Assembly: GCA_905339355.1 (NCBI GenBank)
Contig: CAJPFZ010000153.1
Location: 1-40,250, forward strand
Direction of reading: 5' to 3'
Length of the DNA: 40,250 bases
DNA from: Burkholderiaceae bacterium
Lineage (GTDB): Bacteria > Pseudomonadota > Gammaproteobacteria > Burkholderiales > Burkholderiaceae_C
The translations under genes and the position numbers were made by a program. The notes below the pieces were generated by a model, which did not search any database, was not told where the DNA came from, and worked only from the letters and a program-made list of their open reading frames with translations. Shown piece by piece: positions 1-40,250 of this stretch. The stretch's first letter is position 1. Every line of letters begins with the position of its first letter.

Positions 1-1
1 G

Positions 2-1099
2 TCCACCAACTCGCTGATCATCACCGCGCCGGAGCCGATGTACCGGCAACTGCGCGCCATGATCGACCAGCTCGATTCGCGCCGCGCGCAGATCTACATC
101 GAAAGCATGATCGTCGAGGTGTCGGGCGACAACGCGGCCGACTTCGGCTTCCAGTGGCAGGGCATCTCGGGCAAGAAGGGCGACTCCAACATCGTCGCCG
201 GCGGCACCAGCTTCGGCGACGGCTCGTCCAACATCATCGACCTGTCGGTCGCCGCCGCGGGCGGACGCGCGACCGCCGGGCCGGCCCTGCTCAACATGCC
301 CAACGGCTTCAACATCGGCGTGCTGAAGAACCTCGGCAACGGCCTCTACGGCCTGTCGGCGATCGCCCGCGTGCTGCAGAGCCAGACCAACACCAACATT
401 GTGTCGACGCCGAACCTGATCACGCTCGACAACGAAGAGGCGAAGATCATCGTCGGCAGCAACGTGCCCTTCATCACCGGCCAGTTCACCAACACCGGCA
501 CGGCCACCACCAACCCGTTCCAGACCATCGAGCGCAAGGACGTCGGCATCACGCTGCGCATCAAGCCGCAGGTCGGCGAAGGGGGTACGGTGCGCATGCA
601 GATCTTCCAGGAGTCGTCGAGCCTGAGCGAGAAGGTGGCACCGGGCACGAGCAACGCCGGCCCCTCCACCGACAAGCGCTCGATCGAATCAACCGTGGTG
701 GTCGACGACGGCCAGATCATCGTGCTGGGCGGCCTGATCGAAGACCGGTTCACCGAGCGCAAATCGAAGGTGCCGCTGCTGGGCGACCTGCCCGGCGTCG
801 GAGCGCTCTTCCGCAGCGAGAGCCGCACCAAGACACGCACCAACCTGATGGTGTTCCTGCGGCCCGTGGTGATGCGCGACACCGAGACCACCAACAAGGT
901 CTCGCTCGACCGCTACGACGTGATCCGCGGCCTGCAGCAAGACGCGCAGCCGCGGCCGAGCTTCCTGGTGCCGATCAACGAGTCGCCGGTGCTGCCGCCG
1001 TCGCCGCGCGTCGAGGGCACCACCGTACCGCTGAACGCGCCGCCGAGTTCGCCGGGGGCGACGCCGCCGAAGCCGGCAGCCAGCGCGGCGGCGAACTGA
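2..1099 (+). CDS. gspD: Type II secretion system secretin GspD (3' part; 5' end outside window)
   Basis: This is the C-terminal 365 residues of the outer-membrane secretin that forms the exit pore of the type II secretion system. The frame is open from base 2, so the gene begins upstream of the window. The visible part opens with the end of an N-domain (NSLIITAPEP, then MIDQLD), followed by the secretin beta-barrel domain with typical segments: VSTPNLITLDNEEA, VGSNVPFITGQF, ERKDVGITLRIKPQV, and the terminal VPLLGDLPGVGALFRS and NLMVFLRPVV blocks. After about residue 310 of the visible part comes a Pro/Ala/Ser-rich tail, which may carry the pilotin-binding or surface region (inference). gspE begins 11 bases downstream and gspF follows, so the three form the end of one operon. 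Identity as GspD is clear from family motifs and from the D-E-F order. Confidence 0.95.
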   Translation, partial: STNSLIITAPEPMYRQLRAMIDQLDSRRAQIYIESMIVEVSGDNAADFGFQWQGISGKKGDSNIVAGGTSFGDGSSNIIDLSVAAAGGRATAGPALLNMPNGFNIGVLKNLGNGLYGLSAIARVLQSQTNTNIVSTPNLITLDNEEAKIIVGSNVPFITGQFTNTGTATTNPFQTIERKDVGITLRIKPQVGEGGTVRMQIFQESSSLSEKVAPGTSNAGPSTDKRSIESTVVVDDGQIIVLGGLIEDRFTERKSKVPLLGDLPGVGALFRSESRTKTRTNLMVFLRPVVMRDTETTNKVSLDRYDVIRGLQQDAQPRPSFLVPINESPVLPPSPRVEGTTVPLNAPPSSPGATPPKPAASAAAN

Positions 1100-1110
1100 G
1101 AGCCATCGCG

Positions 1111-2532
1111 ATGGGCGCCCGCCACCCTCTTCCCTACGCCTTCGCCAAGGCGCACACGCTGCTGCTCGAAGACGACGGCGCCCAGCTGGTGCTGTGGGCG
1201 CCTGAGAACGTGCGGTTCGCGGCGCTCTCCGAGGTGCTGCGCATGTACGACGTCGACGCGCTGGAGCGCGAGTCGCCCAACACGCTCGGCAACCGCATCG
1301 CCGCCGCTTACGCTGGCGGCGAATCGAGCGCCGCCACCGTCATCGGCGAGGTCGAGAGCGCGGTCGACCTGAGCCGCATGATGCAGGAGCTGCCGGCCGT
1401 CGAGGACCTGCTCGAAGCGGCCAACGACGCGCCGATCATCCGCATGCTGAACGCGCTGCTGACGCAGGCGGCCAAGGACGGCGCGTCGGACATCCACATC
1501 GAGCCCTACGAGCGTTCGAGTTCGGTGCGCTTTCGCGTCGACGGCACGCTGCGCGAGATCGTGCAGCCGAACAAGGCCCTGCACGCCGCGCTGATCTCGC
1601 GCCTGAAGATCATGGCCGAGCTCGACATCGCCGAAAAGCGCTTGCCGCAGGACGGCCGCATCTCGCTGCGCATCGGCGGGCGCGCGGTCGACGTGCGCGT
1701 GTCGACCCTGCCCTCGGCCCACGGCGAGCGCGCGGTGCTGCGCCTGCTGGACAAGGGCGAGGCGCGCTTCACGCTCGAGTCGCTCGGCATGGACGGCGAT
1801 GCGCTCACCAAGTTCGACCGCCTGATCCAGCAGCCGCACGGCATCGTGCTCGTGACGGGGCCGACAGGCTCGGGCAAGACGACCACGCTGTACGCGTCGC
1901 TCGGCCGCATCGACACCGCGACCACCAACGTGCTGACGGTGGAAGACCCGGTCGAATACGAGCTCGCAGGCATCGGCCAGACGCAGGTCAATCCGAAGAT
2001 CGACCTGACCTTCGCCAAGGCGCTGCGCGCGATTCTTCGCCAGGACCCGGACGTCATCATGATCGGCGAGATCCGCGACTTCGAAACGGCGCAGATCGCG
2101 ATCCAGGCCTCGCTCACCGGTCACCTCGTGCTGGCCACGCTGCACACCAACGACGCGCCGTCGGCAGTGACGCGCTTGACCGACATGGGGGTCGAGCCGT
2201 TCCTGCTGAGTTCGAGCCTGCTCGGGGTGCTGGCGCAGCGTCTGGTGCGCAAGCTGTGCCCGGTGTGCAAGAAGGCCGATGCGCGCGGGCGCTACCACCC
2301 GGTCGGCTGTGCGGCATGCGGGCAGAGCGGCTACAAGGGGCGCACGGGGGTCTACGAGCTGATGGTGGCCGACGACCGCGTGCGCTCGCTGATCCACAGC
2401 CGGGCGGCGGAGTCGCAGCTGTTCGTGGCAGCCGAGGAGGCCGGCCTGCGCTCGATGCGCGAGGACGGCGAGCGCCTGATCGCCGAAGGCATCACCTCGC
2501 CTGAAGAGGTCATGCGAGTGACGAGAGAGTAA
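1111..2532 (+). CDS. gspE: Type II secretion system ATPase GspE
   Basis: This 473-residue cytoplasmic hexameric ATPase powers assembly of the pseudopilus in type II secretion. The N-terminal domain (about 1-90) is followed by the PulE/VirB11-type ATPase core. Visible motifs are the Asp box region (DGASDIHIEPYE), Walker A GPTGSGKT at 250-257 with Lys256, the Walker B region DVIMIGEIRD, and a His box (GHLVLATLHTND). A four-cysteine zinc module (CPVC...CAAC) lies near residues 385-410 and is typical of GspE rather than PilB-like relatives lacking it. The ATG at 1111 is the first plausible start after the gspD stop; the ribosome binding site is weak, which suggests coupling to gspD. The frame stays open upstream inside gspD, but that part is antiparallel-codon noise. 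Length agrees with the family. Confidence 0.95.
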   Translation: MGARHPLPYAFAKAHTLLLEDDGAQLVLWAPENVRFAALSEVLRMYDVDALERESPNTLGNRIAAAYAGGESSAATVIGEVESAVDLSRMMQELPAVEDLLEAANDAPIIRMLNALLTQAAKDGASDIHIEPYERSSSVRFRVDGTLREIVQPNKALHAALISRLKIMAELDIAEKRLPQDGRISLRIGGRAVDVRVSTLPSAHGERAVLRLLDKGEARFTLESLGMDGDALTKFDRLIQQPHGIVLVTGPTGSGKTTTLYASLGRIDTATTNVLTVEDPVEYELAGIGQTQVNPKIDLTFAKALRAILRQDPDVIMIGEIRDFETAQIAIQASLTGHLVLATLHTNDAPSAVTRLTDMGVEPFLLSSSLLGVLAQRLVRKLCPVCKKADARGRYHPVGCAACGQSGYKGRTGVYELMVADDRVRSLIHSRAAESQLFVAAEEAGLRSMREDGERLIAEGITSPEEVMRVTRE

Positions 2533-2534
2533 GG

Positions 2535-3752
2535 ATGCCGGCGTACCGCTTCGAGGCGCTGGACGCCACCGGCCGCGCCACCACCGGCCTCTTGGAGGCC
2601 GACAACGCGCGCGCAGCGCGCGCCCAGCTGCGCGCCCAGTCGCTGGTGCCGCTGGACGTGTCGCAGGTGGCCGCGGCCGGACGCGAAAGCAAGGGCAGTT
2701 TTCGCTTCTCGAGCCGCGTCTTCGGCTCCACCGGCCTCGCTGTCTGGACGCGCCAGATCGCGGGCCTTGTCGGCAGCGGGCTGCCGCTCGAACGTGCGCT
2801 CACGGCCTTGAGCGACGAGGCCGAGGACCCGAAGCAGCGCGAACTGGTCGCTCACCTGCGCTCCGAGGTCAACGCCGGCTCGCCTTTCGCACGCGCGCTG
2901 GCAGGCGCGCCACGCGAGTTCGACGACGTCTACCGCGGCGTGGTGGCCGCGGGCGAACAAAGCGGCGCGCTGGGGCAGGTGCTGGAACGGCTGGCCGACG
3001 ACTTGGAGGAGCGCCAGGCGCTCAAGTCCAAGCTCATCGGCGCGACGCTCTACCCGGCGATCGTCTCGCTGATCGCCGTCGTCATCGTGATCTTCCTCGT
3101 GACCTACGTCGTGCCGCAGGTGGCCTCCGTGTTCGCGAGTTCCAAGCGCTCGTTGCCGGCGCTGACGATCGCGATGCTCGCCATCAGCAGCTTCCTGCGA
3201 TCGTGGGGCTGGCTTCTGCTGCTGGCGATCGCCGGCGGCATCACAGGCTTGATGCTGATGCTGCGCAACGAGGCCTTCCGCGAACGTTTCGACGCCGCCT
3301 GGCTCGGCCTGCCGCTGGTGGGCCGGCTCTCGCGCGGCTACAACGCGGCACGTTTTGCCGGCACGCTGGCGATGCTCGCAAGCGCCGGCGTGCCGATCCT
3401 CAAGGCCTTGCAGGCGGCCGCGGAAACGCTGTCGAACCGGGCGATGCGCGCCGACGCGCTGGAGGCGCTGGTACAGGTGCGCGAAGGTGCGCCGCTCGCG
3501 TCGGCGCTGGCCGGCAAGAAACGCTTTCCGGGGCTGCTCGCGATGTTTTGCCGGCTCGGCGAGCAAACCGGCCAGCTGCCGCGCATGCTGGACCGCGCCG
3601 CCAAGCAGCTCTCAGCCGAAGTGCAGCGCCGCGCGATGCAGCTCGCCACCATCCTCGAGCCGCTGCTGATCGTCGCGATGGGCGGCATGGTGATGCTGAT
3701 CGTGCTGGCGGTGCTGATGCCGATCATTCAGCTCAATACGTGGGTGAAATAG
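2535..3752 (+). CDS. gspF: Type II secretion system inner-membrane platform protein GspF
   Basis: This 405-residue inner-membrane protein forms the platform that GspE acts on. Two copies of the T2SF domain are visible, at about 70-190 and 272-395. Each ends in hydrophobic segments: one near residues 170-195 (IVSLIAVVIVIFLVTYVV), one near 220-240, and one at the C-terminus (LIVAMGGMVMLIVLAVLMPI). The N-terminal MPAYRFEALDATGR is typical of GspF/PilC. The ATG lies 2 bases after the gspE stop, and AGAGAGTAAGG just upstream can act as ribosome binding site, so translation is probably coupled. No gspG follows: the operon ends here at a GC-rich hairpin block. The remaining gsp genes are presumably upstream of gspD or elsewhere. 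Confidence 0.95.
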   Translation: MPAYRFEALDATGRATTGLLEADNARAARAQLRAQSLVPLDVSQVAAAGRESKGSFRFSSRVFGSTGLAVWTRQIAGLVGSGLPLERALTALSDEAEDPKQRELVAHLRSEVNAGSPFARALAGAPREFDDVYRGVVAAGEQSGALGQVLERLADDLEERQALKSKLIGATLYPAIVSLIAVVIVIFLVTYVVPQVASVFASSKRSLPALTIAMLAISSFLRSWGWLLLLAIAGGITGLMLMLRNEAFRERFDAAWLGLPLVGRLSRGYNAARFAGTLAMLASAGVPILKALQAAAETLSNRAMRADALEALVQVREGAPLASALAGKKRFPGLLAMFCRLGEQTGQLPRMLDRAAKQLSAEVQRRAMQLATILEPLLIVAMGGMVMLIVLAVLMPIIQLNTWVK

Positions 3753-3830
3753 GGCCCCCCAGTCGCTTCGCTCCTGCCCCCAAGGGGCTCCGCCCGGCGG
3801 ACCGGCGGAGCCGGATCCGCGGGCGTTGCT
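3753..3830. repeat. GC-rich hairpin block after gspF (dispersed-repeat-like)
   Basis: Two inverted repeats follow the gspF stop. CCCCAAGGGG lies around 3777-3787, and GGCTCCGCC (3786-3794) pairs perfectly with GGCGGAGCC (3804-3812) across a 9-base loop. There is no T-run, so this is not a classical intrinsic terminator. The composition resembles intergenic repeats scattered through Burkholderiales genomes (recalled, not searched). A related CCCTTGGGG core occurs at 15230-15238. It probably marks the 3' end of the gsp transcript. Confidence 0.5.
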
Positions 3831-3976
3831 TGATGTTCCCACCGTGGGGACGAGCGGAACTCCCGATCCAGGCACGCAATCTGCATGTCAGGCATGGATT
3901 CCCCGGCTACTTTTCACAGCCGAGGTTTGGCATCTTCTGCTTGAATCGATACAGCGCAGTCTGCTCGGAGGTTCCC

Positions 3977-4972
3977 ATGGGCAATTCCAAGGATCTGGTC
4001 CCCCTGTCCCGCCGCGGGATTCCGATAGCTCGCATGCGCCATGTTTACCGGGTCGACGAAGTCGGCCGCAAATTGGACAAGCTTCCGCCGAAGGAACACG
4101 AAAGCCTGCGCGCCACCTATGAGCGCATGCTCGAAAAAGGCTCGGAACGCTTCCAGGTCAAACCCTCCGGCCTGCCGGTGATGGACCACCTGTACGACGA
4201 CCTGCCGAATTTCGCGGAGGTGCTCGACGACGTGAAGCGCCAGCTCGCGCTGTGCGAAGACAGCCGCGACGCGCTCGAGATCACGCCGCTCCTGCTGCTG
4301 GGACCGCCGGGCGTCGGCAAGACACACTTCGCGCGCGAACTGTCGCAGCTGCTGGGCACCGGCATGGGATTCATCTCGATGAGTTCGATGACCGCCGGCT
4401 GGGTGCTCTCGGGCGCATCCAGCCAGTGGAAAGGCGCGCGTCCCGGCAAGGTGTTCGAAACACTGGTCGATGGCCAGTACGCCAACCCGGTGATGGTGGT
4501 CGACGAGATCGACAAGGCCGGTGGGGAACATGCCTACGACCCGCTGGGCGCGCTGTACAGCCTGCTCGAACACGACACCGCCGAGTCCTTCACCGACGAG
4601 TTCGCCGAGGTGGCGATCGATGCCAGCCAGGTGATCTGGGTGGCCACCGCCAACGATGCGCGGCAGATTCCCGAGCCGATCCTCAACCGCGTCAACGTCT
4701 ACGAAGTCCAGGCGCCCGACCGCGACGCGGCCCGGCATATCGCCGGCAAGCTCTACCGCAGCATCCGCGCCGACCACGACTGGGGCTCGCGTTTCGAGCC
4801 GGAGCCGCGCGCCGACGTGCTCGACCGCATGAGCGAAATGGCGCCGCGCGAAATGCGGCGCGCCTGGATGACCGCCTTCGGCAATGCCAAGCTCGATCGC
4901 CGCGACCACATCCTGCCCGCCGACCTGCCCGAGGGCGGGCTGCGCAGGCCGGGCATCGGCTTCGTGCAGTAA
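3977..4972 (+). CDS. Orphan AAA+ ATPase (Lon/ClpX-like ATPase module, no protease domain)
   Basis: This 331-residue protein has a single AAA+ module. Walker A is GPPGVGKT at 109-116, Walker B is VMVVDEID ending at 179, sensor 1 is in WVATAND, and arginine-rich segments follow. The order resembles the ATPase part of Lon, but there is no Lon N-domain and no Ser-Lys protease domain. The first 100 residues contain a basic stretch and a charged helix (ESLRATYERMLEKGSE). The ATG at 3977 has a good ribosome binding site (CGGAGG, 3966-3971). Its function is unknown: it could be a chaperone-like remodelling ATPase. It stands alone between the gsp operon and a convergent regulator gene whose end is 7 bases away. 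Family assignment to AAA+ is secure; the role is not. Confidence 0.85.
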   Translation: MGNSKDLVPLSRRGIPIARMRHVYRVDEVGRKLDKLPPKEHESLRATYERMLEKGSERFQVKPSGLPVMDHLYDDLPNFAEVLDDVKRQLALCEDSRDALEITPLLLLGPPGVGKTHFARELSQLLGTGMGFISMSSMTAGWVLSGASSQWKGARPGKVFETLVDGQYANPVMVVDEIDKAGGEHAYDPLGALYSLLEHDTAESFTDEFAEVAIDASQVIWVATANDARQIPEPILNRVNVYEVQAPDRDAARHIAGKLYRSIRADHDWGSRFEPEPRADVLDRMSEMAPREMRRAWMTAFGNAKLDRRDHILPADLPEGGLRRPGIGFVQ

Positions 4973-4979
4973 GCGCCGG

Positions 4980-5711
4980 TCAGCCCGGCACGCCGGCGAA
5001 GCCGCGCAGGCCGTCGAGGTCGATCACCGTCACGCCGCGCGGCTCGACGCGCAGGAGCCCCGAGTCCTGCAGCGTGCGCAGCGCCACGTTGACCCGTTGG
5101 CGCGACACGCCGCACAGCAGCGCGATCTCCTGCTGTCGCAAGTCGACGTAGGCGCGCGGTTCCGGGTACAGCTCGGCGCTGAACAGTGTCGCAATGCAGC
5201 GCGCCACGCGGGCGTCGGTGCCGAGCAGCCGGTCGTATTCGAGCATGCCGATGAACAGGCTCAGGCGCGAGTTCATCAGGTGCTGCAAGTGGTGGTTGAA
5301 CGGCAGGCTGGTCTGGCGCAGGCGCTCGAAACTGCTGCGCGGCACCAGGGCAACCCGCGAAGGGCGCAGCGCCACCACGTCGTAGCGCCGCGCCTCGTGC
5401 TTGAGCAGCGAGCCTTCGCCGAACCAGCCGCCGGTGCTCATGCCGGTCAGCGTGGAGACCTTGCCGTCGGGTGAAGCGACCGACATCTTCAGCAACCCGT
5501 CGATGACGCCGATCCAGTGCTCCACCGGCTGGCCCATGCGGGCGACGAAGCCGCCTGCCGGCACCTGGCGCTCGAACGATTCGGCGCTGATGCGGTCGAG
5601 TTCGCGGTCGCTCAGCGCGCGGCCCCACACCGAGCCGCGGATCAGGTCATCGAGCGTGCGCCGGGCGCCGATGTCGCCGACCACGCTCAAGCGCTGCCTG
5701 GCGGCGTTCAT
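4980..5711 (-). CDS. Crp/Fnr-family transcriptional regulator (paralogue 1)
   Basis: This 243-residue regulator has an N-terminal cyclic-nucleotide-binding-like beta-roll (about 30-130; WIGVIDGLLKMS, GWFGEGSLLK), a dimer helix (about 135-165) and a C-terminal winged helix with HTH near 194-217 (QEIALLCGVSRQRVN). It lacks the N-terminal cysteine cluster of FNR, so iron-sulfur oxygen sensing is unlikely; the ligand is unknown. In the recognition helix, Arg204 matches Crp Arg180 but Gln205 replaces Glu181, so a site other than TGTGA is expected (inference). The start ATG overlaps the stop of the upstream binding-protein gene (ATGA, 5708-5711), so the two are translationally coupled. It is clearly paralogous to the regulator at 8016-8762. 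It probably acts at the palindromes at 6981 and 8798. Confidence 0.9.
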   Translation of the reverse strand: MNAARQRLSVVGDIGARRTLDDLIRGSVWGRALSDRELDRISAESFERQVPAGGFVARMGQPVEHWIGVIDGLLKMSVASPDGKVSTLTGMSTGGWFGEGSLLKHEARRYDVVALRPSRVALVPRSSFERLRQTSLPFNHHLQHLMNSRLSLFIGMLEYDRLLGTDARVARCIATLFSAELYPEPRAYVDLRQQEIALLCGVSRQRVNVALRTLQDSGLLRVEPRGVTVIDLDGLRGFAGVPG

Positions 5712-6892
5712 CGGATGAACCTTCCGGCGCGCCCGATCATCGTCAGCTCGATGAAGCGCGACGCGTTGCGCCCCGGCTGCTGGAAGTTGAGTTCGAAGCC
5801 GCCAAGGTCGAGCCGGCGGATCGACCAGGCGCTGTCGAGAAAGGCCTTGCGGGTGAGCTGGCGGCCAGCCCGCTTGAGCGCTTCGACGAAGGTGCGCGCG
5901 TTGATGTAGCCCTCGAGCGCGAGGTGCGACGCCTCGATCGGCGTCGGCGAGGCGCGCCAGGCCTGCAGGAAGTCGCGCACCACCGGCACGACCGAGTTGT
6001 TGGGCATCGGCACCACTTGCGACACGGCAATGCCGATACCGTCGTCGCCGAGCGCCGTGAGGGCCGCCGCCGAACCCATCACCGACAGCGCATACAGCGG
6101 GATGCCGCGGCGCGCGCCGCGCATCGCCTTGACGAAAGTCACCGTCGGCTTGCCGGCCAGGCCCAGCAGCACCGCCTCCGGGTCCGACTTGGAGATGGCC
6201 AGTGCCGCCGCGGCGGCGTCGGAGGCATCGTTCTGAATCGTCGCCGCCGCCACCTTGCTGAGCCCGTGCCGCTTCATCGCCGCTTCGGCCGCCTGCAGCA
6301 CTTCCTGGCCGAAGGAGTTGTTCTGGTAGGCCACGGCGATTCGCTTGATGCCGATCGTCGCCAGGTGCTCGACCAGCCGCTCGGTCTCCTCCGGGTAGCT
6401 CGCCCGCACGTTGAGCACGTTGCGCATGTCGGATGGGCGCGCCGAGCTGGCGCCGGTCAGGGGCGCGAAACACGGTACGTCGGTGTGGCGGATCATCGGC
6501 AGCATGCCCTCGATGATGGGGGTGCCCATGCAGCCGAACAAGCCGAAGAGTGCCGGGTCCTTGAGAAAACCGTCGACGTTGTGCAGCGCCCGCTTGACGT
6601 CGTAGCCATCGTCGCGTGCGATCAGCTCGATGCGCCGGCCGTGCACGCCGCCTTGTGCGTTGACTGCATCGAAGCAGACCTTGGAGCCGCGGTGCATGGC
6701 CTGGCCGATCTCGGCCAGCGGCCCGGTCAGCGCGACGGTCTGGCCGAGGCGGATGACGTCGCCGCCCTGCGCCCAGGCCCGCATGGCCGCGGCGCTCGCG
6801 GCCAGCGCCGCGGCGCCGGCCAGCAGGCGCCGGCGCGTCAGCGCCATTGCCGGAACGACGGGAACGGCAGTGGAATCGAAACGATGGCTCAT
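5708..6892 (-). CDS. ABC-type periplasmic binding protein (Peripla_BP_6, branched-chain amino acid/aromatic type), Tat-like signal
   Basis: This 394-residue periplasmic receptor of the LivJ/LivK-like class has the pattern IRLGQTVALTGPLAEIGQ near the mature N-terminus, followed by two alternating alpha/beta lobes (AYQNNSFGQEVL, ALEGYINARTFVEAL). The N-terminus carries TRRRLL before a hydrophobic Ala-rich stretch ending AWA-Q at about residue 42, which looks like a Tat signal. A strong ribosome binding site (AAGGAG) precedes the ATG. The gene overlaps the downstream Crp/Fnr gene by 4 bases. No permease or ATPase is adjacent on this strand. It may deliver ligand to the LivGHMF-like transporter at 10833-16115, with which it appears co-regulated (inference from the shared operator). 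Substrate unknown; relatives bind amino acids, aromatic acids, amides or fatty-acid-like compounds. Confidence 0.88.
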   Translation of the reverse strand: MSHRFDSTAVPVVPAMALTRRRLLAGAAALAASAAAMRAWAQGGDVIRLGQTVALTGPLAEIGQAMHRGSKVCFDAVNAQGGVHGRRIELIARDDGYDVKRALHNVDGFLKDPALFGLFGCMGTPIIEGMLPMIRHTDVPCFAPLTGASSARPSDMRNVLNVRASYPEETERLVEHLATIGIKRIAVAYQNNSFGQEVLQAAEAAMKRHGLSKVAAATIQNDASDAAAAALAISKSDPEAVLLGLAGKPTVTFVKAMRGARRGIPLYALSVMGSAAALTALGDDGIGIAVSQVVPMPNNSVVPVVRDFLQAWRASPTPIEASHLALEGYINARTFVEALKRAGRQLTRKAFLDSAWSIRRLDLGGFELNFQQPGRNASRFIELTMIGRAGRFIR

Positions 6893-6954
6893 CTGGCTGC
6901 ACTCCTTGCGATGTCGGGATGCGGCCCCGGCCGTCCTCGGTCATCGTGCGGCGA

Positions 6955-6960
6955 ATGCTA
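6955..6960 (-). promoter_or_regulatory. Predicted -10 (TAGCAT) of the binding protein - Crp/Fnr operon
   Basis: Read on the minus strand, 6960-6955 is TAGCAT, exactly 20 bases after the palindrome at 6981-6998. That places the palindrome centre at about -41.5 from a predicted start near 6948 and gives a leader of about 56 bases. The same hexamer at the same distance occurs at 8836-8841. The geometry matches class II Crp-dependent promoters. Prediction only. Confidence 0.5.
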
Positions 6961-6980
6961 GGAAGCGCGCCTCGCCGGCC

Positions 6981-6998
6981 CTGTCGTCGCGACGACAG
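6981..6998. promoter_or_regulatory. Perfect 18-bp palindrome, predicted Crp/Fnr-type operator 1
   Basis: CTGTCGTCGCGACGACAG is a perfect palindrome in the divergent region between the binding protein (start 6892) and the 5'-nucleotidase (start 7089). Its core TGTCGT-N4-ACGACA recurs at 8798-8815 with a different spacer. The layout is like Crp sites (TGT...N6...ACA), with TGTCG replacing TGTGA. It lies about 90 bases from both start codons. Assignment to one of the two neighbouring Crp/Fnr paralogues is inference. Confidence 0.65.
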
Positions 6999-7088
6999 CG
7001 TGTCAGCAAAAACGTCCGTGATTTCCCGCGGTCGAGCGGCGTCGCCGTGGCCGGACGTGATGGAAGTCGCGTGCGGCGCTTCCGTATC

Positions 7089-8000
7089 ATGGCCCTCATG
7101 CCCATCACACTGGACGGCCAGCTCGTCGTCGCGATCTCCTCGCGCGCGCTGTTCGACTTCGAAGAAGAGAACCAGGTCTTCGAGGCCTCGGACGACCGCG
7201 CCTACATGCAGCTGCAGCTGGCGCGGGTGGACAGCCCCGCCAAGCCGGGCGTGGCGTTCTCGCTGGTGAACAAGCTGCTGGCCTTCAACGTCGGCGATGC
7301 GCCGCGGGTGGAGGTGGTGATCCTGTCGCGCAACGACCCGGTGTCGGGCATGCGGGTGTTCCGCTCCGCCAAGCACTACGGCCTGCCGATCCAGCGTGGC
7401 GTGTTCACGCGCGGGCAGTCGCCGTGGCGCTACCTGCGGCCGCTGTCGGCCAACCTGTTCCTGTCGACCAATGAACCCGACGTGCGCTCGGCGCTCGCCG
7501 CCGGCGTGCCGGCGGCGCGTGTCTACCCGCAGTCGGCGCGCGCTTCGGACGCCCACCCGCACGAGGTGCGCATCGCCTTCGACGGCGATGCGGTTCTCTT
7601 CTCCGACGAGGCCGAGCAGGTGTTCCAGCGCGATGGGCTCGTGGCCTTCCAGACCCACGAACTCGATCAGGCACAGACGCCGCTCGCCGCCGGCCCGTTC
7701 AAACCGCTGCTCGAAGCCCTGCACCGCCTGCAGCGCGAACCGTCGGGCAACATGCGCATCCGCACCGCGCTCGTCACGGCGCGCAGCGCGCCGGCGCACG
7801 AGCGCGCCATCCGCACGTTGATGGACTGGCACATCGACGTCGACGAGGCGATGTTTCTCGGCGGCCTGCCCAAGGGCGAGTTCCTGCGCGAGTTCGAACC
7901 CGACTTCTTCTTCGACGACCAGACGGGCCATATCGAGAACGCGCTGACCCACGTGCCCTCCGGCCATGTGGCGGCGGGCGTGCGCAACCTCATCGCCTGA
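7089..8000 (+). CDS. 5'-nucleotidase (cytosolic 5'-nucleotidase IA-like, PF06189 type)
   Basis: This 303-residue cytoplasmic protein resembles the 5-nucleotidase family that dephosphorylates nucleoside monophosphates such as AMP or dIMP. Visible features are KLVVAISSRALFDFEEE-like opening sequence, the stretch NVVILSRNDP-like (VEVVILSRNDPVSGMRVF), the acidic IAFDGDAVLFSDEAE block that carries metal-binding aspartates, and FFDDQTGHIE near the C-terminus. Length fits the family. Two in-frame ATGs (7089, 7098) are possible; neither has a strong ribosome binding site, and 7089 was chosen as the first. It is divergent from the binding-protein operon across operator 1 and converges on the second Crp/Fnr gene 15 bases away. 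Whether it belongs functionally to the uptake island is unclear. Confidence 0.85.
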   Translation: MALMPITLDGQLVVAISSRALFDFEEENQVFEASDDRAYMQLQLARVDSPAKPGVAFSLVNKLLAFNVGDAPRVEVVILSRNDPVSGMRVFRSAKHYGLPIQRGVFTRGQSPWRYLRPLSANLFLSTNEPDVRSALAAGVPAARVYPQSARASDAHPHEVRIAFDGDAVLFSDEAEQVFQRDGLVAFQTHELDQAQTPLAAGPFKPLLEALHRLQREPSGNMRIRTALVTARSAPAHERAIRTLMDWHIDVDEAMFLGGLPKGEFLREFEPDFFFDDQTGHIENALTHVPSGHVAAGVRNLIA

Positions 8001-8015
8001 GGGTGGCGCGGCCCC

Positions 8016-8762
8016 TCATGGGCCGGGCCTGTCGTCCTCGGGCAGCACGAACAACGCCGTGCGCAGGCCGTCCAGGTCGAGCACACGAACGCCACCGTAT
8101 TCCACCCGGATCAGGCCGCGCTGCTGCAGCAGGTTCAACGCCTCGTTGACACGCTGGCGCGACAGCCCCACCACGTAGCCGAGCTCCTGCTGCGTGATGC
8201 GCAGCAGCTGGCCGACGCCCGGGTACAGCACCGGGTGGAACAGCGCGGCCAGGCCGCGCGCCACGCGCGAATCGGTGTCGTCCAGCCGGTCGATCTCGAC
8301 CGCGGCGATGAATTGGCCCAAGCGCTCGTTGAGTTGCCGCAACACGAAGCGGTTGAAGGCGAGGCTCGTGTCCAGCAGCTCGTGAAAGCTCTCGATCGGC
8401 AGGCCGGCGACCGTGCTGCGCCGCAATGCCTGGATGTTGTAGCGGTACGGCTCGCGCTTGAGCAGCGTGCCTTCGCCGAACCACGCCCCCGGCGGCAAGC
8501 CGGTGAAAGTGATCGGCGTGCCCTGCGCGCTGTCGTTGCTCATCTTCAGCAGCCCGTCGATCACCCCGAACCAGTAGGTCGGCGCCTTGCCGATGCGGCA
8601 CAGCAGGTCGCCGACCTGCGCCGTCACGGCGCGCATCGACGAGGCGGCACGCTCGCACTCGGCCGCGCTCAATGGTGCCAGCCATGGAATGCTGGAGAGC
8701 TCGGCCTCGGTCAGAGGTCGGGCGCGTTGCCACAAGGGCACCGACTGCGACGCTGATGTCAT
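8016..8762 (-). CDS. Crp/Fnr-family transcriptional regulator (paralogue 2)
   Basis: This 248-residue regulator is a paralogue of the one at 4980-5711; shared blocks include WFGVIDGLLKMS, AWFGEGTLLKREPYRY, GLSRQRVNEALNLLQ and a C-terminal VLDLDGLR. The order is beta-roll sensor (about 35-130), dimer helix, winged HTH (about 190-215). The recognition helix again has SRQRVN (201-206), so both proteins probably read similar DNA. There is no FNR-type cysteine set. The ATG at 8762 is preferred. An in-frame GTG at 8807 would start inside operator 2 and lacks a ribosome binding site. Operator 2 lies 36 bases upstream of the ATG and may overlap this gene's own promoter, which would give autoregulation (inference). 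It is divergent from the ligase/ABC operon. Confidence 0.9.
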   Translation of the reverse strand: MTSASQSVPLWQRARPLTEAELSSIPWLAPLSAAECERAASSMRAVTAQVGDLLCRIGKAPTYWFGVIDGLLKMSNDSAQGTPITFTGLPPGAWFGEGTLLKREPYRYNIQALRRSTVAGLPIESFHELLDTSLAFNRFVLRQLNERLGQFIAAVEIDRLDDTDSRVARGLAALFHPVLYPGVGQLLRITQQELGYVVGLSRQRVNEALNLLQQRGLIRVEYGGVRVLDLDGLRTALFVLPEDDRPGP

Positions 8763-8797
8763 GGCGAGGGAAACTCCGCTGGGTGGAGACCCTAGGA

Positions 8798-8815
8798 TTG
8801 TCGTCACAACGACAA
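8798..8815. promoter_or_regulatory. 18-bp palindrome, predicted Crp/Fnr-type operator 2
   Basis: TTGTCGT-CACA-ACGACAA has perfect 7-bp arms. It shares TGTCGT-N4-ACGACA with operator 1 while the spacer and outermost bases differ. It sits between the divergent Crp/Fnr gene (ATG 8762) and the ligase/ABC operon (GTG 8902). The centre would be at about -41.5 from a start near 8848 on the plus strand. A third full copy was not seen on reading the window; half-sites such as the one near 39750 lack the second arm. Confidence 0.65.
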
Positions 8816-8835
8816 CATGGCGTCAAACTCTTGTC

Positions 8836-8841
8836 TAGCAT
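8836..8841 (+). promoter_or_regulatory. Predicted -10 (TAGCAT) of the ligase/ABC operon
   Basis: TAGCAT starts exactly 20 bases after operator 2, as it does downstream of operator 1 on the other strand. The predicted transcript begins near 8848, leaving a leader of about 54 bases before the GTG start. The intervening 20 bases are not similar between the two promoters, so the shared spacing looks constrained. Prediction only. Confidence 0.5.
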
Positions 8842-8901
8842 GAGACCCCAATGAGACAGCGCGCGTGCTCCCCGCACCCGCGGTCTTCGAGGAGACGACC
8901 C

Positions 8902-10836
8902 GTGTCGACAAGCTTCCCACAGCTCATGCTGGAACATGCCCGCCAGCGCCCGCATGCGCCGGCGCTGCGCGAGAAGGAATACGGCATCTGGCAAACCACG
9001 ACCTGGTCGCAGCTGGCCGAGCTCGTCGCCGCGCTGGCGGGGGGATTGGCTCAAGCCGGCCTGCAGCGCGGCCAGCACGTGATCGTGGTGGGAGAGAACC
9101 GGCCGCGGCTGTATGCCTCGATGCTGGCCGCGCAGGTGCTCGGCGCGATTCCGGTGCCGCTGTACCAGGACGCTGCCGCCGCGGAGTTCGTCTTTCCGAT
9201 CAATAACGCCGAAGTGGGCTTCGCGGTCGTCGAAGACCAGGAGCAGGTCGACAAGCTGCTCGAGCTGCGGCCGCAGTGCCCCGAGCTGTCGCGCATCTGG
9301 TACGACGATCCGCGCGGGCTGCGCAATTACGCCGAGCCCGGACTGGAATCGCTGGACAAGCTGATCGAGTCCGGCCGCGCCCACGTCGCCAAGCACCCCG
9401 GTTGGTTCGACGAGCGCATGCAGGCCGTCAGGCCCGACGACGTGGCCGCCCTCTTCTTCACGTCGGGCACGACGGGCAATCCCAAGGGCGTCGTCCACAC
9501 CCACCTGACGCTGATCGACCGCGGGCGCGCCGGCGCAAATTTCGACAAGCTGACCGCCACCGAAGAGGTGCTCGCCTACCTGCCGCCGGCGTGGATCGGA
9601 CAGAACATCTTCTCCTACTCGCAGTGGCTGGTGTGCGGCTACGTCGTCAACTGCCCCGAGTCGGCGAACACCGTGATGATCGACATGAAGGAGATCGGGC
9701 CGACCTATTACTTCGCGCCGCCGCGGGTGTTCGAAGGCCTGCTGACCACGGTGATGATCCGCATGGAGGATGCGGGCGCGATCAAGCGCTGGCTGTTCCA
9801 GCGCTTCATGGAGGTGGCGCGGCGCGTCGGCCCGGCGCGCATGGACGGCAAGCCGCTGTCGCTCGGCGACCGCGTGCTCTACGCGCTCGGAAACCTGGTG
9901 ATCTACGGGCCGCTGCGCAACACGCTGGGCATGAGCCGCGTGCGCGTGGCCTACACGGCGGGCGAGGCGATCGGCCCCGACCTGTTCGTCTTCTACCGCG
10001 CGATCGGCATCAACCTGAAGCAGCTCTACGGTTCGACCGAGACCGCCGTGTTCGTGTGCCTGCAGCCCGACCACGAGGTGAAGGCCGACACGGTGGGCGT
10101 GCCGATCGAGGGCGTGGAGCTGAAGGTGCTCGACAGCGGCGAAATCCTGGTGCGCTCGCCCGGACTGCTCAAGGGCTACTACAAGAACCCCGAGGCCACT
10201 GCCGAAGTGCTGACCGCCGACGGCTGGTACCGAACCGGCGACGCCGGCTTCCTCGATGCGGGCGGCCACCTGAAGATCATTGACCGCGCCAAGGACGTCG
10301 GCCGCCTCGCCAGCGGCGCCATGTTCGCGCCCAAGTACGTCGAGAACAAGCTGAAGTTCTTCCCGTTTATCAAGGAGGCGGTGGCCTTCGGCGACAAGCG
10401 CGACCGCGTGTGTGCCTTCATCAATATCGACTTCGAAGCCGTGGGCAACTGGGCCGAGCGCCGCAACCTGCCCTATGCCGGCTACAACGATCTGGCCGCC
10501 AAGCCGGAGGTGCTGGAGCTGGTGCGCGAATGTGTCGAGAAGGTCAACGCTGACCTGTCGCAGGACGAGCGGCTCGCGGGTGGCCAGATCAGCCGCTTCC
10601 TCGTGCTGCACAAGGAACTCGACGCCGACGACGGCGAACTCACCCGCACGCGCAAGGTGCGCCGCGGCGCGATCGCCGAGAAGTACGGCGTGCTCGTCGA
10701 CGCCCTCTACGCGGGGCGCAGCTCGCAGTTCATCGAGACGCAGGTGAAGTTCGAAGACGGCCGCAGCGGCATGGTGTCGGCCGACCTGAAGATCATCGAC
10801 GCCAAGACTTTCACCCCCGTTCGGAGGGCCGCATGA
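8902..10836 (+). CDS. AMP-forming acyl-CoA synthetase (long-chain/FadD-like) of an ABC-uptake operon
   Basis: This 644-residue enzyme activates a carboxylic acid to its acyl-AMP and then to the CoA thioester. Visible motifs are the P-loop FTSGTTGNPKG at about 186-196, the adenine-binding YGSTET, the hinge region GWYRTGD followed by IDRAKD, and a C-terminal TRTRKVRR segment typical of long-chain acyl-CoA synthetases. The start is GTG at 8902: GAGGAG ends 7 bases before it. An in-frame ATG at 8851 lacks a good site and would add a basic low-quality leader. The stop overlaps the next ATG (ATGA, 10833-10836). As first gene of the Liv-type operon it probably traps the imported acid as a CoA ester. 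The substrate may be a fatty or aromatic acid and cannot be decided from sequence. Confidence 0.9.
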   Translation: MSTSFPQLMLEHARQRPHAPALREKEYGIWQTTTWSQLAELVAALAGGLAQAGLQRGQHVIVVGENRPRLYASMLAAQVLGAIPVPLYQDAAAAEFVFPINNAEVGFAVVEDQEQVDKLLELRPQCPELSRIWYDDPRGLRNYAEPGLESLDKLIESGRAHVAKHPGWFDERMQAVRPDDVAALFFTSGTTGNPKGVVHTHLTLIDRGRAGANFDKLTATEEVLAYLPPAWIGQNIFSYSQWLVCGYVVNCPESANTVMIDMKEIGPTYYFAPPRVFEGLLTTVMIRMEDAGAIKRWLFQRFMEVARRVGPARMDGKPLSLGDRVLYALGNLVIYGPLRNTLGMSRVRVAYTAGEAIGPDLFVFYRAIGINLKQLYGSTETAVFVCLQPDHEVKADTVGVPIEGVELKVLDSGEILVRSPGLLKGYYKNPEATAEVLTADGWYRTGDAGFLDAGGHLKIIDRAKDVGRLASGAMFAPKYVENKLKFFPFIKEAVAFGDKRDRVCAFINIDFEAVGNWAERRNLPYAGYNDLAAKPEVLELVRECVEKVNADLSQDERLAGGQISRFLVLHKELDADDGELTRTRKVRRGAIAEKYGVLVDALYAGRSSQFIETQVKFEDGRSGMVSADLKIIDAKTFTPVRRAA

Positions 10837-11705
10837 GCATTTCAGCCGTGAGCGCATTGAAGACACCGATGGCGGTCGTGCAAGCCTCCAATGACTCGGT
10901 GCTCGAACCCGCGCCGCCCAGCGCGGCGCGACGCATCGGCGAGGTGATCCTCGACGTGCAGAACATCAGCCTGTCCTTCGGCGGCGTGAAGGCGCTGAGC
11001 GACATCAGCTTCGAGGTACGCGAGCACGAGATCCGCGCCATCATCGGACCCAACGGCGCAGGCAAAAGCTCGATGCTCAACTGCATCAACGGCGTCTACA
11101 GCCCGCAGGAAGGTTCCATCACCTTCCGCGGCAAGACCTTCAAGCACATGGACTCGCACGCCGTCGCCAAGATGGGCGTCGCGCGCACCTTCCAGAGCCT
11201 GGCGCTGTTCAAGGGCATGAGCGTGCTGGACAACATCATGACCGGCCGCAACCTGCACATGAAGAGCAACCTGCTGATGCAGGCGCTGCGCCTCGGCCCG
11301 GCCGAGCGCGAGGAGATCAAGAACCGCGAGTTCGTCGAACGCATCATCGACTTCCTCGAGATCCAGCCCTACCGCAAGACGCCGGTGGGCCGCATGCCCT
11401 ACGGCCTGCAAAAGCGCGTCGACCTCGGTCGGGCGCTGGCGATGGAGCCGACGGTGCTCCTGCTCGACGAGCCGATGGCCGGCATGAACGTCGAAGAGAA
11501 GCAGGACATGTGCCGCTTCATCCTCGACGTCAACGACGAGTTCGGCACCACCATCGTGCTGATCGAGCACGACATGGGCGTGGTGATGGACATCTCGGAC
11601 CGCGTGGTCGTGCTCGACTACGGCAAGAAGATCGGCGACGGCACGCCGGAAGAGGTTCGCAGCAATCCCGAGGTCATCAAGGCCTATCTCGGCACCAGCC
11701 ACTGA
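10833..11705 (+). CDS. Branched-chain-type ABC transporter ATP-binding protein (LivG-like)
   Basis: This 290-residue ATPase subunit has Walker A GPNGAGKS at 72-79, a Q-loop in TFQSLALF, signature region MPYGLQKRVDLGRAL, Walker B LLLDEPMAG and the switch His in IEHDMG. The signature is divergent from the usual LSYGQQR. There is an N-terminal extension of about 37 residues before the ABC fold, longer than in classical LivG. The start codon overlaps the ligase stop (ATGA). It pairs with the LivF-like ATPase at 15309 to energise the two permeases. The C-terminal LivG-specific domain (AYLGTSH) is present. The gene name is not assigned because the substrate is probably not an amino acid. Confidence 0.92.
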   Translation: MSISAVSALKTPMAVVQASNDSVLEPAPPSAARRIGEVILDVQNISLSFGGVKALSDISFEVREHEIRAIIGPNGAGKSSMLNCINGVYSPQEGSITFRGKTFKHMDSHAVAKMGVARTFQSLALFKGMSVLDNIMTGRNLHMKSNLLMQALRLGPAEREEIKNREFVERIIDFLEIQPYRKTPVGRMPYGLQKRVDLGRALAMEPTVLLLDEPMAGMNVEEKQDMCRFILDVNDEFGTTIVLIEHDMGVVMDISDRVVVLDYGKKIGDGTPEEVRSNPEVIKAYLGTSH

Positions 11706-11717
11706 GGGGTAAAAGAA

Positions 11718-12647
11718 ATGGGCTTCTTCCTGGAAACCGTGATCGGCGGCCTGATGTCGGGCATGCTGTATTCGCTGATCGCCCTCGGCTTCGTGCTGAT
11801 CTACAAGGCCTCGGGCGTCTTCAACTTCGCGCAGGGCGCGATGGTGCTTTTCGCAGCACTCGCGATGGCGCGCTTTGCCGAATGGCTGCCGCCGCGCATG
11901 GGCATCGACAGCAAGCTGCTCGGCAACCTGATCGCCTTCGTGCTCGCGTTCATCATCATGATCGGGGTCGCCTGGCTGATCGAACGGCTGTGCCTGTCCA
12001 AGCTCGTCAACCAGGAGGGCATCACGCTGCTGATGGCGACGCTCGGAATCGCCTACTTCCTCGACGGCCTCGGCCAGACCATCTTCGGTGCCGACATCTA
12101 CAAGATCGACGTCGGCCTGCCCAAGGATCCGGTGTTCCTGATGGAAAGCACCTTCCCCGGCGGCGTGCTGGTCAGCGAGGAAGACCTCTACGCCGCGCTG
12201 ATCGCCGCCGTGCTGGTGGCGTTCCTGACGCTGTTCTTCCAGAAGACCGGCACCGGACGCGCGCTGCGCGCGGTGGCCGACGACCACCAGGCCGCACAGT
12301 CGATCGGCATCCCGCTGCGTCACATCTGGGTCATCGTCTGGGCCGTCGCCGGGTTCGTGGCGCTGGTCGCCGGGATCATCTGGGGCAGCAAGCTCGGCGT
12401 GCAGTTCTCGCTCTCGCTGGTCGCCCTGAAGGCGTTGCCGGTGGTGATTCTCGGCGGGCTGACGTCGGTACCGGGCGCGATCATCGGCGGGCTGATCATC
12501 GGCGTGGGCGAGAAGCTGTCGGAGGTCTACATCGGCCCGTTCTTCGGCGGCGGCATCGAGATCTGGTTCGCCTATGTGCTGGCCCTGGTGTTCCTGCTCG
12601 TGCGGCCGCAGGGGCTGTTCGGCGAGAAGATCATCGACCGCATCTGA
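11718..12647 (+). CDS. Branched-chain-type ABC transporter permease (LivH-like)
   Basis: This 309-residue inner-membrane permease belongs to the BPD_transp_2 family. Hydrophobic segments run throughout, with the typical opening GLMSGMLYSLIALGFVLIYKASG, then FNFAQGAMV, and the late coupling region TGTGRALRAVADDHQAAQSIGI that contacts the ATPase. The end has LLVRPQGLFGEKI, typical of LivH. A ribosome binding site (GAGGGG) stands before the ATG, 12 bases after the LivG-like gene. It forms the translocation path with the LivM-like protein that follows. Confidence 0.93.
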   Translation: MGFFLETVIGGLMSGMLYSLIALGFVLIYKASGVFNFAQGAMVLFAALAMARFAEWLPPRMGIDSKLLGNLIAFVLAFIIMIGVAWLIERLCLSKLVNQEGITLLMATLGIAYFLDGLGQTIFGADIYKIDVGLPKDPVFLMESTFPGGVLVSEEDLYAALIAAVLVAFLTLFFQKTGTGRALRAVADDHQAAQSIGIPLRHIWVIVWAVAGFVALVAGIIWGSKLGVQFSLSLVALKALPVVILGGLTSVPGAIIGGLIIGVGEKLSEVYIGPFFGGGIEIWFAYVLALVFLLVRPQGLFGEKIIDRI

Positions 12648-12670
12648 ACCAGCCAACGAACGGACACACC

Positions 12671-13747
12671 ATGCTCTACCGCGAGAACGGCCAGTTCAAG
12701 GCAACCTACCGGACGGACCTGCAGATCTTCCCGATCCAGCAGGACCGCGTGATGATCCTGCTGATGCTCGCAGCGGCGTTCTTCGTCGTGCCTTTCGCAG
12801 CCGACGAATATTTCCTGCGCGCGATCCTGATTCCTTTCCTGATCCTGTCGCTGGCCGCCCTCGGCCTGAACGTGCTGGTCGGCTATTGCGGGCAGATCTC
12901 GCTGGGCACGGGCGCATTCATGGCGGTCGGTGCCTACGCGGCGTACAACTTCTTCATCCGGGTCGACGGCATGCCGATGCTCGTGGCGATGGTGCTCGGC
13001 GGCATCTGCGCCACGCTGGTGGGCGTGCTGTTCGGCATCCCAAGCCTGCGCATCAAGGGCTTGTACCTCGCGGTGACGACTTTGGCGGCGCAGTTCTTCG
13101 TCGACTGGTCGTTCCTGCGCATCAAGTGGTTCACCAACGACGCGCCCTCGGGCTCGGTGTCGGTGGGCGACCTCAGCGTGCTGGGAATTCCCATCGTGTC
13201 GCCGGCGCAGAAGTACCTGTTCTGCCTCAGCGTCGTGGTGGTGGTCGCGCTGCTCGTGAAGAACATGGTGCGCGGCGCGATCGGCCGCGAATGGATGGCC
13301 ATGCGCGACATGGACGTGGCCGCCGAGGTCATCGGCATCCGCCCGGTGTACGCCAAGCTCACTGCCTTTGCCGTCAGCTCCTTCATCGTCGGCATTGCCG
13401 GCGCGATGTGGGGCTTCATCTACCTCGGCTCGTGGGAACCGGCGGCGTTTTCGATCGACCGCTCGTTCCAACTGCTGTTCATGGTGATCATCGGCGGCCT
13501 CGGTTCCATCATGGGCAGCTTCTTCGGCGCGGCGTTCATCATCATGCTGCCGATCTTTCTCGACCAGGCCCTGCCCGCGCTCGGCGGCCTGGTGGGCCTG
13601 AACGTCGACACGGCGACCGTCTCGCACGTCGTGTACATGATCTTCGGCGCCCTGATCGTCTTCTTCCTGATCGTCGAGCCGCACGGTTTTGCGCGGCTGT
13701 GGTCGACGGCCAAGGAGAAGCTCAGGCTCTGGCCCTTCCCGCATTGA
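12671..13747 (+). CDS. Branched-chain-type ABC transporter permease (LivM-like)
   Basis: This 358-residue second permease subunit has about ten predicted membrane segments. The LivM pattern is clear: LGLNVLVGYCGQISLGTGAFMAVGAY, IKGLYLAVTTLAAQ, the coupling helix GREWMAMRDMDVAAEVIGI, and LFMVIIGGLGSIMGSFFGAAF. A cytoplasmic N-terminus of about 30 residues precedes the first segment. The ATG at 12671 is 23 bases after the LivH-like stop, with a weak ribosome binding site. Stop at 13745-13747, then 61 bases to the binding protein, with no clear terminator or promoter in between. Confidence 0.93.
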   Translation: MLYRENGQFKATYRTDLQIFPIQQDRVMILLMLAAAFFVVPFAADEYFLRAILIPFLILSLAALGLNVLVGYCGQISLGTGAFMAVGAYAAYNFFIRVDGMPMLVAMVLGGICATLVGVLFGIPSLRIKGLYLAVTTLAAQFFVDWSFLRIKWFTNDAPSGSVSVGDLSVLGIPIVSPAQKYLFCLSVVVVVALLVKNMVRGAIGREWMAMRDMDVAAEVIGIRPVYAKLTAFAVSSFIVGIAGAMWGFIYLGSWEPAAFSIDRSFQLLFMVIIGGLGSIMGSFFGAAFIIMLPIFLDQALPALGGLVGLNVDTATVSHVVYMIFGALIVFFLIVEPHGFARLWSTAKEKLRLWPFPH

Positions 13748-13808
13748 CGTCGAGTTGAACGGCGCAAACCCGCACTGACGAGTGCATTCCACCTCCGGAG
13801 ACAAGCAG

Positions 13809-15143
13809 ATGAAATTCAGATCCGTCTTTATCTCGGCCACGATCGCCGCGGCGACGAGCGCCGTGCTGATCGCGAGCCCGGCGCTCGCCCAGCCGAAGGA
13901 GCAGTTCTTTCCCGGGCTGCCCTACCGCACCGGACCGTATGGCCCGAACGGCACCCCCTGGGCCAACGGCTATGCCGACTACCTCAAGCTGATCAATGCC
14001 AAGGGCGGCATCAACGGGGTGAAGATCCTCTACGAAGAGTGCGAGACGGGCTACGACACCGCGCGCGGGGTCGAGTGCTACGAGCGCCTGAAGGGCAAGC
14101 ACGGCGGCGCCACGCTGTTCCAGCCGCTGTCCACCGGCATCACCTTCGCGCTGACCGACAAGGCGCCCAACGACAAGATCCCGCTGATCACCGCAGGCTA
14201 CGGCCGCAGCGAATCGCAGGACGGCACGGTGTTCGGCTGGAACTTCCCGCTCGCCGGCACCTACTGGGTCGCGGCCGACGTGCTGGTTCAGCACATCGGC
14301 AAGAAGGAAGGCGGGCTCGACAAGCTCAAGGGCAAGAAGATCGCGCTCGTCTATCACGACAGCCCGTATGGCAAGGAGCCGATCGTGCTGTTGCAGGAGC
14401 GCGGCAAGTTCCATGGCTTCGACGTGCAACTGCTGCCGGTGACGCACCCGGGCGTGGAGCAGAAGGCAACGTGGCTGCAGATTCGCCAGTCGCGGCCGGA
14501 CTACGTGTTCCTGTGGGGCTGGGGCGTGATGAACAGCGTGGCCTTGAAGGAGGCGGTCGCCACCGGCTACCCGCGCGAGAAAATGTACGGCGTGTGGTGG
14601 TCGTCGGCCGAACCCGACGTCAAAGACGTCGGCGAGGGTGCGAAGGGCTACAACGGCGTCGCCATGCAGCACGGCGCGCACCCGAACGCCAAGGTCACCA
14701 AGGAGATCCTCGACCTGGTGCACGGCAAGGGCCAGGGCACCGGTCCGAAGGAAGAAGTCGGCTCGGTGCTGTACATGCGCGGCGCGCTCTCCGCGATGCT
14801 CGGCGTCGAGGGCGTCAGGCGGGCGCAGGAGCGCTACGGCAAAGGCAAGTGGATGACCGGCGAGCAGACCCGCTGGGGCCTGGAGAACCTCTCGCTCGAC
14901 CAGAAGAAGCTCGAGACGCTCGGCTTCGGCGAGGTGATGCGGCCGGTGTCGACGAGCTGCAGCGACCACATGGGCCCGGCCTGGGCGCGCATCCACACCT
15001 GGGACGGCGCCAAGTGGAACTTCAGCTCGGACTGGTACCAGGCCGACGAAGCGATCCTCAAGCCGATGGTGAAGTCGGCGGCGGCCAAGTACGCGGCGGA
15101 AAAGAAGATCACGCCGCGCACGCCGGCGCAGTGCCAGTCCTGA
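13809..15143 (+). CDS. ABC transporter periplasmic binding protein (Peripla_BP_6-like) of the operon
   Basis: This 444-residue periplasmic receptor starts with a Sec signal peptide, probably cut after Ala27 (ASPALA-Q). The mature protein has FPGLPYRTGPYGPNGTPWANGYADYL, KGGINGVKI and YGKEPI, characteristic of the receptor class that goes with ligase-containing Liv-type operons. It is longer than LivJ (about 370 residues) and has cysteines near the end (TSCSDH, PAQCQS). The ATG at 13809 has GGAG 7-10 bases upstream; a GTG at 13782 is in frame but would put polar residues before the signal peptide, so it is rejected. The gene lies inside the operon between the LivM- and LivF-like genes. A strong hairpin overlaps its stop codon and may raise its transcript level above the rest. 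Confidence 0.92.
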   Translation: MKFRSVFISATIAAATSAVLIASPALAQPKEQFFPGLPYRTGPYGPNGTPWANGYADYLKLINAKGGINGVKILYEECETGYDTARGVECYERLKGKHGGATLFQPLSTGITFALTDKAPNDKIPLITAGYGRSESQDGTVFGWNFPLAGTYWVAADVLVQHIGKKEGGLDKLKGKKIALVYHDSPYGKEPIVLLQERGKFHGFDVQLLPVTHPGVEQKATWLQIRQSRPDYVFLWGWGVMNSVALKEAVATGYPREKMYGVWWSSAEPDVKDVGEGAKGYNGVAMQHGAHPNAKVTKEILDLVHGKGQGTGPKEEVGSVLYMRGALSAMLGVEGVRRAQERYGKGKWMTGEQTRWGLENLSLDQKKLETLGFGEVMRPVSTSCSDHMGPAWARIHTWDGAKWNFSSDWYQADEAILKPMVKSAAAKYAAEKKITPRTPAQCQS

Positions 15144-15163
15144 GTCGCCTTGGGCGACTCAGG
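15139..15163 (+). terminator. 11-bp perfect hairpin overlapping the binding-protein stop codon
   Basis: CCTGAGTCGCC (15139-15149) pairs perfectly with GGCGACTCAGG (15153-15163) around a TTG loop. The TGA stop (15141-15143) lies inside the stem. No T-run follows, so it more likely protects the 3' end of a processed transcript or attenuates than terminates fully. Such hairpins after receptor genes are known to allow receptor excess over membrane subunits. Confidence 0.55.
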
Positions 15164-15201
15164 GCTGGCACGTCGTGCCATCTGTGTCGCTCCCTCCCCA
15201 A

Positions 15202-15275
15202 CCCCTCCCTCCGAGAGGGAGGGGCCGGCCCCTTGGGGGCCCTCACTCAAGCGCCGCGAGCGGCGCTTGAGTGAG
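15202..15275. repeat. Pair of long perfect inverted repeats between receptor and LivF-like genes
   Basis: The first repeat is CCCCTCCCTC (15202-15211) with GAGGGAGGGG (15215-15224), loop CGA. The second is CTCACTCAAGCGCCGC (15242-15257) with GCGGCGCTTGAGTGAG (15260-15275), a 16-bp perfect stem with a 2-base loop. A shorter GGCCCCTTGGGGGCC-like element lies between them. The block breaks an otherwise tight operon and looks like a REP/MITE-type insertion or a processing signal. No coding potential was seen. Confidence 0.6.
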
Positions 15276-15308
15276 TACAGGAAGTCAATGCGGTGAAGGC
15301 CGGATCAC

Positions 15309-16115
15309 ATGAGCAATATTCTTCTGAACGTCAACGGGATCGAGGTCATCTACAACCACGTCATCCTGGTGCTCAAGGGCGTGTCGCTGCAGGTGCCCGA
15401 AGGCGGCATCGTGGCGCTGCTCGGGGGCAACGGCGCGGGCAAGACGACGACGCTGCGCGCGGTGAGCAACCTGCTTGCGGGTGAACGCGGCGAGGTGACC
15501 AAAGGGTCGATCGAGCTGCGCGGCGAGCGCATCGAGGCGCTGACGACCTCCGACATGGTCAACCGCGGCGTCATCCAGGTGATGGAGGGGCGGCACTGCT
15601 TCGCGCACCTGACGATCGAGGAGAACCTGCTCACCGGCGCCTACACGCGGCGCGACGGCAAGGCGGGCGTCGCGCAGACGCTGGAGAAGGTCTACAACTA
15701 TTTTCCGCGCCTGAAGACGCGGCGCGGTTCGCAGGCGGCCTACACGTCGGGCGGCGAGCAGCAGATGTGCGCCATCGGCCGCGCGCTGATGGCCAACCCG
15801 AAGATGGTGCTGCTCGACGAGCCATCGATGGGCCTCGCGCCGCAGATCGTCGAAGAGGTGTTCGAGATCGTGAAGGACCTGAACGCCAAGGAACGTGTGA
15901 CCTTTCTGCTCGCCGAGCAGAACACCAACATGGCCCTTCGCTACGCCGACTACGGCTACATCCTCGAAAACGGCCGCATCGTGATGGACGGGGCGGCGAG
16001 CGACCTGGCGCAGAACGAGGACGTGAAAGAGTTCTACCTCGGCATGGGCGGCGCCAACCGCAAGAGCTTCAAGGACGTAAAGAGCTACAAGCGGCGCAAG
16101 AGGTGGCTGTCATGA
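15309..16115 (+). CDS. Branched-chain-type ABC transporter ATP-binding protein (LivF-like)
   Basis: This 268-residue ATPase has Walker A GGNGAGKT (39-46), Q-loop context VIQVMEGRHCF, signature YTSGGEQQMCAIGRAL, Walker B MVLLDEPSMGLAPQ and switch region LLAEQNTN. It is about 30 residues longer than LivF: a strongly basic tail (NRKSFKDVKSYKRRKRWLS) follows the normal end at YLGMGG. The ATG has a modest ribosome binding site (GGCCGGAT). Its stop overlaps the start of the next small gene (ATGA, 16112-16115). It completes the ABC transporter after the 165-base hairpin region. Confidence 0.93.
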   Translation: MSNILLNVNGIEVIYNHVILVLKGVSLQVPEGGIVALLGGNGAGKTTTLRAVSNLLAGERGEVTKGSIELRGERIEALTTSDMVNRGVIQVMEGRHCFAHLTIEENLLTGAYTRRDGKAGVAQTLEKVYNYFPRLKTRRGSQAAYTSGGEQQMCAIGRALMANPKMVLLDEPSMGLAPQIVEEVFEIVKDLNAKERVTFLLAEQNTNMALRYADYGYILENGRIVMDGAASDLAQNEDVKEFYLGMGGANRKSFKDVKSYKRRKRWLS

Positions 16116-16411
16116 GCGAAGACTCGTTCTTTGCGCCGCCCGCGTTCAAGCCGGTCGAAGCGCTCCCGCAATTCAAGCGCAGCCTGCGCGAGCTGCGTCC
16201 GCTGGCCGAGCGCGGCGACGCCTTCGAGCTGCAAGGCAAGCGCGTGCTCGAGCTGCGCGCAGACGACTCGACGATCAATGTGCGCCTCGCCAAGCGCCCC
16301 GCCGTCTCGCCCGAATTCGAGACGCTGGTCATCAGGAACAGCGCCGACGTGCGCAAGTGCATCGACGAGGTGAAGAAGCGCCTCGCGCGCTGGACGGAGG
16401 AACAAACGTGA
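16112..16411 (+). CDS. Small hypothetical protein (99 aa) between LivF-like ATPase and PaaK-like ligase
   Basis: No family is recognised. The product is hydrophilic, has no signal peptide and no membrane segment, so it is probably cytoplasmic. The N-terminus has SFFAPPAFKPVEALPQFKR, the middle a Leu/Glu/Arg-rich segment (LRELRPLAERG; FELQGKRVLELRADDSTINVRLAKRP), and the end an amphipathic helix (DVRKCIDEVKKRLARWTEE). It overlaps the upstream stop by ATGA and its own stop lies in the GTGA start of the ligase downstream, so it is coupled on both sides. This argues strongly for real translation. It might be a partner or regulatory subunit for the ligase (inference from context only). Confidence 0.8.
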   Translation: MSEDSFFAPPAFKPVEALPQFKRSLRELRPLAERGDAFELQGKRVLELRADDSTINVRLAKRPAVSPEFETLVIRNSADVRKCIDEVKKRLARWTEEQT

Positions 16412-17676
16412 ACGCTGCGTCGCCAGCCTATTTCGACGCCCTCGAGACCCGTCCGCCCGAGCAGCGCGAAGACGCCCTGATGAGCGCGCTGCCGAAGGTG
16501 ATCGCGCATGCACGCACCCACGCACCGGCCTATGCTGCGATGCTGGCCGGCGTGTCGCCGGGCGACATCACGAATCGCGAGGCCTTGGCCTCCTTGCCGG
16601 TGACGCGCAAGAGCGAGTTGCTCGAGCGCCAGAAGGCAAGCCGCTCGCGCGGCGACCCCTTCGGAGGCTTCTCAACCATCGGCTGGGGGCCGCGCGGCGG
16701 CGCGTTGCGCGTGTTCGCCTCGCCCGGGCCGATCTACGAGCCCGAAGGCATGGCAGCCGACTACTGGCGCGGCGCGCGCGCGATGTACGCGGCAGGCTTT
16801 CGCAGCGGCGACCTCGTGCACAACAGCTTCAGCTATCACCTGACGCCGGCGGGGTCGATGATGGAGACCGCCGCCCACGCGCTGCGCTGCACTGTGTTTC
16901 CAGGCGGTGTCGGCAATACCGAACTGCAGCTGCAGGCCGCTGCGGAACTCGGCCCGCATGCCTACACCGGCACGCCGAGCTTCCTCAAGATCCTTCTCGA
17001 CAAGGCCGCCGACCTCGGGATCGCGCTGCCGTCGATCCGCAAGGCCGCCGTGTCGGGAGAAGCCCTGCCGCCCAGTCTGCGCCAATGGTTCGCCGACCGC
17101 GGTGTCGTCGCCTACCAGTTCTATGCGACGGCCGACCTCGGGCTCATTGCCTATGAAACGGAGGCGCGTGAAGGCCTGGTGCTCGACGAGCAGGTGCTCC
17201 TGGAGATCGTGCGGCCCGGCACCAACCAGACGGTCCCCGACGGCGAGGTCGGCGAGGTGGTGGTGACGACGCTGAACCCGGACTACCCGCTGATCCGCTT
17301 CGGCACCGGCGATCTTTCGGCGGTGCTGCCGGGCCGCTGCCCGACCGGCCGCACCAACACGCGCATCCGCGGCTGGATGGGCCGCGCCGACCAGACGGCG
17401 AAGGTGCGCGGCATGTTCGTCCATCCGTCGCAGGTGGCCGACATCGCGCGCCGCCATCCGGAAGTGCGCCGTGCCCGGCTGGTGGTCAGCGGCGAGATGG
17501 CCAACGACCGCATGACGCTGCAAGTGGAGGTGGCGCAGCAAGCCGACGGCCTGAGCGCGCGCATCGCCGAGACCATCCGCGACGTCACTAAGCTGCGCGG
17601 CGAGGTGGTGCTCGCGCCGCCCGGCAGTCTGCCCAACGACGGCAAGGTGATCGAGGACGCGCGCAGCTACAAGTAG
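16408..17676 (+). CDS. PaaK-like phenylacetate-CoA ligase family protein with degenerate P-loop
   Basis: This 422-residue member of the AMP-forming ligase superfamily is of phenylacetate-CoA ligase type. PaaK-like features are LPVTRKSEL early on, YTGTPSFLKILLDKA, KAAVSGEALPPSLR, and a C-terminal domain with MFVHPSQVADIARRHPEV and PGSLPNDGKV, in which the late lysine is kept. The normal P-loop SSGTTGKPT is replaced by FASPGPIYEPEG (103-114), with no Thr-Thr-Gly-x-Pro-Lys, and the usual YGLSE block reads YATADLG. It may use a modified nucleotide site or have a non-ligase role. Start is GTG at 16408 with GGAGG 7 bases before it; it overlaps the upstream stop. It is the last gene of the operon. 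Confidence 0.85.
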   Translation: MNAASPAYFDALETRPPEQREDALMSALPKVIAHARTHAPAYAAMLAGVSPGDITNREALASLPVTRKSELLERQKASRSRGDPFGGFSTIGWGPRGGALRVFASPGPIYEPEGMAADYWRGARAMYAAGFRSGDLVHNSFSYHLTPAGSMMETAAHALRCTVFPGGVGNTELQLQAAAELGPHAYTGTPSFLKILLDKAADLGIALPSIRKAAVSGEALPPSLRQWFADRGVVAYQFYATADLGLIAYETEAREGLVLDEQVLLEIVRPGTNQTVPDGEVGEVVVTTLNPDYPLIRFGTGDLSAVLPGRCPTGRTNTRIRGWMGRADQTAKVRGMFVHPSQVADIARRHPEVRRARLVVSGEMANDRMTLQVEVAQQADGLSARIAETIRDVTKLRGEVVLAPPGSLPNDGKVIEDARSYK

Positions 17677-17785
17677 CGCGAGGGATTTTCTTCCCAGTGC
17701 TTTCCCTTTACGTAGTTCCCGCCGTGCGGGCCGCAGGCGCACTGCAGACAATGCAGCCTTCGCCGTGTCACCGAAGGGACTGCCC

Positions 17786-18754
17786 ATGAAACGTCTGCTG
17801 ATTTCCGCCGCTGTCGCCCTGACGGCCACCACCGCGTTTGCGGAGTATCCGGAGAAGCCGGTCACCATCGTCGTGCCCTTCGCCGCGGGCGGCCCGACGG
17901 ACAAGGTCGCGCGAGACCTCGCCGAAGCGCTGCGCAAGCCGCTGGGCGGCACGATCATCATCGAAAACGTCGGCGGCGCCGGCGGCACGCTCGGCGCCAC
18001 CAAGGTCGCCAAGGCGGCGCCGGACGGCTACACCGTGCTGCTCGCACACATCGGCATCTCGACCGCGCCGGCTCTGTACCGCAACCTGCAGTACAAGGCG
18101 CTGGAGGACTTCGAATACCTGGGCATGATCAACGAAGTGCCGATGACGCTGATCGGCAAGTCAACGCTACCCGCCAACAACTACGCCGAACTGGTGAAGT
18201 GGCTGGAGGCGAATCGCGGCAAGGTCAACCTTGCCAATGCGGGCCTCGGCTCCGCGTCGCATCTGTGCGGCCTGATGTTCCAGAGCGCCACCAAGATCGA
18301 GATGCAGACCGTGCCGTACAAGGGCACTGGCCCGGCGATGACCGACCTGATCGGCGGTCAGGTCGACCTGATGTGCGACCAGACCACCAACACCACGAGC
18401 CAGATCGAAGCCGGCAAGGTCAAGGCCTACGCCGTCACCAGCAAGCAGCGCCTGACCACCCCGGCGCTGGCCAAGCTGCCGACGCTCGAGGAAGCGGGCC
18501 TCAAGGGCTTCAACGTGACCATCTGGCACGCCATGTACGCCCCGAAGGGCACGCCCAAAGCGGTCGTCGACAAACTGAACTCGGCGCTGAAGGTCGCGCT
18601 GAAGGATGCAGACTTCATCAAGCGCGAAGAGGCGCTCGGCGCGGTGATCGTGACCGACGGGCGGCTGAGCCCGGCGGAGCACAAGAAGTTCGTTGCCTCT
18701 GAAATCGACAAATGGGCCCCGGTGATCAAAGCCGCGGGACAGTACGCCGACTAG
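17786..18754 (+). CDS. Bug/TctC-family tripartite tricarboxylate-type periplasmic binding protein
   Basis: This 322-residue periplasmic receptor of the Bug family has the signal peptide MKRLLISAAVALTATTAFA, cut after residue 19. The conserved fold motifs are visible: YPEKPVTIVVPFAAGGPTDKVAR, IIENVGGAGGTLGA, APDGYTVLLAHIG, VPYKGTGPAMTDLIGGQVDLM and the end GTPKAVVDKLNSALK. Relatives bind carboxylic acids through two bridging water molecules. The ATG at 17786 follows GAAGGGA. No TctA/TctB membrane subunits are near, as is common for Bug proteins. The 109-base leader region holds three TTCCC copies (17691, 17702, 17716) and may have its own promoter. It ends at an intrinsic terminator. Substrate unknown. 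Confidence 0.92.
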   Translation: MKRLLISAAVALTATTAFAEYPEKPVTIVVPFAAGGPTDKVARDLAEALRKPLGGTIIIENVGGAGGTLGATKVAKAAPDGYTVLLAHIGISTAPALYRNLQYKALEDFEYLGMINEVPMTLIGKSTLPANNYAELVKWLEANRGKVNLANAGLGSASHLCGLMFQSATKIEMQTVPYKGTGPAMTDLIGGQVDLMCDQTTNTTSQIEAGKVKAYAVTSKQRLTTPALAKLPTLEEAGLKGFNVTIWHAMYAPKGTPKAVVDKLNSALKVALKDADFIKREEALGAVIVTDGRLSPAEHKKFVASEIDKWAPVIKAAGQYAD

Positions 18755-18796
18755 CGAGCGCGGCAAGGGCCGAGAGGTCCCCTTGCACGCGGTTCA

Positions 18797-18820
18797 GGCC
18801 ACCCGCAGGGGTGGCCTTTT
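18797..18820 (+). terminator. Intrinsic terminator after the TctC-type gene
   Basis: GGCCACCC (18797-18804) and GGGTGGCC (18809-18816) form a perfect 8-bp stem with loop GCAG, followed by TTTT (18817-18820). It lies 42 bases after the TctC-type stop and directly abuts the stop codon of the convergent dtd gene. Confidence 0.8.
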
Positions 18821-19263
18821 CATGCTTGCAGCCGCAGCGGGATCGTGACCGGCCCGTCGTTGATCAAGTGCACCTGCATGTCGGCCGCAAACTCGCCCGC
18901 GGCCACTGCCGGATGCTGCGCTCGCGCGGCCTGCAGCACCATCTCGTAGAGCGCACGCCCCCGCTGCGCCTCGGCGGCGCCGGTGAAGCTGGGCCGATTC
19001 CCACCCGAGACGTCGGCCGCCAGCGTGAACTGGCTGACGATGAGCAGTCCGCCTTGCACGTCAACCACACTGCGGTTCATCTTGCCGGCCTCGTCGGAAA
19101 AGATCCGCAGCTTGAGCAGCTTGCCGACGAGCTTCTGCGCCACGGCGTCGGAGTCGGAGGGTTCGGCGCAGACGAACACCAGCATGCCGCGCCCGATCGC
19201 GCCCACCACACGCTGGCCCACCTCGACCCGCGCCTGCGCCACCCGTTGCACCAATGCCAGCAA
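18820..19263 (-). CDS. dtd: D-aminoacyl-tRNA deacylase
   Basis: This 147-residue cytoplasmic homodimeric enzyme hydrolyses D-aminoacyl-tRNA, for example D-Tyr-tRNA(Tyr), to prevent D-amino acids entering proteins. Both family signatures are present: SQFTLAADVSGGNRPSF in the middle, and NDGPVTIPL near the C-terminus, with the Gly-cisPro motif that rejects L-amino acids. The start LALVQRV is typical; length matches the usual 145-150. It is the last gene of a minus-strand cluster after tyrS and the cation transporter, 10 bases after the latter. The link with tyrosyl-tRNA synthetase is functionally sensible because D-tyrosine mischarging is its classical substrate. Confidence 0.95.
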   Translation of the reverse strand: MLALVQRVAQARVEVGQRVVGAIGRGMLVFVCAEPSDSDAVAQKLVGKLLKLRIFSDEAGKMNRSVVDVQGGLLIVSQFTLAADVSGGNRPSFTGAAEAQRGRALYEMVLQAARAQHPAVAAGEFAADMQVHLINDGPVTIPLRLQA

Positions 19264-19273
19264 GCCAGTCCCC

Positions 19274-20206
19274 TCAGCCGTTCGGCGTGCTGACGCCCAC
19301 CGGCTCCTGACCCGTCGGCAGCAGTTCGATCGTGACGTGCAAGCCCCGCACCGCGTCGATGAGCACGTCTTCGACCCGCGCGCGCTGCGCCGCGGCGCGC
19401 GCGAGGGTCCAATGCCCCGGGACGTGCATGTGCAGCTGGCAGAACTTGGCGCCCGCCGCGCGGCGCGTGCGAAGGTGATCGAAGGTCACCTCGTCGGCAC
19501 AGATTGCCTGCAATGCCGCGTCGATGCGCGCCCGTTCGTCGTCGGACAGCGCCCGGTCCATCAAGCCGTCCACCGACCTGCGCAGCAGGCTCCACGCCTC
19601 GCGCAGGATGTTCAGCGCCACGAGGATGGCAAGCAGCGGGTCCAGCCAGAGAAAGCCCGTCACCGGCACCAGCAGCACGCCCAGCGCCACGCCCACCGAC
19701 GTCCATACGTCGGTCATCAGGTGGCGCGCATCGGCCTCCAGCACGATCGATTCGTGCTCGCGGGCAGCGCGCAGCATGTAGGTCGCCAGCACGCCATTGA
19801 TGACGGAGCTGACGACCGACAGCGTGACGCCCAGGCCCAGCCCTTCCAGCGGCTGCGGCGAGATCCAGCGCTGCACGGCCGCCCAGATGATCGCGAGCGA
19901 CGCCCCGAGGATCATCATCGCCTCGAAGCCGCTGGAGAAATACTCCGCCTTGTTGTGGCCGTAGGGATGCTCGTCGTCGGCCGGAGACTGGGCGATCGTA
20001 ACCATCAGCAGCGCGAACAAGGCCGCGGCGAGGTTGACGAACGATTCCATCGCGTCCGACAGCAGGCCGACCGACCCGGTGATCCACCAGGCGGCCGTCT
20101 TCAGCCCGATGGTCGCCAGCGCCGCGAGCACCGACAGCTTGAGGAAGGTGCGCACCGACAAGCGCGCAGGCCGCCTGGAATGCGGCGGGACGGCGGGTTG
20201 GCCCAT
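19274..20206 (-). CDS. Cation diffusion facilitator transporter
   Basis: This 310-residue inner-membrane divalent metal efflux protein (CDF family; Zn, Fe or Mn) has six membrane segments between about 20 and 205 and a C-terminal cytoplasmic metal-binding domain (EVTFDHLRTRRAAGAKFCQLH). Metal-site residues are visible in TM2 (LLSDAMESFVN, Asp51) and TM5 (EADARHLMTD, His162 and Asp166). The loop HPYGHNKAEYFSSGFE after TM2 is typical. TM2 has Asn58 where FieF has Asp, so the specificity may differ. The ATG at 20206 shares a base with the tyrS stop (TGATG), indicating coupling; an in-frame start 18 codons upstream lies inside tyrS and is rejected. Confidence 0.88.
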   Translation of the reverse strand: MGQPAVPPHSRRPARLSVRTFLKLSVLAALATIGLKTAAWWITGSVGLLSDAMESFVNLAAALFALLMVTIAQSPADDEHPYGHNKAEYFSSGFEAMMILGASLAIIWAAVQRWISPQPLEGLGLGVTLSVVSSVINGVLATYMLRAAREHESIVLEADARHLMTDVWTSVGVALGVLLVPVTGFLWLDPLLAILVALNILREAWSLLRRSVDGLMDRALSDDERARIDAALQAICADEVTFDHLRTRRAAGAKFCQLHMHVPGHWTLARAAAQRARVEDVLIDAVRGLHVTIELLPTGQEPVGVSTPNG

Positions 20207-21459
20207 CACATGAGCGTCACGCGTGCGAACCTGCGCTTGCCCACCTGCACCACGTAGCATCCGGCGGCAAGCTTCAGGCCGCGGTCGCTGATGACGGTGC
20301 CGTCCACACGCACGCCGCCGCCATCGACGAGGCGCAGTGCCTCGCTCGTCGACGGCGCGAGCCCGGCCTGCTTCAGCAGCTGCCCGATCGCCAGCGGCGA
20401 GCCGTTCAAGGACAGCTCGGGAATCTCGTCCGGCACGCCGCCGCGGGCGCGGTTGTCGAAATCGACCTCGGCGGCGTCGGCCGCGGCGCTGCCATGAAAG
20501 CGCGCGGTGATCTCCTTGGCGAGCAACACCTTCGCCTCCTTCGGATTGCGCCCCTGTTCAACCTCGGCCCTCAAGCGCGCGATGTCCGATTCCGAGCGGA
20601 AGCTCAGCAAGGTGAAGTACTTCCACATCAGGGAATCGCTGATCGACAGCAGCTTGGCGAACATGTCGTTCGCCGGCTCGGTGACGCCGATGTAGTTGCC
20701 CTTGCTCTTGGACATCTTCTCGATGCCGTCGAGCCCCTCCAGCAGTGGCATCGTGAGGATGCACTGCGGCTCCTGTCCGTACTCGGTCTGCAGCGCGCGG
20801 CCCACGAGCAGGTTGAACTTCTGATCGGTGCCGCCAAGTTCGAGGTCGCTCTTCAAGGCCACGGAGTCGTAGCCCTGCATCAGCGGGTAGAGAAACTCGT
20901 GCACGCTGATCGGCGTGCCGGCCTTGAAGCGCTCATGAAAATCGTTGCGCTCCATCATGCGCGCCACCGTGTACTTGGCGGCGAGCTGGATCATGCCGCG
21001 CGCACCGAGCGGGTCGCTCCACTCGGAGTTGTAGCGGATCTCGGTCTTGTCCGGGTCCAGCAGCAAGCTCGCCTGCTTGTAGTAGGTCTGCGCGTTGGCC
21101 GCGATCTGCTCGCGGGTGAGCGGCGGGCGTGTGGTGTTGCGCCCGGACGGGTCGCCGATCATCGAGGTGAAGTCGCCGATCAGGAAGATCACCTGGTGCC
21201 CCAGATCCTGCAGCTGGCGCATCTTGTTCAGCACGACGGTGTGGCCGAGATGGATGTCGGGCGCCGTCGGGTCCAGCCCCAGCTTGATCCGCAATGGCAC
21301 ACCTGTTGCTTCAGAGCGTGCAAGCTTTGCCAACCAATCGGCCTCGGGTAACAGCTCGTCACAGCCTCGCTTGGAGACGGCAAGTGCTTCGAGCACGCGC
21401 TCTGTCAGTGGGTACTTCGCAGCAGCAGAGGGCGGTGCCTGATCGGCGGGCTGGGTCAT
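20206..21459 (-). CDS. tyrS: Tyrosyl-tRNA synthetase
   Basis: This 417-residue class I aminoacyl-tRNA synthetase attaches tyrosine to tRNA(Tyr). The HIGH-type motif is HLGH at 70-73 and the KMSKS loop is at 248-252. The tyrosine site region ([21 protein letters not shown]) lies between them. A C-terminal S4 RNA-binding domain is visible ([14 protein letters not shown]...FARVTLM). The sequence type, with a shorter CP1 and the [14 protein letters not shown] block, matches the TyrZ-like branch common in betaproteobacteria. It is the first gene of a minus-strand cluster with the CDF transporter and dtd, and is divergent from the M23 peptidase. It was read with an ATG start, and the 173-base upstream gap leaves room for both promoters. 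Confidence 0.97.
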
Positions 21460-21632
21460 GGGAGCGGCAACGCTTCTGAAAGGGGTCTTGGAATGGGGCT
21501 TTTACGGACGTTTCCGCTGCAGCCGGCCGGTATACTGCGCAGCGGCTGTCGCCGGGCGCAAGAACCCGGCTTGCGCACGAGCCGGGCGGGACTCGAAGAG
21601 CGTTGCGATTCTAGTGGACGCCTCGCATCGTG
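21460..21632. promoter_or_regulatory. Divergent promoter region tyrS / M23 peptidase
   Basis: Candidate -10 elements are TATACT at 21531-21536 on the plus strand (for the peptidase) and TAGAAT at 21613-21608 on the minus strand (for tyrS). Neither has a convincing -35 at 16-18 bases, so they are weak predictions. No other structure was seen. Confidence 0.3.
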
Positions 21633-23090
21633 ATGAACAACCACCCTGCGCCGCCTTGGCGCGGATCAGCTGAACGAGCGCTCACGCTCGACCTGCACAA
21701 ATTGAGTTCTCTGGACCCTGTTGATCGCGTGCTGGCCGAAGGCCTCGAGCGCACCGGACGATTCGTCAACCGCCACCCGCGAAGCATCAGCTCCGCGATC
21801 GTGCTGGCTTTGGCCGGCTTCGGCGCGACGGCGTTCGGCATCGCCCCGCTGGCGCCCGACGCCGCCGACCTGCCGAGTCGCATCGTGACGGAAAATGTCA
21901 CGCCCGAGGGCATCGAGGCGCAGCTGGAGGCGCTCGCCGCCCACGAGCTGGAGCTCTACCGCAGCGACCTGACCCGCGCGAGCGACACCGCCGACAGCAT
22001 CTTGCGTCGGCTCAATGTCGACGACACCAAGGCGGCGGCCTTCATCCGCACCGACGCGGTCGCCCGCAGGCTGCTCGCCGGTCGGGCCGGCAAGATGGTG
22101 CAGGTACGCACCAACGCGCAAGGCGAACTCGACGAGCTGATCGCCCGCTACGCTGCCGAAAGCAACCAGCAGTTCAGCACCCATTTCACCCGGCTGCGCA
22201 TCGCCCGCGTGGATGGCGAGTTGCGGGCCACGGTCGAAACCGCCCCGCTCGCGGCGCAGGTGCGCATGGGCGGGGGCACGATCCGCGTGTCGCTGTTCTC
22301 GGCCACCGACGAGGCGCACATCCCCGACGCCGTCGCGAGCCAGCTGGCCGAGATCTTCTCGACCGACATCGACTTCCACCGCGAACTGCGCCGCGGCGAC
22401 AGCTTCCGCGTGATCTACGAAGCACTGACCGCCGACGGCGAGCCGATCACCTGGCACCAGGCCTCCGGCCGCGTGCTGGCAGCCGAGTTCACGAACAACG
22501 GCACTACGCACGCCGCGGTCTGGTTCAAGGATGCCAACGGCAAAGGCGGCTACTTCGACATGAACGGGCAGAGCAAGCGCCGCTCCTTCCTTGCCAGCCC
22601 GATGGAGTTCTCGCGTGTGACCTCGGGCTTCGCGATGCGCTTCCATCCGATCCTGCAGACCTGGCGCAAGCACAATGGCGTCGACTACGCGGCGCCCAGG
22701 GGCACCCCCGTGCGCACCGTGGGCGACGGCGTCGTCGACTTCGCCGGATGGCAGAACGGCTACGGCAACGTCGTCAGCATCAAGCACAGCAACGACCGCA
22801 CCACGGTCTACGCTCACCTGAGCCGCATCGACGTGCGCCGCGGTCAGCACGTCGACCAGGGCACCCGCGTCGGCGCCGTCGGGGCCACCGGCTGGGCCAC
22901 CGGCCCACACCTGCACTTCGAGGTCAAGGTGCGGGGCCAGCAGCAGAACCCGCTGACCATCGCCAAGGCCTCGGAGACGCTGACCATCGCGCCGGATGCG
23001 AAGGGGCAGTTCGAACAGCTCGCACAGAACGTGCGAGCACAGCTCCAGGCAGCAGAGACGGTGGCCGGTTCGGCCATGTACGCAGAGTAG
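21633..23090 (+). CDS. M23-family murein endopeptidase (membrane-anchored)
   Basis: This 485-residue periplasmic zinc metallopeptidase of the MepM/LytM type cleaves peptidoglycan cross-links. A short cytoplasmic head is followed by one membrane segment (about 52-73, SAIVLALAGFGATAFGIA). A long linker with an OapA/LysM-like part comes next, then the M23 domain. Zinc ligands are recognisable in RFHPILQTWRKHNGVDYAAP (His and Asp) and GPHLHFEV (HxH). The catalytic core is intact, so the enzyme is probably active rather than EnvC-like. The start is uncertain: ATG 21633 was chosen, with GTG 21630 adjacent, and no clear ribosome binding site. It is followed by a terminator and anmK; the tyrS/M23/anmK order is common in betaproteobacteria and links it to wall turnover. 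Confidence 0.93.
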   Translation: MNNHPAPPWRGSAERALTLDLHKLSSLDPVDRVLAEGLERTGRFVNRHPRSISSAIVLALAGFGATAFGIAPLAPDAADLPSRIVTENVTPEGIEAQLEALAAHELELYRSDLTRASDTADSILRRLNVDDTKAAAFIRTDAVARRLLAGRAGKMVQVRTNAQGELDELIARYAAESNQQFSTHFTRLRIARVDGELRATVETAPLAAQVRMGGGTIRVSLFSATDEAHIPDAVASQLAEIFSTDIDFHRELRRGDSFRVIYEALTADGEPITWHQASGRVLAAEFTNNGTTHAAVWFKDANGKGGYFDMNGQSKRRSFLASPMEFSRVTSGFAMRFHPILQTWRKHNGVDYAAPRGTPVRTVGDGVVDFAGWQNGYGNVVSIKHSNDRTTVYAHLSRIDVRRGQHVDQGTRVGAVGATGWATGPHLHFEVKVRGQQQNPLTIAKASETLTIAPDAKGQFEQLAQNVRAQLQAAETVAGSAMYAE

Positions 23091-23113
23091 CCGGCTGCAG
23101 CGATTCGCTCGAC

Positions 23114-23138
23114 AGGGCCCGCGCCATGCGGGCCCTTT
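23114..23138 (+). terminator. Hairpin terminator between M23 peptidase and anmK
   Basis: AGGGCCCGC (23114-23122) pairs perfectly with GCGGGCCCT (23128-23136) across a 5-base loop, ending in TTT. The T-run is short, so read-through into anmK, which begins 26 bases later, is possible. Confidence 0.6.
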
Positions 23139-23163
23139 GCATTGCGCGGGCACAATCGAGGCC

Positions 23164-24288
23164 ATGCGGGAACTCTTCATGGGCCTGATGTCGGGCACCT
23201 CGCTCGACGGGGTGGACGGTGTGCTGGTCGACTTCGCGCCCGCCGACGGCCGGCTGCTGCAAGTGCTGGCGCATGCGCACCGGCCCTTCGACGCATCGCT
23301 CGCCGCCGAGCTGCTGTCCCTCAACACGCCGGGCGATGACGAACTTCACCGCGCGGCGCTGGCTGCGAACGCCTTGGTGCGCATCTATGCCCAAGTCGTC
23401 GCCGACACGCTGGCCGCCGCCGGAATCGCCGCCGCGCAGGTGCGCGCGATCGGCGCGCATGGGCAGACGGTGCGCCACAGGCCCCAGGAGTTCGACGCTG
23501 TCGGCTACAGCCTGCAACTCAACAACCCCGCCCTGCTGGCAGAGCTCAGCGGCATGGACGTCGTGGCCGACTTCCGTACGCGTGACATTGCCGCCGGCGG
23601 CCAAGGCGCGCCGCTGGTGCCCGCCTTCCATCGCGCGCTGTTCGGGCGTGAGCGCGAGTCGGCGGCGGTCCTCAACATCGGCGGCATCAGCAACCTCACG
23701 GTGCTCGCTGGGGACGGCTCCACACTGGGCTTCGACTGCGGGCCCGGCAATGCGCTGATGGACCATTGGTGCCGGCTGCATCTCCGGCAGCCCTACGACG
23801 CGGGCGGCGCCTGGGCCGCGAGCGGACGCGTGCTCCCCGACCTGCTGGCTCGCCTCGAGCATGACGACTACTTCCGTCGGCCGCCGCCCAAGAGCACGGG
23901 CCGCGACCTGTTCAATCCCGGCTGGCTGACGGCGATCCTCAACGCACACGAAGGCACCGCGTCGCCAGCGGACATCCAGGCCACGCTCGCCGAACTCACG
24001 GCCTGGGCCTGCGCAGACGCGATCGGTCGATACGCTCGCGAAGCGCGCCGCGTGCTGGTCTGTGGCGGCGGCGCGCTGAACACGCATCTGATGACGCGCT
24101 TGCAGGCCCACCTCCCCGCTGCCGCGGTGGCGGCCACCGATACCGCGGGCCTGCCGGCAAACCAGGTCGAGGCGGCGGCCTTCGCCTGGCTTGCCAAGGC
24201 CTTCGTCGATCGCGCACCGGGCAACCTCGTCGCCGTCACGGGTGCACGCGGCCCACGCATCCTGGGCGCGCTCTATCCGGCAAGCTGA
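23164..24288 (+). CDS. anmK: Anhydro-N-acetylmuramic acid kinase
   Basis: This 374-residue cytoplasmic kinase converts 1,6-anhydroMurNAc, released during wall turnover, to MurNAc-6-phosphate for recycling. The ATP-binding opening MSGTSLDGVDG follows the first six residues; GAHGQTVRHRP, VVADFRTRDIAAGGQGAPLVP, NIGGISNLT and DCGPGNALMDHW are all family-specific, and VCGGGALN and LPANQVEAAAFAWLA complete the second lobe. The ATG at 23164 matches the family N-terminus, while the longer open frame upstream runs through the terminator and is rejected. It pairs functionally with the M23 peptidase upstream. Confidence 0.96.
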   Translation: MRELFMGLMSGTSLDGVDGVLVDFAPADGRLLQVLAHAHRPFDASLAAELLSLNTPGDDELHRAALAANALVRIYAQVVADTLAAAGIAAAQVRAIGAHGQTVRHRPQEFDAVGYSLQLNNPALLAELSGMDVVADFRTRDIAAGGQGAPLVPAFHRALFGRERESAAVLNIGGISNLTVLAGDGSTLGFDCGPGNALMDHWCRLHLRQPYDAGGAWAASGRVLPDLLARLEHDDYFRRPPPKSTGRDLFNPGWLTAILNAHEGTASPADIQATLAELTAWACADAIGRYAREARRVLVCGGGALNTHLMTRLQAHLPAAAVAATDTAGLPANQVEAAAFAWLAKAFVDRAPGNLVAVTGARGPRILGALYPAS

Positions 24289-24304
24289 CCTCGACGCGCA
24301 GCAA

Positions 24305-24326
24305 AAAGCCGCCCGTAGGCGGCTTT
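24305..24326. terminator. Bidirectional terminator between anmK and erpA
   Basis: AAAGCCGCC (24305-24313) and GGCGGCTTT (24318-24326) form a 9-bp stem with loop CGTA. Plus-strand transcripts end in TTT and minus-strand transcripts in five T, so it can serve both convergent genes. Confidence 0.8.
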
Positions 24327-24346
24327 GCTCGGATGATCCCGGATCC

Positions 24347-24724
24347 TCAGGGCGTGAAGCTCGAACCGCAACCGCAGGTCGTGGTGGCGTTCGGGTTCTT
24401 GATCACGAACTGCGCACCTTGCAAGTCGTCCTTGTAGTCGATCTCGGCGCCGGCCAGGTATTGCAGGCTCATCGCATCGATCAGCAGGGTGACGCCGTTC
24501 TTCGACATCTGCGTATCGTCGTCGTTGACGATCTCGTCGAAGGTGAACCCGTACTGGAAACCGGAGCAGCCGCCGCCTTGCACGAAGACACGCAGCTTGA
24601 GGTCAGGATTGCCTTCCTCGTCCACGAGCTCCTTGACCTTGGAGGCGGCGCTGTCGGTGAAGACCAGCGGCGGCGGCGGCTCGTCGTACTGCGGGCTGGC
24701 GTGATCTTGTGCAACGGCGCTCAT
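24347..24724 (-). CDS. erpA: Iron-sulfur cluster insertion protein ErpA
   Basis: This 125-residue A-type carrier delivers Fe-S clusters to apoproteins. The three conserved cysteines are present: Cys53 in [11 protein letters not shown], and Cys117 and Cys119 in TTCGCGSSF. The core [20 protein letters not shown] is typical. The N-terminus has a short Pro-rich extension (about 20 residues) common in Burkholderiales. The ATG at 24724 has a strong ribosome binding site (GAAGGAG on the minus strand); the longer frame upstream lies in the gap to the bactofilin gene. It is followed by a shared terminator. Assignment as ErpA rather than IscA rests on length and on the rpsI/rplM neighbourhood. Confidence 0.94.
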
Positions 24725-24755
24725 GGAGACTCCTTCGGGGGCATGCGGATGACCA

Positions 24756-25154
24756 TTATCCGTGGTTCGAAGCCGCCAGTTTGAGGGCGGGTTTCTCCTC
24801 GGCTTTGATCGGGCGCAATTCCCCATCTATGGTGGCGCCTTGGTGCATTTCAAGGATCTCGTATCGCACATCGCCAACGATGTTCGCCTTGGGCTGCAGC
24901 TCAAGGAGCTCGTCCGAGAACAACGGGCCGCAGACGCAGCCATTGACGATCACGTGCGCGGCCTTGACCTTTCCGAGGATGCGGGCTTTCTCGCTGATCA
25001 CCAGGATGCTGTGGCCTTCGCCGGTGGCGATCACGTCACCATGAACCTCGCCGTCGATGCGCAGCCCCTCGGTGAAACGCAGTTCGCCCTGGATGACCGT
25101 GCCCTCGCCGATCAGGGTGCGGATCGGCGGCTGCTTCTTCTTGCTGCTGAACAT
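24756..25154 (-). CDS. Bactofilin (polymer-forming cytoskeletal protein)
   Basis: This 132-residue protein belongs to the bactofilin family, which self-assembles without nucleotide into beta-helical filaments under the inner membrane and often guides wall enzymes. The repeats of about 18 residues are visible: [25 protein letters not shown], then [20 protein letters not shown] and [23 protein letters not shown]- and C-terminal tails are short and disordered ([10 protein letters not shown]). ATG 25154 has GGAG six bases upstream; another in-frame ATG at 25169 lacks a ribosome binding site. It is next to an uncharacterised coiled-coil membrane protein on the same strand, which could be its partner (inference). 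Confidence 0.92.
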
Positions 25155-25195
25155 GTTGGTCTCCGGCATGGTTCAAAGTTTGTGATGGAGATTCA

Positions 25196-25906
25196 TCACA
25201 GCGTCGCGGTCTGCGTCGCCCGGACGCCCCCGCTCGAGTCCACAACCCTCACCCGCACCGTCTGGACGACGGCCTCGGCGGGATGATCGATCATCCCCTC
25301 GACCCGCAGATACTGTCGCATCTGCAATGGCTTGGTGCCCTCGGGTGGTGTCGAATTCCAGGGCATTCCATCGAGGGTTCCGGTCAGCGTGATTTCGTAC
25401 CGACCTTGGAACTCGGGCACTCTCTTGCCCGCCTGCATCACAAGCAACTGAAACCGGATGTGCCCCGGTTCGCTGCTTTCCGCCTGCAGGCCGCGAATGC
25501 TGATGTTGCTGCTGGCGCCGGCGGGCAGCAGCCGCTCGAAGAATCCCAGGTCTGCCTTCAGCGCGAGGTTCTCCGCCTCGATATCCTTCAACTGCTGGAT
25601 CAACCTCGCCTGGGCGACGCGCTCGGCCTTGAGCAGGCTTTCGGCCGTGTTGCCGATCGACTGCGAGCGATCGCGCTGCTCCTGCAGTTCAGCGACTTCG
25701 TTGCGCAGCTTGGCGAGTTCAGCCTTGGCGTCGCGGTCGAGGCCGGCGATGTCCTTGCCGAACTCGAAAGCCCAGGTGGCGATGGCCGCCGAAAAACCGA
25801 GCACGAGGGCGGCCACGGCCCAGCGCACAGGCCAGGGAAGGTGACTCCTGACGATCATGCGCGGGGCGCTGACCGACAACCTTCGTCGCATCAGTTTCCA
25901 ACGCAT
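25196..25906 (-). CDS. Membrane-anchored coiled-coil protein (DUF6776-like)
   Basis: This 236-residue protein of unknown function has one membrane segment near residues 30-50 (WAVAALVLGFSAAIATWAF), then a coiled coil (about 57-120, KAELAKLRNEVAELQEQRDR, LIQQLKDIEAENLALKADL) and a C-terminal beta-rich domain (IRFQLLVMQAGKRVPEFQGRYEITLTG). The layout indicates an N-in, periplasm-facing protein. I believe it corresponds to the family named DUF6776, often found beside bactofilin in betaproteobacteria, but that is recall. The ATG at 25906 was chosen; a TTG 11 codons upstream would run into the rpsI terminator. It ends 42 bases before the bactofilin start. Confidence 0.8.
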   Translation of the reverse strand: MRWKLMRRRLSVSAPRMIVRSHLPWPVRWAVAALVLGFSAAIATWAFEFGKDIAGLDRDAKAELAKLRNEVAELQEQRDRSQSIGNTAESLLKAERVAQARLIQQLKDIEAENLALKADLGFFERLLPAGASSNISIRGLQAESSEPGHIRFQLLVMQAGKRVPEFQGRYEITLTGTLDGMPWNSTPPEGTKPLQMRQYLRVEGMIDHPAEAVVQTVRVRVVDSSGGVRATQTATL

Positions 25907-25941
25907 GGCAGGTGTGACGTAAAGTGGTCCGAAAAGCAAAA

Positions 25942-25962
25942 AGGCCGCATCGAGTGCGGCCT
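25942..25962 (-). terminator. Intrinsic terminator of the rplM-rpsI operon
   Basis: AGGCCGCA and TGCGGCCT form an 8-bp stem with a 5-base loop. On the minus strand it is followed by TTTTTGC, the expected T-run, 26 bases after the rpsI stop. Confidence 0.85.
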
Positions 25963-25987
25963 GTTGCAGGAATCGTGCGCGGTGGTG

Positions 25988-26380
25988 TCAGCGCTTACTG
26001 AACTGCTTGCGGCGGCGGGCGCCGTGCAGGCCGACCTTCTTGCGCTCGACCTCGCGTGCGTCGCGCGTCACGAAGCCGGCATGGCTCAGCGCAGGCTTCA
26101 GCGCCGCGTCGTAGTCGATCAGGGCGCGGGTGATACCGTGGCGAACCGCGCCGGCCTGACCCGACTCGCCGCCGCCGTGCACGTTGACCTTCACGTCGAA
26201 CGCAGCGTCATTGGCAGTGAGCACGAGCGGTTGCTTGACGACCATGATCGACGTCTGGCGGCCGAAGTACTGCTCCACCGGCTTGCCGTTGACGAGGATC
26301 TGCCCCGTGCCCTTCTTCATGAACACCCGCGCCACCGAAGACTTGCGGCGGCCGGTTCCGTAGTTCCAATTTCCGATCAT
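25988..26380 (-). CDS. rpsI: 30S ribosomal protein S9
   Basis: This 130-residue ribosomal protein has a C-terminal tail reaching into the P site. The family pattern is complete: [53 protein letters not shown], and the basic end [17 protein letters not shown] with the terminal Lys-Arg that touches P-site tRNA. It lies 9 bases after rplM, in the universal rplM-rpsI operon. Confidence 0.98.
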
Positions 26381-26389
26381 CGCCGTTCC

Positions 26390-26818
26390 TTAGATCTCGA
26401 GCACTTTGGGCTGCTGGGCAGTGTGCGGGTGCGAACCACCGGCATACACCTTCAGCTTCTTGACCATCGCGTAGCCCAGCGGCCCCTTGGGCAGCATGCC
26501 CTTGACGGCCTTCTCGAGCGCACGGCCCGGGTGCTTGGCTTGCATGTCCTTGAACTTGGTGCCGTAGATGCCGCCCGGATAGCCCGTGTGGCGGTAGTAC
26601 ACCTTGTCGTTGGCCTTGTTGCCGGTGACGCGGATCTTGTCGGCGTTGACGACGACGATGAAATCGCCGGTATCGACGTGAGGCGTGTAGATGGCTTTGT
26701 GTTTGCCGCGCAGGCGGAGGGCGACTTCACTGGCCACCCGTCCGAGAACCTTGTCGGTCGCGTCAATCACAAACCACTCATGCGTCACTTCGGCGGGTTT
26801 TGCGCTGAAGGTTTTCAT
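26390..26818 (-). CDS. rplM: 50S ribosomal protein L13
   Basis: This 142-residue early-assembly protein of the large subunit has the same length as in E. coli. Family blocks are visible: [63 protein letters not shown] and [20 protein letters not shown]. The ATG at 26818 gives the [11 protein letters not shown] start typical of betaproteobacteria. The frame stays open 37 codons upstream but that sequence is untranslated leader. A leader of about 165 bases separates it from a predicted extended -10. Confidence 0.98.
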
Positions 26819-26990
26819 GGATGACTTGAGTTGGTTTGAAGCCCCAATCGGCCGGCGTTTCAGCGCCGAGCCTGCTTCCGCGGTCGGTGCCGCTTCTTTT
26901 GATGGCGGCCTCTTAGGCGGATCGCGCAAACCCCGGTTCGACCGAGACCTGACACGTCTTTCCCTGGGGCTGATTGCGGGAAAGCTTTTG

Positions 26991-26999
26991 ATTCTAGCA
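26991..26999 (-). promoter_or_regulatory. Extended -10 promoter candidate for rplM-rpsI
   Basis: Minus-strand TGCTAGAAT combines TG-N with TAGAAT (five of six to TATAAT). No good -35 is visible, which an extended -10 tolerates. The resulting leader would be about 165 bases, with a short stem (CGGCG/CGCCG) inside. Confidence 0.4.
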
Positions 27000-27070
27000 G
27001 AGATGTCCGCGGGGGCGCCGGGGGCGTCAGTGCCTGTGGAGTTCCCCGCCTAGATCGTTCGCGTAGACTG

Positions 27071-27080
27071 GGGTTAACCC
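27071..27080. promoter_or_regulatory. Palindrome GGGTTAACCC upstream of the acetyltransferase gene
   Basis: A perfect 10-bp palindrome lies 17 bases before the ATG at 27098 and overlaps the likely leader. It may be an operator or be chance; only one copy was seen. Confidence 0.25.
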
Positions 27081-27097
27081 TTAATCTGGAGATCCAG

Positions 27098-27811
27098 ATG
27101 ATTGAGCAAGTCACCTCGCCCCAAGCGACGCACCCGCGACCGCCCTCTGGTCTGCCCGTGTCGCCGTTGCTGCGCTGGGCCTGGGTGCCGATTCGATCGC
27201 TCGCGGCGCGCCACCGTCCTCGCATTGCCGCCCATCTGCTGGCGCTGAGAGCCGACGACCGCTACCTGCGGTTCGGATATCCGGCCACCGACGAGCAGAT
27301 CGCCAAGTATGTGGACATGCTCGACTTCGAGCGCGACGAGCTGTTCGGCATCTTCAACCGGCGGCTGGAGCTGATCGCGATGGCGCACTTGGCGCATACT
27401 GCTGACCCAGGACAGGGGCTGCGCGCGAGCATCGCGGAGTTCGGCGTGTCGGTACTCGCGAAGGCGCGCGGACGCAGCTATGGAACCCGTCTGTTCGAGC
27501 ATGCGACGCTGCATGCACGCAATCGCGGCATCGACACGCTGTTCATCCACGCCCTGAGCGAAAACACCGCCATGCTGAAGATCGCCCGCAAGGCCGGCGC
27601 AGTGGTCGAGCGGGCCGGCTCCGAAACCGAGGCGTGGCTCAAACTTCCGCCTGAAACCCTCGTGACCCGCTTCGGTGAGCTGATGGAACAGCAAGCCGCC
27701 GAGATCGACTACCAGTGGAAGCTGCATGCGCATCGGGTCAACGAAATCCTGGGTGCGTTGGCCGAAGTGAAAACTCACCTTAACAGCAGCGCGCCGACGG
27801 CTCGGGAGTGA
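27098..27811 (+). CDS. GNAT-family N-acetyltransferase
   Basis: This 237-residue cytoplasmic protein carries a GNAT fold between about 45 and 185. The acetyl-CoA loop is KARGRSYGTRLFEHA, a variant of R/QxxGxG/A, followed by ARNRGIDTLFIHALSENTAMLKIARKAGAV, the usual strand-helix after the loop. A Pro-rich N-terminus (about 1-25) and a C-terminal helix (about 190-225) flank it. The acceptor is unknown: it could be a small molecule or protein. CTGGAGA precedes the ATG. It is divergent from rplM and followed by the DUF2726 gene on the same strand, 129 bases away. Confidence 0.88.
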   Translation: MIEQVTSPQATHPRPPSGLPVSPLLRWAWVPIRSLAARHRPRIAAHLLALRADDRYLRFGYPATDEQIAKYVDMLDFERDELFGIFNRRLELIAMAHLAHTADPGQGLRASIAEFGVSVLAKARGRSYGTRLFEHATLHARNRGIDTLFIHALSENTAMLKIARKAGAVVERAGSETEAWLKLPPETLVTRFGELMEQQAAEIDYQWKLHAHRVNEILGALAEVKTHLNSSAPTARE

Positions 27812-27940
27812 ACGCACATCGCTCACACCCCATGTCGGGGATGCGAGCGAACGAGGCTTGTGCGCAACAATCAAGGTACATTTCCCCAAGCTCCCGAACA
27901 CAGGCCGACTTTCACGGTGGCCGGTTGTGAGGACCGCACC

Positions 27941-28747
27941 GTGACGATGCAAACGCTCCCGTGGTTCATCCTGTTGGCCCTGCTCGTGCTGTCAGTGATG
28001 GCGTTCGGGATCTGGGTCCTGCGTCCGCGCAAGGCGCCTGCGCCGAACCCGCTTCCCACTGAATGGGCGTTGACGGCGCGGCCGGTGTTCAGCTCCGACG
28101 AACGCCGCGTGTACCGCCTGCTGCGCGAAGCCCTTCCGCACCACATCGTGCTGTCCAAGCTGCCGCTGGTGCGCTTTTGCCAGCCCACGGATCCAAACGA
28201 GGTTCGCTACTGGTACGACCTCCTCGGCGCGAACCATGTGGCGTTCGCGATCTGCAGCGCCAACGGCCGCGTGCTGGCGGCCATCGACCTCGATACCGAC
28301 CGCGGCCATTCGCGGCGCATCATGCAGATCAAGCAATCGGTGCTCGCGGCCTGTCGCGTGCGCTATCTGCGCTGTCCGCCGGACCGCCTTCCGACCGTGG
28401 CCGAGCTGCAGTTGCTGGTCCCCCAGCACGCCCACACGCCGCGTGGTCCGCAGCCGGCGCCGGCACCGGCTCACTCGCTGCACGAGGCCCGTGACACCTT
28501 GTCCACCACGGTTGCCTCACGGCGCGCAGAGCGGACTGCCCTGTGGCAAGACTCGACCTTCTTCCAGGATTCGTTCTTTGCCCCCGACAACCGGCTCGAC
28601 GGGATGTCGTCCGAGTTTGGTTCGCTCGGTGGCGCAAACGGCCGCATGCTTTCAGCCGAAGAGGAAGCGGAACTCGAACGCGCGGCGCGCCGAAGCGACG
28701 TGGGCGGAGTCGTCGTCGACCACTCGCGCCCGCCGACACGCCACTGA
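27941..28747 (+). CDS. DUF2726 domain membrane-anchored protein
   Basis: This protein of about 268 residues has a single N-terminal membrane segment (about 5-25, PWFILLALLVLSVMAFGIWVL) and then the DUF2726 domain: VFSSDERRVYRLLREALPHHIVLSKLPLVRFCQP, HVAFAICSANGRVLAAIDLD, KQSVLAACRVRYLRC. Such domains are proposed to be nuclease-like, but activity here is unproven. The C-terminal 80 residues are low-complexity and charged. GTG at 27941 is preferred because GAGGA ends 8 bases before it; ATG at 27947 is possible. It lies between the acetyltransferase and the SrkA-type kinase; no functional link is evident. Confidence 0.8.
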   Translation: MTMQTLPWFILLALLVLSVMAFGIWVLRPRKAPAPNPLPTEWALTARPVFSSDERRVYRLLREALPHHIVLSKLPLVRFCQPTDPNEVRYWYDLLGANHVAFAICSANGRVLAAIDLDTDRGHSRRIMQIKQSVLAACRVRYLRCPPDRLPTVAELQLLVPQHAHTPRGPQPAPAPAHSLHEARDTLSTTVASRRAERTALWQDSTFFQDSFFAPDNRLDGMSSEFGSLGGANGRMLSAEEEAELERAARRSDVGGVVVDHSRPPTRH

Positions 28748-28824
28748 GGCCGCGTACGATGCGCGATGAGCGCGCCGGGCCACCCAAGGGCCCATACCGG
28801 AGTGCGCAGCACGAAGGTACTTCA

Positions 28825-29868
28825 ATGAATGCGCACGACCCGATCCCATCAAAGAAGGCGCCGTACGCGAGCCTGACCCCGACCGTTGTGCTGGATGCGC
28901 TGGACAGCGTCGGACTGCGCGGCGATGGGCGCCTGCTGCAGCTCAACTCCTATGAGAACCGCGTCTTCCAGGTGTTCCTCGAGAACGGCGACGTCGTGGT
29001 GGCCAAGTTCTATCGTCCAGGCCGCTGGAGCGACGCGCAGATTCTCGAGGAGCATGAGTTCAGCGAGGAGCTTCGTACCGAAGAGATACCGGTCCTGGCC
29101 CCGATGACCCTGACTCCGGACGCGACCTCATTGATGGAGCCATCGGTTAGCGGCGAGCGGCCTACCCTCGCGCGGGTTCGTGTCGAGGGCAGCGACTTTC
29201 GATTCGCCGTCACGCCGCGTCAGGCCGGCCGCTCGCCTTCGCTTGAATCTGCCGCCGATCTCGAATGGATAGGTCGATTCATCGGCCGCATTCATGCAGT
29301 GGGAGCGCGTCGGCCATTCCAGTGGCGACGCTCGTTCAGTGTTGCTGACTTCGGATGGGCAGCGCGAGAGCAGCTGTGCAGCCAGGGGGTCATTCCATCA
29401 GACGCCGAGCGCGCGTGGACGGCTGCGGCGGACGACGCTTTGTCTCAAGCGCAACGGGCATTTGAGCGTGTGGGCCCCATGCCGTCGATTCGCCTTCACG
29501 GGGACTGCCACGCCGGCAACCTGTTGTGGACCGACCAGGGCCCGCATTTCGTCGATCTCGACGATGCCATCAACGGACTCGCCGTACAGGACATCTGGAT
29601 GCTGCTGTCGGGAGACCGCAATGCAGCCCGGCAGCAACTGGACAGCTTGCTGCGCGGCTATGAAGTCTTCAACGACTTCGATGACCGACAGATCCAGCTG
29701 ATAGAGGCGCTGAGAGCCGTGCGAATGATTCACTACAGCGCCTGGATCGCAGACCGCTGGCAAGACCCGGCGTTTCCGGCCGCCTTCGCGTGGTTTGGCG
29801 AAGCGTCGTACTGGCTGCAGCAGACCCAGTTCCTGCGCGAACAATCGGTGCGCATGTCGGCCAGCTAG
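28825..29868 (+). CDS. srkA: Stress-response Ser/Thr protein kinase SrkA (YihE/RdoA)-like
   Basis: This 347-residue aminoglycoside-phosphotransferase-fold kinase is like E. coli SrkA/YihE, which counteracts toxin-mediated death under stress. The N-lobe has QLNSYENRVFQVFLENGDVVVAKFYRPGRWS, with the ATP-anchoring Lys. The catalytic loop is LHGDCHAGNLLW and the metal-binding loop FVDLDDAINGLAVQDIWMLLSGD, both matching SrkA closely. The ATG at 28825 has GAAGG upstream at suitable spacing; the longer open frame overlaps the DUF2726 gene and is rejected. Length is close to the usual 328. Confidence 0.9.
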   Translation: MNAHDPIPSKKAPYASLTPTVVLDALDSVGLRGDGRLLQLNSYENRVFQVFLENGDVVVAKFYRPGRWSDAQILEEHEFSEELRTEEIPVLAPMTLTPDATSLMEPSVSGERPTLARVRVEGSDFRFAVTPRQAGRSPSLESAADLEWIGRFIGRIHAVGARRPFQWRRSFSVADFGWAAREQLCSQGVIPSDAERAWTAAADDALSQAQRAFERVGPMPSIRLHGDCHAGNLLWTDQGPHFVDLDDAINGLAVQDIWMLLSGDRNAARQQLDSLLRGYEVFNDFDDRQIQLIEALRAVRMIHYSAWIADRWQDPAFPAAFAWFGEASYWLQQTQFLREQSVRMSAS

Positions 29869-29985
29869 TTCCATCGACCCCTCAAGCAAGGGGATGGCGG
29901 GTGCGTACTTCTTACCTACTATTCGTTGGCACGGCGGGGTCGCTGTGAAAAACGTTCAAGAAATACCACCTTTTAGGGGGATCCG

Positions 29986-30630
29986 ATGAAGAATTTGGCC
30001 AAGACCGCCATTGCGCTGGCAGCGCTTGCGGTGTCTGCCACCGCATCCGCGGTGACCATCAGCTCATACACGTTCGACGGCGGTGCCGTGCAGATCAACT
30101 TCCAAGGCGATCCGCGAACCCTCGCCGCCGGCGAAATCAGCGTCGTCAGCGATGTTGGCAGCTTTGCAACCTACTGCATGGAACTGACGCAGGGCGTCGG
30201 CACGCCGCCCATCAGCGGCTACGCGTTCGGCCCGTACGTCAACGACTGGATGTCGCGTCTGGTGAGCGCCTCGGGCTTCTACGGCGGCGTGTCCCCCGGC
30301 AATGAAGTCGACACCACGCTCGAAAAGACTGCCTTCCAGCTGGCGATCTGGGAAGCCGTCTACGACGCATTCCCTGGTGACCTGAGCGCTGGCGACTTTT
30401 CGGTGACCTCGGCCGGCGCAGGCGTGCTCGCGCAAGCCAATTCCTACCTGAGCGCTGCAGCCGGCCTGACTGCCGGAACCTACCCCGGCAACAGCCTGCT
30501 GGCGTTCACGCATCCGTCGCGCCAGGATCTGGTCACCTCCATCCCGGAACCGTCCACCTATATGCTGATGCTGGCTGGTCTGGCAGGCGTCGGCTTCGTC
30601 GCTCGCCGCCGCAGCGGCGGTCGCAGCTGA
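29986..30630 (+). CDS. PEP-CTERM sorted exported protein with thioester-domain-like motifs
   Basis: This 214-residue exported protein has a Sec signal peptide (cut near residue 22, TASA-V) and a C-terminal PEP-CTERM sorting signal: PEP at 187-189, a hydrophobic stretch 192-206, and RRR at 207-209. This tail is recognised by exosortase in exopolysaccharide-producing Gram-negatives. The mature part contains TYCMEL (Cys64) and FQLAIW (117-122, Gln118), which match the YC and hydrophobic-Q-x-A-hydrophobic-W motifs of Cys-Gln thioester domains. AGGGGGA precedes the ATG. The 117-base leader has a near-miss to a sigma-54 site. A strong terminator follows, so it is monocistronic. The exosortase is not in the window. 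Confidence 0.92.
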   Translation: MKNLAKTAIALAALAVSATASAVTISSYTFDGGAVQINFQGDPRTLAAGEISVVSDVGSFATYCMELTQGVGTPPISGYAFGPYVNDWMSRLVSASGFYGGVSPGNEVDTTLEKTAFQLAIWEAVYDAFPGDLSAGDFSVTSAGAGVLAQANSYLSAAAGLTAGTYPGNSLLAFTHPSRQDLVTSIPEPSTYMLMLAGLAGVGFVARRRSGGRS

Positions 30631-30654
30631 TCGAACGACGATTGAGCTGACCGG

Positions 30655-30681
30655 AAGGGTGGCCTTGCGCCACCCTTTTTT
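30655..30681 (+). terminator. Intrinsic terminator of the PEP-CTERM gene
   Basis: AAGGGTGGC (30655-30663) pairs with GCCACCCTT (30669-30677) around CTTGC, followed by a run of six T (30676-30681). It lies 25 bases after the stop codon. Confidence 0.9.
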
Positions 30682-30739
30682 GTTGCGTGCTGAGAGTCTT
30701 GTCGCCGACTTGGCGACGTCCGGTTCCCCCAGGGCCGAC

Positions 30740-33700
30740 TCAAGCCGACGCCAAGGGCCGCGGCCCCCATCGCAGGCCCGTTGCGAACAAGGCCGCGGTG
30801 TCTGCGGCAAGCGCGCGGGGAAGGTCCAGATGCATGGCGTCGAGCCGGTGGACATACCACTTCGCATACTGACGGGGGTCGAATCCGTTGCTGCCTCGGC
30901 GCCACACCAAGCCGACATGATCGAGCGACTGTCGGGCTTGGACAAGATGTACTTCGAGCCGGGGACCGGCTGCCGACTCGGCAGCCAGATCGGCCTGAAT
31001 CTGATCCCACAGCGCGGCCTTCAGGGTTGCTTCGGTCGCGGATGACTCACCTTGGGATTCGTCCGGAGGCGCCGCTGAACGGCCGCTCGACACCGAGCGC
31101 CACAACAAGCTGGACAACCGGCGTTCCAGTCGCCGGCTCCACGTCTTTCGTGCCATGAGCCTTGGCGCATAGCTGTCAAGGAGCCACACCGGCGGCGGAG
31201 GCTGACGCGGAAACTCACGAGCCAGACGAATCGCCAGCAGCCCGCCAAGCGAAAAGCCTACGAATCCGGCGATCCTCTCGGGCCCCAGTTCGTGCACGAG
31301 CTGGCGCATGCGCTCTTGCAGAAACCACAGCGGCCGATCGAGCGGCGCCTGCGCCAGCATGGCTTCGAGGTCCATGACGGCCACCGCGTGCCCGTGCCCC
31401 AAGCGCCCAAGCACGTGTTCCGCGAGTTTGTACAGCCCCAATGCCTGGCCGCCCTTGCCCGGAACCAGCACCAGCAGGTTCGGGGCGTCGACCTCCCCCA
31501 CCATCACGCAAACGCCGGGCGTTTTCTGCGAGCCCGTGGCACACGCCAGTTCACAAAGCCGAGTGAATGTCGGATCCGCCAGGAATGCCCCCGCATCGAT
31601 GCGCAGCCCATGCTCGCGCCGCAGTTGCGCCGCCATCCGCATCACCGTGAGCGAGTTGCCACCGCTGCGCAAGAAATGCGTGGACCGGGTGATGTCGGGC
31701 CGCGCGCTAACCCAGCGCTGCCAGACCGACCAAAGCGTCGACTCGAGTTGCGGGTCGATCGGCTGGGGCGCGTTTCCCTGCTCCGCCGGCCGCGATTCGA
31801 CCTTCGGCAGGTCGCCTATGGAGCACAGCTCACCGAGCTGACGCACGAAAGCCCGCGCGACGGCGTCGACATGGCCTTGCACGAATGCGCTGCGCACCGC
31901 CTCGATGGTGCACACGAGCCGGCCATCGACAAGCGACGCATGCAAGGTCATTCCGAAGCGCGCGCCGCGCTGCGGCACGCGCAACAGGCGCGACATTGCC
32001 GGGCCGAGCGGAACACTGCGAGATGGCTCCAGGCGCCAGGTGAAACAGAAGGCGTTCAGCCGTCCCGCGATGTCGGCATCCTGCTCGGCGATGGCCTCGG
32101 CGAGCGGGCGCGGCAGCAGGAAGGATGGCCGCTGAAGATCCAGCGTGTCCACCCTGACGCGCGCCAAGGTATCGGCTTTCGTCTCTAGATCTCGGGAGCC
32201 CGCCTCGATCAGGCAGAGATCGAGCAGGTAACCCACGGGTTCGACGAGTTCCGGCTCGCTGCGTCGCGAAACGGGGGTCGACACGAAGCGCCATGCGCTG
32301 CCGAAAACCTCCTGCAGCGCCATGCCGTACGCCGCCAGCAAGGTCGAGAACGGTGTGATGCCCCAGCTGTCACAACGCTCTTGCAGTTGGCCCGCAACGA
32401 GCGAAGGAATCGCAACCGCCACCTCGCCGCCCGCCGCTGGTGCTCGCTCCAATGGCAGCTTCTGGCCACGGAGCGCGTCGACCAGCTTGTGCGCCCAGGC
32501 TCGCACTGCCGAGTCGTCAGCCCATGCCTTCTCGATGGCCGCGAACCCGTGCGGTGCGCCATACGTGGGCTGCAAGTCGGCGCCTCGAAGAAGCTGGTCG
32601 AGGTCCTTGAGACAAAGGTCGATGCCGGCCTCATCGATTGCCACGTGGTGCAGCGTCCACACCAGCAGGCTCGAGCCGCCGCGCACTCGCCAGTGATCGA
32701 CACGCATCACGCCCTGCGCGCGAAGATCCATCGGACGATTGACGATGTCCAGCAGCTGCTGCGGCCATTCCAGGTCTGCCGGCGGCTGATCGAGCTGAGG
32801 ATGCTCGCTCCACCACCCTGCCGCAAGATCGTCTTGGACCGTGCCGTGGCTCGCCGCCGGCTCGATGCGCATCCGAAGAATCACATGCTGCCGGGACAAG
32901 CCCTCGAATGCGCGGCGCAGCATCAGGCTGTCGACCGGCTCAGCGACATGCAACGCCACGTGGACCAGATAGGCGCAACCGCTGGCATCCAGCTGAGTCG
33001 CCGCAAGCATGGCCTGCTGGCCCTGCGTGAGTGCAAGTGCCGAGCCACCGCGGTGAACAGGCGATTCGTTCGGACGAAACGGCGGTGAGTCGTCCACGCG
33101 TCGTGCCAGGTCGGCGAGGAGCGGGAATCGCAAGACATCGATCGGCGACAGGTCTCGGGCCAGCTGTCGTCTGACCTGGGCGCTGATCTGGAGGGCCAGC
33201 AGCGAGGTTCCGCCCAGCGCGTGGAAGTCCGCGCCGCGATGCAGTCGCTGCACGCGCAGACACTTCTTCCAGATCGCTGCGAGCTGCCACTCGGTGTCGC
33301 TTTGCCAATGATCGTCACCGCTGCTCGTCTGCAGCACGTGCTGGTCGGCCAACGCGGCGAGCGCTGCGCGGTCGAGTTTGCCGTTCACGTTCAGCGGCAT
33401 CGACGCCAACGGCACCAAGGCCCGCGGCACTGCCGCGGCGGGCAGGCGGCGCTGAAGGAATTCCGACACGGCGTCGGTGGCTGGCAGCGATGCGCCAATG
33501 CCGGTGAAGCAGCCGACGAGATGGCGCGACTCGGCGCTGTCGCCGCGCACCACGATGGCGGCTTCGCCAACCCCGGGGCACGCAGCCAGCAGCGATTCGA
33601 CTTCATCCAATTCGATGCGGTGCCCCTGGACCTTCACCTGCCGGTCCACCCGGCCATTGAATTCGTAGACGCCGTCCGGCCGGCGGCGCACGAGGTCGCC

Positions 33701-34837
33701 GGTGCGATACCAGCGGGTGCCGCCAATACACACGAACTTGCGGCTCGTCAGCTCATCATCGTTCAGGTAGCCGTGAGCGATGCCAGCGCCACCTGCCAGC
33801 AGTTCACCTTCCTCAGGCTGGACGGATGTGCCGTCGACCCGAACGACCGTGCCCCGTATCGGACGTCCGATCGGGATGCCGGCGGCGCCTTGTGTGTCGG
33901 CCAAAGTGATCGTGTGACACAGCGTGAAGGTGGTGTTCTCCGTGGGACCGTAGCCGTTGATGAGGCGCAGTGCAGGCATGGCCTCCAGCACGGTCTGTGC
34001 ATGTCGCGGCGATACGCGTTCGCCACCGGTCAGCAGCTGACGGAGGTTGACGAAGGCATCGAGGCGATCGTCGACCATCGCGTTGAACAAGGCGGCGGTG
34101 AGCCAGGCGTCGGTGATGCGGCGATCGAGCAGAAACTCGGCCAGATCATCGAGCGTCGGAAAGGCATCCTCCTGGACCACGCAGCAGCCGCCATTCAGCA
34201 GCGGGCCCCAGACTTCGAGCGTCGACGCGTCGAAGGCGGGCGACGACAGGAAACCCCAGCGGGCGCCGGGCCGGAACTCGGCGTAGTCGGCATCGACCAC
34301 CAGGCGCACGATGCCGCTGCGAGGCACCATCACGCCCTTCGGCGCGCCGGTCGTGCCGGAGGTGAACATCACGTAAGCCGCAACGTGGTCCGGCGGCGTC
34401 GCCCAATCGGACCGTGCGGCGGCCGCAGCGGCGTCCAGCGGTGCGCGAACGTCGAAGAGGGCGATGGCGCCCGCGGCCGCAGGGGGCGTGCTGCCGTCGG
34501 TCACGAGCAGCGGTGCATTCATTCCCTGCAGCATCGCTTCCTGACGCCCTGCCGGACTCGCGAGATCGATGGGCACATACGAGGCGCCCAGGCGAAGGAT
34601 CGCGAGCTGCGTGACCACCAGGTCGACCGAACGCGCCATCAACATCGGGACCAGGTCGCCCATGCGCACGCCGCGCGCAGCCAGTGCCGCTGCCAACGCC
34701 GCGACTCGGCGCTCCAGCTCGCGGTAGGTGAGCACCACGTACTTGCCCTCTACCGCAGGCAGGTCCGCGTACTTCTCAAAGCTGCGCCGCAGGCACTGAG
34801 CCAGTGCGTCGCCCGGCTCGTTGGCCGTCGTGGTCAT
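30740..34837 (-). CDS. Nonribosomal peptide synthetase, A-PCP-C-PCP-TE, orphan
   Basis: This 1365-residue cytoplasmic synthetase has the order adenylation (about 15-500), carrier 1 (about 510-580), condensation (about 600-1010), carrier 2 (about 1030-1100), thioesterase (about 1115-1350). A-domain cores are FTSGTTGAPKG (158-168), FDAST (202-206), YGPTEN (296-301), WYRTGD and NGKLDR (Lys487). Aligning from memory to GrsA gives the pocket code D-A-L-W-L-G-G-T-F-K, close to valine codes. Carrier serines are Ser545 (LGGTSL) and Ser1062 (SGGNSL). The condensation motif reads HHVAIDE (730-736). TE has GFSLG (Ser1196), Asp1221 and His1336. There is no second A domain, so carrier 2 must be loaded in trans or by the same A domain. 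No phosphopantetheinyl transferase, MbtH or exporter is nearby. Confidence 0.92.
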   Translation of the reverse strand: MTTTANEPGDALAQCLRRSFEKYADLPAVEGKYVVLTYRELERRVAALAAALAARGVRMGDLVPMLMARSVDLVVTQLAILRLGASYVPIDLASPAGRQEAMLQGMNAPLLVTDGSTPPAAAGAIALFDVRAPLDAAAAAARSDWATPPDHVAAYVMFTSGTTGAPKGVMVPRSGIVRLVVDADYAEFRPGARWGFLSSPAFDASTLEVWGPLLNGGCCVVQEDAFPTLDDLAEFLLDRRITDAWLTAALFNAMVDDRLDAFVNLRQLLTGGERVSPRHAQTVLEAMPALRLINGYGPTENTTFTLCHTITLADTQGAAGIPIGRPIRGTVVRVDGTSVQPEEGELLAGGAGIAHGYLNDDELTSRKFVCIGGTRWYRTGDLVRRRPDGVYEFNGRVDRQVKVQGHRIELDEVESLLAACPGVGEAAIVVRGDSAESRHLVGCFTGIGASLPATDAVSEFLQRRLPAAAVPRALVPLASMPLNVNGKLDRAALAALADQHVLQTSSGDDHWQSDTEWQLAAIWKKCLRVQRLHRGADFHALGGTSLLALQISAQVRRQLARDLSPIDVLRFPLLADLARRVDDSPPFRPNESPVHRGGSALALTQGQQAMLAATQLDASGCAYLVHVALHVAEPVDSLMLRRAFEGLSRQHVILRMRIEPAASHGTVQDDLAAGWWSEHPQLDQPPADLEWPQQLLDIVNRPMDLRAQGVMRVDHWRVRGGSSLLVWTLHHVAIDEAGIDLCLKDLDQLLRGADLQPTYGAPHGFAAIEKAWADDSAVRAWAHKLVDALRGQKLPLERAPAAGGEVAVAIPSLVAGQLQERCDSWGITPFSTLLAAYGMALQEVFGSAWRFVSTPVSRRSEPELVEPVGYLLDLCLIEAGSRDLETKADTLARVRVDTLDLQRPSFLLPRPLAEAIAEQDADIAGRLNAFCFTWRLEPSRSVPLGPAMSRLLRVPQRGARFGMTLHASLVDGRLVCTIEAVRSAFVQGHVDAVARAFVRQLGELCSIGDLPKVESRPAEQGNAPQPIDPQLESTLWSVWQRWVSARPDITRSTHFLRSGGNSLTVMRMAAQLRREHGLRIDAGAFLADPTFTRLCELACATGSQKTPGVCVMVGEVDAPNLLVLVPGKGGQALGLYKLAEHVLGRLGHGHAVAVMDLEAMLAQAPLDRPLWFLQERMRQLVHELGPERIAGFVGFSLGGLLAIRLAREFPRQPPPPVWLLDSYAPRLMARKTWSRRLERRLSSLLWRSVSSGRSAAPPDESQGESSATEATLKAALWDQIQADLAAESAAGPRLEVHLVQARQSLDHVGLVWRRGSNGFDPRQYAKWYVHRLDAMHLDLPRALAADTAALFATGLRWGPRPLASA

Positions 34838-34940
34838 TGTTGGATGCCCCAATCCTCTCACTGGCGAGCGTAGCGCAGCCATGCCGCGCCGTCCGTGCGA
34901 GAAGACCGGGTACAGCGGAACTATTGCCGCTCAGACAGCG

Positions 34941-34964
34941 TTCACCCCTCGATTGAGGGGTGAA
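34941..34964 (-). terminator. 10-bp perfect hairpin between htpG and the NRPS gene
   Basis: TTCACCCCTC and GAGGGGTGAA are perfectly complementary around GATT. It lies 29 bases after the htpG stop and 104 before the NRPS start. No T-run follows on the minus strand, so it may be a weak terminator of htpG or an operator for the NRPS gene. Confidence 0.45.
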
Positions 34965-34992
34965 CGGGCGCGCAGGATCGAGGCTATCGCGG

Positions 34993-36873
34993 TCAGGCAG
35001 CGAGCAAGGCATTCACTCGCCGCACATACGACGCCGGATCCTCCAGCTGCCCGCCCTCGGCGAGCAGCGCCTGGTCGAACAGAATGTGCGCGAGATCATC
35101 GAAATGCGCGCTGCCTTCCAGCCGCTTGACGAGCGCGTGCTCGGCATTCACTTCCAGGATCGGCCGCGACTCGGGAGCCTTCTGCCCAGCCTGCTTCAGC
35201 AGGCGAGCGAGGTGGCCGCTCATGTCGCCGGCCTCGACCACGAGGCACGCCGGCGAGTCGACCAGGCGGGTCGTCACGCGAACGTCCTTGGCGCGATCCT
35301 TCAGCGTTTCCTTCAGTCGCTCCAGCACCGGCTTGAACGCCGTGGCTGCTTCCTCGGCCTGCTTCTTCTCGGCTTCGTCCTGCAGCTTGCCGAGGTCGAC
35401 CGAGCCCTTGGCGACGCTTTGCAGCGGCTTGCCGTCGAACTCGTAGAGGTGGCTCAGCATCCACTCGTCGACACGGTCGGTGAGCAGCAGCACCTCGATG
35501 CCCTTCTTGCGGAAGATCTCGATCTGCGGGCTGCTCTTGGCCGCTGCCAGGCTGTCGGCGGTGATGTAGTAGATCGCCTCCTGCCCTTCCTTCATGCGGC
35601 CGACATAGTCCTTGAAGCTCACGCCCTCCTCGGCGTGGGTCGAGGCGAAGCGCAATAGCTTGGCGAGGCGTTCCTGGTTTGCATGGTCTTCGCCCACGCC
35701 TTCCTTGACCACCACGCCGAAGTCCTTCCAGAAGGCGGCGTAGCGGGCGCGTTCGGCTTCGTCCTCGCTGTCGGCCAGCGACTCGAGCATCGAGAGCACG
35801 CGCTTGGTCGATCCTTCGCGGATCGCCTTCACGTCGCGGCTTTCCTGCAGCAGCTCGCGCGACACGTTGAGCGGCAGGTCGTTGCTGTCGATGATGCCCT
35901 TGACGAAGCGCAGGTACACCGGCATCAGCGCCTCGGCGTCGTCCATGATGAAGACACGCTTGACGTACAGCTTCACGCCGCCGCGCTTGTCGCGGTTCCA
36001 CAGGTCGAACGGCGCCTTGGCCGGGATGAACAGCAGCTGCGTGTACTCGCTGCGGCCTTCGACGCGGTTGTGCGTGTAGGCGAGCGGCGCCTCGCTGTCG
36101 TAGCTCAGCTGCTTGTAGAACTCCTCGTACTGTTCCTTGGTGATCTCGTTCTTGTTGCGCGCCCACAGCGCCGCCGCCTTGTTGACGGGCGCCCATTCCT
36201 CGCGCTTGACCTGCTTGCCGGCTTCGGCGTCCCACTCTTCCTTCTGCATCAGGATCGGCAGGGAGATGTGGTCGGAGTACTTGCCCACGATGGACTTGAG
36301 CTTCCAGCCGTTGAGGAACTCCTCCTCGCCGTCGCGCAGGTGCAGGATCACCGAGGTGCCGCGCAGCGGCCGCGTGATCGTCTCGACCTCGAAGTCGCCG
36401 CTGCCCTCGGAACTCCAGCGCACGCCCTCTTCGGGCTTGAGCCCCGCCCGGCGCGACTCGACCGTGATGCGGTCGGCGACGATGAAGCCGCTGTAGAAAC
36501 CCACGCCGAACTGGCCGATCAGCTGGGCGTCCTTCTTCTGGTCGCCCTCGAGCGCCGCCATGAATTCGCGCGTGCCGCTCTTGGCGATCGTGCCGAGGTG
36601 CGACACCGCCTCCTCGGCCGACAGGCCGATGCCGTTGTCGGTGATGGTGATGGTCTTCGCCTCTGGGTCGAAGCCGACCCGCACCTCGAGGTTGGGTTGG
36701 TCCTCGAACAGCTCGGGCTTGTTCAGCGCCTCGAAACGCAACTTGTCGCAGGCGTCCGACGCGTTGGAGATCAGCTCGCGAAGGAAGATCTCCTTGTTGG
36801 AGTACAGCGAGTGGGTGACGAGGTGCAGGATCTGCTTGACCTCGGCCTGGAAGGAAAGTGTCTGTTTGTCCAT
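34993..36873 (-). CDS. htpG: Chaperone HtpG (bacterial Hsp90)
   Basis: This 626-residue ATP-dependent dimeric chaperone has an N-terminal GHKL ATPase with [22 protein letters not shown] and GQFGVGFYS (ATP lid). The middle domain contains the catalytic Arg region ([16 protein letters not shown]), and the C-terminal dimerisation domain ends near NALLA. Length agrees with E. coli (624). The ATG at 36873 matches the [16 protein letters not shown] family start; 30 further in-frame codons upstream are untranslated. No classic heat-shock promoter was identified. Upstream it is separated from the pullulanase gene by a terminator. Confidence 0.97.
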
Positions 36874-36982
36874 GGTCTTGATGTGATTCCCAGCAGCCAA
36901 TGCATTGCACGCCGAAACAAGTGGCCGGCGCGCGAAACGTAGGGGCGATTCTCGGCGATTCAAGCCCCCTGCCCCGCGGCCG

Positions 36983-37009
36983 AAAAAAAGCCGCCCACGT
37001 AGGGCGGCT
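36983..37009 (-). terminator. Intrinsic terminator of the pullulanase gene
   Basis: On the minus strand AGCCGCCC and GGGCGGCT form an 8-bp stem with a 5-base loop and are followed by seven T (36989-36983). It lies 46 bases after the pullulanase stop and upstream of htpG. Confidence 0.9.
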
Positions 37010-37055
37010 CAAAGGTCGGCGCGGCCCGCGGGCCGCCCGTCGCTCTCGCTCTCGC

Positions 37056-40000
37056 TCAATCGATCACATACACCACCGCCGAACGCGGGGGAACCGTGAA
37101 CCGGCCGCTGGCGGCCTCGTAACTCGCCTCGGTACGAGGCCGCTGGTCGGCCGCAGCTGCCGATGCCTGCACCGGATGCAGCACGTAGGCCTTGCCCTTC
37201 TCCGCATCGACCGTCACCTGCTGCGCCGTCTTGTCGACGTTGACGAGGTAAAGCATCTCCTTGAAGCCCGCGCCGGCATAGCCGTTGCCGTCGAGGTGGC
37301 CCACGATCACCACCGGGTTCTGCCCCGAGCCGGTGTTGTAGAAGCGCAGCCGCGCCTTCACGTCGTCGGCCGTGCGCAGTCGGAACAAGGTCGAGCTCGC
37401 GCGGAGCTTCAGCAGGTCGCGGAACATGTCGCGCGCGAGCGCAATCTGTGCCGGTGCCGGCTTGATCGCCGCGTTGGCGAGCAGCGGCTTGATGATCGGG
37501 TAGTTGGCCTCGTTGTCGCCCTTGGGCGGCGCGCCGATGCCGAAGTAGTTGTCGGCGTAGGTCCAGTCCAGGCGGTTGAACCAGTCGCCCGAGTCGTAGC
37601 TGTTGCGGTCCATCGATTTCGAGCGCAGCGTGTCGATGCCTGCATGAAAGTAGCTCACGCCCTGGCTGAACGCGTTCAGCGCCACGCCCAGCATCTGCAC
37701 GCGCACCCGGTCGTCCGCCGTGGTCGAGAGGGGCAGCTTGTAGACGTTGATGTCGAACAGCGTCTGGTTGTCGTGGTTCTCGACGTAGTTCACCACTTCA
37801 CCCGGCTGCGTCACGTAGCCGGCCGGCTGGCCGTTGTAGTCGAGCGCCTGCAGCTGCTTGATCTCGTCCCAGTGCGTGGTGAGCGGGTAGTCGCGGATCG
37901 AGCCCGCCAGCCCCACCTTCACGATGTCGGCCGCCCACATCAGGTCGCTGCGCGACTTGTTGGCACCACTGCCGTTGTCGTCGTAGTGCAGGCCGTTGAT
38001 GAAGCCCTGGTTCCTCACCAGGTCCAGCCCGCCGTCGAAGGGTCCGCCGCCGCGGATGAAGTCGCGCGCGCGGTCGCTGAAGGTGGCGATGCCCGAACCG
38101 TTGAGCGAGAGCTGCGAGGCCTGCACGAAGCGCGCACCGTTGGCCACCTCGCCGAAGTTCCAGCCTTCGCCGATCAGCTGGATCGGGCGGCCGGCCGCCG
38201 CGTCCAGCTTCGTCTTCATGTCCTCCATCACCGCGCGCGGCTGGTGCCCCATCAGGTCGAAGCGGAAGGAGTCGATGCGGTACTGCGTCGCCCAGGTGAT
38301 CACCGAGTCGGTCATCAGCTTGGCCATCATCATGTTCTCTGTCGCGGTGTTGTCGCAGCAGGTCGACTTCTCCACGTTGCCGCTCGCGTCAAGCCGCTGG
38401 TAGTAGCCAGGCACCACGCGGTCGAGCACCGACTTCTCGGTCTGCCCCGAGGCGGTCGTGTGGTTGTAGACCACGTCCATGCCCACGCGCAGGCCGGCCT
38501 GGTGCAGTGCCATCACCATCTGCCTGAACTCGACGATGCGCTTGGCGCCGTCGGCCGCGTCGGAGGCATAGCTGCCTTCCGGCGCGGTGAAGTGATAGGG
38601 GTCGTAGCCCCAGTTGAAGCAGTCGCTGTCCTTCTCGGCGCCGACCGCCGCCTGCTGCGATTCGCTGTCGGGTGCGCCGGTCGGCGACGGCGTGGTGCAG
38701 CCCGACTCCGGCACGGTCGCGATGTCGAACACAGGCAGCAGGTGCACGTCGGTGAGCCCCGCCCCAGCCAGCGCCTTCAGGTGCTGCATGCCGTTCGACG
38801 CGCCTTCGGTGAACGCGAGGTACTTGCCGCGGTTCGCCGCCGAGACGGTGGCGTCGTTGGCCGAGAAGTCGCGTACGTGCAGTTCGTAGATCGACATGTC
38901 CACCTGCTCGGGCACGGTGGCAGGTGCCACTGTGCTGTCCCAGCCGGCGGGTTTCAGGTTGGCCGCCGACAGGTCGGCGATGTAGCTGCGCTTGGAGTCC
39001 GTCGTCAGGCTGATCGCATACGGGTCGGTCACGAAGTTGCGCACCACGCCGACGCCGCGCACGAACACCTCCACCGCGAACCTGTAGTACTTGCCCGAGA
39101 GATCGCTCGCGCGGCTGGCGCTCCATACGCCGGTCGCCGCATCGAAGCTCATCGTGTCGACCGTCACCGCGTCGCCGCTGCCGCTGTCGTAGGTGAACAG
39201 CAGCACACGCTGCGCCGTCGGCGCCCACAGCTTGAACGCGGTGCTGCCGTTCGCCACCGTCACGCCGAGGTCGGTCACGGATTGCGCCGCCGCATAGAGA
39301 TCGTCGAGTGCGCCGGCCACTTGCGCGGTGGTCGCGTTCTGCGCCTTGCCGTCGGCGTCTTCCTGCACCAGCACCAGCTGCTTCTTGTGCAGATCCGCAA
39401 GCAGGCCCAGGTCGGCGTCCTTGACCGCGACGACCACGCCCGGCGCGACATACTTGAAGCGCTGCGCCGCGGCGGTGGGCACCGTGCCGGCAAACACCTC
39501 CAGCGTCAGCGCCCCGTCGGCGCCCGTCACCGCGGCGTCCTTGGCCGCCACGATCTGGCCCGTGGCCGAGTGGTAGAGCTTGAACACGCCGGAGCCGTCG
39601 ACCCGCGGCCACTGGATCAACCGCTTGTCGAGCCAGTAGGCCACCGCGTCCTTGGTCGACACCGAGCGCAGGTCCGGCGCCGCGGTGTAGACCGTCGCGT
39701 CCTGCTGGATCAGCCACACGTCGGCAACCTGATTCACCGGGGTCAGCGCGGCGTAGTCGATGCGGATGTTGTCGTCACGTCCGTCCTTGTCGGCTTCGTT
39801 GGGCGGCATGCCGTGGATGATGAACTCGAGCGCCGTGCGGCTGGTGTCGTCCTTCGGGTTCAGCACCGGGATCTCGAACACCGCTTCGCTCGCATCCTGA
39901 GTCGCGTTGTTGAAGCTCGAGAACGGCACCGGCGCGTTCCACTGGTCGATGGTCACGCCGGGTTGCAGGCCCGCCGTGTCGATGCCGCTGCTGGCCCAGA

Positions 40001-40250
40001 TGTGCACGCCCCACTGGTCGTAGTTGCCGTCGTAGCGCTTGTAGTGCACACGCACCGCCTTGAGGTCGAGCGCGGCCGCGTTGACCGGGTTGTGCGTGTA
40101 GGTGGTGCTGTCGCCTTCGATGCGCCAGATCTCGTTGGCGCCGGCCTTCAGGGTCAACGACTGGTCTGCACCGGCGTGATCCTTGGTGTCGCCCTTGTGG
40201 AACAGGTAGCCCACATCACCGCTGTTCGATTCCAGCGGGATCTCGTACAC
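37056..40250 (-). CDS. pulA: Pullulanase-type alpha-1,6-glucosidase (5' end outside window)
   Basis: At least 1064 residues of a GH13 debranching enzyme cleaving alpha-1,6 links in pullulan and branched starch are visible. The frame is open to the right edge, so the N-terminus (signal and possible lipid anchor) is missing. In order: a PUD-type beta domain (YLFHKGDTKDHAGADQ), an N2/CBM48-like region (AFKLWAPTAQRVLLFTYD), and the catalytic barrel with MSIYELHVRDFS, DVVYNHT, YRIDSFRFDLMGH (nucleophile Asp codon 38256-38258), LIGEGWNF (acid/base Glu codon 38166-38168) and VENHDNQTLFD. FNWGYDPYHF is a pullulanase hallmark. The C-terminal beta domain ends VVYVID. Pullulanase is a classical type II secretion substrate, and gspDEF lie at the other end of this window. 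Confidence 0.95.
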   Translation of the reverse strand: MYEIPLESNSGDVGYLFHKGDTKDHAGADQSLTLKAGANEIWRIEGDSTTYTHNPVNAAALDLKAVRVHYKRYDGNYDQWGVHIWASSGIDTAGLQPGVTIDQWNAPVPFSSFNNATQDASEAVFEIPVLNPKDDTSRTALEFIIHGMPPNEADKDGRDDNIRIDYAALTPVNQVADVWLIQQDATVYTAAPDLRSVSTKDAVAYWLDKRLIQWPRVDGSGVFKLYHSATGQIVAAKDAAVTGADGALTLEVFAGTVPTAAAQRFKYVAPGVVVAVKDADLGLLADLHKKQLVLVQEDADGKAQNATTAQVAGALDDLYAAAQSVTDLGVTVANGSTAFKLWAPTAQRVLLFTYDSGSGDAVTVDTMSFDAATGVWSASRASDLSGKYYRFAVEVFVRGVGVVRNFVTDPYAISLTTDSKRSYIADLSAANLKPAGWDSTVAPATVPEQVDMSIYELHVRDFSANDATVSAANRGKYLAFTEGASNGMQHLKALAGAGLTDVHLLPVFDIATVPESGCTTPSPTGAPDSESQQAAVGAEKDSDCFNWGYDPYHFTAPEGSYASDAADGAKRIVEFRQMVMALHQAGLRVGMDVVYNHTTASGQTEKSVLDRVVPGYYQRLDASGNVEKSTCCDNTATENMMMAKLMTDSVITWATQYRIDSFRFDLMGHQPRAVMEDMKTKLDAAAGRPIQLIGEGWNFGEVANGARFVQASQLSLNGSGIATFSDRARDFIRGGGPFDGGLDLVRNQGFINGLHYDDNGSGANKSRSDLMWAADIVKVGLAGSIRDYPLTTHWDEIKQLQALDYNGQPAGYVTQPGEVVNYVENHDNQTLFDINVYKLPLSTTADDRVRVQMLGVALNAFSQGVSYFHAGIDTLRSKSMDRNSYDSGDWFNRLDWTYADNYFGIGAPPKGDNEANYPIIKPLLANAAIKPAPAQIALARDMFRDLLKLRASSTLFRLRTADDVKARLRFYNTGSGQNPVVIVGHLDGNGYAGAGFKEMLYLVNVDKTAQQVTVDAEKGKAYVLHPVQASAAAADQRPRTEASYEAASGRFTVPPRSAVVYVID

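Follow-up and report, generated by a model that had tools for sequence, protein, structure and literature searches.

The proteins of the Crp/Fnr superfamily include CRP, whose operators contain the half-site TGTGA, and FNR, which recognizes TTGAT. At class II promoters of Crp, the site of the activator is centred at –41.5. For HcpR, the described consensus is either TTGTGA-N6-TCACAA or a form with TTTGA/TCAAA, and for CooA a consensus TGTCGGCNNGCCGACA with the half-site TGTCG was predicted (PMC545781).

Here we characterize a locus of a Burkholderiaceae bacterium in which two genes encoding paralogous Crp/Fnr-type regulators, REG1 and REG2, are found together with genes of an acyl/aryl-CoA ligase (LIGA), a periplasmic binding protein (SBP1) and an ABC transporter. 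The analysed stretch of 40,250 nucleotides is in the following termed the window. An earlier note on this DNA had pointed out that the half-site of two palindromes differs from those of Crp and FNR, which stands, but had overlooked CooA, whose half-site TGTCG (PMC545781) is the same as in the operators described here.

Operators and promoters in the window

A scan of the window located the sequence TGTCGTNNNNACGACA without deviation at 6982-6997 and 8799-8814, and the 18-mers at 6981-6998 and 8798-8815, described as palindromes in the earlier note, are exact and extend this 16-mer by one paired base on each side (Table 1). TAGCAT is found at a distance of 20 bases from either 18-mer, at 6960-6955 on the minus and at 8836-8841 on the plus strand, as had been observed, and both sites are zero-mismatch matches to one joint pattern consisting of palindrome, spacer and TAGCAT. 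The leader lengths that had been given (about 56 and 54 bases) fit the start codons ATG 6892 (minus strand) and GTG 8902, the latter being picked by eye behind GAGGAG. The proposal that the intervening sequences are unrelated holds for the two sites of the window but not across species, where CGTCAA in the spacer of the ligase promoter (74 of 77 loci) is the most conserved stretch outside of the operator. On the level of sequence, the characteristics of class II promoters are found, namely a site near –41.5 and a –10 box, combined with a –35 region that is weak or missing.

Table 1. Coordinates of regulatory elements and genes in the window.
Feature	Position	Strand	Remarks
Operator 1	6981..6998	-	Perfect 18-bp palindrome, core TGTCGTCGCGACGACA; serves the SBP1-REG1 operon; exact in genomes G096 and G104
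Operator 2	8798..8815	+	Core TGTCGTCACAACGACA; between REG2 and the ligase gene; in 77/90 REG2-upstream regions
TAGCAT, –10 box of SBP1 promoter	6955..6960	-	Operator centre at –41.5; same offset in G096 and G104
TAGCAT, –10 box of ligase promoter	8836..8841	+	Operator centre at –41.5; TAnnnT here in 63/77 loci, one base further in 9/77
TTGACG, –35 box of divergent promoter	8821..8826	-	Plus strand CGTCAA in 74/77 loci
GACAAT, –10 box of divergent promoter	8797..8802	-	Overlaps operator 2; A for last T kept in 76/77
REG1, paralogous Crp/Fnr-type regulator (P0002)	4980..5711	-	PF00027 and PF13545; 47% identical to REG2
SBP1, periplasmic binding protein, branched-chain amino acid type	5708..6892	-	PF13458; first gene of the SBP1-REG1 operon
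5'-nucleotidase gene	7101-8000		Between SBP1 and REG2
REG2, Crp/Fnr-type regulator (P0001)	8016..8762	-	PF00027 and PF13545
LIGA, AMP-forming acyl/aryl-CoA ligase	8902..10836	+	PF00501; first gene of the ligase/ABC operon
ABC transporter genes, branched-chain amino acid type	10833..16115	+	ATPase 10833-11705, permeases, binding protein 13782-15143, ATPase 15309-16115

The end of SBP1 overlaps the start of REG1, and REG2 is oriented divergently to LIGA, for which no match was obtained among PDB sequences at E 1e-30 and which, judged from gene order and spacing, probably shares one operon with the ABC transporter genes.

The exact palindrome is found on average 0.01 times per dinucleotide shuffle of the window and never twice in 100 shuffles, and the same applies to the joint pattern with up to three mismatches (mean 0.03, two copies in 0 of 100). 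Conversely, the palindrome alone with two mismatches reaches at least two copies in 39 of 100 shuffles and is not significant, which is why its exactness matters. In the source genome of 4.76 Mb, exact sites number four versus none for a reversed control pattern, whereas a scan permitting two mismatches yields 85 versus 78, and such weak sites were thus dropped. Visual inspection placed five sites with one mismatch (C51, C201, C206, C218 and C553) within coding frames or at their edges, and we accepted none of them.

Besides the operators, the window contains a GGGAAA-type element at 8768-8773 (plus) and 7027-7022 (minus). In 77 ligase loci, this element precedes the operator at a near-constant distance (–31 to –22), and it is also found in the SBP1 promoters of the source genome and of G096, while the equivalent promoter of G104 contains a GGGTAA form about 10 bases, i.e. 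one helical turn, nearer to the operator. It might possibly constitute the site of a second protein. In the presumed leader region of REG2, tandem short palindromes of the form AGGG-N4-CCCT, at –31 to –7 before the position of operator 2 (for example in L100, L061 and L078), could represent either small hairpins in the RNA or the site of a protein. Known RNA families were not detected in the window at gathering score.

Conservation of the ligase promoter

Of 150 genomes sampled from the family, 146 gave a match to REG2 at E 0.001, in many cases to a distant homologue, and 123 contain a REG2 that is close by the criterion of E 1e-70 or better. We have inspected the upstream regions of the best 90 of the 146 genomes with a match, in stretches of about 1.0 to 1.5 kb of which 700 bases were searched, and found the operator in 77 of them, counting one region per genome. 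Its core matches at 12 of 12 positions in 38 cases, at 11 in 27, at 10 in 10 and at 9 in two, which were accepted on the strength of their CGTCAA layout. The divergent ligase gene is visible in 75 of the 90 stretches and all 75 carry the operator, 74 within 700 bases and one (L023) further out beside the ligase, whereas 12 of the 15 stretches without a nearby ligase lack it and three (L039, L047 and L072) have it. The operator thus follows the ligase gene (75/75 versus 3/15).

The ligase promoters share a fixed layout, AT-TGTCGTCnnAACGACA-acnngRCGTCAAA-n6-CCTAnnAT. In this arrangement, TAnnnT starts at offset 37, which places the operator centre at –41.5, in 63 of the 77 loci and at offset 38 in nine, with at most one occurrence at any other offset between 28 and 49; it is hence found at the class II position in 72 of 77 loci, compared to a background of 0.0013 per position. 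The class II spacing claimed for the window is in this way retained on the ligase side, with operator centres at –41.5 or –42.5. The positions expected to harbour a –35 box (14-19) display the consensus CAACAT in the 77 loci, without match to TTGACA, and a ligase promoter devoid of a –35 hexamer looks dependent on an activator. In one Variovorax-type locus (L028), the GTG start is located only about a dozen bases past the –10 box of the ligase promoter, whose message may be almost leaderless.

In a set of 80 named loci, comprising the best 80 of 583 and not constituting an independent sample as the same species overlap, the operator is present within 900 bases in 73 and exact in 41. These loci belong to Variovorax, Acidovorax, Caldimonas, Ideonella, Polaromonas, Leptothrix and other genera, and three of the seven misses (L167, L177 and L179) carry the operator further out beside a ligase gene.

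Outside of the family, an order-level search covered 200 genomes, whose best 30 loci comprise the source genome, four genomes of the same family and 25 of other families. In all 25 of these other-family loci, TGTC-N8-GACA is the top site within 560 bases, with a chance of occurrence that we estimate at about 1/100 per such stretch; it is preceded by AT in 21, and in 20 a ligase homologue of 56-66% identity is found within 1.5 kb. By eye, the CGTCAAA spacer is not kept in these 25 loci.

The SBP side and further operators

The earlier note would have given up its proposal if the palindromes were missing from orthologous regions, but they are conserved on both sides of the locus, in 77 of 90 regions on the ligase side and in G096 and G104 on the SBP side. 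In both of these genomes, the SBP1-REG1 arrangement is found with an exact operator and a different spacer, and the –10 box, TAGCAT in G096 and TACGAT in G104, keeps its offset.

In the source genome, the gene of a 3-(methylthio)propionyl-CoA ligase (NCBIfam PRK07008, with 1008 bits at a cut-off of 822) is preceded by an exact site at C488:8039, where TATGAT is one base nearer than the TAGCAT of the window. G096 repeats this site with a ligase of 88% identity, an exact operator and GATCAT at offset 37. A further exact site, at C513:4719, precedes a binding-protein gene. Bases 2776-2835 of L006, located near the end of C513, recur as the opening 60 bases of contig C595, which further on encodes a binding protein with 66% identity to SBP1 and a regulator with 68% identity to REG1. 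Accordingly, this operator precedes a second SBP-REG1 pair, though it shows no clear –10 box at the class II offset (TCCCAA).

Scanning the source genome for TGTC-N8-GACA followed after 21 bases by TAnnnT, with up to one mismatch, retrieved 11 rows compared to none for the control. Beyond the window, the zero-mismatch rows are C239, C108, C452 and C551, of which the last three are candidates only. The site in C239 (G000:C239:7291-7333; L119, L241), TGTCTGTAGGATGACA, is located between a ligase paralogue of 64% identity and a divergent REG1-like gene, and by this organization the locus appears as a fourth module of the same design. In C551 (G000:C551:20547-20589; L243), TGTCACGTCAGAGACA is accompanied by TACAAT at the class II offset and found where a further Crp/Fnr gene begins, which is oriented divergently to an aldolase-like gene; this site may have arisen by chance.

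Across the 150 family genomes, we have found 70 exact sites in 57 genomes, compared to 27 sites of the reversed pattern in 26. Of the exact sites, 47 precede a listed regulator homologue at a distance of up to 600 bases, and 13 of the remaining 23 are associated with SBP1-REG1 operons (three, and the C513 pair), methylthiopropionyl-CoA ligase (two), LIGA (four), distant Crp/Fnr genes (two) and an ABC operon (one), so that 60 of 70 in total are linked to a regulator homologue or to genes of ligase, SBP or ABC type. Ten lack such a link (G096:C25, G079:C1, G076, G078, G123:C207, G105:C13, G006:C15, G044:C77, G139 and G106); the one in G096:C25 precedes a binding-protein gene of another type. In G079:C1 (L249, 1541-1556), the exact operator is located just before an alpha-hydroxyacid-oxidase-like gene, a possible further target. 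The two distant Crp/Fnr genes preceded by exact operators (L123, 2180-2195, and L085, 1501-1516) encode proteins that are 26% and 36% identical to REG2, respectively.

Of the 123 genomes that have a close REG2, 56 contain an exact site, compared to only one of the 27 that lack it (Fisher p 1.5e-5), whereas the reversed control pattern is distributed over 20 of 123 and 6 of 27 (p 0.57). This co-occurrence is an association rather than proof of binding, as the sites are partly drawn from the regulator's own loci. The sites, their geometry, their conservation and their linkage to genes can be read directly from the sequences.

Properties of the regulators

In both REG1 and REG2, PF00027 and PF13545 score above the gathering threshold, placing them within the Crp/Fnr superfamily. 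The predicted fold (mean pLDDT 78.9, from an alignment of 14 sequences) matches the CAP structure 4ev0 with an E-value of 6.5e-16, at a TM-score of only 0.47 and an rmsd of 12.3. The recognition helix starts with SRQRVN in 13 and SRQRAN in one of 14 aligned regulators, compared to SRQTTS in CooA (1FT9), SRQTTN in L123 and SRQTAN in L085. Invariant residues of the ligand domain among the 14 sequences are Glu97, Arg107 and Tyr108, which we take to correspond to E72, R82 and S83 of CRP. The binding of cAMP is not assured by these features, and the targets point to an effector linked to the acid, or the acyl-CoA, that the ligases handle.

From the described associations, we infer that the regulators bind the palindromes and activate the adjacent promoters. 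Operators before REG1-type and REG2-type genes are indistinguishable; the binder may be REG1, REG2 or both, with no operator assignable to one of them.

A putative divergent promoter and alternative readings

The conserved CGTCAA of the ligase spacer reads on the minus strand as TTGACG and is followed after 18 bases by GACAAT, which resides largely within the operator. In a promoter scan of 6850-8950, this site was the only one returned (9/12 matches, with 0.1 expected), and none was found on the ligase side. Since the –10 box of this divergent promoter is located inside operator 2, a dimer bound to the operator would probably repress the expression of REG2. Alternatively, CGTCAAA could be the site of a second regulator at the ligase promoter instead of a –35 box of REG2, in which case there would be no autorepression. 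Such a role is suggested by five loci in which REG2 is displaced (L023, L167, L177, L179 and L250), where the elements of the divergent promoter persist, and in L177 the adjoining gene faces the other way; in the other four, leftward frames may still carry the divergent transcript to genes or REG2. The absence of CGTCAAA from the spacer in other families, as judged by eye, likewise argues against autorepression. Conversely, TTGACG and GACAAT constitute the sole promoter-like match of the scan, the A that on the other strand gives the final T of GACAAT is conserved in 76 of 77 loci although its palindromic partner is usually C, and among six operators without divergent regulator, GTCAA is found in none and this A in one, all of which speaks against the site of a second regulator. 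The absence from these six operators of other promoters also led us to reject CGTCAA as part of the operator itself. On balance, a second regulator's site is a possibility to be taken seriously, and autorepression of REG2 is our preferred interpretation of the divergent elements.

Turning to the operators themselves, a chance coincidence, for which the two-mismatch counts in shuffles and genome hardly above control would speak, appears negligible in light of the exact sites in the source genome (4 versus 0) and in the 150 genomes (70 versus 27) and the position-specific conservation of the ligase-side promoter. A repressor that keeps RNA polymerase from the ligase and SBP operons until an effector releases it would be compatible with a site immediately before the –10 box, and Crp/Fnr proteins can repress. 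It is still unlikely, since the ligase promoter carries CAACAT in place of a –35 hexamer and was not returned in the promoter scan, and since simple blocking would not require the spacing of –41.5/–42.5 to be kept. The palindromes could also be bound by a protein of another family, with the Crp/Fnr genes being mere neighbours and targets, an idea that draws on the operator staying with the ligase in the five loci with displaced REG2 and on the link of REG1 and REG2 to the palindrome being made by sequence. We consider this quite improbable, because exact sites go along with a close REG2, because they precede the genes of REG1, REG2 and distant Crp/Fnr proteins with an SRQ helix (L123 and L085), and because CooA, itself a Crp/Fnr protein, has the same half-site (PMC545781).

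Discussion

Our results support the earlier proposal of a single regulon joining the binding-protein/regulator pair with the ligase/ABC operon, and extend it to further loci and to two paralogous regulators. We assign a probability of about 0.8 to the reading that one Crp/Fnr-type regulon under the control of REG2 and/or REG1 combines class II activation with repression of the divergent promoter. An active dimer of REG2 and/or REG1, probably with bound ligand, would occupy TGTCG-N6-CGACA centred at –41.5 and thus, positioned directly upstream of RNA polymerase, activate promoters that contain a –10 but no –35 box. The activated targets would comprise the ligase/ABC-uptake operon, the SBP1-REG1 operon, the second SBP-REG1 pair and the 3-(methylthio)propionyl-CoA ligase gene. 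In front of the ligase gene, the dimer would in addition cover the –10 box of the divergent promoter (TTGACG-18-GACAAT) towards REG2, such that switching on the pathway would turn down its regulator, with both effects coupled by the same dimer.

With due caution, we put forward a wider proposal of an undescribed regulon found throughout the Burkholderiales, with two paralogues, one CooA-like operator, a new class of effector (acyl- or aryl-CoA or a free acid) and a dimer activating ligase/ABC genes while repressing its own regulator. A description of this regulon was not found in search listings of CC-licensed PubMed Central text, where a query with the consensus gave one paper, on a CO-using bacterium. 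The regulon is new, the class of its mechanism is known, and the divergent promoter constitutes its new piece. Our analysis provides a conserved regulon, with operator, promoter, regulators and targets, for a pathway of uptake and CoA-ligation, and the predicted co-regulation with methylthiopropionyl-CoA ligase may help to find the substrate of this pathway.

Among known systems, CRP shares with REG1 and REG2 the domains PF00027 and PF13545 and the class II position at –41.5, and the predicted fold also matches structures of GlxR and of Clr in complex with DNA. The regulators are nevertheless distinct from CRP, since their operator contains TGTCG and not TGTGA, since the recognition helix carries SRQ in 14 of 14 regulators, with Arg-Gln in REG2 aligned to the Arg-Glu of the CRP-type protein Vfr by which TGTGA is read, and since the NCBIfam model of CRP scores 46 bits at a cut-off of 266. 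FNR and HcpR have the superfamily and palindromic operators in common, but neither TTGAT of FNR nor the HcpR consensus (PMC545781) occurs at these sites. The regulators do not appear to be orthologues of CooA either, whose structures 1ft9, 2fmy and 2hkx are absent from the 56 PDB matches of REG2 at E 0.01; the inner bases of the operators differ (here TGTCGT-N4-ACGACA), and the targets are acid ligases and uptake genes and not CO dehydrogenase. Still, CooA is by its sequence features the nearest relative in DNA recognition. As the SRQ helix of CooA (1FT9) is found in REG1 and REG2 together with the TGTCG half-site, this correlation suggests that the Arg-Gln of the recognition helix may read TGTC, and a Crp/Fnr group outside of CooA that appears to use the CooA half-site makes this link testable.
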